The position numbers and the translations under genes were made by a program. This document shows positions 1 to 64,000 of a DNA stretch of 64,000 nucleotides, piece after piece (the first letter of the stretch is position 1; every line of letters starts with the position of its first letter). Under the pieces are notes generated by a model. It was not told where the DNA came from. It did no database searches and saw only the letters and a list, made by a program, of their open reading frames with translations. Source of the DNA: Spirogloea muscicola. Lineage: Eukaryota; Streptophyta; Zygnematophyceae; Spirogloeales; Spirogloeaceae. The stretch spans positions 110,834 to 174,833 of the forward strand of contig WELB01000134.1 of the NCBI GenBank assembly GCA_009602725.1, read 5' to 3'.

Positions 1-60
1 CAGTGATGAAGCTATGAAGAGTGTGGACATTGTTTGTTGAAGCTCTCTGTTGTGATGCAG

Positions 61-3000
61 CCTTACTGGTCCCTTACCACCGGAGATAGGGAACTGCGCC
101 AGTCTCAGCTATCTCTATGTCAGCGACAACTTGTAGGCTCCAAGTTGCTTTGGCCCAGATGTCAGCCACGTAGACCTTCTTTGCTGTCCATATATGCAAC
201 AGCTCCCAGTCTAGATGGAGCTGACCGCTATTTGTGCACAAAAGAGCCTGATTGCTGGCCACATTGGCTTTACAACTTCCAAAGAGTCGTATTGCAATTG
301 CAAGTCCATGCAATCCTGCTGAAGTTTGCATCTTAAAGGACAAGCCTTCCAACGCAGTGCAGATTAAGCGGAGAGTTCCCCGCTTCGTTGGCGAGATTGT
401 CCCTCTTACAGGTCCTTGTCATTTCGAATAATCGGTAAGTGACCATGTACAAATGTGGCAAGCTAAGTACTCATGGTCGTCTGCCAAAACACAGAGAAGT
501 CAAAGTTTAGGCCAACCAATCGTGAAGACCCCTGATGTCGTCTCTCCTCGCTGCCGCCATGCAGTATATCTGGAAGCCTGCCCGCCGAGCTTGGGAAGAG
601 TGGAACTTTCATTGATCTTATCCTCTCCAACAACAAGTACTCTCAATACTGCACTTCTTTCCAAACTAGTGTGACGGTGTGGCTGGCCACAGCAGTATGT
701 CTGACGTTTTCATCGAGACTGCTCCTGTGCATATTGAGGTCTGCTTGATGCATGAATGCATGTTGAGTAACTTGATCTGACACAGACCTGAACAGGCTGA
801 CAGGCTCCCTGCCACCAGCAGTCGGCAATTGTCGGAATCTGACAATCCTTGAGCTTAATGATAATCAGTGCGCAGTCCTGCACCTCTGCTCTTCTACTTT
901 ATGTCACATATGCTGCACAATAGACATAATCATTCACTGTCATACCTGCACTCGTAGAAATGTGTCAGCATAGTGGGGCTCTGCTACAGTGTTGTATTGA
1001 TACTGCATGTGTTCAGGCGTTTGACTAAAAAAATCATGAGACAGACACATTGCATTTCAATGTCTGATTCTGATAGTACAAGTCACAAACAGTGGGGCTC
1101 TGCTGAAGTATTATAATGCATGTCACATTCTTCGTGCTTGTGGGACCTGTGAGAATGCTGCTCACAGTCTCTCATGCCATTTCCACAGACTCAGTGGGCC
1201 CATCCCTCCATCATATGGCAACTTGGCTGATTTGTCAAGCCTCTTGCTGTACTCCAACAAGTGCGTTTTTCCCCCTTACTGTTGACTAAAGTTTTGCATT
1301 GATGAATCTTAATCTTGACAATTTCCATGCTACCTTCCTTGAAGTCAGGATACAAATCGTCATAGTCAGCTGCCACGGCATTGTTTTATAGAGCCCTTCC
1401 TACTGTACGAATCACAGATTATCGGGCAGCATACCGAAGCAGCTAAGCAAGTGCCAAAAGCTCCGGTACCTGGACCTGAGCTTCAATTTGTAAGGGGTTT
1501 CTTGCCGCCCATGTCAACTGCTTGGGTGACTATCCAGTTTCTCAAGGAGGTATGTGTACGTGGCTCCAGTCTCCACTCTCGGTGTAGCTTCCAATATTTT
1601 ATTTGTCGACAGTATGTCCAACACCAACCTATATAGCTCATAAGGTGGCACTCTGCATATTGAACATAGCAGGCTTGTTGGAGGGGTACCGCAAGAGCTC
1701 GGAGAGCTGCCTAATCTCCTCGGCTTTTAGGCAAGCAACAACAGGTGACAGAAGCATGAAGTCCGAGAGTCGGCAGCCGATCAGAGCATGTGAATGTAGA
1801 TATTTGTGATCGCAATTAACCCGAGCAGTGCATTGAGTGTTTATCTAGGTCACAACAACATGAGCGGAGGAGTACCTGCGAGCATTCGAAGTCTACAGAA
1901 CGTTCAAGTTCTTGACATCTCCAAGAACCGCCTTAATGGCAGTCTCCCACCAGAAATTGGAGAATTGAGCCAGCTCATCACATTTTCGGCTGCAAGCAAC
2001 TCATTCAGCGGGCCATTACCGGAGCGTATCGGCAACTTGCCGCGTCTTACCTATCTCGATCTTTCCAACAATAATCTCAATGGCAGCATCCCGGCGTCCT
2101 TTGCTAATTTGAGTCTTACTCGATTCTTTAACATCTCAAATAACAACCTCAGTGGGCCCATTCCTGGCGGTTCCATCGGTCAGTACAGCAGCAGCTCCTT
2201 CTCTGGCAATGGCGCCTTGTGTGGCGGCCCTTACGTGGCCTGCAAGACAGCTCCCCCAACTCATCCTCCTCCCCCACTACCTCCAGTGCACAAGCCATCG
2301 AACTTATCAGGGGGTGCAATTGCCGGCATTGTTGTTGGGGCTGTTGTTGTCCTCCTCCTCCTGTTGCTGGGACTTCTCCTGCTGTGTTGCTTAGCTCCAA
2401 AGAAGGACAAAAATATGACAGACAAAGAGCGAAGCATTGAGGACTTCTGCTCCAAGTTGTCCATCACTCGGGATAGACTCCAAGCTCCCTTCACCTACGA
2501 GGAGCTCATGGTTGCAACTGATGACTTCAACGACAATCATATTATTGGCACAGGGGGCTTTGGGAGAGTCTACGGGTACGTACACTGCCCTGCTTGCAAG
2601 CCTTGTGCTAATTTTGGTGCTTGGTGTCCCGGTCAAATATTGTCCTATAACTCTTATCCTAAGGCACAATCACTCATCCATAACGATGCAAAATGCTGTG
2701 CAGTGCGCAGATGAAGGATGGGCAAAAGTATGCAGTGAAGAGGCTAGCGCCAGACAGCAAGCAAGGTCTGAGAGAGGTGCAGGCTGAGGTGGAGATATTG
2801 AGTCGCATTCGTCACCGCAATCTGGTCCCGCTACGGGGCTGGTACATCCCTAAGGACAGCGATGTGGACATGCTGCTCATCTATCCATTCTTGCCTGGCG
2901 GGACTCTTGACCAACTGGTGCACGGGGGGAAGGCCGTGCCTCCAAAGCCAGAAGGGTATGATCACTGGGCTGCACGTAAGAAGGTCATATTGGGTGCAGC

Positions 3001-3747
3001 AGTTGGGCTTAAGTACCTGCATCACAAGTATGAACCTCGGGTGCTGCATAGTGACGTCAAGCCAAGCAACACCTTGTTGGATGAACATGGTCAAGGGTAC
3101 ATGGCGGATTTTGGGCTTGCACGGACCTTTCAGGCACTTGACTCGCACGTGTCAACCATAGCTGCAGGTACTTTCTTCGAGCACTTCAATGGCATCTGTG
3201 CTTTGTCATTGGCTTCTTTGGCAAGAAGGACGAACTTCTCCCTGCAATTACTTGTACATGCGGTGGTTGTGGCACCTCAGACTAACAGCCTCGTACAGAG
3301 AGCAGTCAGGTCTCCTGCAAATCATGAACGCAACACCATGACTGCTGCATATCCGCAGGCACAGTTGGATATTGGGCTCCAGATTGCGCTCTGGGCCAAT
3401 TGACTGAGCGGAGCGATGTCTTCAGTTTTGGAGTCATGATTCTGGAGACCGTCACCGGGAAGCGACCTGTTGACCCTTTCTTTCAAACTGAAACAGTAAT
3501 TGGGGGTAACTTGATCAGTTGGGTGCGATCATGCCTTCGCAATGAGAAGCCTTTGGAGTGCATCGATGTGGCTCTAGCTCCATTTGTTCCCCAGAACGTG
3601 GACGAGATGAAGGGAGCCTTAAAAGCAGGGCTATTTTGCTGCTCCAATACTCCAAATCAAAGGCCACCAATGAATGACGTTGTAGAAATGCTCCAGAATC
3701 TCCAAGCATTTGGTGCAGGTTTGACATTTCCTAAAGTGCTGAGTTGA
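61..3747 (+). CDS. LRR receptor-like kinase, 3' part (5' end outside window; possibly a pseudogene)
   Basis: Membrane receptor kinase of the plant LRR-RLK type. Exons seen: seven 72-nt single-LRR exons in one phase (61-132, 363-434, 565-636, 796-867, 1189-1260, 1418-1489, 1673-1744), then 1829-2575, 2704-3167 and 3359-3747, all with GT/AG ends. The 1829-2575 exon holds about four LRRs, a proline-rich stalk, a Leu/Val membrane helix with a CC end, and the start of the kinase (FTYEELMVAT, glycine loop GTGGFGRVYG). Exon 2704-3167 gives the lysine (YAVKRL), the catalytic loop HSDVKPSN and DFG; the last exon gives the APD, SDVFSFG and QRPPMNDVVEML motifs. Oddities: Ser replaces Arg in the HRD motif; an in-frame TAG lies at 1728-1730 in the seventh LRR exon; the LRR between 1744 and 1829 is shortened. 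The signal peptide is not in the window. The kinase half is fully open, so it may still be a gene with that LRR exon skipped. Confidence 0.72.
133..362 (+). other. LRR-kinase intron-like spacer
   Basis: The stretch between the first two LRR exons holds no LRR code. A segment near 220-245 (gctgaccgctatttgtgcac) recurs at 12,165-12,195 beside the tandem LRR exons, so introns of these kinase copies share ancestry as well as exons. Confidence 0.4.
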
Positions 3748-4670
3748 CCATCTCAGAGGGACTGATGCCACCCATTATCACTTCTTATTATTTCGTGGTT
3801 GTGTTCTTTATAGCCAAAGACCTTGGCAATGGACGACGTGTCATATGAGACGCCTGACGTTGAAGATCTGATGCTACAGATGCGGTGCAATCTGTTGTCA
3901 GAGGTCCATGTGCACGGCCCCCTGGCTTTGTTTGCCCTGCTGTTCAATTTTTAGCACGATATCAAGAAACAGGAACTGAGGCAGTGAGAAGTCAAGAGAG
4001 TGAGTGATCTGTCGAAAAGAAGGAGAAGAGAGACAATGTTCATGGCGAGCGTAAGAAGAAAGGAGGTGACCGAAAACGAAGCGAAGTCGGACGGGCAGTA
4101 GGAAAAGAATGAGGCGTGAGACCGAGGAATGACTCAAGAGGATATTCAGCTTCCTAGGCTCAGCAGTAACGCCATCGGCGTGCCAGTAGCAACATGACCA
4201 GCGCTTCGCACACGTGTCATAGCCAGTCTGCAGCAGTGGCTACACGGCTAACAACCACAACAAACATACGTGGTCTACGTCAGTGCGAAAGTAATCTACT
4301 AATACCTTACGCACTGCTTGTCATTGATCAGCGGTGTGGAGAACGGAACTGGCAAGAAGCAGATCAATGCAGACCCAGGTGCAGATTCAATGAGTGACCT
4401 GATTTCAAGAAAGTCGCTGGGGTTGCGCATGCTCCCGCTTCTGCATGTCTTCACATGAAATTGGAAGTTGTCGACTATCATGAAGGAGACTCGGGCGGGG
4501 CAAGGGCTGTCAATGCTCGGGACGATCCTTTGAGCCGTGGCAGCAGGGCTGCCGAGGTGTGCACAGCCGGCACTCCTGCCAGATACGTCTTATCGGCCGA
4601 GTGCATTGTTTGGCCTTCTACTTGCAAATGCAAGCCTTCAGCGGCTCTCACAAAGAGGAGCGTGTCCACA
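3748..4670. other. Intergenic, no gene recognised
   Basis: Downstream of the kinase stop I find no protein similarity, RNA gene or repeat shared with the rest of the window. Short open frames here have no recognisable motifs. Confidence 0.5.
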
Positions 4671-4671
4671 A

Positions 4672-5130
4672 ATTTGAGCTCAGGCTCATGCTTTGCACCA
4701 AGGTTGGACGAGCTTCATCTGATTGCAGAAGGGCTTGGGACCTGCTGGCCAGTGTTCGAGCATCACTTAGCAACCTCTACATGTTGACCTCGTGGTCCCA
4801 GAGATGCGCGTCAGCTCAGCAGCTTAGCTCCAATCCCGGACGCCTCATGGCACTCTTGAGTGCCACTGTCAGCGCCTGAAAGGCCCCAGGCCTTAATAAT
4901 ATACTTCGCTTTCGTGCCCAAATCTTGACGAGTTGCTGGACAGGTTGAAGGGATGGCGTGTGTATTGAGTGATGGAGGGCCTGATTGGCCAAGTACGAAG
5001 TCAAGCTCGCTACTACATGCCCGAATACCGGACACTTCATGACAAGCCCTTGTGCCACCGGCTGAAGCTCGACCAGCTTTCTGGTGCTGAAGGGTGCAAG
5101 GTTCTCTGCAAGTATGTACATGACAGCAAG
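4672..5130. mobile_element. Two non-LTR retrotransposon 3' tails, head to tail in opposite orientation
   Basis: Plus strand 4672-4800 encodes a decayed version of the element C-terminus (read as LRLMLCTK, then LLASVRASLSNLYMLT). Minus strand 5130-4960 carries a second decayed tail, beginning around STRKLVELQPVAQG and ending in a 3' UTR with the TTGGCC-type hairpin (gcctgattggccaagtacga, 4978-4997). Both are short, frameshifted and 5' truncated. Confidence 0.5.
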
Positions 5131-5329
5131 TCACTGGCAAAGTAGGACAACTCAGGTCACAGTATTCTAATGAATTTCTATGTTCTGTTGTATTTCTAAT
5201 AGAAGAACACTTTCCACAGAGCAATAAACAAATGTCAGTATAACAGTGGTTTGATATCTGTAAGTGAGGGTCCACCGGGACTACCCTTGTAGCCATTGCT
5301 GTAAAGTGGAAGAACTGGTCTTTAAAAGC

Positions 5330-5860
5330 AGAAAGCGCGGCCAGATTGACTGGTGGCTGGGAAAGGCCAGCCCAAAAAATGGACAAGGTCTGAAGGAGCC
5401 GGAGTACGAAGGACTAGGACTAAGACATCAGCCAGGGAACGCTCAGTAACCTCTAGTCAGGAGATGCAAGTCTGAGTGGCTAGCCGGCGGAAAGACGTCG
5501 CCCTGACGGAAGCCGGAGGCCGCCGCCAAAGCTCGGCCTGCGCGCAATTGAACCGCGAAGGCAAGGGACCGCTGCATCGAGATGGCCATACGCATTCGAA
5601 GACTTGAGGGAGGGACCCGGCGACGTTGAAGCCGGGCTGCTCGCTCTGCTGCCCAAGGCGGCGGGCCGCTGCCGGCCGCGCAAGGCGGTGAAGCAAGTCA
5701 AGCAATTTCGTGCTGCCAAAGGCTCCGTGCACGTCGACTGCTAGTGGAACAAACTCGTGTCCCACCGGGTGGTCTGTCGTGCGCCGTCCCGTCGGTGGTC
5801 GATTCGCGTCGGTGCTGACCCGGACGCGGAGGTGGCCGCATGCGTGGAAATTCAAGACAG
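5330..5860 (-). mobile_element. Non-LTR element, subfamily A, 5'-truncated copy
   Basis: Read on the minus strand this is the C-terminal end of a LINE-like polyprotein (DHPVGHEFVPLAVDVHGAFG at about 5770-5711), then a frameshift, then the usual C-terminal stretch (RAGRALAAASG type, ending LLTRGY-like near 5455). The 3' UTR follows and ends in the hairpin ggctgggaaaggccagcc (5348-5365) and the terminus GGCCGCGCTT. Truncated at the 5' side, as expected for target-primed reverse transcription. Not coding-competent. Confidence 0.65.
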
Positions 5861-6870
5861 GTCATCCATCAGCTTAATGTGAAGAGAAGACGCAAGCGCG
5901 GGACCTCTCACTCGCTTTGGTCAGCCATGGTGCCCAGTTGTCGCCAAAACACCAATTGGCGACGTTCGAATTCAAATGCCGCCCGCTCCCGTCAGAAGTG
6001 GGAAGCATCGCCCAATCGCTGCTCACGTGCCGTCCGACGCGGGCCCACCGCCCGAACCGTCGCCCCAGCTCCGCCGGACACGGGGAAGGCCCAACCAATC
6101 AACTAGCCGTGACAGCCTGGTCACGGCGTGCGGGCATCTTGCCGCCCATGTTCTTTTCTTTTAATTTCATGCGCACCGCGCGCCTTCTCTCTCTTCTGAC
6201 ACCAGTGAGCAGTGCCTCCCTTGCTACCCACACCACACACAGATTGGCCCTCAATTATAGACCGAGGTAGTCCCGGTAGGCGCGTCGAAAGGTGTGATTC
6301 ACCTCAACGAGCCGTGGGTAATCGGCTAGCTAGGCCGTAGTGGGAAATGGTAGGACAATGGTAGGAGTGCTTCTCAGGTCACACTGGCCTTGAGGTCTGG
6401 GGTTTGATAAGCTACATAGCTCACCTCATTCAACAATGTACATCTCCTGACCAAGCATAAGGGTGTGGAGGACCGGAGCCGAGACAAGTCCTTCTCGGCT
6501 CTGTCTCTCCCTCTGGCTTTTGCCGCTGTCGCCACCGCCGCCGCCGCCGCTGCCGCCACGGTCGTCGCTGCTGCTGTCATTGCCGCCGCCATCACCGCTG
6601 TCACAAGCACGAGCGTAGCACGCGCGTTCAGTGTCACGCCAAGAGGGCGTGGCAAAGGCGTCTGCGTAAAAGCCGCTAGAGAGCCTTACCTCCGAGGAGC
6701 TTCCGCCACCGGCGCGTAAGACCGGATACACGTGGTGAGTCACAAAGCATTGTGACCTTGTGTATTGTTGAGGGCAGCCGACAAGCATAATCGTGCGTTG
6801 CTCTGAGTTGTTGTATACATCCAACACCTTCCATTTCTTGCAAGAGTGCATACTGCATCTTCGCCTGGAC
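5765..6870 (+). repeat. Dispersed ~1.1-kb repeat, copy 1 (partner at 27.6-28.4 kb)
   Basis: Several blocks align in the same order with 27,635-28,440: ggtggtcgattcgcgtcggt, catcagcttaatgtgaagag, a block with gagccgtgggtaatcggc versus gagccgtggggtaccgg, and a (GCC)n tract (6526-6590 here) followed by agccaagagggcg-type sequence. The open frame over the GCC tract is alanine-rich low complexity and not a credible protein. No terminal repeats or target duplications seen; family unknown. Confidence 0.5.
6160..6215 (+). repeat. Subfamily E 3'-end sequence, isolated copy
   Basis: The motif tttcatgcgcaccgcgcgcc with a ccttctct end matches the 3' terminus of the non-LTR copy at 33.26-33.93 kb and five other places in the window. 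It has no coding part here, so it is an extremely truncated insertion inside the larger repeat. Confidence 0.5.
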
Positions 6871-7378
6871 ACACTGTTCTACTACATCAAGGCTTGGAGC
6901 CTCAAAGTAGAGATAGGACTGGGCTTGGCCCCTGTTACGAAGTAGATAGGCTGGGCTAGGCCCCCGTTCTGGCTCGAATCACTATCTCTTCGATCTGGAA
7001 ACCAAGTTACCACCTATTGGTTCAGCTCTGCTGGCTGAGCAATTATCCTCAGGACCTGCATTGAGTACATAATTGAATATCTCGTTGCTTGCACCCATTT
7101 TACAGTGGAGACATCGCCAGCTGTGCTCTGACTCTCAGATAAATGCGACTGCCATACCTTATGAGCTGTTCTATATATATTTTTTCGAAACATACATCAT
7201 CGAAATATCGCCAAGTCTACTTCTACACTTGACCCTGCTGATCACCTGCGGATTGCCTGTCAACTACTTCTGTGCTAATTTAAGTTATCGACGTCGTATG
7301 GCAGCCGACATCATATGGCACGACAGGTCCGAGTTCAAAGCTTGTAGCGAGGTCTATCCCCTTAGGACATGCTGTGAC
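6870..7378. other. Intergenic, no gene recognised
   Basis: Contains a short local duplication (gataggctgggctaggcccc after gataggactgggcttggccc, 6913-6965) but no gene or known element. Confidence 0.4.
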
Positions 7379-7660
7379 GGTACCTGTAAGGAACCTCGGC
7401 CCTACACACGCAATGAGGGTGAGTCGTCCTAAAGTTCGGCTGTAGGGGTTCAGGAGCGAACCCACTACACGGTGAAGCACTGACGCATAGGCGCAGCGGA
7501 AGACAGGCCCTGTGGCGCCGCCGTTCGACGGCGACTTTACCTCCTGGGCGCAAGCCAGCGGCTGTCCCCCAAGGGGCGCAGCCATGGACTCCCCGCAGCG
7601 AGCCCCGCAGCAGGCTGCGGCGGCGGCTGCGGCAGCAAGCAGCGGCAAGGCTGCTCTCAG
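7378..7660 (+). repeat. Dispersed repeat R3, copy 1
   Basis: Same sequence, same order at 26,583-26,840 (+) and reversed at 34,985-35,165 (-). Shared blocks include gtaaggaacctcg, the segment around ccactacacggtgaagcact, and ccctgtggcgccgccg followed by a GC-rich tail of gcggcggctgcggc type. Outside the three copies the flanks differ, so it moved as a unit. No coding potential or terminal repeats seen; a SINE/MITE-like nature is possible but unproved. Confidence 0.5.
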
Positions 7661-7857
7661 GCTTCACCAGCGGGCCCAAGGTCCCCCTCTTGGCAGGGTG
7701 GAACCTAGCGAGGGGACGGGCAGGACTCGCCCGCACCTGGGCGGGCCAGTTGTTCGTCAAGCGGCTGGCGGTCATGTAACTTAACAGCACTGTGTGGCAT
7801 AACCAAACGGCGGATCTTTACATACCTCCCCACTCTGGTGTTCACGTCCTCGGAGAC

Positions 7858-7960
7858 AACGAGAGAAGCAAGGCCACGTTGACTGGTGGCTGGGAGAGGC
7901 CAGCCCAAAGGAATGGACAAGATCTGAAGGAGCCGGAGTGCTACAAGCAAACAGCCGGCA
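7858..7960 (-). mobile_element. Non-LTR subfamily A 3' end (hairpin only)
   Basis: Only the last ~90 nt of the element: hairpin ggctgggagaggccagcc (7885-7902), the flank gaatggacaagatctgaagg and the terminus with gttgactggt. No protein-coding part remains. Confidence 0.6.
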
Positions 7961-8109
7961 GGTATTACGATGTTCAGACGGATGCGGCCTCTACCAAGCC
8001 TAGGAGGATCAGCACCCTTGGCTAGGTGTTCCCAAAGAGCAGGTGGACATATTGCCAGATTGGCCGCAGGCTGCCACGTGATGTGCTCAGGCCCATAATA
8101 GAGCCACTT

Positions 8110-9095
8110 CAGCAGATACTCATGGGTCTTGGACGACGTTGTTCTTATCGCCGCAGCGAAAGCAACCTTCCCCCTCCATAGCTGGCTTCTCCAAGCCTCT
8201 CATGAGAACGAATGTGCAGCCCCTCCTTAGGCCGAAACTCTTTGGGTCCCCTCTCTGCCTCAGCAGATACTCCCGCCTCAAGCAGGGAGCGCTTGTCAAT
8301 ACACGTAGATAAGGTTCAGCACCTTCCTGGCGTGCTCCACCAGCTGGAGCAAGCTGGCAAGGGCTGCGAGGTCACGGGGTCCACACGAGCCACCTCCGCA
8401 TCGGCTCGGGCACCCCAGCCTCAAAGCGCTGGCGCTGATTGACAGCCTTCATAGGCTCGTCTGCGCAGCATTGAGACCAGCAGCCTGAATTGCCGCACAT
8501 GGTCCTCAAAGTCCCCGCGCAGACGAATACCATCCAGCTCATCACGAGCCTTCAGCTCCCCATGAACCTCACCATACACGTGGTGAGCGAGCCCGAGCAA
8601 TACTTCCAGGTGTTGTACACCTCTAGCGTGGAAGTCTTGTTCATGGTGTCCCACCACGGGGATCTCCGACGAGTTAAGTAGCGGCAAGCTCATCTTGCCG
8701 ACACGTCCGTGCCACTCAGCACGAACCACTCAATCATCTCGCTGAGCCACGCGTGGAGTCCACCCTGGTCACATTGACTAGAGAAACGCTGAGACTGGGC
8801 GGCACTGGCAAGTCCGTGCGCAGGATTCTCCCAGCTCTGGCGCATCGGATGCGCCTCAGCCCCAACCCTTTGCAAACGCCTGTCGCCGGCCCGAAGCCGG
8901 CCGAGCAAGCTTTGCACCTCCCTACACAACGGCGCCAGAAGGGCGTAGAAGGACGGGTCCAGCACAGCCTTGGCTGCCTTCAAGTGCTCCTTGAGGAATA
9001 CAAAACGTTGCATCTCCCCAGCCGACAGGCTCTCATAGCCAGCCGACAGGCCCTCACGTCCTGCGGCCCCGAGCTTGGCGTGCCCCTCAGGCACA
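8110..9095 (-). pseudogene. Gag-like relic of an unidentified retroelement
   Basis: Two overlapping minus-strand frames (9094-8690 and 8729-8421) join with one frameshift near 8700 into a helical protein: KEHLKAAKAVLD, LCREVQSLLGRL, then WLSEMIEWFVLSGTD, a pattern typical of gag capsid regions. Further on, around 8150, the minus strand reads EGCFRCGDKNN, a broken CCHC zinc knuckle lacking its His and last Cys. No protease or polymerase follows. The assignment rests on pattern only; a captured host gene is possible. Confidence 0.35.
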
Positions 9096-9674
9096 TGCCG
9101 TGCGCAGCCACTGCTGGCTCCGCAGCAGCCGCTGCCTCAGCAGCCGGCCGCTCTACCTCCCGATGAGGGCTAGGCCGCGCACTGGAGGTGTGCGACTCCA
9201 AGCCGTCTAAGGAACACTGTGTGGTCAAGTCATGCTCCGCAATTAGCATATCTTACACTCCATACTGCAATACAGGACATCGCAAGACTGCTGCAGCAGC
9301 GAGCGAGCAAGCAAGGCAGCGCGCTAAGCCATACCTTCAAACAGCAGGCTGGCAAACAGCCGCAGATAGGCCAAGACCGATGCACAAGATCGATGCTGGC
9401 CACACGAGTAACCTTCACCACACAAAGGCTGCAAGCTTCAATCCCCACCTCAGAGTTGGCGATATGCAGCAGGTGGCCCATCACAAAGTATTACTCTGGC
9501 TAGGATTGGCGCTGGTCGCGGCTGGCTCAGTGTGCAAAGATGACGCAGCACCTGGCGCTTCCGCTGAGCAGCCTCCCGGACCAACGTCTGGCAAGACACT
9601 TTATCTCAACAGAAAAGGTCAAGCCAGCACATCAGGAAGATCCTTGCATCATCAGCAGCAAGTACGATACTATA

Positions 9675-9810
9675 TATATATATAGCGGCAGTTGCTACAA
9701 GCATAACAGAAGCGTTTTCCACGGTATCCCAAAACCACCATCCACCCCAACCAAGTTCATGGTATGCCCACCAACTTCCCATCTATATATATATATATAT
9801 ATATATATGC
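9675..9810. repeat. Two (TA)n microsatellites
   Basis: Short (TA)n runs at about 9674-9685 and, longer, at 9783-9809. No gene in the surrounding 9,100-9,980. Confidence 0.8.
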
Positions 9811-9984
9811 ATATGCCCGATGGATGCTAGACCGCCTCTGATACCAAATGTATACAAAATGGAGTGTGTATTAGAGATGGAGGCCGTGAGTGGCCGGCCC
9901 AAAGGCATGTACAAGGTCTGAAAGGGCCGGATGGCGCAAAAAGCAGGATGCTAATATCCAGTTCGTCAGCAAGTGGGCGCTAAT

Positions 9985-10786
9985 TAGCTAATAAGGATCA
10001 CTTCTCTGTCGTAGTTTTGTCCTTCCGTGCTAAGCAACACAGCCGGAGCAGTGCCAGCAACAGGAGGAGAAGGACAACAACGGCCCCAACAACAATGCCG
10101 GCAATGCCCCCCCTGATAAGCTCGACGACTTGTGCTCCGGAGATAGTGGGGAAGGAGGAGGAGAACGAGGTGGGGGAGCTGTCTTGCAGGCCACGTAAGG
10201 GCCGCCACACAAGTCGCCATTGCCAGAGAAGGAGCTGCTGTTGTGGTGACCAATAGAACCGCCAGGAATGGGCCCACTGAGGTTGTTATTTGAGATGTTA
10301 AAGAAGAGATTAAGAGTCAAATTAGCAAAGGACGCCGGGATGCTGCCATTGAGATTGTTGTTGGAATAATCAAGATAGGTGAGACTCGGCAAGTTGCCAA
10401 TACGCTCCGGTAAGGGCCCGCTGAATGAGTTGCTTGCTGCTGTAAAACTGATGAGCTTGCTCAATTCTCCAATTTCCGAGGGGAGACTGCCAGTTAGGCC
10501 GTTGTTGGAGATGTCAAGATCTCGAAGATCTTGCAGACTCCGAATGCTCGCAGGTACTCCTCCGGTCAATTTGTTGTGAGCTAGGTAGATAGCCAACGCA
10601 TTGCTTAGGTTGCCAAGCCACTCGGGGACTGGGCCAGATAGATTCTTATTTTCCATCACCAGTGATTGCAAGTTCTCCAGGTTGGAGAAGGTTGTCGGGA
10701 TCGGTCCAAAGAGCTTGTTGTCACCAAGCCAGAGTGCATTGAGCAGCACAAGTCTCCCCAACTGAGGTGGCACAAGGCCAGTTAAT
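9985..10786 (-). pseudogene. LRR receptor ectodomain plus membrane segment, kinase lost (copy 2)
   Basis: One exon (start at the acceptor before 10786) encodes seven consecutive 24-residue LRRs, the stalk with GALCGG-like GDLCGGPYVACKT, a proline-rich linker and the membrane helix, closely matching 1829-2420 of copy 1. A single-base frameshift falls at the start of the membrane segment: the helix (GGIAGIVVGAVVVLLLLLL) is in a different frame from the LRRs. The frame then stops (DKTTTEK, stop near 9986) exactly where copy 1 continues into its juxtamembrane region, so the kinase is missing. Here the LRRs are fused in one exon, whereas copy 1 keeps several as separate 72-nt exons. Confidence 0.75.
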
Positions 10787-11030
10787 CTGCCAGTAAGTGT
10801 GAGTGAGCCGCTAAGAATGCCAGCTGTGCCTCTTCTGCAATTTATGTACCTGCTGACATGGCAAATCAGGCAACGTATAGCTGCATCGGAGATGCAGTCA
10901 CAGCTCAGCAGCTGTTGAAGCTCAGGTCCACACTGATCAACCCCCTGCAATCAGCGAGCTCTGGTGGCACTCAACCCTCCAAGCTGACACCAAACAAGCA
11001 TTAGACAGGCGGTGAGTTGACACCGATAGT

Positions 11031-12186
11031 AGTCAGCTCCCTCATGAAGTGGGAGCTTGTTGCACGAGACGACCTGCACGCAGGGACAGCAGAGCAGGCC
11101 TACATGCTCGAAACTTGTTCAGAAGGCATACTGGAGCCTACTGGTTGTGATTAACCCAGAGAGCGCCGAGATTGGCGCAGTTTCCCAACTCCGATGTTAA
11201 GGGACCAACCAGTAAGGCTGCATGGCAACGAAGAGCTTCGATAACTGTCCACCTTCACCTTAGCTTCGTGAGCGATGACCACTTCATCTACCAGACACTC
11301 GCAACTGAGTTGTTGTCAAGCTCACTCTGTCTGAAGGACACTCCTTGCAAAGATGCCTTGATGCACTATGCACGGCAACAGTCTGGTAGGAGTGTCTTGC
11401 TCATACTTACTTGTTGCTCCCCAACAGTAACAGTCTCAACATTCGAAGGTTGCCGATGCTTGAAGGTATGACTCCCGTTAATCTGAATGCAAGACAACCA
11501 CAGGGCATTGGCATATGTGCCACTTGGTCCATGTATGAAATGCCTTGAAGTTGATGATGGTTTCCTGATCGGCCTGATCAGCCTTGATCGTCTTATGTGC
11601 ACATATAGCAGACAGCTCCCTCATGAAGTGGGAGCTTGCTGCACGAGATGACCTGCACTTAGGGACAGCAGAGCAGGCCTACCTGCTCGAAACTTGGGCA
11701 AAAGGCATTTTGGAGCCTACTGGTAATCATAGACGTTGAGATTGCTGAGACTGGCGCAGTTTCCCAACTCCAACGGTAAGGGACCAGTAAGGCTGCATCG
11801 CTACGAAGAGCTTCGATTACTGTTCACCTTCTCCTTAGCTTCGTGACTGATGACCACTTCATCAATCAGACACACTCGCAATTGAGTTGATGTTGTCAAG
11901 CTCACTGTGTCTCCAGGACACTCCTTGCAATGATGCCTTAATGCAATACGCACGGCAAAATTCTGCAAGGTCTTGCTCATACTTACTCATTGCTCCCCAG
12001 ATTTGACGTAATCAACATTCGAAGGTTGCCAATGCTTGAAGGTATGACTCCCGTCAATCTAAATGCACGACAACCACAGGGCATTGGCATATGTGCCACT
12101 TGGTCCATGCATAAATGGCCTTGAACTTGATGATAATGCCTTGATCAGCCTGATCAGCCTTGATGCTCTTCTGTGCACAAATAGCA
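11031..12186 (-). pseudogene. Tandem duplication of an LRR exon pair (upstream exons of copy 2)
   Basis: Two direct repeats of about 578 bp (11,031-11,608 and 11,609-12,186; a third unit starts at 12,186 and is cut at 12,237). On the minus strand each unit holds two single-LRR exons: 12,058-11,987 and 11,792-11,721 in one, 11,482-11,411 and 11,217-11,142 in the other. Three are exactly 72 nt with AG/GT borders and the phase used in copy 1; the fourth carries a 4-nt insertion and is frameshifted. They would splice towards the exon at 10,786. This shows how the receptor's LRR number can grow by exon-pair duplication. Confidence 0.7.
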
Positions 12187-12237
12187 GTCAGCTCCCTCAT
12201 GAAGTGGGAGCTTGTTGCACGAGATGACCTGCACGTA

Positions 12238-13600
12238 GGCTGTTGTTGTCCTCTTCCATTTGTTGCTGGGACTTCTCCTGCTGTGTTGCTGTGCTCGGAC
12301 GAAGGAAAAATCTATGACACACAAGGAGCGGAGCATTGAGAGCTGCTGCTCCGAGATGTCCATCACTCAGGATAGTTTCCAAGCTCCCTTCACCTACGAG
12401 GAGCTCATGGTTGCAACGAAGTTGAAGTATTGCCTTCAACGACAATCACATTGTTGGCAGAAACGGCTTCGGGAAAGTCTATGGGTACGTACATTCCCTG
12501 CTTGCAAGCGGTATGTTATTCTTGGTGCTTGTGTCCAGGTCATTTTCTTCTCCTATGGCTCTTTCAAATCCTTTGGCAACCTTTTGCTACGATGCAAAAC
12601 GCTGAGCAGTGCGCAGCTGAAGGACCGGCAAAAGTATGCAGCGAAGAAGCTAGCGCCAGAAAACAGGCAAGGACTGAGATCGGTGAAAGCTGAGGTGGAG
12701 GTATTGAGTCGCATTCATCACCACAATCTGGTCCCGCTACGGGGCTGGTACATTCCTAAGGAGAGCGACGTGGACATGCTGCTCATCCATTCATTCTTGC
12801 CAGGAGGAAATCCTGACCAATTGGTGCACAGGGGGAATGCGTGCCTTTAAAGCCAGAAGGGTTTGATCACTGGGCTGCACGTAAGAAGGCCTCGTTGGGT
12901 GCAGCAGTTGGACTCAAGTACCTGCATTACGAGTGCGAACCTCGGGTGCTGCATAGGGACGTCAACCCAAGCAACGCCTTGTTGGATGAACATGGTCAAG
13001 GGTACGTGGCGGATTATGGGTTTGAACGAACTTTCAGGCACATGACACGCACGTGTCAACCATGGCTGCAGGTTACTTTCGATGCCCTCCAATGTCCTTT
13101 GAGCTGTATTGTAGGCCTCTTTGGCATCGTGCAAGGAGGATGTGTTGACACATCCTGGTAAAGGCACCTCAGACTGCCTGGCAATGACTATGGCTCATCT
13201 TTCCTGCAAGTCAAGATGCGTGACGATGATGCACATGGGCAGGCACCAACGGGTACATCGGTCCAGACTGTGCCCTCGGCCAACTGACTACACACAGCAC
13301 TGTCTTCAACTTTGGAGTGATGGTTTTCGAGATTGTCACTAGCAAACGGCCTGTTAACACTTTCTTTCAAATCGAAGTTGCAACTGGTGGCAACTTAATC
13401 TTGTGGGTGCGATCCTGCCTTCGCCACGAGAAGCCTTTGAAGTGTGATACTATGGTCCTAGCTCCATTCGTCCCCCAGAAAGTGGACTTGTGATTAAGGC
13501 TAATGAGCTGCTCCGATGTTCCAAAACAAAGGCCAACAATGCTTGACGTGGTTGAGATGCTCCAGAATCTCGGAGCATTTGGTGCTGGGTTGACACTTCA
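12238..13600 (+). pseudogene. LRR receptor kinase relic: membrane segment plus kinase (copy 3)
   Basis: Begins inside the membrane helix (LLGLLLLCCCA) with no LRRs. Exons match copy 1: about 12,240-12,484, 12,610-13,071 and 13,243-13,592. Damage: an insertion near 12,420 shifts the frame just before the glycine loop; a 1-nt deletion near 12,838; a 1-nt deletion near 13,030; TGA at 13,491-13,493 followed by loss of the helix before the QRPTMLDVVEML motif. HRD is kept but the Lys after it is Asn (HRDVNPSN), and DFG is DYG. It starts exactly where the minus-strand LRR repeats end (12,237/12,238), so it looks like the missing kinase half of copy 2 after an inversion. Confidence 0.8.
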
Positions 13601-13837
13601 TTCATCAATCGTTGCCACCGAGTCAGTCAGATCTATTCACTTCGTGAACATCCCTCTCTTGGCTGGCACTATCAAATGCACGACACGAGACTTCTGGAGG
13701 TCGAGACTTGATGCTGCAAAGACGATTTCTATGTTACGACAGGCTAATGTTGGTGCAATGCCCCGTCACTCCATTTGCCCGTCTGACCGTGATGTTGCGT
13801 ATGTAGCACGATGGAAAGGGTGGTAGTGCGAGGAGAG

Positions 13838-14320
13838 GAAGTGGCAGAGGAGAGTCAAAGTGATTGGCGAGCTTGATCGGGAAGAAAGGCGACAGAGAAT
13901 GAAGGAAATGGCGAGAGGGAGCAGGAGCAGGAGAAAGTGAGGATGAGACGGAAGGAGGAAGGTGAGAGGTGGCCAGCCTCTTAGGCTCAATTGCGGGTAC
14001 TGAGCTTCCACCTGCATCGTCTCGTGTCTAGTTGTGTTTATTTTCTATTTGGCACCCTCTTTGGCTTTTGGATATTGTCCCTTTTTTTTTGGTGGATATT
14101 GATAATTCTTTTCGGGCTGGCTCTGGCAGCCCCTCTTCTTCATGGGCGAGCAATTTTCTTAGGCTGGGCAGCGTTTTATCACCGTCCCAGTGGCACTGTG
14201 GTCAGTGGAATGCAACGGAGCTTTGCCCGTCCTGCAATAGTGTCAAAAAAAGCTACAACAGAGAAACAGCTATAATAATGTACAGACTTACAAGTACTGT
14301 CGTCACAGTGGTGAAACGGG
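13838..14320 (-). repeat. Composite repeat R4-R5, copy 1, with a LINE 3' end nested inside
   Basis: Read on the minus strand: block R4 (14,315-14,165, including gtggtcagtggaatgcaacg on the plus strand and acgggcaaagct-type sequence), then a spacer, then block R5 (13,960-13,838, purine-rich on plus). The same two blocks in the same order and orientation occur at 29,040-29,485. The spacer here holds a plus-strand subfamily B 3' end with its hairpin (gggctggctctggcagcccc, near 14,119). R4 occurs a third time at 40,690-40,860. Confidence 0.45.
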
Positions 14321-14504
14321 CGAACGACCACGCACGACAATGAACAAACCGAAGACCTAAACAACGACGCACAACGGCGACGAATGCGCAACCTGGAATC
14401 CTGGCGCGCGACGGCAACAAAGGCACACCTCGAAACAACGACTTTTGTTTTAGTGGTGCACTTTAGTGATTATTTATGTATTTGTGGTGGTAGGCTGATG
14501 ACAA

Positions 14505-14880
14505 CGAGAAGCGCGGCCAGATTGACTGGTGGCTGGGAAAGGCCAGCCCAAAGGAATGGACAAGGTCTGAGGGAGCCTGAGTGCGGAGCTGGCGGCCCAC
14601 ATGCTCCGTTGTGCCCACGGCGGCGAGAGGACCGGATCCCATGACCTTCTCAGGGATGGCATGCAGGGTGTCTTCATCTAGGCGGGCTACAAGGTGGCCG
14701 TGGAGCACTCCTCGACAATACCCCCCGTGCGCGGCGCCGATGGTCAGCTCCACACCCGGCGCGCAGACCTAGTCGCCATCCCGCCCGGCGGCGGTCCGCG
14801 GATGTGGTGACCGCCGACTGTGTCGACTCCGCCAATCCCTCCAAGTCGGCGGTGTCATGCGCGAGGGCGTCTATGCGAGA
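14505..14880. mobile_element. Non-LTR subfamily A hairpin (-) abutting an endonuclease-region fragment (+)
   Basis: 14,508-14,582 is a minus-strand 3' end (hairpin ggctgggaaaggccagcc). From 14,584 the plus strand encodes the zinc-knuckle and endonuclease-like segment of a LINE: ELAAHMLRCAHGGERTGSHD, RRADLVAIPPGGGPR, with an in-frame stop near 14,680 and a break before the expected DVVTTD motif. This fragment adjoins the 3'-truncated end of the neighbouring Ty3/gypsy element. Confidence 0.55.
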
Positions 14881-15041
14881 TGGCGTCGATTGGCCGATAT
14901 AGAGACAGATGCTGACGTATACGAGCTATGTGATACACAACCAAACAAGAATGCGGTTGCGCTGGCCATGCCAACAAAAAGGCAGTCCGTCGAGAGGCCA
15001 TTGTCACCAATCGTTCATCTCATAATTCTTGTGAGGTCGCA

Positions 15042-16574
15042 TCAACTGGTTGTTTTGCCAAACATATCTTCTAGCTCTGTGCTTGATGCAATCCTTCTGG
15101 ATGGTAGTAGTATTGGGTAGGTAGGTCCCAGTCTGAAGATGATGTAGAACTGGAACATCCAACCATACATCTTTTGAAAAGAACTATCATCAGGAGCATC
15201 AATAGCACAAGCCAATGGAGAATACTTGGCGAAGCGAGCCAAATAAGAAGCAGGATTGCTGGGAAGCACAGGAACAGTGGCAATAGACATCAGAGCAAAA
15301 TGATCATCTACAGTTGTTGGAATGGGGTGGCGACTGAGGGCATCCGCATCCAGATTTTGAAGCCCTGGCTTATGAATGATGTCAAAGTCGTATTCCTGCA
15401 ACCGTAACGCCCAGCGAGCCAATTTACCAGTCAGATTGGTAGAGGTCATCAACCATTTCAAAGGTTGATGATCTGTAAACAGTGTAAATCGACGACCAAT
15501 TTAATAAGGCCTAAAATGTGTAATAGCCCAAACAGCTGCAAGGCATTCGCCGTCATATGCCGAGTAGTTTTGTTGAGCAGCATTGTTAGAACGACTAGCA
15601 AATGCAATGACGTAACCATGGTGTTTCTCATCCTGCTGTTTAAGTACAGCTCCCATGCCGAGTTTACTCCAATCTGTCTGCAACTGGAAGTCTTTGGCAT
15701 AGCTAGGACGACGCAATACAGGAGCAGTTGTCAGTGATTTCTTCAACTGACAAAAAGCGTTTTCCTGCTCGGAACCCCAAAGCCATTGCTTGTTTTTGTG
15801 AAGTAGGTTATTCAGAGGACGAGCCAGAGAGCTAAAATGCTCAAAATACCGATGGTAGAAGCTGGCAAGTCCTAAAAAAGATCTCAAAGATGTAAGATTC
15901 GTTGGAGCAGGAATGGATAGAATTGCCTGCACCTTACTTGTTTGAGGAGAAAGTCCATTTTCCGTGATGTTATGACCAAGGTACGAAACTTCAGGAAGCG
16001 CAAACCGGCATCTCTCAGGGTGGCACTTCAAGCCTGAAGTTTGTATCAGTTTTAGTACACAGTCAATGTGAGTCACATGTTCAGCAAACTCATGACTGAA
16101 AACCAAAACGTCATCAATGTAACATCGAGAAAACGATACCCCTTTCAGCACTTGATCCATTGCACGTTGGAACATAGAAGGAGCATTTTTCAACCCGAAC
16201 GGCATTTTCACCCATTGGAACAGTTGGTCAACACCCCAGAAGGCCGTCTTGTGACGGTCGCACGGCTCAATCTCGATTTGATTGAAACCCTGTCTCAAAT
16301 CCAGAACAGAAAAGTTCTTAGCGGAACCTATATGATTTATAATTTCTTCAGGCGTCGGCATTGGATATCTATCAAGTGGCGTATTGGCATTCAAAAGACG
16401 ATAGTCACCACACATACGCCGGTCTGTGTAATTTCCGTGCTCATCCTTTTTGGCTGGAAGCACAGTGGGAGCTGCAAAAGAGCTATTAGAAGGCTCAATC
16501 ATACCAATTGTCAGCAATTCTTGACAACGTTTGTGTACAAAGTCATCTTCAAAAGGAGATAGAGTATACCGTCT
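15042..16574 (-). pseudogene. Reverse transcriptase and RNase H of the same retrotransposon
   Basis: In frame with the methyltransferase segment, directly after the TGA at 16,575: RRYTLSPFEDDFVHKRCQEL, then the RT palm with DLRQGFNQI, MPFGLKNAPSMFQ, the catalytic YIDDVLVFS (nt ~16,121-16,107), the LGH..T thumb motif and the SLRSFLGLASFYHRY connection. RNase H follows (TDWSKLGMGAVL, then TDHQPLKWL), broken by TAA at 15,501-15,503. After DADALSRHP the frame ends at 15,042 with no integrase. All catalytic residues of the polymerase are present, but the copy cannot make a full polyprotein without readthrough. Confidence 0.85.
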
Positions 16575-19500
16575 TCAGAAGATTGGTTTGTCATTGTTGA
16601 GGTCAATCTTGAACTTGGCACCCTGAAAAGTACCCAAGTCAGTTGCTGAAAAAGCAAAACATGCAATTTTGTTCTGCAGCATTCGGATCAATTGTTGCTT
16701 TTGCCTGGCATGCAGTTTGGAACCAAGATGCCAGTCATAGGTAGCAGATAAATTAAAAACAACAAGTGATACAAAAGGTAATTGGTACGTTTGCAGAATT
16801 GTTTCGTCTGTTTCATCGTCAGAGCCTCCAAGGAGGGGAGCGTCAAAGATACTCAGTATACGATTGTTCAAGTCCGTAAGTGGCGTAGTGCCATCCATGC
16901 AATCTATCCACCTGCAGTGAGCCTGTATGCAATGTATCACGCTAGATAGCCAGGTGATAGCATTCAAGTCAAAGGCCTGACCTATGAGGCAATTCTTGGT
17001 GACATCAGAAAAGTGAGAAGGGGTGATGTCACCGGGGTAAAAACCCATGCATTTCTCACGCTCCCGTGGTGTAGGAGCCTCATACTGGTCGGAGCCCCCC
17101 GACTTGATCAAAATCATGCCTTGCCCAACAGCTCCTCGGTTGGAAACTCGAAAAGCTGCAGACTTGTCAGTGGCCACAAAGGTTGGCAATGTGCGCTGAT
17201 AATGACCAGCCTTGTTGAGTGGGTGTCCTGTAACAAACCGTGGAACCGCTGGAGTTTTCCTCCAAGCATCAAGGATCAGATCAACCCGTGTTGCATTTGG
17301 AGGGTGTTGTCCGTCTATGCAAGCCTGGAGAAGAACTGCGGGCGCCAAGTTCGTCCAGAACAGGCGGGTCCTATCGGCTAGAGAACCTACCCTAGCAGCA
17401 TCGAGTGTTACACAAGGTCCCAAAATGTGGAACACCCTGCGAAAATCATACATCGCCTGCCTCTTGTCATTGGCAGGTCCTACATTCTCTAGAATATAAC
17501 CCATGTATCTTTTCTGCCTACTACGAATATGCAGCAGTATCTTGATCATGGGGAAATATAATGCAGAATTTGGATGATCAAAACCTCGACCTGATCCTGC
17601 ATTGCTAAAGCCTTCACAAGGAAAGCCAGCAATGACTAGGTCAATTTCAGGAAGTTTGCTGAGATGGTCTGACGTAATGTCCCTGATGTTGCCGGGCAGT
17701 GTTGTAGCCCAGCCCTGAAAGGTTGCATCCGAAAGGAGATGCGAGTACCTCTTTTTCAGAATTTGGATATGGTGGGAAGCTGCCTCACGGGCCTCCGGAT
17801 CGTTGTCAATGTATATGTAGTTGGCAATCCGGTACCGGCTGCGGAGGAGACCTGCGAGACCAGTGGCGGAGCCTGCAAATAACTCCAACACCGTAAGTCC
17901 TTCCTCAGGAATATCGAAGGGGATGACCCCTTCGTAGAAGCGTTGATCTTGGGCTGGGCCTGCATTGGTCCCAGGATCATATAAACTAGTTTCAAAAACT
18001 TTGGAGGACCAGGCCTCCTTCACGTGAAGGGACGCTGTACGGCTCCAGTCTGGCAGCATGGCCAGGTACTTTCGGTAGTTCTCCTCCACAAGCATACCCT
18101 CGAAATCCTCTTCAGCGAAACCATCTGTCTTTAGGCACTTGCGCAACACAGAAGGTTCAGAGTTATAATCCGAGTTATCTCCTGAAGAACCCCTCTTCTG
18201 GTGAATGACCACCGGGACCTCTCCTTTCCCTTTGCCTGTAACAGGTGGTAATAAGGGAACATGATCAGTTAAGGCTGACTCATTGGAATCTGGTATGCCA
18301 GCATGGACTTGTAGTCCAGCGTGAGACTGGTTCTTAAGGAGTAATAACACTGTGTTAGTACCAGAATTCTTCCAGTCTGGCCTATACCAAGCTTTCTCTG
18401 AGTAAAAATCCATACCAAATCCTAGCGGAACTAGGAATTTGGTTCCTAACAAAACATCGTAAGTGTCTGCTTTTGTGATCATACAAATAACAGACAATGA
18501 TGTCTTCTTCGAAGGTATATTAGCATATAGGGTAATGCAAGGGGGTTTCCTTGTTAACCCTATGATACTATCAGTCCCACCAGCTGCAGTCTTGATTTTC
18601 AAGTTGCTGCGAACAATATCTCCAGCCTGCAGGTGCAATTTACCAATCATGCTGCGACCCAGGAGTACTGGCTGGGCACCTGTGTCAATGAGTACAGAAG
18701 GTGGTGCAGTACCTTTCACGGTCAGAATGCCTTCGGCATTGTCGAGGAAAGTAGCTGACGAGAATTTCTTCTGCCTCTCTTCTGCTGATCTGCATGGAAG
18801 AGAACCAGGACCAGATAGATCTGGGTTCGCTTTAGCAGAATTCATGGTCGGAACAGCTGCAACTTGAACCGTAGGAGAGTTGTCAGTACCAGAGCTATTC
18901 AGTAGTGTAGCACACAATCTCTCCTTTGTCCAACCTAGCTCATGTAAGCTGAACACCGGTGTTCTATGCAGCTTAGTCAGAAGAACGTCCTTGGACAACT
19001 GGCAATTGGTAGGAGCCACATCATCTGAAGCTATTCGGGCTTTAGGCAGACGAGGCTCATTGGTCAGTGTAACGTCCTTGACTTTAAAACTTGCAGCGTA
19101 ACGTGCATTCCCTGCACGTGCTGCCTTTTGCAAGTTAGTTTCGCCCCTTTTGAGGGGATTCCTGCTGACAACAGTTGGTTCAGGGGCAGTGGCAGCAATA
19201 ACAGCAAGGTGTGAGTAATCATACTCGTTTGCTGTCCCATCGAGGTCTTCTTCAACATCGTCGTGGTTCGCTTGAGCAACTGCAGCTGCAGCCAACTTGG
19301 CTCGAGTTTTAGCCTCGGCCTCATAAATAGCCAAATTCTGTGTCAGCCGTGCAACATCCTGTTCCAGTCTATTCATATTAGATTGGTCAGTATGAACGGC
19401 GTGATCTTTAGAAGGACCCTGGCCACTCCCGTCCTTAGCTCGAAACTGAGCTGGAAGTTTCTCTGGATTCGTTTTCCAACATTGTGTATCACTATGACCC

Positions 19501-19997
19501 AACCTTCCACAAAAACCACATGTGGCACCAGCAGTCTGGTGTAATGCAGCACAGTTCCTTTTTATATGACCAGGCTTACCACAATTGTGGCAAGTGATAG
19601 AAGGACGCTGTTGATACTGCTTAGAGGCTTGAGTCATTGTGTGAGACATATCAGGTAGAGCCACATGAGCTCTGGTGTTACCTGATAGAGATTTCTTAAC
19701 GACAGTGTCTTTCTCGTCCCTCCTGTCCTTGTCAGAAGTTGACGAACCTGAGAAACGATCATCAAGATTTTTAAGTGCGAAGTCGGCAGACTCCTTCTCA
19801 AGCATGACCTGGAAAACATCGGCCAGGTCAAAATGAGGCTTGTGGAGTTGCCGCGTCTGCATCAACAGTAAGTTCAGAACATGGTGCATGGCTTTCCCAG
19901 ACACAACCCGAAGGAACTGATTTGCTAAGTCTTGCGAACTGATGCTTGTCCGCGACTTCTCTATAAGAGTGGTGTACCGATGATAGCATGCGGTCAC
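16575..19997 (-). CDS. Gag-protease-DNA methyltransferase segment of the retrotransposon polyprotein (1,140 codons open)
   Basis: Residue numbers count from 19,997. Gag helices, incl. a Retrotrans_gag-like stretch (1-70); CCHC knuckles at 136-149 and 160-173; coiled-coil-like helix (207-245); aspartic protease with VLIDTGAQPVLLG (D-T-G at 438-440, nt ~18,686); C5-cytosine methyltransferase at about 699-1026 (nt ~17,903-16,920). Methyltransferase motifs seen: I LELFAGSATGL, II IDND, IV GFPCEGFSNAG with catalytic Cys at nt 17,616-17,618, VI ENV, VIII RVGSLADRTRLFWTNL, IX TPREREKCMGF, X LIGQAFDLN. The enzyme would add methyl groups to cytosine in DNA, possibly the element's own cDNA. The tail (1095-1140) leads into the reverse transcriptase, from which it is separated by one TGA in the same frame. 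The listed start is only the first codon after a stop, not a true initiation site. Confidence 0.88.
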   Translation of the reverse strand: MTACYHRYTTLIEKSRTSISSQDLANQFLRVVSGKAMHHVLNLLLMQTRQLHKPHFDLADVFQVMLEKESADFALKNLDDRFSGSSTSDKDRRDEKDTVVKKSLSGNTRAHVALPDMSHTMTQASKQYQQRPSITCHNCGKPGHIKRNCAALHQTAGATCGFCGRLGHSDTQCWKTNPEKLPAQFRAKDGSGQGPSKDHAVHTDQSNMNRLEQDVARLTQNLAIYEAEAKTRAKLAAAAVAQANHDDVEEDLDGTANEYDYSHLAVIAATAPEPTVVSRNPLKRGETNLQKAARAGNARYAASFKVKDVTLTNEPRLPKARIASDDVAPTNCQLSKDVLLTKLHRTPVFSLHELGWTKERLCATLLNSSGTDNSPTVQVAAVPTMNSAKANPDLSGPGSLPCRSAEERQKKFSSATFLDNAEGILTVKGTAPPSVLIDTGAQPVLLGRSMIGKLHLQAGDIVRSNLKIKTAAGGTDSIIGLTRKPPCITLYANIPSKKTSLSVICMITKADTYDVLLGTKFLVPLGFGMDFYSEKAWYRPDWKNSGTNTVLLLLKNQSHAGLQVHAGIPDSNESALTDHVPLLPPVTGKGKGEVPVVIHQKRGSSGDNSDYNSEPSVLRKCLKTDGFAEEDFEGMLVEENYRKYLAMLPDWSRTASLHVKEAWSSKVFETSLYDPGTNAGPAQDQRFYEGVIPFDIPEEGLTVLELFAGSATGLAGLLRSRYRIANYIYIDNDPEAREAASHHIQILKKRYSHLLSDATFQGWATTLPGNIRDITSDHLSKLPEIDLVIAGFPCEGFSNAGSGRGFDHPNSALYFPMIKILLHIRSRQKRYMGYILENVGPANDKRQAMYDFRRVFHILGPCVTLDAARVGSLADRTRLFWTNLAPAVLLQACIDGQHPPNATRVDLILDAWRKTPAVPRFVTGHPLNKAGHYQRTLPTFVATDKSAAFRVSNRGAVGQGMILIKSGGSDQYEAPTPREREKCMGFYPGDITPSHFSDVTKNCLIGQAFDLNAITWLSSVIHCIQAHCRWIDCMDGTTPLTDLNNRILSIFDAPLLGGSDDETDETILQTYQLPFVSLVVFNLSATYDWHLGSKLHARQKQQLIRMLQNKIACFAFSATDLGTFQGAKFKIDLNNDKPIF

Positions 19998-20036
19998 CGT
20001 TTCACCTTCAAGACGTCTGAACTTATATAACTCTTG

Positions 20037-20375
20037 TTAGCAATGCATGACATTCTCCGGAAATTGTTTAGACATGCGTTTGATCATCTCTTCGACAGGA
20101 TCCTCAATCAAACTAGGACCTGCCGCGATCTCTGCTGACGTAGCCGTCAAGGATAGAGGTGTTCTAAGGTCTAACACTTCTTGTTTAGTCCTTCTGTACA
20201 CAGCTCCGGCAGCACCAGTAAATTATTTGGCAAACAAGGTCATTCTCTGACCTCGACCAACCACGAAACCCTGTACGTCTAACTCACAGAGTTCTGCCAC
20301 GAAATGGTCTCTGACTTCTTCCAAAGAAGACCCGTCAGGCATGCCCGAGAATCTCGGACGATCACCTGAAGCCAT
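20037..20375 (-). pseudogene. Retrotransposon gag, N-terminal part with two stop codons
   Basis: Starts at ATG 20,373-20,375 (MASGDRPRFSGMPDG), in the same frame as the downstream polyprotein. Two TAA codons interrupt it (20,223-20,225 and 20,037-20,039). The sequence after the second stop (QELYKFRRLEGETVTACYHR) continues without a break into the large open frame. Capsid-like by position; residues upstream of the ATG are lost in the gap. Confidence 0.7.
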
Positions 20376-20386
20376 GTGTGTACGTC

Positions 20387-20891
20387 NNNNNNNNNNNNNN
20401 NNNNNNNNNNNNNNNNNNNNNNNNNNNNNNNNNNNNNNNNNNNNNNNNNNNNNNNNNNNNNNNNNNNNNNNNNNNNNNNNNNNNNNNNNNNNNNNNNNNN
20501 NNNNNNNNNNNNNNNNNNNNNNNNNNNNNNNNNNNNNNNNNNNNNNNNNNNNNNNNNNNNNNNNNNNNNNNNNNNNNNNNNNNNNNNNNNNNNNNNNNNN
20601 NNNNNNNNNNNNNNNNNNNNNNNNNNNNNNNNNNNNNNNNNNNNNNNNNNNNNNNNNNNNNNNNNNNNNNNNNNNNNNNNNNNNNNNNNNNNNNNNNNNN
20701 NNNNNNNNNNNNNNNNNNNNNNNNNNNNNNNNNNNNNNNNNNNNNNNNNNNNNNNNNNNNNNNNNNNNNNNNNNNNNNNNNNNNNNNNNNNNNNNNNNNN
20801 NNNNNNNNNNNNNNNNNNNNNNNNNNNNNNNNNNNNNNNNNNNNNNNNNNNNNNNNNNNNNNNNNNNNNNNNNNNNNNNNNNNNNNNNNNN
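20387..20891. other. Assembly gap (N)
   Basis: About 505 N. It hides the junction between the retrotransposon's 5' side (presumably its LTR and leader) and the LINE copy that resumes at 20,892. Long frames running through it are artefacts. Confidence 0.99.
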
Positions 20892-21163
20892 GCCTGGCCG
20901 TCTCGCTGCAGAGGTCCATGGCCCGGGCGCTGCACCTTCGTGCCGGCAGAGCCCTCGCTGCTGCCTCTGGCTCTGGCCAGGGGACCCACTTCCAGGAGCC
21001 CAGCATCTCTGATCTGCGGCTGCTTAGCAGGGGTTACTGAGTGTCTCGTAGCAGCTTTGTTTCTGTTACTTAGCGCTTCCCCTGGCCCCCTTCTCGTACT
21101 CTGTTCATTCTTTTTCGGGCTGGTTGCTCCAGCCCCTATTCTCAATGGGCGAGCACTTTCTTC
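20892..21163 (+). mobile_element. Non-LTR element, subfamily B, 3' end
   Basis: The plus strand encodes the typical C-terminus (LAVSLQRSMARALHLRAGRA, then a frameshift, ending GY-stop at about 21,040). The 3' UTR follows with the cttagcgcttcccctggccc box, the hairpin gggctggttgctccagcccc (21,118-21,137) and ctcaatgggcgagcactttc. The foldback element begins at its very end. Confidence 0.7.
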
Positions 21164-22160
21164 AAGCCGAGCAGTCCGCTCGGCAAGCTTCACCCTCCTG
21201 CCCACGCCTGCGCCACCCGCACCGGTGTCCGCGCCTGCGCCCAGAGAGCGTAGCGCGTAGAGCATACGGCAGACGGCCCCGCGCCTGCATCCACGCCTGC
21301 ACTCAGAGAGCGTAGCGCGTAGAGCATACCGCAGGCGGCAGCTAGTGTAACTTAGCCTGGACCCGCGTACGACTGCGTGAAGTCTCCGTGACACTGCGGT
21401 AAGCAGTTGCTAATCTTGCCATATCTTTATATGAGGCAAGGTGCTGCACTTGGTGCCTGCGCGTATATCCTTGCATGCTTGCATTGGTGCATTGGGTCAC
21501 AAAAGCCGCGGTTCGGACTATTTGTTACAAAAGTCGCGGTTCGGACTATTTGTTACAAAAGTAGCGGTTCGGACTATTTGTTACAAAAGTCGCGGTTCGG
21601 ACTATTAGTTACAAAAGTCGCGGTTCGGACTATTTGTCACAAAAGCCGAGCCCGCTCGGCAAGCGAAGCGGTACAGAACGAACTCGGTCTTGCAACTCGG
21701 GCTCGGCTTTTGTGACAGATAGTCCGAACCGCGACTTTTGTAACTAATAGTCCGAACCGCGACTTTTGTAACAAATAGTCCGAACCGCGACTTTTGTAAC
21801 AAATAGTCCGAACCGCGGCTTTTGTGACCCAATGCACCAATGCAAGCATGCAAGGATATACGCGCAGGCACCAAGTGCAGCACCTTGCCTCAATATAAAG
21901 ATATGGCAAGATTAGCAACTGCTTACCGCAGTGTCACGGAGACTTCACGCAGTCGTACGCGGGTCCAGGCTAAGGTACACTAGCTGCCATCTGCCGTATG
22001 CTCTACGCGCTACGCTCTCGAGTGCAGGCGTGGACGCAGGCGCGGGGCCGTCTGCCGTATGCTCTACGCGCTACGCTCTCTGGGCGCAGGCGCGGACACC
22101 GGTGCGGGTGGCGCAGGCGTGGGCAGGAGGGTGAAGCTTGCCGAGCGGACTGCTCGGCTT
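21164..22160. mobile_element. Foldback-type element with ~490-bp inverted arms and internal 28-bp repeats
   Basis: Left end aagccgagcagtccgctcgg (21,164) returns as its reverse complement ending at 22,160. The two arms match through almost their whole length around a ~45-nt centre near 21,680. The inner part of each arm is made of 28-bp direct repeats (core cggttcggactatttgttac): five full units on the left, four on the right. The outer part has a second, longer direct repeat (gagcgtagcgcgtagagcat twice). No transposase, no clear target-site duplication. Long inverted repeats built from tandem subrepeats are the hallmark of foldback (FB-like) transposons; a local palindromic duplication is the alternative. 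Confidence 0.75.
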
Positions 22161-22164
22161 GGGG

Positions 22165-22615
22165 TGCCCGCTTGGGCTCGGGACGGGCGCTGCGGCGGCC
22201 GCTGGCCCTGGCCGGCAGGGCATCGTGAAGATCCGAACGCTGCCTAATAGGCCAGGTTTGGCTGTGGCGACGCTGGTTGGCTAAGTTGGGTGACGGGCTT
22301 GGTGTGGGCCAACCACATGACCCATGGGCAATCAGCCCCCGGGTGGTGACCTCCAGCCGTCCGTTCCACAATCGGATGGTGGTCGTCGCGCGTGGGCTCG
22401 GGCCCTTGCCGTCGCGTTGTCGTTGTCGTTCCGCCCATGTTGTTGTCGTCGCTCCGTCGCGTTGGTGTCGCGTTGTCGTTGGGGTTGAGTTGGTTGAGCG
22501 GTTGCCTTGATTTCCGGCTGGAAGAGGTTTTCCATCCCCGACTCCGTTTCACATCTGGAACGCGTGACTCAGCCGTAGGACGCGTGTCAAGCCAGGTCAA
22601 CTGTCCTAGTCAGAT
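22165..22615. repeat. GTC-rich low-complexity tract in unassigned sequence
   Basis: Between 22,410 and 22,500 the sequence cycles through gtcgcgttgtcgttgtcgtt-like words. Flanks show no gene. Open frames here simply follow the triplet bias. Confidence 0.5.
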
Positions 22616-22619
22616 CGAC

Positions 22620-23200
22620 ACAAATAAGCAGTCGACGGGATATCGCACGACAGCGGCGACCGCTGCGCATGCGGTCGCTTTGGCGGCCCGGGGCAAGGAG
22701 CGGAAGTATGCAGATCAACCCCCAGGCGATGAGTTCGCGGCCCTTGCCATAGACGTCCACGGGGCTTATGGCAGCGGCTGGCTGGATCTTCTCCAGCGGC
22801 TTGCCCGGCAGGCCATGGAGCGGCGGCCGGATCCGCCAGGGGGCTGCCCGGCTTCAACGCGGCCGGCTCCCTGGCCCAGGTCTTCCGGATGCGGCTCTCC
22901 GTGTCCCTTCAACGCTCCCTCGCTCATGCCGTCCACTCGCGCGCGGGCCGTGCTCTTGTTGCTTCTTCCGGGTCTCGTCTGCCTGCATCTTTTCCAGCTT
23001 CGAGCTACTCTGACCTGATGTTGCTCACACGCGGGTATTGAGCTTCCTGTGGTTTTGTCATGTCTAGTTGTCTAGCTGCCTAGCTGTGTGTTTCCCTTCT
23101 TTTCGGCACCTGTTGTAGCTCTTTGGACTTTGTCCATTCTTTTTTGGCTGGCTTCTGCCAGTCCCTCTCTTCTATGGGCGAGCTCATTCTTCTGAACGAC
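22620..23200 (+). mobile_element. Non-LTR element, 5'-truncated copy
   Basis: Plus-strand code: GKERKYADQPPGDEFAALAI, DVHGAYGSGWLDLLQRLARQ, then frameshifts before the C-terminal tail, which ends LLTRGY-like at 23,040. The 3' UTR carries the hairpin ggctggcttctgccag (23,147-23,162) and cttctatgggcgagctcatt. Confidence 0.65.
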
Positions 23201-23570
23201 TAGGACTTAGACATCAGCCAGGGAACGCTCAGATGACAGGAGTCTGGGGTTTTTCTCACTGGGTGCTCCAGATCTTCTTTATGAAGACCAGTTTCCACGG
23301 GATCGGCGGCGGCTTAAGCGGCGGAGGTGGCGGCTACGGGTGGATCTCTGTGAGGGGGAACTGTGGCATGTGGCCTGACGCTCTTTCGTCACCTGAGGCC
23401 GCCGGAGGCCGGGCTCTGATATGAGAAAGGGGGCTGGAATTATAGCTGCGCGCTCAGGGAGAGAGCAGGCTATTCTCCACCCCAGGCCTATTGTATTTGA
23501 ACTACTGCACTGTGCATCTGTTGCCTTGTTATTTGGCCCAATGATTTCCTTGGCCCCGACCTTTGCTTCA
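23200..23570. other. Unassigned spacer between two LINE copies
   Basis: Contains a second copy of the LINE leader words gactaggacttagacatcag and cagggaacgctcag (23,200-23,233), otherwise seen in reverse orientation at 5,420-5,450. No gene found. Confidence 0.4.
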
Positions 23571-24165
23571 ACCGGCGCTCCGATCTCGTCGCCAGCGCAC
23601 TCGGCGGGGGGCCTCGGCTCATTGCCGACGTTGTCACGACTGACTGTTTTAATTCCAGGAGCGCCAAACGCTCGTCGGAGGAGGCGGCCAACGCAGTCCG
23701 CCAAGCGGCGGGCGCAAAGGAACGTAAATATTCGGATCACCCGGTGGGAGACGAGTTCGTCCCACTCACCGTCGACGTACACGGCGCCTTTGGCTGAAAA
23801 TGGCTTGACCTGCTTCACCGCCTTGCGCAGCGAGCAGCGGCCCGCCGCCTTGGGCAGCAGGGCGAGCAGCCTGGCTACAATGTCGCCGGGTCCCTCGCTC
23901 ACGGATGCGCTTGGCCATCTCTTTGCAGCGGTCACTTGCCTTCGCGGTTCACTTGCGCGCAGGCCGCTCTTTGGCGGCGGCCTCCAGCTTCCGTCAGGGC
24001 GACGTCTTTCCGCTTGCGAGCTATTCCGACTTGTAACCTCTTCTGACTAGAGGTTACTGAGCGTCCCCTCTGCTGATGTCTTAGTCCTTAGCACCCCGGC
24101 TCCTTCATACCTTGTCCATGCCTTTGGGCTGGCCTCTCCCAGCCACCAGTCAATGTGGCCGCGCT
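23570..24165 (+). mobile_element. Non-LTR element, subfamily A, endonuclease region to 3' terminus
   Basis: Begins inside the endonuclease-like region (VVTTDCFNS), continues as AAGAKERKYSDHPVGDEFVP, LTVDVHGAFG, a stop, WLDLLHRLAQRAAARRLGQQ, then frameshifts before the tail. Ends with the hairpin gggctggcctctcccagcc (24,126-24,144), ccaccagtcaatgtggccgc and gctt. The closest match in the window is the minus-strand copy at 5.33-5.86 kb. Confidence 0.7.
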
Positions 24166-24329
24166 TGCCTTCGCAACACACCAACGCTCGTCCGTGGCTT
24201 GGCGATTCACATTCAGTACATGTACGGTCAAGTGCTTACAAGGGCTTTAACGTACACGAGGCCCGACGGCTGCCGCTGGCTTGCCTGTAGTCAGCAAGTG
24301 CAAATCAAAATGGCGACACTTTTCCACCC

Positions 24330-24515
24330 TCTAGTCAGAGATTTTCAAAATTTGCACTGGTCCTTCGCTGCTCTGCTGCTCAGTCAAGTTCAGTCTTTGG
24401 GCTGGCCCCTCACAGCCATTGGCTTCCATTGGAAGAGAGAAAATGCTCGCCCATTGAGAATAGGGGCTGGGAAAAAGTAAGGCCAGCCCAGAAGGAGTGG
24501 ACAAGAGCCGCCATT
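24330..24515. mobile_element. Two non-LTR 3' ends in opposite orientation
   Basis: Plus-strand hairpin gggctggcccctcacagcc near 24,408 is followed at once by a minus-strand subfamily B end (gctcgcccattgagaatagg, then ggggctgggaaaaag...gccagccc, to 24,490). No coding sequence. Confidence 0.55.
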
Positions 24516-25600
24516 ACAGGAGCCGCTTCTTGAACGTGAAAAGTGGGCGAGCGGCCCCGCCCTTGCACGTGCAAAGCCCGCGGTGCCGCCCGGGAGGGGG
24601 ACTCAAGGGCACTTGTGAGCGTGCCATAGATTGCAACACATCATGTGCAAGCATTACTGCAGCAAGATGTGTATCCAAGCTGGATGTGGCCCATTGGCAG
24701 CTGCCTCGCATATGCAGGGGCCACGTGCAGCCGCAGTAGTGGCGGGTGCAGGCCGACAATGCTACAGCAGCAGAGCCCCGGCCTCAAGCTGCTCCAGCTT
24801 TTCATCAAGCGGTACAGAGACGAAATACCGTCGAGTCCATAAAGTTGCACTGCTGCAGGCTGCTGCAGACCGACACAAATGCTCGGTGCTTGCATAGTGC
24901 CCTTGGACCTTGCCTGCCTTTGATCTCCCTTTTACTGCTGCTTCCGGGTGCTCACGACTGCCAGACGTTAGCTGAACAAAATTCCGCATAATGCCAGCTC
25001 CCTGCTGCTTACACCTGTGCCTCACGCAAATTGCTTCTGTGTCTCTTTGATCTGGATCTCAGGCTGTGCCCTCCACCACGGCGAGGGCGCAACCTCTTCA
25101 ACACCAGGTTTTAATCCCTGTCTTGTCGTCCTCTAGGGGTGCACGCTTCATCAGTGTCCCTCCTTTGTCGTGTCCCTCCGTGTCGACGTTGGATGCTGTC
25201 ACCTGCCTGAAGGTGAGCCCCCATGCTTGTGGGATTTGCCTCTAGTGTACCACCAGGCAGCAGCACCACCCAAGCAGCAGCCGACCACTCAGGTGGGCAG
25301 ATGAATTGACAGCTAGAGTCTCCTGGTTGCTACTAGTAAGTTAAGGCCATGGAGAACATGTTCTTCTGATGCACGCTAGTACAGATTGCTGTGCTCATGA
25401 CGAGGAGTGTTTGCCTGTACTCAAGCACTGCTAGGTCTAGCGATCTAAGATCTAGTGCAAACGTAAAAGAACGTCCTCGGCAGGAAGCAGTCTCGTTTCG
25501 TCAGATCGCCGTCACTATACAGTTGTAGCAGATAGTCAGATCTTGGTACGGCTGGCTGCAGTAGGGCTTCAGCTAAGACTCACATGGGCCACCACTCACC
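24515..25600. other. Unassigned, no gene recognised
   Basis: About 1.1 kb of mixed composition without shared repeats or protein similarity that I can see. It could include exons or introns upstream of the WW-domain fragment. Confidence 0.35.
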
Positions 25601-26400
25601 ATTACATTGTATCTTTCTCATGGTTCACCCCGTGAGCATCTCCATTTCTTGAGTACAAGCAGCAGGAGTACCTCCACGAAGTGCAAGGAGGACCTCAGGT
25701 GGTGCTGGCACAGCGGTCACCTCCGCCAGTGCAGGGGGGGGCACAGCCGTCGGACAACATGGTCAGAACCCTCCATACGTCTTCCAAAGCGCCTGCTCAT
25801 CAAGTACAGCTGCAGCGTGCAGATGGTGCTGGAGTGCAAGAGGTGGACCTCAGCGGAGGCACCAAGGCAGAACTTCCAGGGATCATCTGTTATAATGTGT
25901 TTCGGTCTTAAGTCCAAGTTTCTGGAGTCTTGCTGTGCAGGTTGCACATACTGCGGTGCTTGCTCTCCAGGCTGACAAAGGACCACTGCCCATGAGCTCC
26001 GCATGGATTGAGCACACGTCTCCAGATGGTCACCCTTATTGCTACAACAGTGTCACCAAGGGAAGTCGGATATGACTCATGTGGGCAGTATCATGCATTA
26101 CAAGTATGGGCTATCTCAGCACCTTCTTGACTGCACGGGTATTGTCTGGCAGATACAAGTTTGAATAGCCTCCAGGATCAACATATGTGCAAGCCCACCT
26201 CAGACTACTAGCTTCTAAGCAGGGTAGATGCGAGATTGCAGAAGCAGCCTTGTCGCAAGACATCAATTTGGGTTCATATTGTCCTATTCTTAGTGGGAGA
26301 TGCCTGCACAGCTCGCCACTTTCCAGCATCGACATTCAAGGCAGCGGCAGCAGCTGCAGCTGCTGCTCCCACAGCAAGCTACTGGAGGCATGGTGAGGCA
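25600..26400 (+). pseudogene. WW-domain gene fragment (Q/P-rich, FCA- or PRP40-like order)
   Basis: A run of Q/P-rich code (QQQEYLHEVQGGPQVVLAQR, 25,659-25,720) is followed, after a plausible AG at 25,939, by VAHTAVLALQADKGPLPMSS and a WW-like domain AWIEHTSPDGHPYCYNSVTK (26,001-26,060). The second signature Trp is missing (GSRYDS instead of SRWEKP), and the frame then stops. A Gln-rich stretch (QRQQLQLLLPQQATGG) follows at about 26,341-26,390. The order P/Q-rich, WW, Q-rich resembles plant FCA-type RNA-binding proteins, but no RRM is visible upstream, so this is a partial or dead gene. Confidence 0.35.
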
Positions 26401-26582
26401 TCTAGGAGCTGTCCTAGTAGCTCATACCTTAGGATTGTAAAATATAGGTTCCAGATGCACCGCGGAAGCACAAAAAACGAGCATGTCTGATTGACCATGA
26501 TATAGTATGGTGCAAAGCGGCTCATTCACTCCTCCAGGCGCTGGGCTGGCACAGCTTTCAAGATCGTCAAGCCGAACCACGA

Positions 26583-26840
26583 GTGTAAGGAACCTCGCCC
26601 TACACATGCAGTCAGGGTGAGCAGTCCTTGTTGACTTCAGCTGGAGGGGGTTTAGGAGCCAACCCACTACACGGTGAAGCACTAGCGCATTGGAGCAGCG
26701 GAAGACAGGCCCTGTGGCGCCGCCGTCCGGCGGCGACTCCACCTCCTGGGCGCAGGCCGGCGCAGCAGGCTCCGCAGCAGAGTGCGGCGGCGGCTGCGGC
26801 GGCGAGCAGCGGCAAGGCTGCTCCTGGGCTTCACCGTTTT
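26583..26840 (+). repeat. Dispersed repeat R3, copy 2
   Basis: Matches 7,378-7,660 in order and orientation: gtaaggaacctcgccctaca, the ccactacacggtgaagcact block, ccctgtggcgccgccgtccg and the GC-rich gcggcggctgcggcgg tail. Unrelated flanks. Confidence 0.5.
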
Positions 26841-26898
26841 GAGCTGCTTGTCGAGCCTCAGCCCCCAAGGCTCCTCGTGCCACCCCCCCCTCCAGGGA

Positions 26899-27040
26899 GA
26901 ATGCGTGTGTATTAAGAGGTGGAGGGCCACGTTTGGCCAAGTACAAGGGCAAGCACATTGACAAATGTACGTCACCTGCTGCTAAGCTGACCCGCTCAGT
27001 AACCACGAGTCAGCATATAGAGGTCGCTAATTGATGCAGG
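26899..27040 (-). mobile_element. Non-LTR subfamily D 3' end
   Basis: Minus strand: the last residues of the element's tail near 27,003-27,036, then the UTR gcttagcagcaggtgacgta, the hairpin ggccaaacgtggcc and the end at atacacacgcattc. The same end occurs at 41,105-41,224 (-) and 29,280-29,345 (+). Confidence 0.6.
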
Positions 27041-27084
27041 GGTGTGAGCGGGTCGCCCCAAGGCCCGCCTTGCGGCGGGCCAAA

Positions 27085-27415
27085 GATCCTCCGTTTGAAA
27101 GGGCAAATCCTGGCGAGGGGTATTTCGAGCGGGCGGGGCCCACATGGGGAGCCGGTAGACTTTCCTGCAGTCGGGTCGCTGGCGCAAGTGTGTCGAATGC
27201 GCCTGGCCGTCTCGCTGCAGAGGTCTTTGGCCCGGGCGTTGCACCTTCGTGCCGGCAGAGCCCTCGCTGCTGCCTCTGGCTCTGGCCAGGGGACCCACTT
27301 CAACGAGCCTAGCAGAGGTTACTGAGTGATTCTCCTGTAGCTCTTTGGATTTTGTCCATTCTTTTCTGGCTGGCTTCTGCCAGCCCCTCTCTTCTATGGG
27401 CGAGCTCATCCTTCC
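27085..27415 (+). mobile_element. Non-LTR element, 5'-truncated copy
   Basis: Plus strand: GEPVDFPAVGSLAQVCRMRL, AVSLQRSLARALHLRAGRAL, ending SRGY-stop at 27,323. The 3' UTR has the hairpin ctggctggcttctgccagcc (27,366-27,385) and cttctatgggcgagctcatc. This short reading frame is intact. Confidence 0.7.
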
Positions 27416-27634
27416 ACATCCGGCCGGGCCCTTGCCCGGCAAGCCCGCCCGCCACCTATCGGGCCCATATGTCTCAAGTAGCCGGTCGTGTATGCCAACA
27501 GAGCCATGTAGCTTAACCAAACGGCTGCTTCAGTATAGGGGGTGGCACGGGAGAAGCACTGTTGGTCTTGGGCTGAGACCCGACCACTGGAGTTCGGATC
27601 TGTGAGGCCCAGAGAGAAATTTGTCATGCAATGT

Positions 27635-28440
27635 TCTGTCGGTGGTCGATTCGTGTCGATGGTCGATTCGCGTCGGTGCTGACAAGGATGCGGAGGTGGC
27701 TGCACACGTGGCTATCTGAGGAACGTCATTCATCAGCTTAATGTGAAGAGGGGTCGCGAGCGTGAAATCCTTAACCCACTTCGGTAAGGAAAGATACTCA
27801 ATCTGCCGCCCAAAGCTGGCTCGGCTTGGCGCATCCTCAAAGAAGAAAACATCATCCGATCCGCCGCCCGTGCCTCCCTCGTCAGCGGCGTGTAGTGCAA
27901 GCCCATCTTTCCATCCAAACCATACACAGAGTAGTTTCAATCATAGACCAAGAAAGCCCATGAGCGCGCGTTAGAGAAGGCATAATCGACCCTGACGAGC
28001 CGTGGGGTACCGGTGGTAGGAGTGGTAGATGTGACGGTCTCAGGCTACACTGGCCGTGGGACCAGGGGTGCCAAATGGGCCAGTCCTGCCCCCAGAGACG
28101 TGATTGCCTGATCGAGCATAAGGGGAGGGGAGGGCCGGGGCCGAGCAGTCTTCTCGGCCCAATCCCTTGCTCTGACTGACTGCCGACCTTGTGCCGCTGC
28201 CGCCGTCGCCGCCGCCGCCGCCGCCGCCGCTGTTGCATCTGTAGGCGTCGAGCGAGCGTCTCGGATCGAGCCAAGAGGGCGCATGCGGGCCACCTGGCGG
28301 ACCAGTTGCTAGAAAGCCGACTCCGAGAAGCTCCGTATCCAAATTGCGTGTGACCGGCTCACACGTGGTAAGCCACGAGGATCGTGATCTTGTGTTTGTC
28401 GTAAGTGCCGCATGCAGAAACAGTCTCGAGCCGCTTAGAG
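27635..28440 (+). repeat. Dispersed ~1-kb repeat, copy 2 (partner at 5.77-6.87 kb)
   Basis: Carries the same ordered blocks as copy 1, including ggtggtcgattcgcgtcggt (preceded here by a local duplication of the word), catcagcttaatgtgaagag and a (GCC)n tract at 28,196-28,232. Differences between the copies are mostly indels. Nature unknown. Confidence 0.5.
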
Positions 28441-28809
28441 GCTGTTGCAATTCTGCTTCAGTAGCTCTCGTGTACGGCATAGGTTGACTTTGCTCAGGAC
28501 TGCGGTTCTAAGCGTGTGACTTGTCCATCAACCTAAACTACAGTTAAGACATCTGCCCCTCACAATTTGCTTCATGTCAACTGTTCCTACTCTTTGCTTA
28601 TTAATATTACTATTGAGGTACTTCACTTTCCAGGATTTCCCAGAACCAGAATTAGGTTGTAGGTTCAGCCTGCCACGTAGGCCCTGACACGTCACTCTTT
28701 TGTCTCGATTTGGCCTTTCGACGTAGTATGGCAATCAACGGTCTGTGGCGTGACAACGAGCACAAAAAGAAGTGACCAGGTCCGAAGGGGCTGAAACTTT
28801 GCTGAAGCA

Positions 28810-28890
28810 CATAACCAAGTCAGCCTGTGAGAAGCCAGCCCAAAAGAGTTGACAAGGTCCGAAGGGGCCGAGAAGCGTAGGAACACATGA
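28810..28890 (-). mobile_element. Non-LTR 3' end (hairpin only)
   Basis: Decayed hairpin cagcctgtgagaagccagcc (28,829-28,848) followed by aaaagagttgacaaggtccg aaggggcc-type flank on the plus strand, i.e. a minus-strand element end without coding part. 28,450-28,810 holds nothing recognisable. Confidence 0.5.
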
Positions 28891-29039
28891 TCGAGTTTTC
28901 ATTACCATGCAGGGTAAGAACTCCCTCATTAGCTTTCCAATCAGCAGCCGCAAGTCAGAAAGACTAGCAGCCGGAGAGCAGTCCCTTCACTAAAGCAAGA
29001 GGCAGCAGCTAGTAAGTATATGTGCATCAATTCACTCTC

Positions 29040-29485
29040 ACCACTGTGACGACCATATATTTAGCTATTATATATACATTATAGCTGTTTCTGCCACCGC
29101 TACAGAGCGGGCAAAGCTCAATTTCATTCTACTGACCACAATGCTACTGGGACGCTGATGGGTGCTGTCCACGCTGAAAGGCAGGCTACTCTCAAGTTCC
29201 TTGGCACAAGAGCTTGTCAGTTGCCGTCCCGTATTCGGGCTTCAATTAACGACCTCTATGTGCTGACTCGTGGTTACGGGTCAGCTTAGCAGCAGGTGAT
29301 GTAAATATGTCAGTTTGCTTGGCAATCTACTTGGCCACTCAGGCCCTCCATTACCTCACAAACACTCCAATCGTTTCTTCCGTCATTCCTTCACTCTCTC
29401 TCCTGCTCCATCTCGCCGTTCCCTTCATTCTCTGTCATCTTCTTCCCAATCAAGCTCGCCAATCACTCTGACTCTCCTCTGCCGG
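29040..29485 (+). repeat. Composite repeat R4-R5, copy 2, split by a subfamily D tail
   Basis: R4 (29,040-29,172: ccaccgctacagagcgggca, ccacaatgctactgggacgc) and R5 (29,375-29,485, pyrimidine-rich) flank a LINE C-terminal tail (SINDLYVLTRGYGSA at about 29,237-29,290) and subfamily D UTR. Order and orientation of R4 and R5 match 14,315-13,838 on the other strand. Confidence 0.45.
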
Positions 29486-29489
29486 GGCA

Positions 29490-30160
29490 ATAAGTGGCGT
29501 TAGGCGGGATATCAAGTGGCGTTGGAGAGCACCGGGGTGATGCCCATCCAACTCCGCAACGGGGTCCCTCGGACGAGGCCTGTCGATCTGGTTGGCGACC
29601 CCCTTGGAGGTGGCAAGCGGCTCCTCATGGACGTCGTCCTAACCGACAGCTTCCGGACGAAGGGCCCCATTACTTCTGAGACCGGCTATGCCGTGAAGGT
29701 GGCCGAACAGAAGAAGTTGAGCAAGTACAAGGACCACCCGGCGGGTAATACCTTTTACCCCCTGGCCATGGACATCCATGGGTGTTGCGGGGGTCGGTGG
29801 TCCTCGTTACTTTCGCTGCTGGCCTCTCAAGCTGACCAGCGGCGCCGGGAACAGGGTGCAGCCCTTCCCGGTGGCTCGGTGCCTGTGGGTCTTGTGTCCT
29901 GCTACCGAATGTGTCTGTCCATGTGCCTACAGCGGTCCCAGGCGATTGCTTTGCATCGCCGGGCTGGTCGCGCCCTTGCAGCAGCCTCTGGTCTGCGCAG
30001 CGGGGTTGCTCTTCTTCCCCTCAGCTCAGATGACTTCCTACTGCTGACACGGGGGTATTGAGGGCGCCCTGTCTGCCTAGCCTTTGGCTCCGTCATGAAC
30101 ACCTGTATGCATCTGGCTGGCAGTTTACAGCCGATTCTTTAATATCAGCAGCCGCATTTC
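29490..30160 (+). mobile_element. Non-LTR element, subfamily F, longest uninterrupted C-terminal frame
   Basis: The plus strand stays open for about 181 codons to the stop at 30,059-30,061: RPVDLVGDPLGGGKRLLMDV (endonuclease-like D...DVV motif), VLTDSF, KLSKYKDHPAGNTFYPLAMD, IHGCCGG, CYRMCLSMCLQRSQAIALHR and the end DDFLLLTRGY. The absence of stops suggests a younger insertion than its neighbours. The 3' UTR (atgaacacctgtatgcatct) is shared with a minus-strand fragment at 39,360-39,600. Confidence 0.75.
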
Positions 30161-30312
30161 TGCCTCTTCCTCTCCTCGCACTATCACCCTTTCGTTCGAG
30201 TTCTCTGCGTCTCACAGCTCTGCTTCTTGCCAAGTCGTGCTACACAACTAACACCATAGTCAGACGGGAAAATGGAGTGATGGGGCAGCGCACCAACATA
30301 GACCTTTCGTTG

Positions 30313-31630
30313 TACTGTCAACCCTGTCTTAAGTTATACGGTCGGTTGGGGAGGTTTGTGTAACGATAAGCAGGATATAACGGTAAGGGCAATCACGTGA
30401 CATCACGTGCCCTTATGTACACCTGGTCCCTGGTGCCGCGGTGCGAGAGGTGTCGTACAGCTTAGCGTAGACTTTCAAACCGGCGCCTGCACTCCACCTG
30501 CACTCCAACCGCTTGCTGCAAAGCCCTTTCGCGATCGTCTACTAGCTACGGGATCGACCGCACAAGAGTACATGCTATGGTCGTCGCTGGCGGCATGAGC
30601 GAGAGCGGCGGCGCGACGACGCCACTCGAACTTCTGTGTGACGAGCAAGACTGCGAATTTCTGATCTACAACCCGTGCAGCACATGTCATTGGGAATACT
30701 GCGTCAAGCATATCGATTAGCACGGGCAAAGGCAAATGCAGCATGAAATACATTGGGCACCGCCGCCTTCAAAAGTCGTTACCTCGAAGAGTATTACAGC
30801 AGCCAGCACTGCTACAAGTGTGTGCCATTCTTGTCTCGCTATTTGTTTCAAGATTGGCCTAGTAGCCGGCATCGCAGACTATATCGCAATAAGTAATATT
30901 AGGTATTGGCCGTTGCAGCGTTGTCTCTTGTGCAGAAGAAGCAGATTTGCAACAAGAGGGCTGCCAATCTCCGTATGATGCAAGTCGAGTTGTGCCGATG
31001 GGCGCAAAGCAACTTTAAACTAGTCAAGCAGCCGACACAACCGGCCATTTCCGGCATCCTCAAGCGCTCAGCAGAGTACGCGGCCATCAGTTTGCAATTC
31101 GGTCAAGTGCCGTGTGAGACAAGTAAAAGTGCCTGAGCTAGATGAGGAGCTTGCAAACTGGGTCATTGCCTGCGAGCACAAGCGTGTTTTGATCACCGGC
31201 GAGCTCATCAAGGCAAAAGGGCAAGCACTCGCGGAGGCTCGAGGAGACAGCAGTCCTTATCATTCTCCAATGGATGGCTCCAGTCCTTTCAGCAGCGCCA
31301 CCGCTTTCGGTCGTTCAAAAGTCATAGCGAAAGTGGGTCTGTTGACAGCGCCGTTGTCGCCGCAAGCCTCCGAGCCTGCGCGCAATCGCCGCACCTTTCC
31401 CCCAGTGCAACATTTACAACACGGACGAAACAGGCCTTTTCTATTGCATGGCTGCCGACCGCACCATCGCTCGCCAGCAAAACCGAAGGCCTGAAAAAGA
31501 ACAAAACGCGGGATCACGATCGCTTTCACATGCAATGCGGACGGTTCCGACAAGCGCCGCTCCATTCATCATCGGGCATGCGATTAAGCCCCTCACAAGT
31601 TGGAGTTCAGGCTCATTGGGATTTTACTAA
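30313..31630 (+). pseudogene. Pogo/Tigger-like DNA transposase relic
   Basis: Begins with a TIR-like word after TA (ctgtcaaccctgtcttaagt at 30,316). A first small frame (30,597-30,719) has a Cys/His-rich segment CDEQDCEFLIYNPCSTCHWE. Then come the CENP-B-type DNA-binding parts: KKQICNKRAANLRMMQVELC (~30,936-30,995), ELDEELANWVIACEHKRVLI (~31,135-31,195) and, after a frameshift, SNGWLQSFQQRHRFRSFKSH (~31,265-31,325). The start of the DDE domain follows as NIYNTDETGLFY (31,410-31,445), then NADGSDKR in another frame. The rest of the catalytic domain is absent; sequence changes at about 31,630 to LRR exon relics. Confidence 0.7.
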
Positions 31631-32660
31631 CACAAATTGCAGTCAGCTCCTCTCAAGGTCTGGGCAGCTACTGTTGCATGGAACATCCACACAGTCTAGC
31701 AGAATATGTGGCTTGACAATTGGTAGTGGGCAGCTTCGAGCGTAGTGGTTGTTGTTGACAAAAAAAACGCCGAGTCTGGTGCAGCTCCTCAGCTCAGGCG
31801 GCAAAATACCAGTGAGGCTGCTATGCAAGGAAGAGCAAAGCTCACATACACAGTCGCCAGCAATTGGGCTCTCTCTAAACACAAATTACAGTCAGCTCCT
31901 TTCAAGGTCCGGGCAGCTACTGCTGCATGAGATCTTCTAAGAGTATAGCAGAGATCTATGGCAGACACTTGGCAGAGGGCAGCTTCGAGCCTATTGGTTG
32001 TTGTCGATAATAAGAGTGCCGAGACTGGTGCAGTTCCCCAGCTCAGACGGTAAAATACCGGTAAGGCTGCAATGCCGGGAAGAGCAAAGCTCATTTACAA
32101 AGCTGCCAGCATCGGGCCTTCACTGAACACAAGTTGCAGTCAGCTCCTTTCGAGGACCGGGCAGCTACTCTTCATCTACTGCTCTTAGTACTCTCCTTAA
32201 TGACAATTAGATGCAACCTTAGAAGATTAAAATGTCACTTGTAGTTTCCTGTTCTGCCACACACTGACACGTCATGACAATAGCTGCACAAAATAGAAGT
32301 AGGACCTTCATGGATAGCTGCACATATCTTGATGAACGTTGAGGAAACGTGTTCCTGAATAAAGCCCGAATTGAGCTAGATCTCCCAAGCGCTGGCAGAT
32401 TCCAATTACTGCATGCCAGTGCATGCAGGAGGATGCATAGCAGTAGTTGCCGACCCTAATCACCATCAGGAAAGCTGCTCATTGGAGCAGAAAGGTGTTT
32501 CTGCAATAAGCCGTACATCTGCAACCCTCAGAATCGGTTAAATTTGGCATGCTAACCTGTTATGTGCACCAGGCTGCCAATATTGGCAAGCTCCGAAGCC
32601 AGCGTGCCTTTTAACTGCCCGTCTCGAAGTTTGAGCAACATCACTACCCAGCAAGTGTGT
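31629..32660 (-). pseudogene. LRR exon relics in a 249-bp tandem array (fourth LRR locus)
   Basis: Two direct repeats of about 249 bp (31,629-31,877; 31,878-32,126) and a partial third (from 32,127) share aacacaaattgcagtcagct-type starts. On the minus strand each unit holds one 72-nt LRR exon: 31,817-31,746 (LTGILPPELRSCTRLGVFFV) and 32,066-31,995 (LTGILPSELGNCTSLGTLII). The acceptors are kept, but both donors are mutated (CT and AT for GT). A further LRR-like stretch, LKGTLASELANIGSLVH, lies near 32,618-32,568. No kinase nearby. Confidence 0.65.
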
Positions 32661-33000
32661 ACGAGCGGCCAGCAACGGAGAGAATTGAGCTTGATCGGAT
32701 CTTGAATTCACATTGCACCCCGCAAGGAGCTCGCAGCAACGCTGCTGGCTCAGAAGCCCTCCACGGAACTGCCACTAGTCCTGTGTCTGCAGAGGGGGCG
32801 GGCCCTGCAGGGTCACGTCTTCGACAAACGGCGGCCGCTGGGGCTACCAATGCTTGTGCACTTTGCTTGACAGTTGCAGCGGCCCACTCGAAGTGAGGGC
32901 TCTTGCTGACTGGATATTATGAGGCGCCCACTTGCTGCCGACTTGGAGACCACTTTTCCTACTCTTTGCGCCATCCGGCTCTCTCAGAACTTTCTGGCCC
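32660..33000. other. Unassigned spacer
   Basis: No shared repeat or protein motif seen. Confidence 0.4.
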
Positions 33001-33245
33001 CCTTTGGGCCCCTACCTCCTCCGCCTGAGTGTCTCGTAGCTGCTTTGTTTCTGTTTCTTAGCGCTTCCCCTGGCCCCGTTCTCGTACTCTGTTCATTCCA
33101 TTTCGGGCTGGTTGTTCCAGCCCCTATTCTCAATGGGCGAGCACTTTCTATTTTGGGCTGGCTTTTCCAGCCCCTATCCTCAATGGCCGAGCGCTTTCTT
33201 TATTTCCAGCCCCTATCCTCAATGGCCGAGCCCTTTCTCTTTCGG
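33000..33245 (+). mobile_element. Stack of three non-LTR subfamily B 3' ends
   Basis: UTR box cttagcgcttcccctggccc, then three successive ends: hairpin near 33,105 with ctcaatgggcgagcactttc, hairpin near 33,155 with ctcaatggccgagcgctttc, and a partial one near 33,205 (ccagcccctatcctcaatgg). Such stacking suggests repeated insertion into, or template switching at, the element's own end. Confidence 0.65.
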
Positions 33246-33249
33246 CTAG

Positions 33250-33930
33250 AATTGGCCTCCCTTTCAATATCATGCGCACCGCGCGCCTTCTCTCTTCGGT
33301 ATTCCAAAAGCGTGGCAGGCCTTACGTCAGGCGTCTGGATGTGGTGGCCACCCCCCGGAGTTGTGGGTTTCTTCTGTGGGCCTCGTCTTCTCCTCGACGT
33401 CGTTCTCATTGACGCATTCCAAGTAGGGGCACTCACACCAATTGTGCCAGGTTGGGCGACACATCATGCGGAGAGGAAGGAGAGGCACTGTAATGACCAC
33501 CCCCGGGGCGCCCACTTCTTCCCGTGCGCCATGGACAAAAACGGCGACTATGGAACGAAGTGGTCTTCCCTCCTCCACCATCTGTCACTGCATGTTGATG
33601 CCTGCCGACGTAGTCGGGTGGATAGCTTAGGCCATTCTAGCATCCCGCAAGCCATCATTGCATGCTATAGAATGCGGCTATCATTGAGTCTGCAGCGCTC
33701 CCAGGCACTCGCGATTTACCAGCGTGCGGTTCGTGCATTAGCCCAGGCTAGTGGCTTCCGTGGTGGTGGTTTGGCTCCTCAATAAAGCTTGTCAGATATG
33801 CATGTACTCACTCGGAGATAATAGTTTTCCCCTTAGCCAGCTCATTACCCAGTTAACAGGATATCTATAAGGCTAGAATTGGCCTCCCTTTCAATTTCAT
33901 GCGCACCGCGCGCCTTCTCTGTGTGAAATA
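33250..33930 (+). mobile_element. Non-LTR element, subfamily E, with its 3' UTR
   Basis: Endonuclease-like region to C-terminus on the plus strand: VVGFFCGPRLLLDVVLIDAF, then HAERKERHCNDHPRGAHFFP, CYRMRLSLSLQRSQALAIYQ, ending FRGGGLAPQ-stop at 33,783-33,785 (its LLTRGY end is mutated). The UTR runs ccccttagccagctcattac to aggctagaattggcctccct and tttcatgcgcaccgcgcgcc. An isolated copy of that same terminus also precedes the coding part (33,250-33,295). Confidence 0.65.
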
Positions 33931-34985
33931 GCCACTTTCTATCGTCCTTCCTTCGGGAAGCGCTTACTCTCTCCCTACCCACTCCTTGACTTTTCAAGGA
34001 CTTTGAGGCTCCTCCTCTTGAGGCTGATACCTCGCGCGCAGCGACCTGCGCAGCCGCCGCCGCCTCTGCCACGCCGCCGAGACGCTGGCTCTGGCACCTG
34101 CCAGGAAGTCGCGCTGGTCTGAGCATGGCAGCCGCTTCGGCCAACGCAACGGCGGCGCTCGTCGCCCGTATCGCAGCTGGGTTGCTTCGCCTCCGCCGCC
34201 GGGGACCTTGGGTGAGCAGGTTGTCCTCCTCCTTTCCACTTTTGGCCACTGGAGTCGCTGTGTGCTCCAACGCTTTCTGGCCCCTTCGAACTTCGTTCAT
34301 TCTGGTTCCTGGGTTGGCCGATCACAGCCATCGCTCTCTATTGGAAGAGCCTTTCTTCTTTCCAGGAGATCTGGTCTGGTCTGGTCTGGTGGCTTCCCAG
34401 ACCACCACAGCGTTGCCAGTCCTGAGCCGCGAGCACGTTGCGCCTGCTCGTCCTCTCCGTCTCTGCCGCTTCACCCCACCTGCTCGTCAAGCAGTATTGC
34501 ACTCCAGCGCCACTCTGCGTGGCCTCCGTACTGCACCGCCCGCTGAATGCCATCGTTCCGCCGCGCGCAGCTCCGACAAGGCCACGCTGCTGGCCTTCAA
34601 GGCCGGCGTCAGACTCCCCTATCGGCTCTAACAGTGGCACCCCGCTGACCTCACGCCGTGCACGGTGTTGGCTAGCACGGTGTTGCATGCAATGCCACTA
34701 CGCCCGGCTGCCCCAGGCAAGCGCTTTGTCTCGAGCCCCGGCATCCGCAATTCGGCTGCTGCGACGTGTCAATAAAGCGGCTCCACAAGCATTGGCGGCC
34801 CGGCGGCAGCCGGTGGCGAGGTTGTGGCCCTGAAGGGCTCGCCTCCTCTGCGGCCTCTCGCCCAGAACCTCCGGCAGTGGCTGCCGACATCAGCTCGGGG
34901 AAGGGCTTCTGAAACAGCAGCGTCGATGTTACCTCCTTGCGAGGTGGAGCATGGGGTCAAAGAGTGGCTGGCCCTTGGTGGGCTA
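33930..34985. other. Unassigned GC-rich segment with one LINE 3' end
   Basis: A (+) LINE-type end occurs at about 34,310-34,360 (gggttggccgatcacagcca, then ctctattggaagagcc). The remaining open frames are compositional (Ala/Arg-rich); no gene recognised. Confidence 0.4.
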
Positions 34986-35165
34986 GCTGCTGGCTGGTGC
35001 CCGAGAGGTGGAGACGCCGCCTGACAGCGGCGCCACAGGGCCAACTCTTCCGCTGCGCAGATGCGCAAGTGCTTCACTGTGTGGAGGGTTGGCTTCTACA
35101 CCCCCTACAGCCGAATCCAACAAGGACAACTATCCCCTGACTGCGTGTGTAGGGGCGAGTTGTCA
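34985..35165 (-). repeat. Dispersed repeat R3, copy 3 (inverted)
   Basis: Reverse complement of the core of 7,378-7,660: cggcgccacagggccaactc, gcgcaagtgcttcactgtgt, ccccctacagccgaatccaa, tgcgtgtgtaggggcgag. Confidence 0.5.
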
Positions 35166-36130
35166 CACTTGTTTGGGCTGGCTTTTCACCAGAGAAACAC
35201 AGCCCGCGCCCCCCTTTAGAAGAGCTCACCTTTTAAAGGAGATTAAGCATTCTTTACTCCTCTCTGAGGTTCTCTTCCGACTTGCGGCTGCTGCTCGGCG
35301 TTACTAAGCGCCCATCCCTGTAACCTCTTGCATAGCTCTTGCCGCCTTACCGACTTCAGCCCATTGAATTATGTTCTTCCTTTCTAGGCTGGCATTTCAC
35401 AGCCCCTGCCCCCTTGGAAGAGCTCACTTCTTCTGTGGGCTGGCCTCTCACAGCCTTGACTTTACAGAATGAGAGCTGTTTATTTCTCTCGGGCTGGCCT
35501 CTCAAAGCCCTTTGTTTATCTTTGTTCCGGGCTGGCTTCTAACACAGCCATCCGCTCGCTGTTGGAAAGAATCTTTCTCTGCTCACAGCCCTTTCCCTTC
35601 AGACCTTGCCCGGTGGCCACTTGAGTCGCTGTGGGCTTCACCGCATTTTCACGTCCATCGGGCATTTGGGACTCGGTGGCTCGACCTCTAACAGCGCCTT
35701 GCGAGGCGTGCCGTGTCCTGCCGCCAAGGGCAGCAGAAGAAAAATGGGCAGCAGAGCTGGCAGCCCGGCTTCATTGCCGCCCGGTCGCGCAATCGGGTGT
35801 TCAGGTTGCGCCTGGCCACCTCCCTGCAGCGGTCCCTTGCCTTCGCCGTCGAGAAGTGGCTCTCCCGATGGGGGCAAAGGCTGTGAAAAGCAAGCCCGAA
35901 AAGAAATGCCCTTGGCTTTTGCCGTCCACTTGCGTGCAGGCCGTTCCTTGGCTGCTGCCTCCGGGTTCCATGAGGGCAACGACTTTCCGCCCTCAAGACA
36001 CTCAGACCTGCACTCGCTTGAGAATACTGAGGCCCACTTGTTGACGTCTAAGCAATTAGAATCCTGCTCTTTGCACCATCCGGTCCTTTCAGACCTTGTC
36101 TACTCCTTTGCGCGCAAGGCACCACCTTAG
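35166..36130 (+). mobile_element. Nested non-LTR 3' ends and a 5'-truncated copy
   Basis: Four successive hairpin ends (gggctggcttttcaccag; ggctggcatttcacagcccc; gggctggcctctcacagcc; gggctggcctctcaaagccc, 35,167-35,520) precede a truncated coding copy (LARRAVSCRQGQQ, LRLATSLQRSLAFAV, to about 36,030). Inside that copy, 35,856-35,925 is an inserted minus-strand hairpin end (ggctctcccgatgggggcaa, ctgtgaaaagcaagcccg), which splits the coding tail. Confidence 0.55.
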
Positions 36131-36620
36131 CTTAGAGAGTGAAGCCGCGGGGCGCATGAAATGAAAGGGAGGCCAATTCAAGCCACTACGTTGTTTAGGC
36201 AGAATCTAGTGCAATATTAACAAGGCTACATGAAACGGAGCCCTATGCTAAGGGACCTGCGGCTGCTTTGTAGGGGTTACTAAGCTTTCATCTGCAGTAG
36301 TCCGATCATAGCTGTATGGTTTAGGCGCCTTTCGGCTCTTTGAACTCTGTGTACTTTTTTTCCGGGGCTAGGCTCTCCCAGCCACCGCCCCATCGTGGAA
36401 GCCTCATATTTGTTTTGGGCTGGCCTCTCACAGCCACTGCGGTCGATTAGATAGTGCTCGCCCATTTGGAAGAGCTATTTTGGTGGCTCGAGCTGCTCAA
36501 CCAGCTCGCCCGCCACGCCATCGTCCGCCGCTCCCATGGGGAGCCAGTGGACTATCCTGCAGCCGGGTCGCTAGCGTAGGTGTACCGTATGTGCTTGGCC
36601 GTCTCGCTGCAGCGGTCTTG
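36130..36620. mobile_element. Mixed LINE remnants
   Basis: 36,134-36,200 is a minus-strand subfamily E terminus (ggggcgcatgaaatgaaagg). 36,360-36,480 holds two (+) hairpin ends (ggctaggctctcccagccac; gggctggcctctcacagcc). 36,480-36,620 is a coding fragment (+): ELLNQLARHAIVRRSHGEPV with a stop in the AGSLA-VYRM stretch. Confidence 0.55.
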
Positions 36621-36794
36621 GTCCACGGCCGGCGTGCGCTGGAGCAGGCGGTGGTGGAGGTAAACGAAGGCGTGCTGCCGTTCCAGGCGTCGCTACGCTC
36701 TGCCCATCAGGAGCTGCTCGCGGCGCACCGGGATCTGGCGGGCCAGGCGGTCCAGTCTGAGCAAGAAGGGCTCGCCCAAAGAGGAAATTTCGTG

Positions 36795-37300
36795 TATAAG
36801 AAACAAATGTAGGCCAAATGGCCAAGTACAATGGCAAGCACATCTAAAGATCTACATAACCTACAGCAGATTGACCCGCTCAATAACCACGGGTCAAAAC
36901 ATAAAGGTCACTTATCGATGCATGAATACTAGATGCCAGCAATGGAGCCCTTCTGCCACCAACTAGAGCTCGCCCAGCTTTCTGGTGCAAGGCACTAGCC
37001 TGAGCACGCTGCAAACAGACCGAAACTCGTCGTCGCAAGAGCGACAGATATGCAGCTGGCAAGCCCATCTCAGCCGGAAACACATCTGCACGTTGAGTGT
37101 AGCCTAGATTGGCAATGTTTTGAAGCAGTGTGAAAACGAGGACCCAGACAGCCAAAGATGTCGATTGCAGCTGGCAGGAGCTGATCGCATTGGGGGTAAT
37201 CGGAGTAGTGCCGCAGTTTTCTTTGTTCTGCACCGCCCACTGCATGCCCAGCGATGTGTGTCGATGCTGGGCCCTTACATGCCTCCGTAATAATAGGAGG
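36795..37300 (-). mobile_element. Non-LTR element, subfamily C, 5'-truncated copy
   Basis: Minus strand open from about 37,245 to the stop at 36,880: ADVFPAEMGLPAAYLSLLRR, RVSVCLQRAQASALHQKAGR, ending SDLYVLTRGY. The UTR (gcgggtcaatctgctgtagg) ends with the hairpin ttggccatttggcc and gtttcttatacacga. Similar copies at 39.6-39.9, 55.0-56.0 and 57.3-57.56 kb. Confidence 0.7.
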
Positions 37301-37317
37301 AGCGCGCCCTAAACCCC

Positions 37318-38450
37318 ATCTGAGGATAGGGGCTGGAAAAGCCAGCCCAAAAATGAATAAGCCCCTCGCGCACACCGCTGACCTGCGCGTCCAAGCGCGC
37401 TTCGCGGCCGCGATCGACAAGGCAGCCTTCACCACAGCCTTGCTGCAGATCCCGGAGGCCGACCTGCGCGGGCGCGCGAGACCCCACTCGGCCTCTTCCC
37501 CGGGGGCAGCGGCGTGGCTCCAGGCCCTCCCCCTCAACGACGCCCTCACTCTCCCGGACGAGGTATTCCGCAGTGCCGTCCACCGGCTCCTAGGCCTACC
37601 GCCGCCAAGTCTCCAGGGTGTGCGTCAATGTGAGTGTGGCGAGCGCGAAGCCGAGCCTGGAGAGCTGGCTGCTCATGTTCTGCGCTGTTCTCACGGCGGA
37701 GAGCGGACAGCGGCCCACGACCGCCTCCGGGATGCGATGCATGGCATCCTGGTGGAGGCTGGCTTCTCGGTGGCAGCGGAGAACTCCGCCGTCATGCCGC
37801 TCCAGCAAAGGGCCGACGGTCTCCACATTCGTCGGGTAGACCTGGTGGCCACCCCAGAGGCCGGCGGGCCACGTCTTATCCTGGACGTGGTGACTACTGA
37901 CGCATGACGCATACGACCGCTCACACCCAGCCCAATGTGCCATCAAGGCTGGGTACGCAGTCGCCTGCGCCGCTCGGGCTAAAAAGCTCAAATGTGCTGA
38001 TCATCCGCGGGAAGACGAGTTCTTCTATTGACATCCATGGGGCGTTGGGCGCTCGGTGGCTCGAGCTGCTCAACCAGCTCGCCCGCCACGCCATCGCCCG
38101 CCGCTTCCATGGGGAGCCGGTGGACTTCCCTGCAGCCGGGTCGCTCGCGCAGGTGTACCGCATGCGCGTGGCCGTCTCGCTGCAGAGGTCTACGGCCCGC
38201 GCGCGCACCTGCGTGCCGGCAGAGCCCTCGCTGCTGCCTCTGGCTCTGGCTAGGGGACCCACTTCCAGGAGCCTAGCTTCTCTGATCTGCGGCTGCTTAG
38301 CAGGAGTTACTGAGTGATTCGTAGCTGCTTTGGTTCTTTTTGTGCTTGTTTTCCCTTTGCGCTTCCCCTGGCCCCCTTTGCGTACTTTTGTTCATTCTTT
38401 TTTGGGCTGGCTTTTACAGCCCCTATCCTCAATGGGCGAGCCCTTTCTCC
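37318..38450 (+). mobile_element. Non-LTR element, longest copy of the A/B type
   Basis: After a minus-strand hairpin end (37,325-37,350) the plus strand encodes, in one frame from 37,354 to 37,907: a post-RT helical region (SSPGAAAWLQALPLNDALTL), the zinc-knuckle-like CECG...HVLRCSHGG, HDRLRDAMHGILVEAGF, and RRVDLVATPEAGGPRLILDV with the D...D spacing of restriction-like endonucleases. Stops and frameshifts follow, then ALGARWLELLNQLARHAIAR and the C-terminal tail to 38,317, and the UTR with hairpin gggctggcttttacagcccc (38,404). This copy shows best that the short fragments derive from a LINE with a C-terminal REL-type endonuclease; no RT palm is present. Confidence 0.72.
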
Positions 38451-39190
38451 TTTTTCCTGCTTCGCGTTATTCTAATTTGCTGTTGCTCACTCGTGCTGTT
38501 GCTCACTCGTGCATGTGGTGGCGCCCTGTCGACGAGACATGAAGGGAGGGCTTTGGCTGCGTAGTGAATATGCACCCAGCACAGAGTTGGACATCTAGAA
38601 GGCAACCAGGAGAGGCAACCGCATTGCAGGCCTTTTCTCAGCTATCATGTGTCGGAGGCAACGATGTCGATGGCTGTCGCGCGCTGCTGTGCATACCGCC
38701 TGCAGTCGCTGGCCAGGTGAACCGGCCAGCATTCGGAGAATCTCTCACCGGCTGCGACTTCCGCGACGGGTTGCGTCTGTCGGCGGGGCGACAAGGCCCT
38801 CACGGGGCATGACTCTCTTGCCAAGCCAGGCGAGGCACCGTGGCAGAAAGCGAGGGGCAGGCGCCGCATCAGAGTGGCGCCTGTGCATGCCACAGCAATT
38901 ACTTTCGCGCTGAAAGAGGGCACTGGCAGAGGGCATGCGTCTATCCGTTGTCCGTCTTTTCTGGACCTTGTCATGCTCTTCGGGGCTGGCCCTTTGCAGG
39001 ACATGCTTTTACTTTTCCATTAGTCTCTTGCATAGCTGTGTGGTGTGTTGGCGCCTTTTGCCCTTAGGACCTTCTTCTCTCTTTGGACTGGCCTCTCACA
39101 GCCATTGCCTTATATTGGAAAGAGCCGTCTTCTTTTGAGGTAGCTGCTTCTTTCCCATTACAGGCTCGCCGTCCCCAACAGAAGAAATTG
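38450..39190. other. Unassigned, with two decayed LINE 3' ends
   Basis: Hairpin remnants at about 38,984 (gggctggccctttgcagg) and 39,085 (ggactggcctctcacagcc). No gene recognised in the rest. Confidence 0.4.
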
Positions 39191-39910
39191 CTCGCCTATA
39201 GAGAAGAGGGGCTGGGAAAGGCCAGCCCAAAGAGAATGGACAAGGTCCAAAGAGCTAGAAGGTGCCGAAAAGACAACAGCGCTTCCACATTGACTGAAAC
39301 GAAACTAGACACAGGACGACGCAGATGGAAGCTTCAGTACCCAAGAGTGAAACACAATGCGGCTGCTGATAACAAAAAATGGGCTGTAAACTGCCAGCCA
39401 GATGCATACAGGTGTTCATGACGGAGCCAAAGGCTGGGCAGACAGGGCGCCTCAATACCCCCGTGTCAGCAGTAGGAAAACAGATGAGCTGAGGGGAGAA
39501 AGAGCAACCCCGCTGCGCAAAGCAGAGGCTGCTGCAAGGGCGCAACCAGCCGGCGATGCAAAGCAATTGCCTGGGACCGCTGTAGGCACATAGACAAACG
39601 CATTCGGAGAAGAGAGAGCAGAAGGAGAGATCGTGTATTAGAAAGAAATGTAGGCCAAATGGCCAGGTACAAAGGCAAGCACATCTAAAAATCTACATAA
39701 CCTACAGCAGATTGACCCGCTCAATAACCACGGGTCAAAACATAAAGGTCACTACTCGATGCATGAATACTAGATGCCAGGAACGGAGCCCTTCTGCCAC
39801 CTACTAGAGCTCGCCCAGCTTTCTGGTGCAAGGCACTAGCCTGAGCACGCTGCAAACAGGCCGAAACTCGACGTCGCAAGAGCGACAGATATGCAGCTGG
39901 CAAGCCCATC
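39190..39910 (-). mobile_element. Three minus-strand LINE 3' ends in series (B, F, C)
   Basis: 39,196-39,250: hairpin end ggggctgggaaaggccagcc. 39,360-39,600: subfamily F terminus, reverse complement of about 29,930-30,160. 39,616-39,910: subfamily C tail, ATSAEMGLPAAYLS-like frame ending SDLYVLTRGY at 39,723, UTR with ttggccatttggcc. Confidence 0.65.
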
Positions 39911-40310
39911 TCAGCCGAAGGGGAAGCGCGGCACTGGGAGGATGAATCGGCTCCGCGGGAGCGCCTGCGCCACAATAGGCCCCACTGCCGCGGCTCTGAC
40001 CATCGTCCTGGCCTGCGACAGCTCTCGCCTCGCCCACACCTCCGCCCGCGATAGCCGACAGCCTCTCAATCCCCACAGCAGATTGCCAGTCAGCGAGGCA
40101 GCATGCGCGGCCCAGCGTCTCTCTAAATCGCAGGCGCAGGTACTTCGTATTCGCCTGTCCATATCCCTCAAGCTCCTTGATCACTCGGGGGTATTAGTCC
40201 CCCTTAGCCAGCTCATCACCCAGTTAAAAGGACATTTGTAAGGCTAGGTTTTGCCTCCCTTTTCATTTCATGCGCACCGCGCGCCTTCTCTCCAGCGGTC
40301 CATGGTCCAC
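39911..40310 (+). mobile_element. Subfamily E remnant
   Basis: Plus-strand tail QRLSKSQAQVLRIRLSISLK (about 40,112-40,170) followed by the subfamily E UTR: ccccttagccagctcatcac, cagttaaaaggacatttgta, ggctaggttttgcctccctt, tttcatgcgcaccgcgcgcc. Confidence 0.55.
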
Positions 40311-41105
40311 GCCTGCGTGCTGGCCGTGCTCCAGCTGCAGCCACTCGCTTTCGTCAGGGGACTGCTTCCGGCGGCCAGTTTTCTGACTTGCGGCTGCTTA
40401 GTAGAGCTCAATAAGTGATTCTCCTGCATGGTACGTGCTTAGTAGTGTGTTTCAGCACTTTTCGGCTCCTTGGGGCCTTATCAATTCACTTCGGGCTGGC
40501 TTTTCACATGCTGACTTCGTTATGCGCTTCAGCAGATTTGCAGCCACCTGGGACCTTGTCAATACTTTCCGTGCTGGCCACCTTCAGAAGAGCTCACTTC
40601 ATTATCAGAGATTGAATCATATTTCCTCTCCTCATATCTTCGCTCTGTCAGCTTGCTCTTGCCTCATTCATTCTCTACGCCAATGCGCATTCACACGCAG
40701 TCACTTTACTTGCCATCATTTCATTTTCACCACTGTGTCGACCATATTTATGTTTCTAAATCACACCTGTTTTTGCCACTACAGGACGGGCAAAGCTCCA
40801 TTACACTCCACTGACCACAATGCTACTGGGACGCTGATGGGACGCTGCCCAGCCTTAGTGTTGGCCTGTTGAGCTGGGCTATTCGTTAGTACCCAATTAG
40901 GGCTAACCGAAAGCCCAGGACCTGGAGCATTACCGTCGTCACTCAGGTGGGGCTCGAGCGATGGAGAAGCGGCGCTCTTGGAGGGAGTGCCGCGCTCCTT
41001 CCTCGCCTTCTTGCCCATGGCGGTGACGGCGGCAGGGTCCGGCAGGAAGCAGGCCGGCAGCTAACGCAAGGCAGGTGGTGTGGGCGCTGGCAAGCAAGCA
41101 GCAGT
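40310..41105. other. LINE remnants and a third R4 block; otherwise unassigned
   Basis: 40,300-40,480 contains a short decayed (+) tail and UTR; a weak hairpin lies at 40,495. R4 is at 40,690-40,860 (ctgaccacaatgctactggg). 40,860-41,105 shows nothing recognisable. Confidence 0.4.
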
Positions 41106-41224
41106 GAAGGAAATGCGTGTATATTAAGAGATGGGGAGGCCATGTGTGGCCAAGTACGAAGGCAAGCACATTGGACAAATGTACGTCACCTGCTGCTAAG
41201 CTGACCCGCTCAGTAACCACGAGA
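41105..41224 (-). mobile_element. Non-LTR subfamily D 3' end
   Basis: Near-identical over ~110 nt to 26,899-27,005: gaaatgcgtgtatattaaga, tgtggccaagtacgaaggca, acgtcacctgctgctaagct. Lies about 400 bp upstream of the OGDH start. Confidence 0.6.
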
Positions 41225-41326
41225 GTGGGGGTGAGAGCAGCTCGGTGGCCCGGTTGGCAGTGTGAACTTTATGCCCACTGACCCACCCCCTTTATCACTA
41301 ACTACTAAAGGAGATGCGGCGCGGTT

Positions 41327-41575
41327 TGACCACGGGATGCGCGCGGCCGGGCCGCTGACCGCGCGCCGCGCCTCGCCGGGGCGCGATCCGGGCGCGGGGC
41401 GGCCGCCTCGCTTGATGCGCGCCCGGAGGGGTTTTCTGGCGGCCGGGGTTCGACCACGGGATGGGGAGCCGCTGATTGCGCGGCTCGCCTCGCCGGGGCG
41501 CGCTCCGGGCGCGGGGCGGCCGCTTCGCCTCGGTCCGCGCCCGGGGGGGTTTTCTGCGGCGAACCGCGTCCGGGG
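41327..41575 (+). promoter_or_regulatory. GC-rich tandem repeat in the OGDH upstream region
   Basis: Two ~121-bp direct repeats (41,327-41,447; 41,448-41,570) share gaccacgggatg, cgcctcgccggggcgcg and ggcgcggggcggccgc. The segment is CpG-dense and ends ~50 bp before the proposed OGDH start codon, so it may overlap the promoter or 5' UTR. No TATA box seen. Promoter role is inference from position and composition. Confidence 0.35.
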
Positions 41576-41622
41576 AGGGTGAGTCACCCCGGTCCGGGGG
41601 TGGGGTGGGGGGAACTTTCTAG

Positions 41623-44600
41623 ATGCCTCTCGCGGCCCCTCCCCCCCCCCCGGGGGACGCGGTTCGCCGGCCGGCTGTCGGTGTGGCCCTCCCACCNGCT
41701 GGCGGCCGCTCCCAGCGCAGCCTCCACTCGGCAGCAGGCCTCGGAGCTGGCGCCGCTCGCTTGCCGCCATGGAGAGGCCTTGCCGGCCTTTCCGACCTGC
41801 GGCGCAGCGGGGCCGCTGGGCTGCTCCTTCACAGGAGCTTCCACGAGAGTGGATCGGTGTGACAGCCGCCACCTCCTTGAGACCCATCGAGCTTTGCTTG
41901 CTTCAAGCGTGAATCGCTTATCCAGATTTCAGCATCTGCAGCCACTCGCTTTGATTGGAGGGCCTTCATATACATAAATATGTATTAGCGCATGAGCTCG
42001 CTGTTGCAGAATCCGAAGTAGCAATACTTCATTAAGCGTGGAATCTGTGCTTGTCTGCAGAGGTTCCTTGCAGCACCTACACCGAAAGCTGTGCCGCTTT
42101 CCAAGCTCTCCGACAATTTCCTCGATGGCACGAGCAGCGTGTATCTGGAGGAGCTGCAGGTATCTGTCCCTGCCGTCATGAGAATATTTGAGGGATTTGC
42201 TGGACTTTGCTTCCTTGCACCTTGCTGCACAGCTTATAGTCATGCTTGCATCAGCATCGTAAGCAAGTCAAAGAGTAGCTGGAGCGTAAGTAGCAGAGAT
42301 TCCACAAAGTATTTTGAAACCTTGAGAGCAAGCTGCTGGCTTGCGCTGAGCTGACTCTCACTGTACTCTTGTAGAGAACGTGGGAGGATGATCCGAAGAG
42401 CGTGGATGCGTCGTGGGACCTCTTCTTCCGCAACTTCACCGGCCAGGCTGCTAGCAGGTTGTTATTAACGCGTAATTTTGCGAGTGCATGAAGTCGCAGC
42501 TGCTTGTGCAGGTCTCTTCAATAAGATCATAATCTGCAGATGCCATGTATTGCTCCGAAGACATAGCTAGGTGTTTTTCTGCAAGACAACCAAAGTTGTA
42601 CACTTATCTTACATGGCCAAGCCTATGTATGGATTTATGGAGCTAAATTAGCTGCAATGCACTTTCAGTCAGCATTGACTCCCTTCAAGACTAAGAGAGA
42701 AAGGCTCCTTGCCTCTCTGAGAGACGTGGACTGCATGTTCGCAACTTCACAACAGCTCAGACACCACCTTTTGACTTAGAGTGTTGGATCCCATACACTG
42801 GCAGCCCTGGACTATCAGGCCAGACCATTCAGGAGAGTATGAGGTTGCTGCTTCTGGTCCGAGCCTACCAGGTCAATGGCCACCATAAGGCAAAGCTAGA
42901 CCCGTTGGGCCTGGATCAAAGGACGCCTCCAGTCGACCTGGATCCAGCATTGTACGGCTTCACCGAGGATGACCTTGACCGAGAGTTCTTCCTGGGCACA
43001 TGGCGCATGTCTGGCTTCTTACATGAAAACCGCCCAGTACAAACATTGCGGAGCATCCTGCAGAGGCTTGAACAGGTGTGTGGTGCTATAAGAGCACTTG
43101 TCAACTTGATCACGGAGTGCTTGCATGTCCCAGAAGCTTGCCTAGAGGCAACACCGTGTAGATGCTGAAAATGAATGCTGACCTGCTTGTTGGTGTCTCT
43201 TCAGACGTATTGTGGAACAATTGGGTACGAGTACATGCACATCTCTGATCGCGAGGAGGTCAGTACTATCTGCCTTGTCCTGACTTGAGGATGATATATT
43301 AGGCAGCAGTCAGCGCTGCTGAGGGTGTGGGTGTAGGACCTAGTCTCCACCTCAGTGCTTGTAGCCATAAATGAGTCCAGAGGATCAGGTGGGCCGTCTG
43401 ACGCCGAAGTGCCTCGTCGCGCCAGCGTTGGTGCTGATTGGCAGAAAATGGCTCGCACCTTTCCTCCTCTTAGTTTACATTCGAGTAGTTGTGGAGGCTA
43501 TACTGCTCCAATGTCCAGCCGGAAGACAGAAGTTGTGCAAGTCGCTGCCAGCTCAGTCTACAATCTGGGGCGTCCAAGGCCAGGTGTCTTGGGCAGTATC
43601 TGAGTCCTTGGGTGCTGATCTTCAATGTCGTTCCATGCACCACCACTGCCGCCTTTTATGTGTATTGTGATTGGACAACAGTAGTACTTTGTAGTCTGCC
43701 TTTGTCGTTGGACATCTGTCAGTTACTGACCAGGCTTTAAGGATGACAGGGTGCTACATACATAATAGACAGCCCAAGAATTAGGATCTCTCAAGCTTTT
43801 ACAAAAGGCACTTCAATTTGGATGTTGGTCTGTACAATGCAGTGCAATTGGCTCCGCGAGAAAATTGAGACCTCGATGCCGGGACGGTATGGGAAGAACA
43901 GGAGGGAGGTCATCATGGACCGGCTTATGTGGAGTACAGACTTTGAACAGTTTCTCGCTCAAAAGTGGGGCGCTGCAAAGCGCTTTGGCCTTGAGGGTTG
44001 CGAGACCTTAATCCCTGGGATGAAGGTACGAAATTGATGAGTACTGCTGTTGTAGAGAAACTCATGGCCATCCGAGCATACCTTCACAAGGTTTGAAGTG
44101 CATGTCATTTTGCTCTCGCTGCTGCGTCATACTTTTCCTTTGATTGCAGGAAATGATTGACAAGGCAGCAGATCTTGGAGTAGAGACTGTAGTTTTCGGC
44201 ATGCCACATCGTGGTAGACTCAACGTGCTGGGCAACGTGGTCCGGAAGCCTTTGCGGCAGATATTTTCTGAGTTCTCTGGAGGGATCAAAGCCCCCACCC
44301 TTCAAGCGGATGGATACACAGGTGGGATATTCATAGATCAGGTCAATCAAGTCCTACAAGAAAGAAGGTCCTCTTGCAGTGAGGGTAGTCTTAGTGCTAT
44401 GCAGCTCTGTCGGTGCTCAGAGGCTGTCCAAGGCTGTATGTTGATCAAGCGTGTCATTGCTCCTCAATGAAGGGACTGGTGATGTCAAGTACCATCTGGG
44501 CACGTCCTATGACCGACCGACAAGGACTGGCAAGCATGTCCATCTGTCACTGGTGGCCAACCCAAGCCATCTTGAGGCGGTTGATCCCGTTGTGCTTGGA

Positions 44601-47600
44601 AAGACAAGGGCGAAACAATTCTACTCCAAGGATGACCAGAGGAAGAAAAATCTTGCAGTTTTACTACATGGGGATGGCAGCTTCTCAGGTCAGGAGATGC
44701 TGACTGGTTAGGATAAGCAATGCTGCTCATGTCTTCATTTGAGTGCTTGTGAAGCACTCAAATGCAGCAATCCTGGTGTTGGTTGCCCTATCCCTTTCAG
44801 AGTGGCAATCTCATGCAATTGTTTTTGAGGAAGAGGCTTTCCTCCCGACTCGCTATCTGACAACAGATTGAGCTGCTCGAATCACAGGCCAGGGTGTGGT
44901 GTATGAGACATTCCACCTGAACGACTTGCCAAACTACACAACAGGTGGTACTATACACATTGTTGTCAATAACCAGGTATGCAGACACACTTTGAGGTTG
45001 ACATGTCACACCTCTAAATTGTGATCTGCTGGGATGATGAAGCAAGATCTATACGAAAATAGCATTGCATCTGCTGCTATGCTGAGATGCTGTTTGCGAT
45101 ATGACAGATTCTCCTCTTCTGTCTTCTTTCCAGGTAGCCTTCACCACAGACCCAAGAGATAGCAGGTCTTCCCCATACTGCACAGATGTGGCCAAGGCAC
45201 TGAACGCGCCAATATTCCATGTCAATGGTGATGATGTCGAAGCTGTAGTCAAGTGCTGCGAATTGGCGGCAGAGTGGAGGCAGAAGTTCCACAAGGATGT
45301 TGTCGTGGACATTGTCTGCTACAGAAGGTTTGGGCACAATGAGATTGACGAACCCTCATTCACCCAGCCAAAGATGTATAAGGTACAGCACTTACCAGAA
45401 GGCATGCAAGAAGCTCAGAAGCTCAGCAATCAGCAGATGCAGGAATGTTGGTTGATGCGCTTCAGGAACAAAAGCGAGGATTTCCTTTGGATTGGCTTCC
45501 TGAAGGCTCTTGAACAAGGGAGCTCTGAGCTGTATGTGATTGCTTCTGGCAGGTCATCAAAGACCATCCCACATCCTTGGCACTGTACAAGAAGGAGCTT
45601 GTGAGCATGGGTCAGTTCACAGATGAGGAAATCGAAAAAATGGAGAAGAGGGTCTATGGCATTCTGCAGGAAGAGTACGACAATAGCAAAGACTATGTGC
45701 CTTCCACAAGAGATTGGCTAGCTGCCTACTGGTCTGGATTCAAAAGCCCAGAACAGCTTTCTCGGATACGTAATACTGGGTAAGTGGTGGCCAGATTGGC
45801 TGTCCCTGTTACTTCCTTGTTACTTGTTCTCAAACTTCCAATAAGGGCTTATTTCGGTACTTCAGCGAATCGCAATCCACAGGTGCAAGTCCTAGAGTAT
45901 CACCTTATGAGCATTGGGTGCAGATAGGACACATTGTCAGCGAGTACAACCAGCAGCCATGCAGATTGTGTCACATCCTAGATCTGATTTAGAAAAGTAT
46001 GAAGAAGCTGTCCAGAAAGATATTAGATCCTCTGTATTCAGCAAGCTATTGCAACCTCAGTATGGGTACCTTGAAACTATGTCGGTGATGCAGTGTCAAC
46101 CCCGGTGTGCTGAAGGAGCTTGGAAAGAAGATTACAAGATTGCCTGAGGATATCAAGGCACACAAAGGCATCAAGCGTGTCTATGATGCAAGAGCAAAAA
46201 TGATTGAGACTGAGAAGGTGAACCCTTATGCCATGCATACGAGAGAGACTCGAATGTGTCAATGTAATGTCCATCTTTCCTTAAACAATTCACCTCCTTG
46301 ACCCTGTGCTTGCATCAGGGCATTGACTGGGGTACTGCCGAGGCTCTGGCCTTTGCAACACTGCTTGTGGAGGGGAATCATGTGCGCCTCAGCGGTCAGG
46401 ATGTGGAGCGGGGGACCTTTTCACACCGCCACTCTGTAGTGCATGATCAAGAGATGGATGCTAGATATGTGCCTCTTGACCACGTCATGAATCATCAACC
46501 CACGGATACTTTCACCGTCTCAAACAGGTATTATGCTTACTGCACCCACTTGCAATGCATATCAACCTGCCTGGCTTTGACTTCAACTCTCAGTGTCAGT
46601 TTTATGTTGCCTCCTCCTCTGTGGAGCAGTCATGCGTTCATCATCTGAATGTGCTTCTACAGTATGCTTGAAGAGTAACTGCGAGCTGCTGATGAGCAAT
46701 ATTGTCTTTCAGTTGTGCTCTACTGACATGCCACTGTGACCGCAGTTCCCTGTCTGAGTTTGGGGTTCTTGGATTCGAGCTAGGGTACTCAATGGAGAAC
46801 CCCAACTCGCTGGTCTGCTGGGAAGCTCAATTTGGTGACTTTGCCAATGGAGCTCAGGTGATTTTTGATCAGTTTGTCTGTGCGGGAGAGTCCAAGTGGC
46901 TCCGGCAATCAGGCTTGATCTGCCTGCTTCCTCATGGTTACGACGGCCAGGGGCCGGAGCACTCTTCAGCTCGCCTGGAGCGCTTCTTACAGGTCTGTCA
47001 CATTGGGCATTGTGTGCTCATGTACTAATTGGTCTGGTGGTACGCATCCTCTGTGAGGCACTGTAGAACGATGGCCATGGCCTGACCAACCGGCCATGTC
47101 AAAATGTCATATTCTTACTGAAATGGTTAATGCATCAAGTGGTGTCCCTCATCAGCTGCAATTGTGTGTTACAGATGAGCGATGACAATCCCCAGAAGAT
47201 TCCTGAGATGGATCCAACCCTTCGCAGGCAGATCCAAGAGTGCAATTGGCAGATTGTCAACGTTACCACTCCAGCTAATTACTTTCATGTCCTGCGACGT
47301 CAGGTTGGTTATATCGTTAACCACTATCAGGAGGATGGCGTAGGATTAGATTAGTACTTAACTTTGACCTGGCTCAGCGTCCTCAAGGATTTCATGTTGG
47401 CGTGATTTTGGGAAATTCTCTCAATGATGCACTAATACCTTTCAGTGATGATGCCAAGATGGCCAGGCTCTCTGGGGCTGTTTTTATGTTTAATAAGTAG
47501 ACTCTGTTAGGCAGAGGAAGCACTGTTGCAGGATATTGTGGAAGTTTATGTGTGCGGGCTTTCCTGTGCAGATCCATCGTGACTTCAGGAAGCCTCTTAT

Positions 47601-48527
47601 TGTGATGTCACCCAAGAACCTCTTGAGGCATCCATTGTGCAAGTCGGATCTGACTGAGTTTGACGACACTGGAGGGCACGTGGGTTCTGATAAGCAAGGC
47701 ACAAGGTTCAAGAGACTCATCAAAGATAGTCACACTCACTCTGCCACAGAAGAGGGTATACGACGGGTAGTCTTTTGCTCTGGCAAGGTAAGTCGTAGTC
47801 TTCTGCGAGGAGTTATGCATCTTCCAGAAGTAGCAGTGCATTGTCATTGTCTTAGAGCCAATCTGGATCTCCCAGTGGCCAGATATATTTGTATTAAGAT
47901 GTTGTGCTGACAAAGGTTGACCTTTTCCCCGTGCTCCAGGTATACTATGAGTTGGACGAGATGAGGCAGAAACTGGAAGCAGAGGATGTCGCACTTCTGC
48001 GTGTGGAGCAGCTCTGCCCCTTGCCATACGACCTATTCATGCGCGAGCTGAAGCGTTACCCAAGTGATCTTGACTTACTTCCCTCTGCTTGTGGCTTGCT
48101 TAGCATTTTGTGGTTATCAATGCTTCTGCTAAAATTGAGCAGTTTGTTTACACAAATGAATCTTCTCCATTAGTAGTGCCTTTATTCAGATCAGGCACGT
48201 ACGCTTACCAGCCATGTCTGCTGTCAATGGTCACTGCTGCTCAGCATGCAACTCTTACCAGACTCATCACACCTGTTACTTTAATGTGTGATTGCAGATG
48301 CGGAAGTTGTCTGGACTCAGGAGGAGCCAATGAACATGGGTGCATGGAGTTATATTGCTCCTCGCATGGCCACTGCCATGAGGGCCACTGGACGTGGCGC
48401 ATACGAGGACCTGAAGTACATCGGAAGGCCTCCATCGGCTTCAACAGCCACAGGCTTTGCTGCCCAGCACAAAGAGGAGCAGAAGGAGCTGGTAATCAAG
48501 ACCTTCCAGAAAGAGGAGATTATGTGA
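41623..48527 (+). CDS. OGDH: 2-oxoglutarate dehydrogenase E1 component, mitochondrial (18 exons, 1,051 aa)
   Basis: Thiamine-diphosphate E1 subunit that decarboxylates 2-oxoglutarate in the TCA cycle. Exons: 41623-41856, 42061-42159, 42375-42457, 42805-43075, 43205-43258, 43843-44025, 44150-44321, 44473-44688, 44888-44976, 45134-45382, 45553-45779, 46094-46217, 46319-46527, 46746-46992, 47175-47303, 47572-47787, 47940-48063, 48298-48527; all GT/AG, phases continuous, no stop. Landmarks: Arg-rich presequence ending [38 protein letters not shown]; ThDP motif from HGDGSF (~residue 432) to VNNQ (~466); [45 protein letters not shown]-terminal ATGFAAQH. Length is close to plant E1 (~1,020 aa). The start exon is the weakest part: it holds an unknown base at 41,697 and its first 25 residues are proline-rich, so initiation could be elsewhere; its phase and presequence features fit exon 2. 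Confidence 0.95.
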
Positions 48528-49662
48528 TGATGGCTTCCTGCATTGTTTCTAGGGTCAAGAGAGCAGTACAATCCTGTACAGCAGAGCTGGAATGCCAGAC
48601 GGGTACATAGGAGGTCCATGCATGCATGCGATAAGTGTACATTGCTAGGCTTGGTTTATTGGAGATGCCTATTAAGGGAATGAAGACACTATCATATACA
48701 TCTGTGCACCAAGCAGCGTCGCCTGGATTATCAGCGTGGCACGCGAAGAGGCAGAATCTTCGTTGGCAAGCTTGCATGGTAGGACATGGTGGTCCATGGC
48801 TGCAAGTGTATGACGCTCTCGCCTGACAGCAGCTTGGTACTGGCACATTGTAGATGTGTAATGGGTATTGTATTTTTTTCTAATCACTGGTGGGGAGGAT
48901 AGAGGAAGTGTAGATACGAGCAGAATAGAAAGCCTTAATTTCATGAGATATTTGCAGATGAAATGAATGATCATGCCATTGTTGTTATAACAGCCTCTAG
49001 CAGATTTGTCAGATTGATGATGCGATATCTATATTGCATAGTAGTGCAAGCCTCTTTGTGTTTGTCTCTTAATGTTAAGCTTAGTAGCCTGACAGCACAA
49101 TTGACAAAGTTCGTCTGCAATACCTAATTGCCTTGTATCTTGATTTCTACTTCTATTCATGATAACTCCAATATGAATAAAAGTTTCCGCTTTAATTTTC
49201 TGCTAGATTATCTTTCTTATTTCTTATTTCCTCAAGGTGTGCCAGTCTTTATCTCATGACTTTTGCACAACTTACTCAGTCAAAGATTTGGAGTAAAAGC
49301 AGTCTGACCTTTGTATGTCGGCTTCACAAACCAAGGCCTTGTGATGTGTGGGGCACTCGTCTGCCTGGTGTGGTCTACTGTCCTGCACTACTTGCCTGGG
49401 CTGGCGAAGTATGGGAGTCTGTAGAGGCCAGCATGCAGCATGTGTGGCAAACTTGCACGGTCAAAAATGACATGTATAAGGTTTTGCTAATAGGGCTCAA
49501 GCGGCGCGCCAATTGCACCTTCTAAGGAGTATGTCACCTATGCTAAGTAGACACAATCTACCCACATTGAATTCATGATGGAAGGAGCGTATAGGACTAC
49601 TGTTAGCACTAAATCAATGACGGTCGAGGTGACCGAGGATAAGAGTAGTGGCCCCCACTGCT
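48528..49662. other. Convergent intergenic region (OGDH and USP 3' flanks)
   Basis: AT-richer than the coding parts. A possible poly(A) signal, aataaa, lies at about 49,176, ~650 bp after the OGDH stop. No gene or shared repeat found. Confidence 0.4.
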
Positions 49663-51973
49663 TCACCACTTCAATGGCACAGAGGATGACCGCTGCAAGG
49701 GGAGTGCCGACTTGGCCGACCGCTGCGGCTGCAGCGCTGGCCTGGCCGCGCCGGTGGGGGTTTCGCCAAGCACACTGTCATCCTCCTCCTGCAGGGACAT
49801 GAGCCCAGACACACGTAAGCCTGCCCTGGCGCCGCCGTCACCGTGATCAAGCTCGCTGGCCTCTCGGACGTCAATGCTCTGCCGCATGCTGAACCAGAGC
49901 TCGTCCTTGGGGCCACCAGCCTCATCCATGTCCGCCGACAGCGCTTTGTTGCGGAACGTTGTCAGCCGGTAGGCCGACCCCGTCAGGTCGCCAGAGGACC
50001 GGCCCCCCGTGCTGCTGTCCGAGGACGAGGACGGCGGCGAATCGCAGCCAGTCGCATCGCCTCCGCTGCTCCTGTATGGCTGCTCCCGTGGGCTGGAGCT
50101 CGCTGAGTGCTCCGGCGAGAGCATTGCGCGGGTAAATTGTTCAGCTGCGCACGCATAAGCAGGTGCCCCAGCGTCAGTTTGGGAAGCCTGTGCGGATGAG
50201 CGCAATCTGAGGCATGAGATTTAGTGTCATGAGTGGCACCGGACTCCTTCTTGGCAGGCAATATGAGCCAAAGCGCAGCGGGCACACACCCTCGAGCTGG
50301 TGACTTCTGAGGCCCCCCCCGCGCGCACCCTCCTGGCAGACCACAGCCCCACCAGGCCCGAGCACGACGAATGCGCAGCAATCTGGCCGGTGCTTGGCAA
50401 CATGCGACAGCTTTATTCCAAGCTTGCTGCACAGAACTTGCTCCAGCCCATCAACAAGCCACTCCTCCAAACTCTCATGTTGTAAGTCAATTCACCGATA
50501 TCTGTTTATGATAAAGCCAGAGTCCAATCAAAGTTGCACGGCAGCATGATCTGGCAGTCTGAGCCTGCACAAACTTGCAGCTCTGTCCAGGCGTACCTCC
50601 TGCCAAAGAGGGTCTGCGTCCGTTTCAGGAAGGAGGGGGCGCGTGTGGCCACGAGCATTGTCGCCCTCGCAGCTTGCAGCTCCTCCAGGACGCCCTGGGC
50701 CACGTTGTCAGTCAGCCGCACCTTTGTGGTTGTTGAGACCTGGTGCCGCCAGAGGCCCCACCGCGGCCACATCAGATTGATCAGAGGCTGCTGCCACCGT
50801 CAGCACCGGTCACACGCATGCCACCGTGCCTCTCTTTTCTCCAAGGCCTCCCCCTCTCTTCTCCAGTTCACAGTCCACAGTTCCTCACCCACCGCCCCTC
50901 TGATGATGCCCCGGCCAGTGCGCCGCTCATTTTCTCACCCCATCTCTTACTGTCCCGCTTTATTACCTCTCCCCCTTGTCTCTCTCCTCACTCTCCTTTC
51001 TCCATTTTCTGAGCCTCTCTCGTCCTCCCTCCTCTGCACCACTCCCTTGTCTCACGTACCACATGCCTTGCTTCCCCAACTCTCACCCTCTGCATCTCTC
51101 TCTTGCTCTGCTTGCTCCTCTGTCTCCCTGTCTACTTTGGTAACTCCTCCTCCTTGTACCCATAATGAAGATGAGGCCGTGCGCCTTACCTTGAAGTTGT
51201 CACATGTGAGTCGGAGGCTGTCCATGTAGGGCAGCACTAGGGTATCATTGGGGCCACTCTTCTTCGGGCTGCTGGCTCCACGTCCTGTTGATGGCAACGC
51301 AGCACAGCCTGTGCATACTTAGGTCTGCTTTTGCAAGTCTTCCCAGGTCGAAATGCAGGCTGCCAGACAGATACAATGTCAACAACGGGAGTTGTTGGTG
51401 GGGAGCCACCTTTCTCGTGTGCATACGCACGGGAAAGATGGAGAGAGAGAGAGGGAGGGCGGAGGAGGAGAGGGAAGAAGGGAGAATGGGTGCACAGAAG
51501 ACCACCGAAGACCACCAGCATGACAGGAGCACCACCCTGATCACCTAGAAAAGGCTGGGCCCAAGCTTGCATTGCTCGAGTGGTGCTATTGAGAGATCTG
51601 GAAAACCAATGAGGCGTGGCAAGAATGCGAGCCGGTCGATCGGCAACGAGGAGGGTGCGGCAGTGAGAAGGCGTCGGGAGAAATCGAGAGGAATCGGATC
51701 AACGCTTTTCTGGCCTCTTCGGATATCGGTCATCCTCTTTTCTGGGCTGGCCAACCACAAGCCATCGCCCTCCACTGCTAAAGTCCATCTTCTTCATCGG
51801 AAGGAGGGCAGAGAGGACGGAGGGAGGTGGGGGCGCTCACGATTGGGCGGCGCGGCGTAGAGGAGCACCAGGCTCGCCTCGTCGGCGTCGCAGGCTCTGT
51901 CCAGGGCCCACTCCACCGCGCTGCGGTCCAACGCCTCGTCGCCGGTCAGCAGGACCACCACCCGCTCCGCCAT
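49663..51973 (-). CDS. Universal stress protein (USP) domain protein 1 (5 exons, 331 aa)
   Basis: Exons on the minus strand: 51973-51841, 51284-51190, 50739-50597, 50471-50329, 50144-49663; GT/AG borders, phases 1,0,2,1, no stop. USP domain (alpha/beta, adenine-nucleotide-binding-like fold): first strand and helix MAERVVVLLTGDEALDRSAV, EWALDRACDADEASLVLLYA; middle VRLTDNVAQGVLEELQAARA, TMLVATRAPSFLKR; last strand VAKHRPDCCAFVVLGPGGAV. The C-terminal ~180 residues are Ser-rich (SPPSSSSDSSTGGRSSGD) with the conserved-looking block FRNKALSADMDE and FSMRQSIDV; no kinase follows. Plant USP domains often precede a kinase or U-box, but here the protein ends in the Ser-rich tail. The ATG at 51,971-51,973 is the first in frame. 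Intron 1 is 556 nt; intron 2 is pyrimidine-rich. Partner of the gene at 62.2-64.0 kb. Confidence 0.8.
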
Positions 51974-52302
51974 GCCCACCCCGCCACCACAGCGCCCAAC
52001 ACTCCTTCTGCAAAGGCCTCCGCCGCCACTCCCGACAAAGCCCAACAAGCCCTTTGACGCGTCGACGCTGCGGCGCAAAACACTGGCACTGGCAGAGGCT
52101 CGACGGCCGTGCTGGTTGGGGAGAGGATCGGCCAAGTGGGGGGCTTAAGGTGTGCCGCGGCGGGGAAGGCCGGGGGAGAATGGGGGGCGGCCGCCGAGAA
52201 AGTGGTCCTTCTCCAGGGGCCTGTCCTCATCCCCCCGCCATCCGGGGAGGGGCCTCAGACCCATCCGCTCCGCCTCACCCGCCTCTCGCTCTCTGGGGCG
52301 TA

Positions 52303-52303
52303 C

Positions 52304-52381
<78 letters not shown>

Positions 52382-52390
52382 TCTCTCTCT
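52303..52390 (+). repeat. (CT)n microsatellite
   Basis: About 80 nt of ctctct with a few ccct interruptions, ending in tttttt just before the gap; upstream of the USP gene 1 start on the opposite strand. Confidence 0.95.
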
Positions 52391-52396
52391 TTTTTT

Positions 52397-52685
52397 NNNN
52401 NNNNNNNNNNNNNNNNNNNNNNNNNNNNNNNNNNNNNNNNNNNNNNNNNNNNNNNNNNNNNNNNNNNNNNNNNNNNNNNNNNNNNNNNNNNNNNNNNNNN
52501 NNNNNNNNNNNNNNNNNNNNNNNNNNNNNNNNNNNNNNNNNNNNNNNNNNNNNNNNNNNNNNNNNNNNNNNNNNNNNNNNNNNNNNNNNNNNNNNNNNNN
52601 NNNNNNNNNNNNNNNNNNNNNNNNNNNNNNNNNNNNNNNNNNNNNNNNNNNNNNNNNNNNNNNNNNNNNNNNNNNNNNNNNNNNN
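52397..52685. other. Assembly gap (N)
   Basis: About 289 N following the CT microsatellite, probably caused by it. Confidence 0.99.
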
Positions 52686-52867
52686 GGCAGGGGAGGGGCT
52701 CCAGGCGCCCACCCGCGGCGCGCGGGGAGGGGGGGCGGCGCCCCCGGGGAGGGGGGGAGGAGGGAGGGCGGGGAGCGGGCGTGATCTGGCAGGTTGCTTC
52801 CTCCCTGTTGGGCCCCCCCCGGCAGATAGCTCCAGGAGTTTTAAGCAGGATCCCAGGGACCCTATAG

Positions 52868-53038
52868 GAGGCGGTTCGATTCCCTTTGTCCGCATTGAAA
52901 TACAGAATAACATGAGACTAAGTCCTAAATCTTAGATTTCTCGTCAACTTTTTGAAAGTGTTTGGCAGATTCAAGAACTGACTCCTAAACAAAAAACATT
53001 AGTTTGGGAAACTTCAAGAATAAAATCACTCTTACCCC
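52868..53038 (+). other. AT-rich coding-like fragment of foreign character
   Basis: A sharply AT-rich block inside GC-rich flanks. One frame reads FVRIEIQNNMRLSPKS, a TAG stop, then ISRQLFESVWQIQELTPKQK and TLVWETSRIKSLL, with A/T-ending codons unlike the nuclear genes here. This looks like a piece of organellar or transferred coding DNA, but I do not recognise the protein. Confidence 0.3.
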
Positions 53039-53284
53039 ACCCCCCGGGAAGGTATCTGTTGAAAACTCCTGGATGCACCTGGCACTGCGGCAGCATCAAC
53101 AGAGCACAGGTACCACGTGCGCCGCGTGCCTACCTGCGTGGGACCCCCCCGCCCCCAGGACGAGGCTTGTGTAGTCGCCACGTGGTAGGTTGTCGTGGCG
53201 CATGTGCGTCATGTAGCTTCGAGCCGGGGCGTTCGCCGCTCGCCACGTGCTCGCCCCACGCCGTACACTGCGGCAGTGCTCAAC

Positions 53285-54000
53285 GAGCGCGAGAGAGAGA
53301 AGGCGCGCGGGGCGCATGAAATGAAAGGGAGGCCAATTCAAGCCAGTACATTGTTCAGGCGAGTCCGGAGAGAGAGAGTGTGAGAGTTTTTCTTAGCGCT
53401 TCCCCCTGGCCCTTCTCGTGCTTTCTTTGGCTTGGGATATTGTCCATTCTTTTTGGGCTGGCTTTGCCAGCCACTCTTCTCTATGGGCGACCACATTCTT
53501 CTCGTACTTTGTTCATTCTTTTCTGGGCTGGTTTTTCCAGCCCCTATCCTCAATGGGCGTGCAATGGGCGTGCACTTTCGAGTTTAGCCAGCCCCTATCC
53601 TCAATGGGCGAGACCTTCTTTCGAGAAAGAGCTCGCCCATTGAGGATGGGGGCTGGAAAAACCAGCCCAAAACAGAACAAAGTACGCGAAGAAATTCGTG
53701 TATTTGAAACAAACGAAGGCCAAATGGCCAAGTACGAAGGCAAGCACATCTAAGACCTACATAACCTACAGCAGAATGACCCGCTCAGTAACCGCGGGTA
53801 CACAACATAGAAGGGGGCCAGGGGAAGCGCCTTCTTTCCCCCTACAGCAGCGGTGGCGGGGAGCTCGTGGAACAAGAAGAAAGTGCGCGCCCATAGAAGA
53901 AGTGGCACTCCCAATGGGGGCAAGGGCTGCGAAAAGCCAGCCCAAAAAGAATTCACAAAGGTTCAGAGGGGCCTAAGAGCGGTGAGCAGCTACAAAGGGG
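53285..54000. mobile_element. Cluster of LINE 3' ends in both orientations
   Basis: 53,285-53,370 (-): subfamily E terminus (ggggcgcatgaaatgaaagg). 53,390-53,610 (+): two B-type ends with hairpins at 53,455 and 53,525 and a third partial one. 53,628-53,690 (-): mirror-image end (gctcgcccattgaggatggg, ggctggaaaaaccagccc), making a local palindrome around 53,615. 53,693-53,805 (-): subfamily C UTR. 53,810-53,970 (-): B-type UTR with hairpin aagggctgcgaaaagccagc. Confidence 0.6.
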
Positions 54001-54037
54001 CCTGAGGATGCTATGGTAAAACCGGGGGAGGATGGAT

Positions 54038-54440
54038 AACTCAGTAATTACGAGTGAGGAGCCTCAGATCCGACAGACTAGCTGCCGGGAAGCGATCACC
54101 CTGACGAAAGCCAGAGCCCGCAGCGAGAGCACGGCCAGCTCGCAGATGCAGAGCGTGGGCCATGGACCGCTGCAGGGATACAGAGAGGCGCATCCGGTAT
54201 ACCTGAGCCCACGAGCCAGCGGCGTTGAAGTCGGCTGGCTCGCCGCGTCTGCGGGACACAGCCCGCCGCGCAAGCCTAGCCAACAGGTCAAGCCACTGGG
54301 ACCCAAGAGCCCCGTGCACGTCCACCGCCAAGGGGACAAACTCGTCGGCAGGTGGGGGGTCGGAGTGCTTGGCCGCCTTGCAGCGAGCGGCCTTCGAGGC
54401 AGCGTGGCCTGCCCGCGAGCATAGAGAAAGGGGGCCGGCA
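54038..54440 (-). mobile_element. Non-LTR element, 5'-truncated copy with intact C-terminal frame
   Basis: Minus strand open from 54,331 to the stop at 54,041: AVDVHGALGSQWLDLLARLA, GEPADFNAAGSWAQVYRMRL, SVSLQRSMAHALHLRAGRAL, ending LLTRNY. Upstream bases to about 54,440 continue the similarity in another frame. Confidence 0.7.
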
Positions 54441-54659
54441 AAGCCAACGGAACGGAGCGCTGGAGCCTACCACTCATGGTCGAGATTGGCCACTAGGTCT
54501 GGTAATTGGTTCCAAGAAGGACTTAGCCGACGGCCGAACCTGACCAGTCAGACCCGTTCGGACCTTGTCAATCCTTTTTGGCCATTGATTGGCGGCCGAC
54601 ACCAACTGGCCCGTCTCCCGGTCGCCCCGTTTCCCGCCTTTTCGGACCGTGCACTTCCT

Positions 54660-54760
54660 GTCTGCTTATAGTATAGCGCTTTTCCCTGGCCCCTTCGAAT
54701 TTTGTTCTTCTTTTTCTGGGTTAGCCTCTCCCAGCCACCGCCCTCTCCTGCAGTCCCTGG
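54660..54760 (+). mobile_element. Non-LTR 3' end
   Basis: tagcgcttttccctggcccc followed by a decayed hairpin ggttagcctctcccagcc (54,718). 54,440-54,660 and 54,760-54,990 show nothing recognisable. Confidence 0.45.
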
Positions 54761-54989
54761 CATCCCTTCTACATTCTTCATCTTCCCCCTCTGCTTCACC
54801 TTGCCTCCAGGCTTTCCTCCCACTCGCATGGGCGGGCCTTGGCTGCCGGTCGTTGGAGCAGACGGCGCAAGCAGCCTTCTTGGGCTGCTGGCACCAGATC
54901 GCCTCTCTGCTCCCCATGCGCTTCCCTTGCCTCCAGCCATCGGCTCTTTTCCCTCTCTCCAACCCCTACTCACGCGAATCTCCGCCCTC

Positions 54990-55995
54990 GACCAAGCTTC
55001 TGATAGAGGTGCACAATCCAGACTGGTTACGGCAGTCGAAGACGAGCGCGGCAGAAGGTTGAGGAGGCTGCCGGAGATTCAAAAGAATCCAAGGAGTCTG
55101 GCAAGTCTTTCTTCTCTAGCCACACCTGGTGCCACCGACTGGATCACCTCACACGCCGTCGCCAACACCTTCAGCATCAGCTCCGAGGCCTTTCGGACGT
55201 CGCTTCAACTAATCCTCGGCCTCCCAGTTCACTGCCTGATTGGGGTGCCAGTGTGAGTGTGGCTTCCGTGCAGAGGGTACTGAGCTCGCCACTCACATGC
55301 TGAGATGCCCCACTGGACCAGAAGTGGTGGGCATCCACAACCTCCTCCGCGATGCCCTGGCGGGCTTGATGGGCGACGCCGGCTACCGTGCAGTCGTGGA
55401 AGTCAACGACATCATCCCTATCACCACGGACGCCCAGGGACGTCAATATCGCCGCACGTTTGACATTGTGGGCGTGCAACCTGGTGGAGGACCACGGGCC
55501 TTGGTCGATGTTGTTGTTACGGAGGCGTATAAAGGTCCAGCATCGACACACATCGCTGGCCACGCAATGGGCGTTGCAGAACAAGAAAGCTGCAGCAGAA
55601 AGCTGCAGCAATACTCCGATTACCCCCAATGCGATCAGCTCCTTCCAGCGGCAGTCGACATCTTTGGCTGTTTGGGTCCTCGTCTCCACACTCTCCTTCA
55701 GAATATTGCCAGTCTAGGCTACACACGACGTGCAAATGTGTTTCCGGCTGAGATGGGCTTGCCAGCTGCCAATCTGTCGTTCTTGCGGCGACGAGTTTCG
55801 GCCTGTTTGCAGCGTGCTCAGGCTAATGCTTTGCAGCAGAAACCTGGGCGAGCTCTAGTTGGTGGCAGAAGGGCTTCGTATCTGACATCTAGTATTCAGG
55901 CATCGATTACCGACCTTTATGTTTTGACCCGTGGTTACTGAGCGGGTCAATCTGCTGTAAGTTATGTAGGTCTTTAGATCTTAGGAGAAGAGCCC
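54990..55995 (+). mobile_element. Non-LTR element, subfamily C, longest copy
   Basis: Plus strand 54,990-55,255: post-RT region (SSLATPGATDWITSHAVANT, FSISSEAFRTSLQLILGLPV). A +1 shift in a G run near 55,243 leads to a second open frame to the stop at 55,941: CQCECGFRAEGTELATHMLR (zinc-knuckle-like), HNLLRDALAGLMGDAGYR, RRTFDIVGVQPGGGPRALVD and VVVTEA (endonuclease-like D...D), PAEMGLPAANLSFLRRRVSA and the end DLYVLTRGY. The UTR starts gcgggtcaatctgctgtaag. One frameshift from open; RT palm absent. Confidence 0.75.
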
Positions 55996-56020
55996 CACGT
56001 TAAGTTAACCTCATCAGGTC

Positions 56021-56975
56021 ATGAAGAAGATAGAGGAATTTGCTGGCATGCTTGACGACGAGCAGGAGAAAGAGTCAACTAAGTCAGCTGAAGAGCAGCA
56101 GAAGCAATTTGCTTCGGCCTCCTTCCTAGGTGATACATCAGGCATACTGACGGTGGAGGAAACCCAGCCACCTTTGGTATTGATCGACACATGGAAAGGG
56201 AAAGAGAAACCTGTCGATGAAAGGATTCTAATGACAGGACAGAAGCGGTCCTTATCTGCTGTTGCTTCGTCATCTGCACTAAGACCAACTACCGTGCGAA
56301 ACTTCTTGACATCAGACGGTTCTGATGCTAAAAGTTGGGAGAGCTGGAAGTGGAGGAAAATAATCTAGCGAATTGCCAGATGCAAACAACAAGCGCGGCC
56401 AGATTGACTGGTGGCTGGGAGAGGCCAGCCCAAAACAGATGCAAAACATCTTGACATCAGACGGTATTGATGAGAGTGATGAAAAATTAACGTTCGGGAG
56501 AGCTGGAAGTGGAGGAAAAATATCGTCAATCTCTGGCGATCTTGCCAGATTGGACGAGAACTGCAGCTCTTTGGGTGTAGGAGGCATGGTCGTCGAAGGT
56601 GTTTGAGGCTTTATTATAAGATCCAGGGACAAATGCAGGCCCAGAGCAGGATCAACGCTTCTATGAAGGTGTCGTTCCCTTTGACATTCCCACAAAGAGT
56701 CGATGGTTTTGGAGTCAATTGCATGTAGTTGGTCATGGTGCAGACGACAAAGCAACAGCCGATAAGGATCCCTTCTGTCCTTTGGTTACAATCATTTTAT
56801 TGACAGGTACTTCCTCTTTCCCTTTCCATGTGTCGATCAATACCAACGGTGGCTGGGTTTCCTCCACCGTCAGTAGGCTTGATGTATTGTTTGAGAAGGT
56901 GGCCGAAGCAAATTGATACTGCCGCTCTTCAGCTGATTCAGTTGACTCTTTCTCCTGTTTGTCGTCAAGCCTTCC
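56021..56975. mobile_element. Inverted pair of relics of the methyltransferase retrotransposon
   Basis: Plus strand 56,060-56,200 reads SAEEQQKQFASASFLGDTSG, ILTVEETQPPLVLIDT, matching the protease start of the element at 14.9-20.4 kb, then jumps to WKGKE: the rest of the protease is deleted. Minus strand 56,965-56,800 holds the same segment with the same IDT/WKGKE junction. Between them the plus strand continues with the pre-methyltransferase linker (SLAILPDWTRTAAL, AWSSKVFEALL, DPGTNAGPEQDQRFYEGVVP) and stops just before methyltransferase motif I. Stops and frameshifts throughout. Confidence 0.75.
56387..56435 (-). mobile_element. 49-bp hairpin insertion with 10-bp target-site duplication
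   Basis: The insert contains the subfamily A terminus (gcgcggccagattgactggt) and the hairpin ggctgggagaggccagcc. It is flanked on both sides by cagatgcaaa (56,377-56,386 and 56,436-56,445). It splits a retrotransposon relic whose adjoining segment is itself duplicated on both sides (gggagagctggaagtggagg at about 56,336 and 56,491). An exact duplication shows that this tiny piece entered as an insertion. Confidence 0.75.
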
Positions 56976-57269
56976 CTACCAACGATGCGAGACTGTTAAT
57001 CAGCGAGATCAGTGACAATCGCGGGCGTTGGCCTATCATCCGCCTGCCTTTCTTGTCAGCCTTGGCCAACGCGACCAACTTTCCATCTGGTTCATTCATC
57101 ACGTAGTCTGTGCACGTCAGCATTTGTCCCCTCTAGATATTTGACGCCATGCAGCAATCATGATGCCCTCGCACATGACACAATTTGTCCCACCCTTCAG
57201 CTGGAGCTTTGTTGTACTCAGCCCCACCATCATGGCAGCGAAGTGTGTGACGTGCTTCCTCAGGGCCTG

Positions 57270-57560
57270 CACACCCCCCTGGCTGGCTTTCCAGCTGCAT
57301 ATTTGTCGTTCTTGCGACGTCGAGTTTCGGCCTGTTTGCAGCGAGCTCAGGCTAATGCCTTGCATCAGAAAGCTGGGCGAGCTCTAGTTGGTGACAGAAG
57401 GGCTTCGTACCTGACATCTAGTATTCATGCATCGGTTAGCGACCTTTATGTTTTGACCCGTGGATATTGAGCGGGTCAACCTGCTGTAGGTTATGTAGAT
57501 ATTTAGATGTGCTTGCTTGCCTTTGTACTTGGCCATTGGCCTATGTTTGTTTCAAGTACA
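57270..57560 (+). mobile_element. Non-LTR element, subfamily C, 5'-truncated copy
   Basis: Plus strand: SFLRRRVSACLQRAQANALH-like code, ending SDLYVLTRGY at 57,470; the upstream part is in another frame (a shift near 57,300). UTR with ttggccattggcc and gtttcaagtacacc. Confidence 0.65.
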
Positions 57561-57790
57561 CCAAATTTCCCCCTGGCCCTGGCCCCGGTCTGCCCGGCCC
57601 TCAAAAGGCGGCCTCTTCATCACTTTACTAATGTCATCTTAGGTACCTTAGATTAGGTCTCCATGTTATGTAGCATTGTTTAGTCTGCACTCGACTCTGC
57701 CTGAACAATGTATTGGCTTGAATTGGCCTCCCTTTCAATTCATGCGCCCCGCGCGCCTTCTCTCACTTATTCATATTGGTCACATCAAAG
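57560..57790 (+). mobile_element. Subfamily E terminus and spacer
   Basis: ctgaacaatgtattggcttg, aattggcctccctttcaatt and catgcgccccgcgcgccttc (57,702-57,765) match the reverse complement of 53,285-53,370 closely, including sequence outside the core. Confidence 0.55.
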
Positions 57791-58990
57791 CTTGAGACAG
57801 CGCAGCTGCAGGTCCTTCCCCATGAGCTCCTCAACATCGCCGCACTTTCGCCCGAAGTGGACCACATGCAGCTTGCCCCTGTTACAATTCCGCACGCTTG
57901 CTTCATGCACTCCCTCCTACCTTGACATCTGGACGCCCTACGCTGGCAGGAGAGCAGGGCTGATGGCGCATCTGGCAGCAGAGGTTAAGCACTCCGAGGG
58001 CCCAGCAACGGAAGGCCTTCAGTAAGCCAGCCACCAATCGGCCCGTACTGGCCGCCATGTAAGGGTGTGTGCTTCTTCTTAGGGTAGGTGCTCCTATTGC
58101 GCATCAGTCTTAGATGCACCCAGCCTTCATGGCTACTAGGCTCAGGTGGCTTCTGTCAAGCAACTCCTCCAGCTCAGAAGGCATCCCTTGAGCAGGACGG
58201 TGGCTGGTGTGGCTGCACAGGCAACCTGCCCTTTCGAAGGGCGTTGAGCACAGCCGCCGCACCCTCTCCCGCTTGTCCATCTTTGCAAGCTCTGGATAGT
58301 GGTCTCCAATGTCCAGCTGATATACATTGCCACCAACAAGCACAACTTCTTTTGGCAGTGGCCAAAGAGGCCAGCAAGCTTGCTTGGAACTTCTGGCCCC
58401 CAAGTACATCTTTAAGGCCGAGCGCGCCTCCTCGTGATGTCTGCTCCAGGTCCACAGCGGCTGCAGCACTTCCGCTACACCGTGAGCAGCAAGTATGAAG
58501 TGTTTTGAAACACTTTTGATGGCCCACCAAGATAGACTCAGCCTGCTCTGCAAGGCTGAGGGGCACCTTCTTGGGGCGCTTGATCAGCCACCACATGCAT
58601 TCTGTGGATCAAAGTCCACAAGCTTTTCAAGACCTGGAGTCAACGAATGCAATGTCGCATCTACACCGATTAAGAGCTTCCTGTCGAGTTTTCGCCAGTA
58701 CGACAATCTCTCCAGGAGCAAATATCATCGTCAAGCACGTCCAGGATGCGCTCTGCAAACGCTTGTGGCCAAGCTAGAATTCGTGGGCAGCCAATGTAGT
58801 CTTGGCTCCAATGCTGGACGAATTCTTGCGCTTTTGCGTGGATGGTTAAGCTTCGAATCAGATCATCAAGACCAGTGCTGGCGGCCGTCTGTCACCTGGG
58901 CCTTGCGGCGCATTGGCAAGGACGCGCAGAAGCGTCACTGCTATGGGCGGGCGGTGAAGCTTATTCAGGATAGCATCGTGGGGGCGTAGG
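57790..58990 (-). other. Unidentified coding-like segment
   Basis: Minus-strand frames show protein-like stretches separated by frameshifts: QEFVQHWSQDYIGCPRILAW with PQAFAERILDVLDDDI (about 58,840-58,705), LEKLVDFDPQNACGG, and VVLVGGNVYQLDIGDHYPEL with AKMDKRERVRRLCSTPFERA (about 58,350-58,230). The pattern suggests a dead transposon or host gene, but I cannot name the family. Confidence 0.25.
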
Positions 58991-59269
58991 CGTCGCCATC
59001 GTCACCCAGCTCTATGTCGAGGTCGAGGACGTCCTTGACGACCATCTGGGCAGTCGCGGATGCCAAAGCGGGCAGCCTTGCCGGGCGCCGCAGTAGTAGT
59101 CAACGCGCTGGAGGAGAAAGTGCTCTCCCATAGAAGGCAGCAGGCGAGAATTGGCGTGGCCGCAGGCCGGAGCGACTCGACAGTACGCGGGCAGGAGCAG
59201 TGGGGGCCGCCATGGCAGATCGTGGGGGAGGAGCTCGGGGCTCGGCAGAGTGGCGTGACGAGACTAGCG

Positions 59270-59710
59270 TGTATTGACCCGCTCAGTAACCCGGGTCAGC
59301 ACATAGAGGTCGCTAGGCGATGCCCGAATACGGATGGCGAATGCCAAGCCCGTCTGCCACCAACTAGCTCGCCCAGCTTTTCTTGTGCAAAGGAAAAGCG
59401 CGGCCAGATTGACTGGTGGCTGGGAGAGGCAAGCCCAAAGGAATGGACAAGGTCTGAAGGAGCCGGAGTGCTAAGTACTAAGACAGCAGCAAAGGGGACT
59501 CTCAGTAACCTTTAGTCAGTAGATGCAAGTCGGAATAGCTAGCAGGCGGATAGACGTCGCCCTGACGGAAACCGCAAAGCATGAGCCTGAGCATGCTGCA
59601 AACAGGCCGACAGACGACTGCGCAAGAACGACAGTATGCAGCTAGCAAGCCCATCTCGGCCGGAAGCACAATCTTTGACGGGCCGATCTTGGCCTCTCAA
59701 GCCCTTTCTT
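59270..59710 (-). mobile_element. Nested LINE remnants (A hairpin inside a C/D tail)
   Basis: 59,276-59,395 (-) is a C/D-type tail start (gacccgctcagtaacccggg, agctcgcccagcttttcttg). It is broken at 59,396 by a subfamily A 3' end (hairpin ggctgggagaggcaagccca) that runs to about 59,560; C-type code resumes at 59,580-59,700 (gcatgctgcaaacaggccga). Order suggests the A element jumped into the older copy. Confidence 0.5.
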
Positions 59711-61780
59711 TCTCTCAAGCCCTCCATCACTCAATATATACACCATTGTTTGTTTGACGGGGGATGCGATCCGGCGGGCAGACGTGGCCCGCGCCGGCGG
59801 GGCCGCGGGGGCGGGCGCGATCGCGATACAGCCACTGCTACACTGCAGAAGATTCGATCCTGTGACTTGCAATAGAGGCATGCAGAGGAAGCGCATCACT
59901 GTACTTCAGCTTGTTTTCCCCCTGCATATCACACACCCCAGCGCGCCTTGGTCGTTGACACAATGGCAGCACCAACACGTACACTTGCGGCCACTGTAAA
60001 GTCAGCCAAAAGTTGCAGCCACCATCATGCGGAGATTCAAGCGTGTGTAGCACCTAAGGTGTGGGGCCGATGTTTCAGGTCATTATTGAGGCCCAAAGAG
60101 CTCAAGGGCGTGGGGTGTCAGCCCCCAGGAGAGTGGCCCCTCCGACAGGGCAATGACAGCCAGGCGAAAATGCTCTCACTTTATAGCCAAGTTGGCCTCC
60201 ACTCCTATCGCATACGTTACACATTAGGGCTGTCAAATTCTCTTTTTGCCATGATGCGATGCTGGTACACATGCTCGTGGTCAACCCATAGCTACATGTT
60301 CAGCATACCCTCACATGCAGGAACCTTGCAGCTTTGTGCCTGACGATCAGCATCTTCCATGCGATATAAAGTCACTTCACATGCGTAGAAAGCATATTTG
60401 AGCTCGAAGTCAAGCTGGTCGCTTATCTACTCCACGACCTGCTGCACAAGCATCAGCTGCTCCAAGAGTCAAACAACCTTGTACTAGTGCGTTGCGGGAC
60501 ATCAAATCTTTCGACTACTCCCCCACAGGCTGCGATGATGATAAGCAGCAAAAAGACAACCCAGATGTAATCTGGACGGCCATACTTGCACGCGCCACAT
60601 ACACCAAGCAGGCATCATCTCCTCGGCAAGTAAAGGGCAGCTGGCTGTTACGCGGGTATAAGAGGACCCCATGGCAGGTCAGTCACCTTACAAAGCCAGA
60701 ACACGGGGCACTGTTCAAGTTGGTCGAGCACCTCCACTCTTCGCTTGCTGTAGTACCGCCCAGTGCATGTCCAGTGCCCCTGTAAAGAAGAGGTCTGCAA
60801 TAGGCTTGTCCATGTACATCTTCCGATCTGCAGCTTTGGCCCCTTCAAACTTTGCTCATTCGATTTTGGGCTGGACTCTCACAGCCACTGCCCTCTTCTG
60901 TATGCGTCATTTCTTCTGCGTCATTTCTTCTGCTTGTAGCACTCCAATAGCGAGTACTTGTAACGAACTGGGTGCTGAGCCTCGTGCTGTTGCAGTGCGT
61001 CGTCCAATGTGGGTTAGAGCATGGGCCTCTCTGAGTCTGCCATGCACCTATTTTGCTGGGCAATTCCTGATTACACAGCTACAAAGCCCTCAACAACGAA
61101 TTCATAATGTTGCCTATATGTCACAATTCAGCTGTTGACTACGGATAGGTAATTAGCTGTTGCTGACGTTGTCACTGCTGAGCCTAGTCGGCAACCCACT
61201 GCAACTACCTCTGCTGGGACTGCCACACTCAATGAATTTACTCTCCTACCTCACCCCACTTTCTGTCCCCTCCCTCTTCTTGTCTCACCCAATCCCTCAT
61301 GCAATTATGCACGCAAATGTCCCTTGTCCCCCCTTGTGACTACATCTATAAAACATCCCCCATTCTTCATGCCTTACTGAGTAATTTGCAACTTGGAGCT
61401 ATTTGGATAAGCTGGATTACTGCATTGTCTTCTGTGAGGATGTTAGCCTTTGCGAGGACCAGGAGAGAACGAGGCATGATCATCTAAAACAGGCAATCTC
61501 TAGTTGTCCCCATTCGTGTGCTACTAATACCCTGAATGTCATGATTTGTAGTGTGCGATCCAGTCCCTCCCCATTGCTTCTCCAGCCTTCCATCTGTCAA
61601 CGGGTCTGTCTCACCCTTTTGTGGTTCTGTGCATGCACTTGGCACTTCGTATTGGCTGGCCGCTTCTGGGCCCTGACCCTCACAGCCTTGATAAATAGGC
61701 GGTCAATCGATAAGCAAAGCTTGACCACTTTTGACGTAATTTCTTGCAAGGGTACTCTTTGAGCCTCGGTTGACAAGCAG
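59710..61780. other. Unassigned, with two LINE-type hairpin ends
   Basis: Hairpin ends (+) at about 60,872 (gggctggactctcacagcca) and, weakly, 61,655. No host gene recognised; short frames lack motifs. Confidence 0.35.
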
Positions 61781-62177
61781 AAGGCACTGATGGTCAGACA
61801 TATGCTTGTACCCCAGCCCTTCATGCTCCACCCAATACTGCAAGGTTCACAAACACTCAGCCAGTTTACTGCCAAAAAATCTATTGTTTCCTCTGCTTTA
61901 AGGACATACCGAACGTGTTGCACGCGACTGAGAGCGTCCGGACATCGGTCGATCTGCCAGCAGCACAGCCTGCAAGGTGTAGCATCTAGACGAGTTCGCG
62001 GATGTACTGTACACTGGTCCAACTAAAATGTGCATCCACAATGTCCAAGCCTGCGAAAGCTTGTGATATTGGGGAAGAAGCTATGGACTACATGGACGAC
62101 ACTGCTCGGCTCTAGCCTGTACAGATTGGTGCCTTCTGTACTTCTCGAGGAGATTCTCTCTTAGACCAACATCTGCA
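61780..62177. other. 3' flank of USP gene 2, no gene recognised
   Basis: Minus-strand sequence after the USP stop, probably its 3' UTR and intergenic DNA. Nothing else seen. Confidence 0.35.
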
Positions 62178-63977
62178 TCATGTCCATGGCACGCGGGGGC
62201 GGACGTGCAGCTCAACAAAGAAGTTGTCGTCCAGGCTTTTGCGGTGGTGGCGACGCTCTGGGCTGGTCGTTGTTGCAAGCCCTGCAAGGCCGGCACCAGC
62301 CGGCGCTGGGCACTGCGCCTCCCACAGCTCGCAACGTGGCCCAAAGTCCTCCTCGGAGCTGTCATAGTCAAGACAGCTGAGCGTGTCCCAGCCGCCAGAA
62401 TGGTCCAAGGAGGCTTCGGTGCTGCCGTTGCTTCGGCCGAAGCGTGCATGACCATCACCACCACCGCCACGCCGCCGCCAAACGGGTCGCGCCTTCTTGC
62501 AGTCGTACAATGTGATGAAGTCCTCATCGTCTGATTCCTCATCGCTCTCCTCATCAGTAAATGGCTTAGGCACAACCTCACATCCTCCGAACCTCGTCTC
62601 CCAGGCCTGCGACGGTGGTGCGTGAGAAGGAGAAGCTCTGGCGCAGTCGTCCCGCGGCACGACCCTGCGCTGCAGCCCTGAATGTTGTGCTGCAACAATC
62701 GCCGTGAAGTTGGGCCGAAAACGCGCCTCCTGACTGAAGACTGTGCAGCATACAAGAGGGGTATGATATACTTGTCAGTCAAGTCCCCACCATCACGATC
62801 AGCTTGCTTCAGCAGGGACCCCAGGTGGAGTAAGATTCTCTAACCAGCTGCATCGCGTAAACAAGCACGCATGGGAGACGAAGCGAATGACAAGCACTCC
62901 ACAGAAGAGACATCACGGGATGCAAAAACTGAAAGACAGGGTCAATTGTGAAGTACATGTGCTACTTTGCAAATGTTGGAGCTGACCACCTTTCGGCTTG
63001 GGTTTGCTAACAGTGTCCTCGGTGTCAAAGGTCCTCGCGCCCATGAGCTGGTGGACAGAGGGCACGCCAGCATCCATGTGTACCAGCTGGCCACATCTCA
63101 CGATGTACACTGACACGTGCGGCTTCCTGTGCTTCAGCACAAGTGCGATTGTGGCTCCCAGTCCCCTGCAATCGGAAGGACGGTAATGTGAGATATATGT
63201 AGGAGTTGACAGCATTGCCAGGGGGATAGGAAAGCTTGGATGAGATGGCCGCTCGCTCACCATGTCGCCGGGACGTTCGGCAGGAAGAGGCTCTGCAGCG
63301 GCCGCCGCAACCGCTCGAGCACCCCCGCGCGGCTTCGGCTCATCACGATGGCCACCACACCCGAGGCGCGTGCCTCCTCCAAGATGGCGCTCCCCCGGCT
63401 CCGGCACACCTTGATCTTTGCGCGCGTCTCCACCTGCTCACGACCGATGGCCTTGTAAGTGTCCGAGTAAGGTTCTCGCTCAGTAGCCAGATCCAAGCTT
63501 GCACCTAGCTTGTGCTACCTACAGGTAGCACAAGCCTGCTTCCTTCTCCAATGGCTCACCTCAAGGGTCTTGCACAGCGCCTGGTATTGTCGCATGGCGG
63601 GCTCCGCCTTGGTCTGCATGTACTCGGCCAACACCGTCGTGCTCGGTATACCGAGGTTCCTCACTGGAGCATGGAGGAATGACCAGGTCAGCTGCAGGGC
63701 AGCTCGAACGAGGGGCCATAGCTGGGGCCAAGCATGGCCTTGGGGGGACCGATCGAGCGAGGGCCGCCGGACGAGGGGCAGGCCATGGGACAGTCGCTAG
63801 CTCACCGTTCTCGGGGAGGCAGCTGAGGGCGTGGAGGAGGAGGAGCCCGTGGGCGGGCTTCACGACCTTCTCCACGGCCCACTTGATGGCCCGCACGCTC
63901 GCCTCGGAGTCCTCCGTCACGACCACCAGCACGGTGTGGCCGCGCGGCGGGCGGCCCAGCTCGGCCGCCGGCGCCAT
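62178..63977 (-). CDS. Universal stress protein (USP) domain protein 2 (5 exons, 401 aa)
   Basis: Exons on the minus strand: 63977-63806, 63663-63560, 63451-63261, 63165-62990, 62740-62178; GT/AG borders, phases 1,0,2,1, no stop. USP domain: HTVLVVVTEDSEASVRAIKW, AVEKVVKPAHGLLLLHAL; STTVLAEYMQTKAEPAMRQY; ILEEARASGVVAIVMSRS; last strand KPHVSVYIVRCGQLVHMDAG. The C-terminal 190 residues contain a strongly acidic block (TDEESDEESDDEDFITLYDC), a Gly/Arg patch and a second acidic motif (DYDSSEEDF). No kinase follows. The start is the first in-frame ATG, 23 nt from the window edge; an earlier start beyond the edge is possible. The last exon could use two other nearby acceptors, but only the one before 62,740 keeps the long acidic frame. 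Confidence 0.78.
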
Positions 63978-64000
63978 GCCCGCGCCGGCGCGGTGCTGGC

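What the first reader, a model, noticed from the sequence alone, without database searches (positions are those of the whole stretch)
16575..20375. DNA methyltransferase embedded in a Ty3/gypsy polyprotein between protease and reverse transcriptase
Seen: one frame runs gag, two CCHC knuckles, DTG protease, a C5-cytosine methyltransferase with motifs I, II, IV, VI, VIII, IX and X, then the reverse transcriptase. Known: retrotransposon-borne methyltransferases were reported in dinoflagellates and charophytes (de Mendoza and colleagues 2018, from memory). Inference: the element may methylate its own cDNA or new copies, possibly to hide from or exploit host silencing.
Basis: partly seen in the sequence, partly recalled or inferred. 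Interest (0 to 1): 0.92.

Follow-up and report, generated by a model that had tools for sequence, protein, structure and literature searches.

The report
Jumping gene carrying a DNA methyltransferase
A jumping gene in a photosynthetic organism carries a DNA-marking enzyme right behind its shell protein, and its repeats hint at an unusual way of inserting; such enzyme capture was already known, but the expression signal, chromatin-reading finger, insertion pattern and hairpin copies seen here look new.

Summary
On the minus strand, 14853-22652, lies a decayed Ty3/gypsy element with a 4-bp target duplication: Gag, two CCHC, protease, DNMT3-type methyltransferase, RT and RNase H in one frame with four stops; integrase is deleted. 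It is no assembly accident: the genome holds at least 107 methyltransferase matches, many in the same order, and the domain is under purifying selection. De Mendoza et al. 2018 described this kind in Klebsormidium (KnitGypsy-Dnmt3), with the same A-coding-B-A-B repeats.

Four things I did not find described: (1) a leaky stop, TAG/TGA-CAA(YYA), separates Gag-PR-DNMT from Pol in 15 of 16 readable copies, so the enzyme should be made at Gag level (inference); (2) the integrase ends in a PHD finger; (3) nine of nine copies have 4-bp duplications while eight of eight A|B joints differ, as if integrase cut end-joined, probably circular, cDNA at a palindrome inside the LTR; (4) twelve loci carry inverted repeats of the DNMT segment, none among 50 RT matches: possible silencing hairpins.

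Most likely role: methylating the element's own cDNA. Untested here; the Klebsormidium enzyme gave no methylation in yeast, which its authors call inconclusive.

The parts
14853..22652 (-). whole element copy (A - coding - B form, 7.8 kb, decayed), ends TG...CA
22653..22656 (.). target-site duplication CCGC, 5' side of the element
14849..14852 (.). target-site duplication CCGC, 3' side of the element
22565..22652 (-). terminal repeat A, the part still recognisable (77% to the C328 copy)
20387..20891 (.). assembly gap (run of N) between the A region and gag
18720..20375 (-). gag region, with two in-frame stops near its start
19551..19595 (-). first CCHC zinc knuckle (PF00098, E 2.6e-5)
19479..19523 (-). 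second CCHC knuckle (weak model match, motif by eye)
18432..18719 (-). aspartic protease with DTG (PF13975, E 6e-4, below the curated cut-off; 35-90% identical over matched stretches of other copies)
16887..17939 (-). DNMT3-type C5-cytosine methyltransferase domain (extent approximate)
17616..17618 (-). codon of the presumed catalytic cysteine, motif IV FPC (invariant in 10 aligned copies)
16779..16787 (-). place of the conserved leaky stop; this copy reads a sense codon followed by CAA TTA
15501..16574 (-). reverse transcriptase and start of RNase H (PF00078 2.7e-26, PF17919 1.9e-30)
15042..15500 (-). end of RNase H and a remnant of the stretch behind it; integrase and PHD finger missing
14853..14916 (-). 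terminal repeat B, recognisable last 64 bases (80% to C328)

Best explanation
It is a decayed member of a multi-copy family of DNMT3-bearing Ty3/gypsy retrotransposons of the KnitGypsy-Dnmt3 kind, in an unnamed photosynthetic eukaryote. SHOWN by sequence: Gag-CCHC-PR-DNMT forms ORF1; a conserved stop in a leaky context follows; RT-RNaseH-integrase-PHD forms ORF2 in the same frame; two copies have repeats A-coding-B-A-B; insertions have 4-bp duplications. INFERRED: a minority of ribosomes reads through, so DNMT is made in Gag amounts and packed in the particle. There it methylates CpG in the new double-stranded cDNA, so that each copy enters the nucleus already marked (as self, or shielded). 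The PHD finger on integrase would be a histone-tail reader that steers insertion.
For: Domain order in this copy and many others. Full C2 copy with rve 1.4e-11, H2C2 2.9e-14 and PHD 5e-10. 107 scored DNMT matches in the genome, 31-100% identical, a lower bound. DNMT dN/dS median 0.165 over 16 unsaturated pairs of 153; window against C351 0.15 at dS 0.56. DNMT3A is the best PDB profile match (1.6e-10); the 50 fold matches listed of 189 at E<=0.001 are DNMT3 structures (best 1.9e-16). Leaky stop in 15 of 16 loci with a readable linker, full CARYYA in 13 of those 15; UAG-CAR-YYA is the stated readthrough consensus and also works with UGA (one passage of PMC3542737). PHD at 11 loci. 4-bp duplications at 9 of 9. 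Two SymbioDIRS DNMT3 domains methylate CG de novo in yeast (PMC5890265 section 10).
Against: The closest known relative, the KnitGypsy-Dnmt3 domain, was made in yeast but gave no methylation; the authors call this inconclusive because human DNMT3B failed too. No methylation, expression or enzyme data here. This copy is dead and reads a sense codon at the leaky-stop place. CpG is only mildly depleted (0.58 against 0.70 in the rest of the window) and TG+CA is hardly raised (1.28 against 1.26). DNMT diverges faster than RT (C2: 59% against 86% identity to this copy). The profile match to DNMT3A covers positions 99-280 of 393 only. Gypsy elements without a detected DNMT are common in the same genome.
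Confidence: 0.55

Rival explanations
1. The DNMT acts in trans in the nucleus, methylating the host insertion site or competing elements, not the cDNA.
For: DNMT3-type enzyme; the integrase carries a PHD finger, so the element may already interact with chromatin.
Against: The DNMT is read together with Gag and protease, before the leaky stop, which points to the particle. No extra targeting domain was found in the ORF by Pfam.
Confidence: 0.2
2. The domain has another job, such as RNA methylation or nucleic-acid binding in the particle, with little DNA methylation.
For: SymbioLINE and KnitGypsy DNMT domains gave no methylation in yeast, called inconclusive by the authors. Query TM in the fold match is only 0.58.
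Against: Motif IV and VI residues invariant; tRNA methyltransferase DNMT2 is a far weaker profile match (0.07) than DNMT3A (1.6e-10).
Confidence: 0.17
3. A captured gene now drifting as a passenger without function.
For: Many copies are broken; several recent pairs show dN/dS of 0.6-0.8.
Against: Pairs at dS above 0.4 show 0.14-0.20 (those printed); long open frames in divergent subfamilies; the recoding signal behind it is kept.
Confidence: 0.06
4. Host gene fused by assembly error.
For: There is a 505-base gap upstream of gag.
Against: The gap is not between PR, DNMT and RT; the same order stands on many contigs.
Confidence: 0.01
5. About the repeats: A-B-A-B is regenerated DIRS-style, with the inner B-A used as template for both ends of a linear cDNA (model recalled), rather than by cutting end-joined cDNA.
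For: Same repeat plan as DIRS elements (PMC5890265 legends); the inner junction is constant.
Against: The outer A|B joint should then be inherited and constant, but 8 of 8 joints read differ, three with bases like the end of the polypurine tract. 4-bp duplications and an rve integrase speak against a tyrosine recombinase.
Confidence: 0.25

Closest known systems
KnitGypsy-Dnmt3 of Klebsormidium nitens (de Mendoza et al. 2018, PMC5890265; abstract, sections 9-11 and passages seen)
   Same: Gypsy Pol with DNMT3-type methyltransferase, intronless, multi-copy, purifying selection (reported Ka/Ks < 0.2), repeats with the DIRS arrangement A-coding-B-A-B
   Different: Reported as inside the Pol polyprotein ORF; here it ends ORF1 before a leaky stop. 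PHD and readthrough do not occur as words in the main text, and TSD only for the LINE; figures and supplements not seen. No sequence comparison was possible.
SymbioDIRS-Dnmt3 (Symbiodinium, same paper)
   Same: DNMT3 in a retrotransposon polyprotein, A-coding-B-A-B repeats
   Different: Tyrosine recombinase in place of a DDE integrase; different RT class
Tobamovirus-type leaky stop UAG-CAR-YYA (PMC3542737, one passage)
   Same: Exact hexamer in 13 of 15 copies with a stop
   Different: Here it lies between a methyltransferase and RT; 4 of 15 use UGA
Foamy-virus integrase cleaving the palindrome of 2-LTR circles (PMC1180852, abstract and section 8)
   Same: A cut on both strands behind CA in a palindrome leaves 2-base 5' overhangs like normal end processing; the geometry fits CA-GC-TG here
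   Different: There the palindrome forms when LTR ends are joined; here it would be a built-in part of the LTR
Tf1-type self-priming (recalled; only a search listing seen)
   Same: First 15 bases of the internal region are exactly complementary to a stretch inside A (C2; the stretch is also in A2 of C65)
   Different: Transcript start not known; C328 lacks the stretch; none found in C351
Mu killer of maize (PMC3440606, start of abstract in a listing only)
   Same: Partial inverted duplication of a mobile element's enzyme gene
   Different: Small RNAs not examined here; the duplicated part is DNMT, at twelve loci

Membership tests
Ty3/gypsy LTR retrotransposons | PR-RT-RNaseH-integrase order | tested here: met
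   C2 copy, Pfam; integrase deleted in the window copy
Ty3/gypsy LTR retrotransposons | TG...CA ends and a short target duplication | tested here: met
   9 of 9 loci, 4 bp; five of the nine were located as A-B units without coding sequence
Ty3/gypsy LTR retrotransposons | matching LTRs in direct order at both ends | tested here: not met
   A-coding-B-A-B (C328, C65) or A-coding-B (C2, window) instead; hence a variant
DIRS elements | tyrosine recombinase and no target duplication (recalled) | tested here: not met
   rve integrase, 4-bp duplications
DIRS elements | split direct repeats | tested here: met
   C328 and C65; in C65 only the first half of A1 was found
KnitGypsy-Dnmt3 | DNMT3-type domain in a gypsy polyprotein with A-coding-B-A-B repeats | tested here: met
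KnitGypsy-Dnmt3 | purifying selection on the DNMT | tested here: met
   median dN/dS 0.165 over 16 of 153 pairs
KnitGypsy-Dnmt3 | sequence clade shared with K. nitens copies | not testable with these tools
DNMT3 methyltransferases | closest to DNMT3 by sequence and fold | tested here: met
   but M.HaeIII ranks first with the single sequence and is close by profile (1.2e-9); no tree was built
DNMT3 methyltransferases | de novo CpG methylation | not tested
   needs an enzyme assay; the K. nitens relative gave none in yeast
Programmed readthrough (CARYYA type) | conserved in-frame stop + CARYYA between open frames | tested here: met
   stop in 15 of 16, full motif in 13 of 15
Programmed readthrough (CARYYA type) | measured readthrough | not tested
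   needs a reporter assay
Integration from end-joined or circular cDNA | variable LTR-LTR joint kept in the inserted copy | tested here: met
   8 distinct joints of 8 with an A end, out of 18 B starts looked at
Integration from end-joined or circular cDNA | integrase cuts the palindrome | not testable with these tools
   precedent only

The most novel reading that the evidence does not exclude
A Ty3/gypsy lineage that integrates from end-joined, probably circular, cDNA: its integrase site is not at the cDNA ends but a palindrome (GACA-GC-TGTC) fixed inside the LTR, cut symmetrically to give both processed ends. 2-LTR circles then give A-coding-B-A-B and 1-LTR circles give A-coding-B. The same element ships a Gag-level DNA methyltransferase and a PHD-tipped integrase, and the host genome holds DNMT-centred hairpin loci, suggesting an arms race fought over the methyltransferase.
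Probability: 0.45. Interest if true: 0.88.

Novelty: new variant of a known kind. Interest (0 to 1): 0.74.

Why it matters
Why would a parasite carry the enzyme used to silence it? The capture was known; what was missing was where in the life cycle it acts. A leaky stop that ties DNMT to Gag makes a concrete, testable claim: the enzyme is a particle component acting on cDNA. The repeat evidence also offers a natural case in which a DDE integrase seems to use joined cDNA ends, an idea proposed for retroviruses and, as I recall, set aside for them. The DNMT-centred inverted repeats suggest that hosts may target this gene in particular.

Tried and rejected
Direct LTR search around the C2 copy found no LTR pair; a 251-bp repeat there (82%) overlaps an LRR-like reading frame and was set aside. 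Tyrosine-recombinase (DIRS) integration was rejected on duplications and integrase. CpG decay as a methylation footprint: inconclusive. Self-priming in C351: no complement of 11 bases or more between the pre-gag region and A. Host naming: no RuBisCO large-subunit match; 68 chlorophyll a/b-binding matches show a photosynthetic eukaryote; PDB matches of one of them are chlorophyll-binding antenna chains; species not named. tRNAs in the window: none. Literature for PHD-tipped gypsy integrase, split repeats with integrase, readthrough in retrotransposons, later DNMT-gypsy reports: nothing closer than PMC5890265 among the papers listed; two listed papers were checked for PHD and hold only a reference to PHD in CR1 LINEs. 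No tree of DNMT families was built.
Full report
WHAT IS THERE. The window lies at C134:110834-174833 of a 153-Mb, 471-contig assembly. On the minus strand, from TG at 22652 to CA at 14853, sits a 7.8-kb element flanked by CCGC on both sides. From the ATG at 20375 one frame reads Gag, two CCHC knuckles, an aspartic protease, a C5-cytosine methyltransferase (PF00145, 5.3e-13), RT and RNase H. Four stops interrupt it (two in gag, one before RT, one in RNase H); integrase is deleted; a 505-base gap lies upstream of gag.

NOT AN ACCIDENT. The genome gave 107 scored matches to the methyltransferase (of 288 candidates, so a lower bound), 31 to 100% identical, several in long open frames. Copies on many contigs keep the order PR-linker-DNMT-linker-RT. 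Of 40 loci with RT at 50% identity or more, 30 have a DNMT match within 6 kb on either strand. Among the 10 others I opened three: C18 (DNMT in pieces), C36 (only weak CCHC gag matches and no DNMT in the 4.1 kb upstream of RT) and C445 (no element part found upstream); seven were not opened. Of 67 more distant gypsy RT loci (36-41%), one has a DNMT match within 6 kb, on the other strand. C36 may mark the nearest DNMT-free relative.

WHICH METHYLTRANSFERASE. A profile of ten copies matches DNMT3A best among PDB chains (1.6e-10), then DNMT3B, M.HaeIII (1.2e-9), M.HhaI (8.5e-9), DRM2 (3.5e-4) and DNMT2 (0.07); no chain named DNMT1 or chromomethylase is among the 54 at 0.1 or better. The best alignment covers positions 99-280 of 393. 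With the single window sequence M.HaeIII ranked first. The predicted fold (mean pLDDT 74, pTM 0.77) has DNMT3 structures as all 50 listed matches, best E 1.9e-16, target TM 0.79, query TM 0.58; 189 matches reached 0.001 and 139 of these were not shown. FPC and ENV are invariant in the ten copies. DNMT dN/dS has a median of 0.165 over 16 unsaturated pairs of 153, RT 0.117 (16 of 91), PR 0.245 (12 of 91); several very recent pairs are higher (0.6-0.8), as expected of dead copies.

THE FULL ELEMENT. The C2 copy (C2:495394-504063) reads Gag to DNMT in one frame, then a stop, then RT-RNaseH-integrase in the same frame: H2C2 2.9e-14, rve 1.4e-11, and a C-terminal PHD finger at 5e-10. PHD matches were found at 11 loci, some broken. 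Solved relatives are PHD fingers of MLL3, KMT2D, CHD4, ATXR5, PHF21A and UHRF1. Whether this one reads histone tails is inferred.

THE LEAKY STOP. In 16 loci the DNMT-RT linker could be read (one more, L036, was too broken and dropped). At the same place 15 of 16 have a stop, 11 TAG and 4 TGA, always followed by CAA and in 13 of 15 by the full CARYYA (exceptions C341 and C246). The window copy alone reads a sense codon, with CAA TTA behind it. UAG-CAR-YYA is the consensus for efficient readthrough in plant viruses and also works with UGA (PMC3542737, one passage). The 2018 paper places DNMT in the Pol polyprotein ORF, and the word readthrough is not in its main text. I infer that DNMT is made in Gag amounts.

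THE REPEATS. C328 has A-coding-B-A-B (matches: A1 39994-40382, B1 47953-48161, A2-B2 48161-48765; A1/A2 96.2%, B1/B2 98.6%). C65 has the same plan, with only the first half of A1 found. The 2018 legends report this plan for KnitGypsy-Dnmt3. New here: the ends are TG...CA with identical 4-base flanks in 9 of 9 copies whose two ends were read (four with coding sequence: C328, C65, C2, window; five located as A-B units: C137, C384, C274, C370, C52), so insertion is of the integrase type. Five inner B|A joints were found in the loci by a search that allowed 0-8 bases between, plus a looser one, and all five read GACA-GC-TGTC (C328, C65, C16, C2:710k, C17). The exact 14-base pattern occurs at 24 sites in the genome (27 rows), ten of them just past an integrase match, including C16:1213711, C26, C46, C142 and C341 at 0.2-1.4 kb; most of the others have no integrase match nearby, and one (C36) lies about 2 kb upstream of an RT; with one mismatch the count is 122 against 37 for the reversed pattern. 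A G-rich tract stands directly before B1 in C328, C2 and C65, and a G10 run follows the PHD in C17, C157, C2:710k and C16; it was not seen so in C330, C30, C38:63k or the C27 fragment. So reverse transcription should define the LTR as B-GC-A. The first 15 bases after A1 are exactly complementary to a stretch inside A in C2 (1000 shuffles: at most 10), as for self-priming; the stretch is also in A2 of C65; C328 lacks it and C351 shows none. Last, of 18 B starts read, eight follow an A end (C137, C384, C237, C274, C14, C289, C328, C65), and these eight joints all differ: three carry G runs or GGA like the tract before B1, C14 an inverted copy of the start of the internal region, while the bases on both sides are nearly constant. 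The other ten follow a G-rich tract (C370, C240, C127, C2:532), other sequence (C52, C35, C19, C2:433, C65:687) or Ns (C87).

A MODEL. Ordinary gypsy cDNA (B-GC-A ... B-GC-A) has its ends joined, as a circle or concatemer. Integrase cuts the palindrome inside an LTR on both strands after CA, leaving 2-base overhangs, and inserts. A 2-LTR circle gives A-coding-B-A-B with a fresh A|B joint; a 1-LTR circle gives A-coding-B, the form of C2 and of the window copy (recombination between B1 and B2 would give the same). Cutting a 2-LTR circle at its other palindrome would give A-B-A-coding-B, which I did not see; I read the 5' ends of only five coding copies, so this is open. Foamy-virus integrase cuts such a palindrome in vitro, leaving 2-base 5' overhangs (PMC1180852, section 8); HIV-1 integrase likewise cuts its 2-LTR junction (PMC1905944, abstract). 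The DIRS-type rival predicts a constant A|B joint.

HAIRPINS. Of the 107 DNMT matches, 32 have an opposite-strand DNMT match within 2.5 kb, at 12 loci. Of the 50 RT matches used none does, and of 102 integrase matches three do, at one locus. All 12 loci show inverted repeats: 112-base arms at C35, 1330-base arms at 99% at C268, a 2.2-kb palindrome at C66, 87-99% identity overall. They come from several subfamilies with different breakpoints. They resemble Mu killer, a partial inverted duplication of a transposase gene that silences its element (PMC3440606, start of abstract). Small RNAs were not available, and a mechanical cause is not excluded.

HOW IT PROBABLY WORKS. Particle-borne DNMT methylates CpG of the cDNA; the 2018 authors already proposed cDNA methylation for the DIRS elements, and the leaky stop favours it over an enzyme free in the nucleus. 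Against this, their KnitGypsy-Dnmt3 domain gave no methylation in yeast, inconclusive as human DNMT3B also failed. What the mark achieves is open.

NOVELTY. The kind is known. The leaky stop, PHD finger, duplications plus variable joints, and DNMT-centred inverted repeats were not seen in the listings; figures and supplements of the 2018 paper were not seen.

Noticed in passing
L032, L004, L015, L035, L024, L091-L097: Twelve loci with inverted repeats of the DNMT segment (112 to 1330-base arms, or palindromes up to 2.2 kb, 87-99% alike); 0 of 50 RT matches and one integrase locus show opposite-strand pairs.
   Followed up: partly
L074 (C14:697580-697710): The A|B joint holds an inverted copy of the start of the internal region, as a fold-back of a cDNA end would leave.
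   Followed up: partly
C328:39994-48765: Both A repeats lack about 655 bases present in C2 and C65, including the presumed self-primer stretch, so one template seems to have served both; how such a copy was primed is unexplained.
   Followed up: no
L088 (C36:885100-889200): Gypsy RT at 50% identity with weak CCHC gag matches and no DNMT in the 4.1 kb upstream: possible nearest DNMT-free relative. A GACAGCTGTCGTGC site also lies about 2 kb upstream of it.
   Followed up: partly
C70, C80, C225, C294, C33, C170, C235, C412, C267: Ten gypsy RT matches with almost equal scores, nine in 1237-aa open frames and with no DNMT match nearby: probably a recently active family.
   Followed up: no
window 21468-21645: Tandem array of a 28-base unit inside the element's 5' region.
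   Followed up: no
window 10030-10950 and 12239-12850: LRR-like and kinase-like frames beside the element (by eye); the C2 copy also lies beside an LRR-like frame.
   Followed up: no
window 7863-7941, 14506-14584 and others: Short dispersed repeats also found at other loci of the genome.
   Followed up: no
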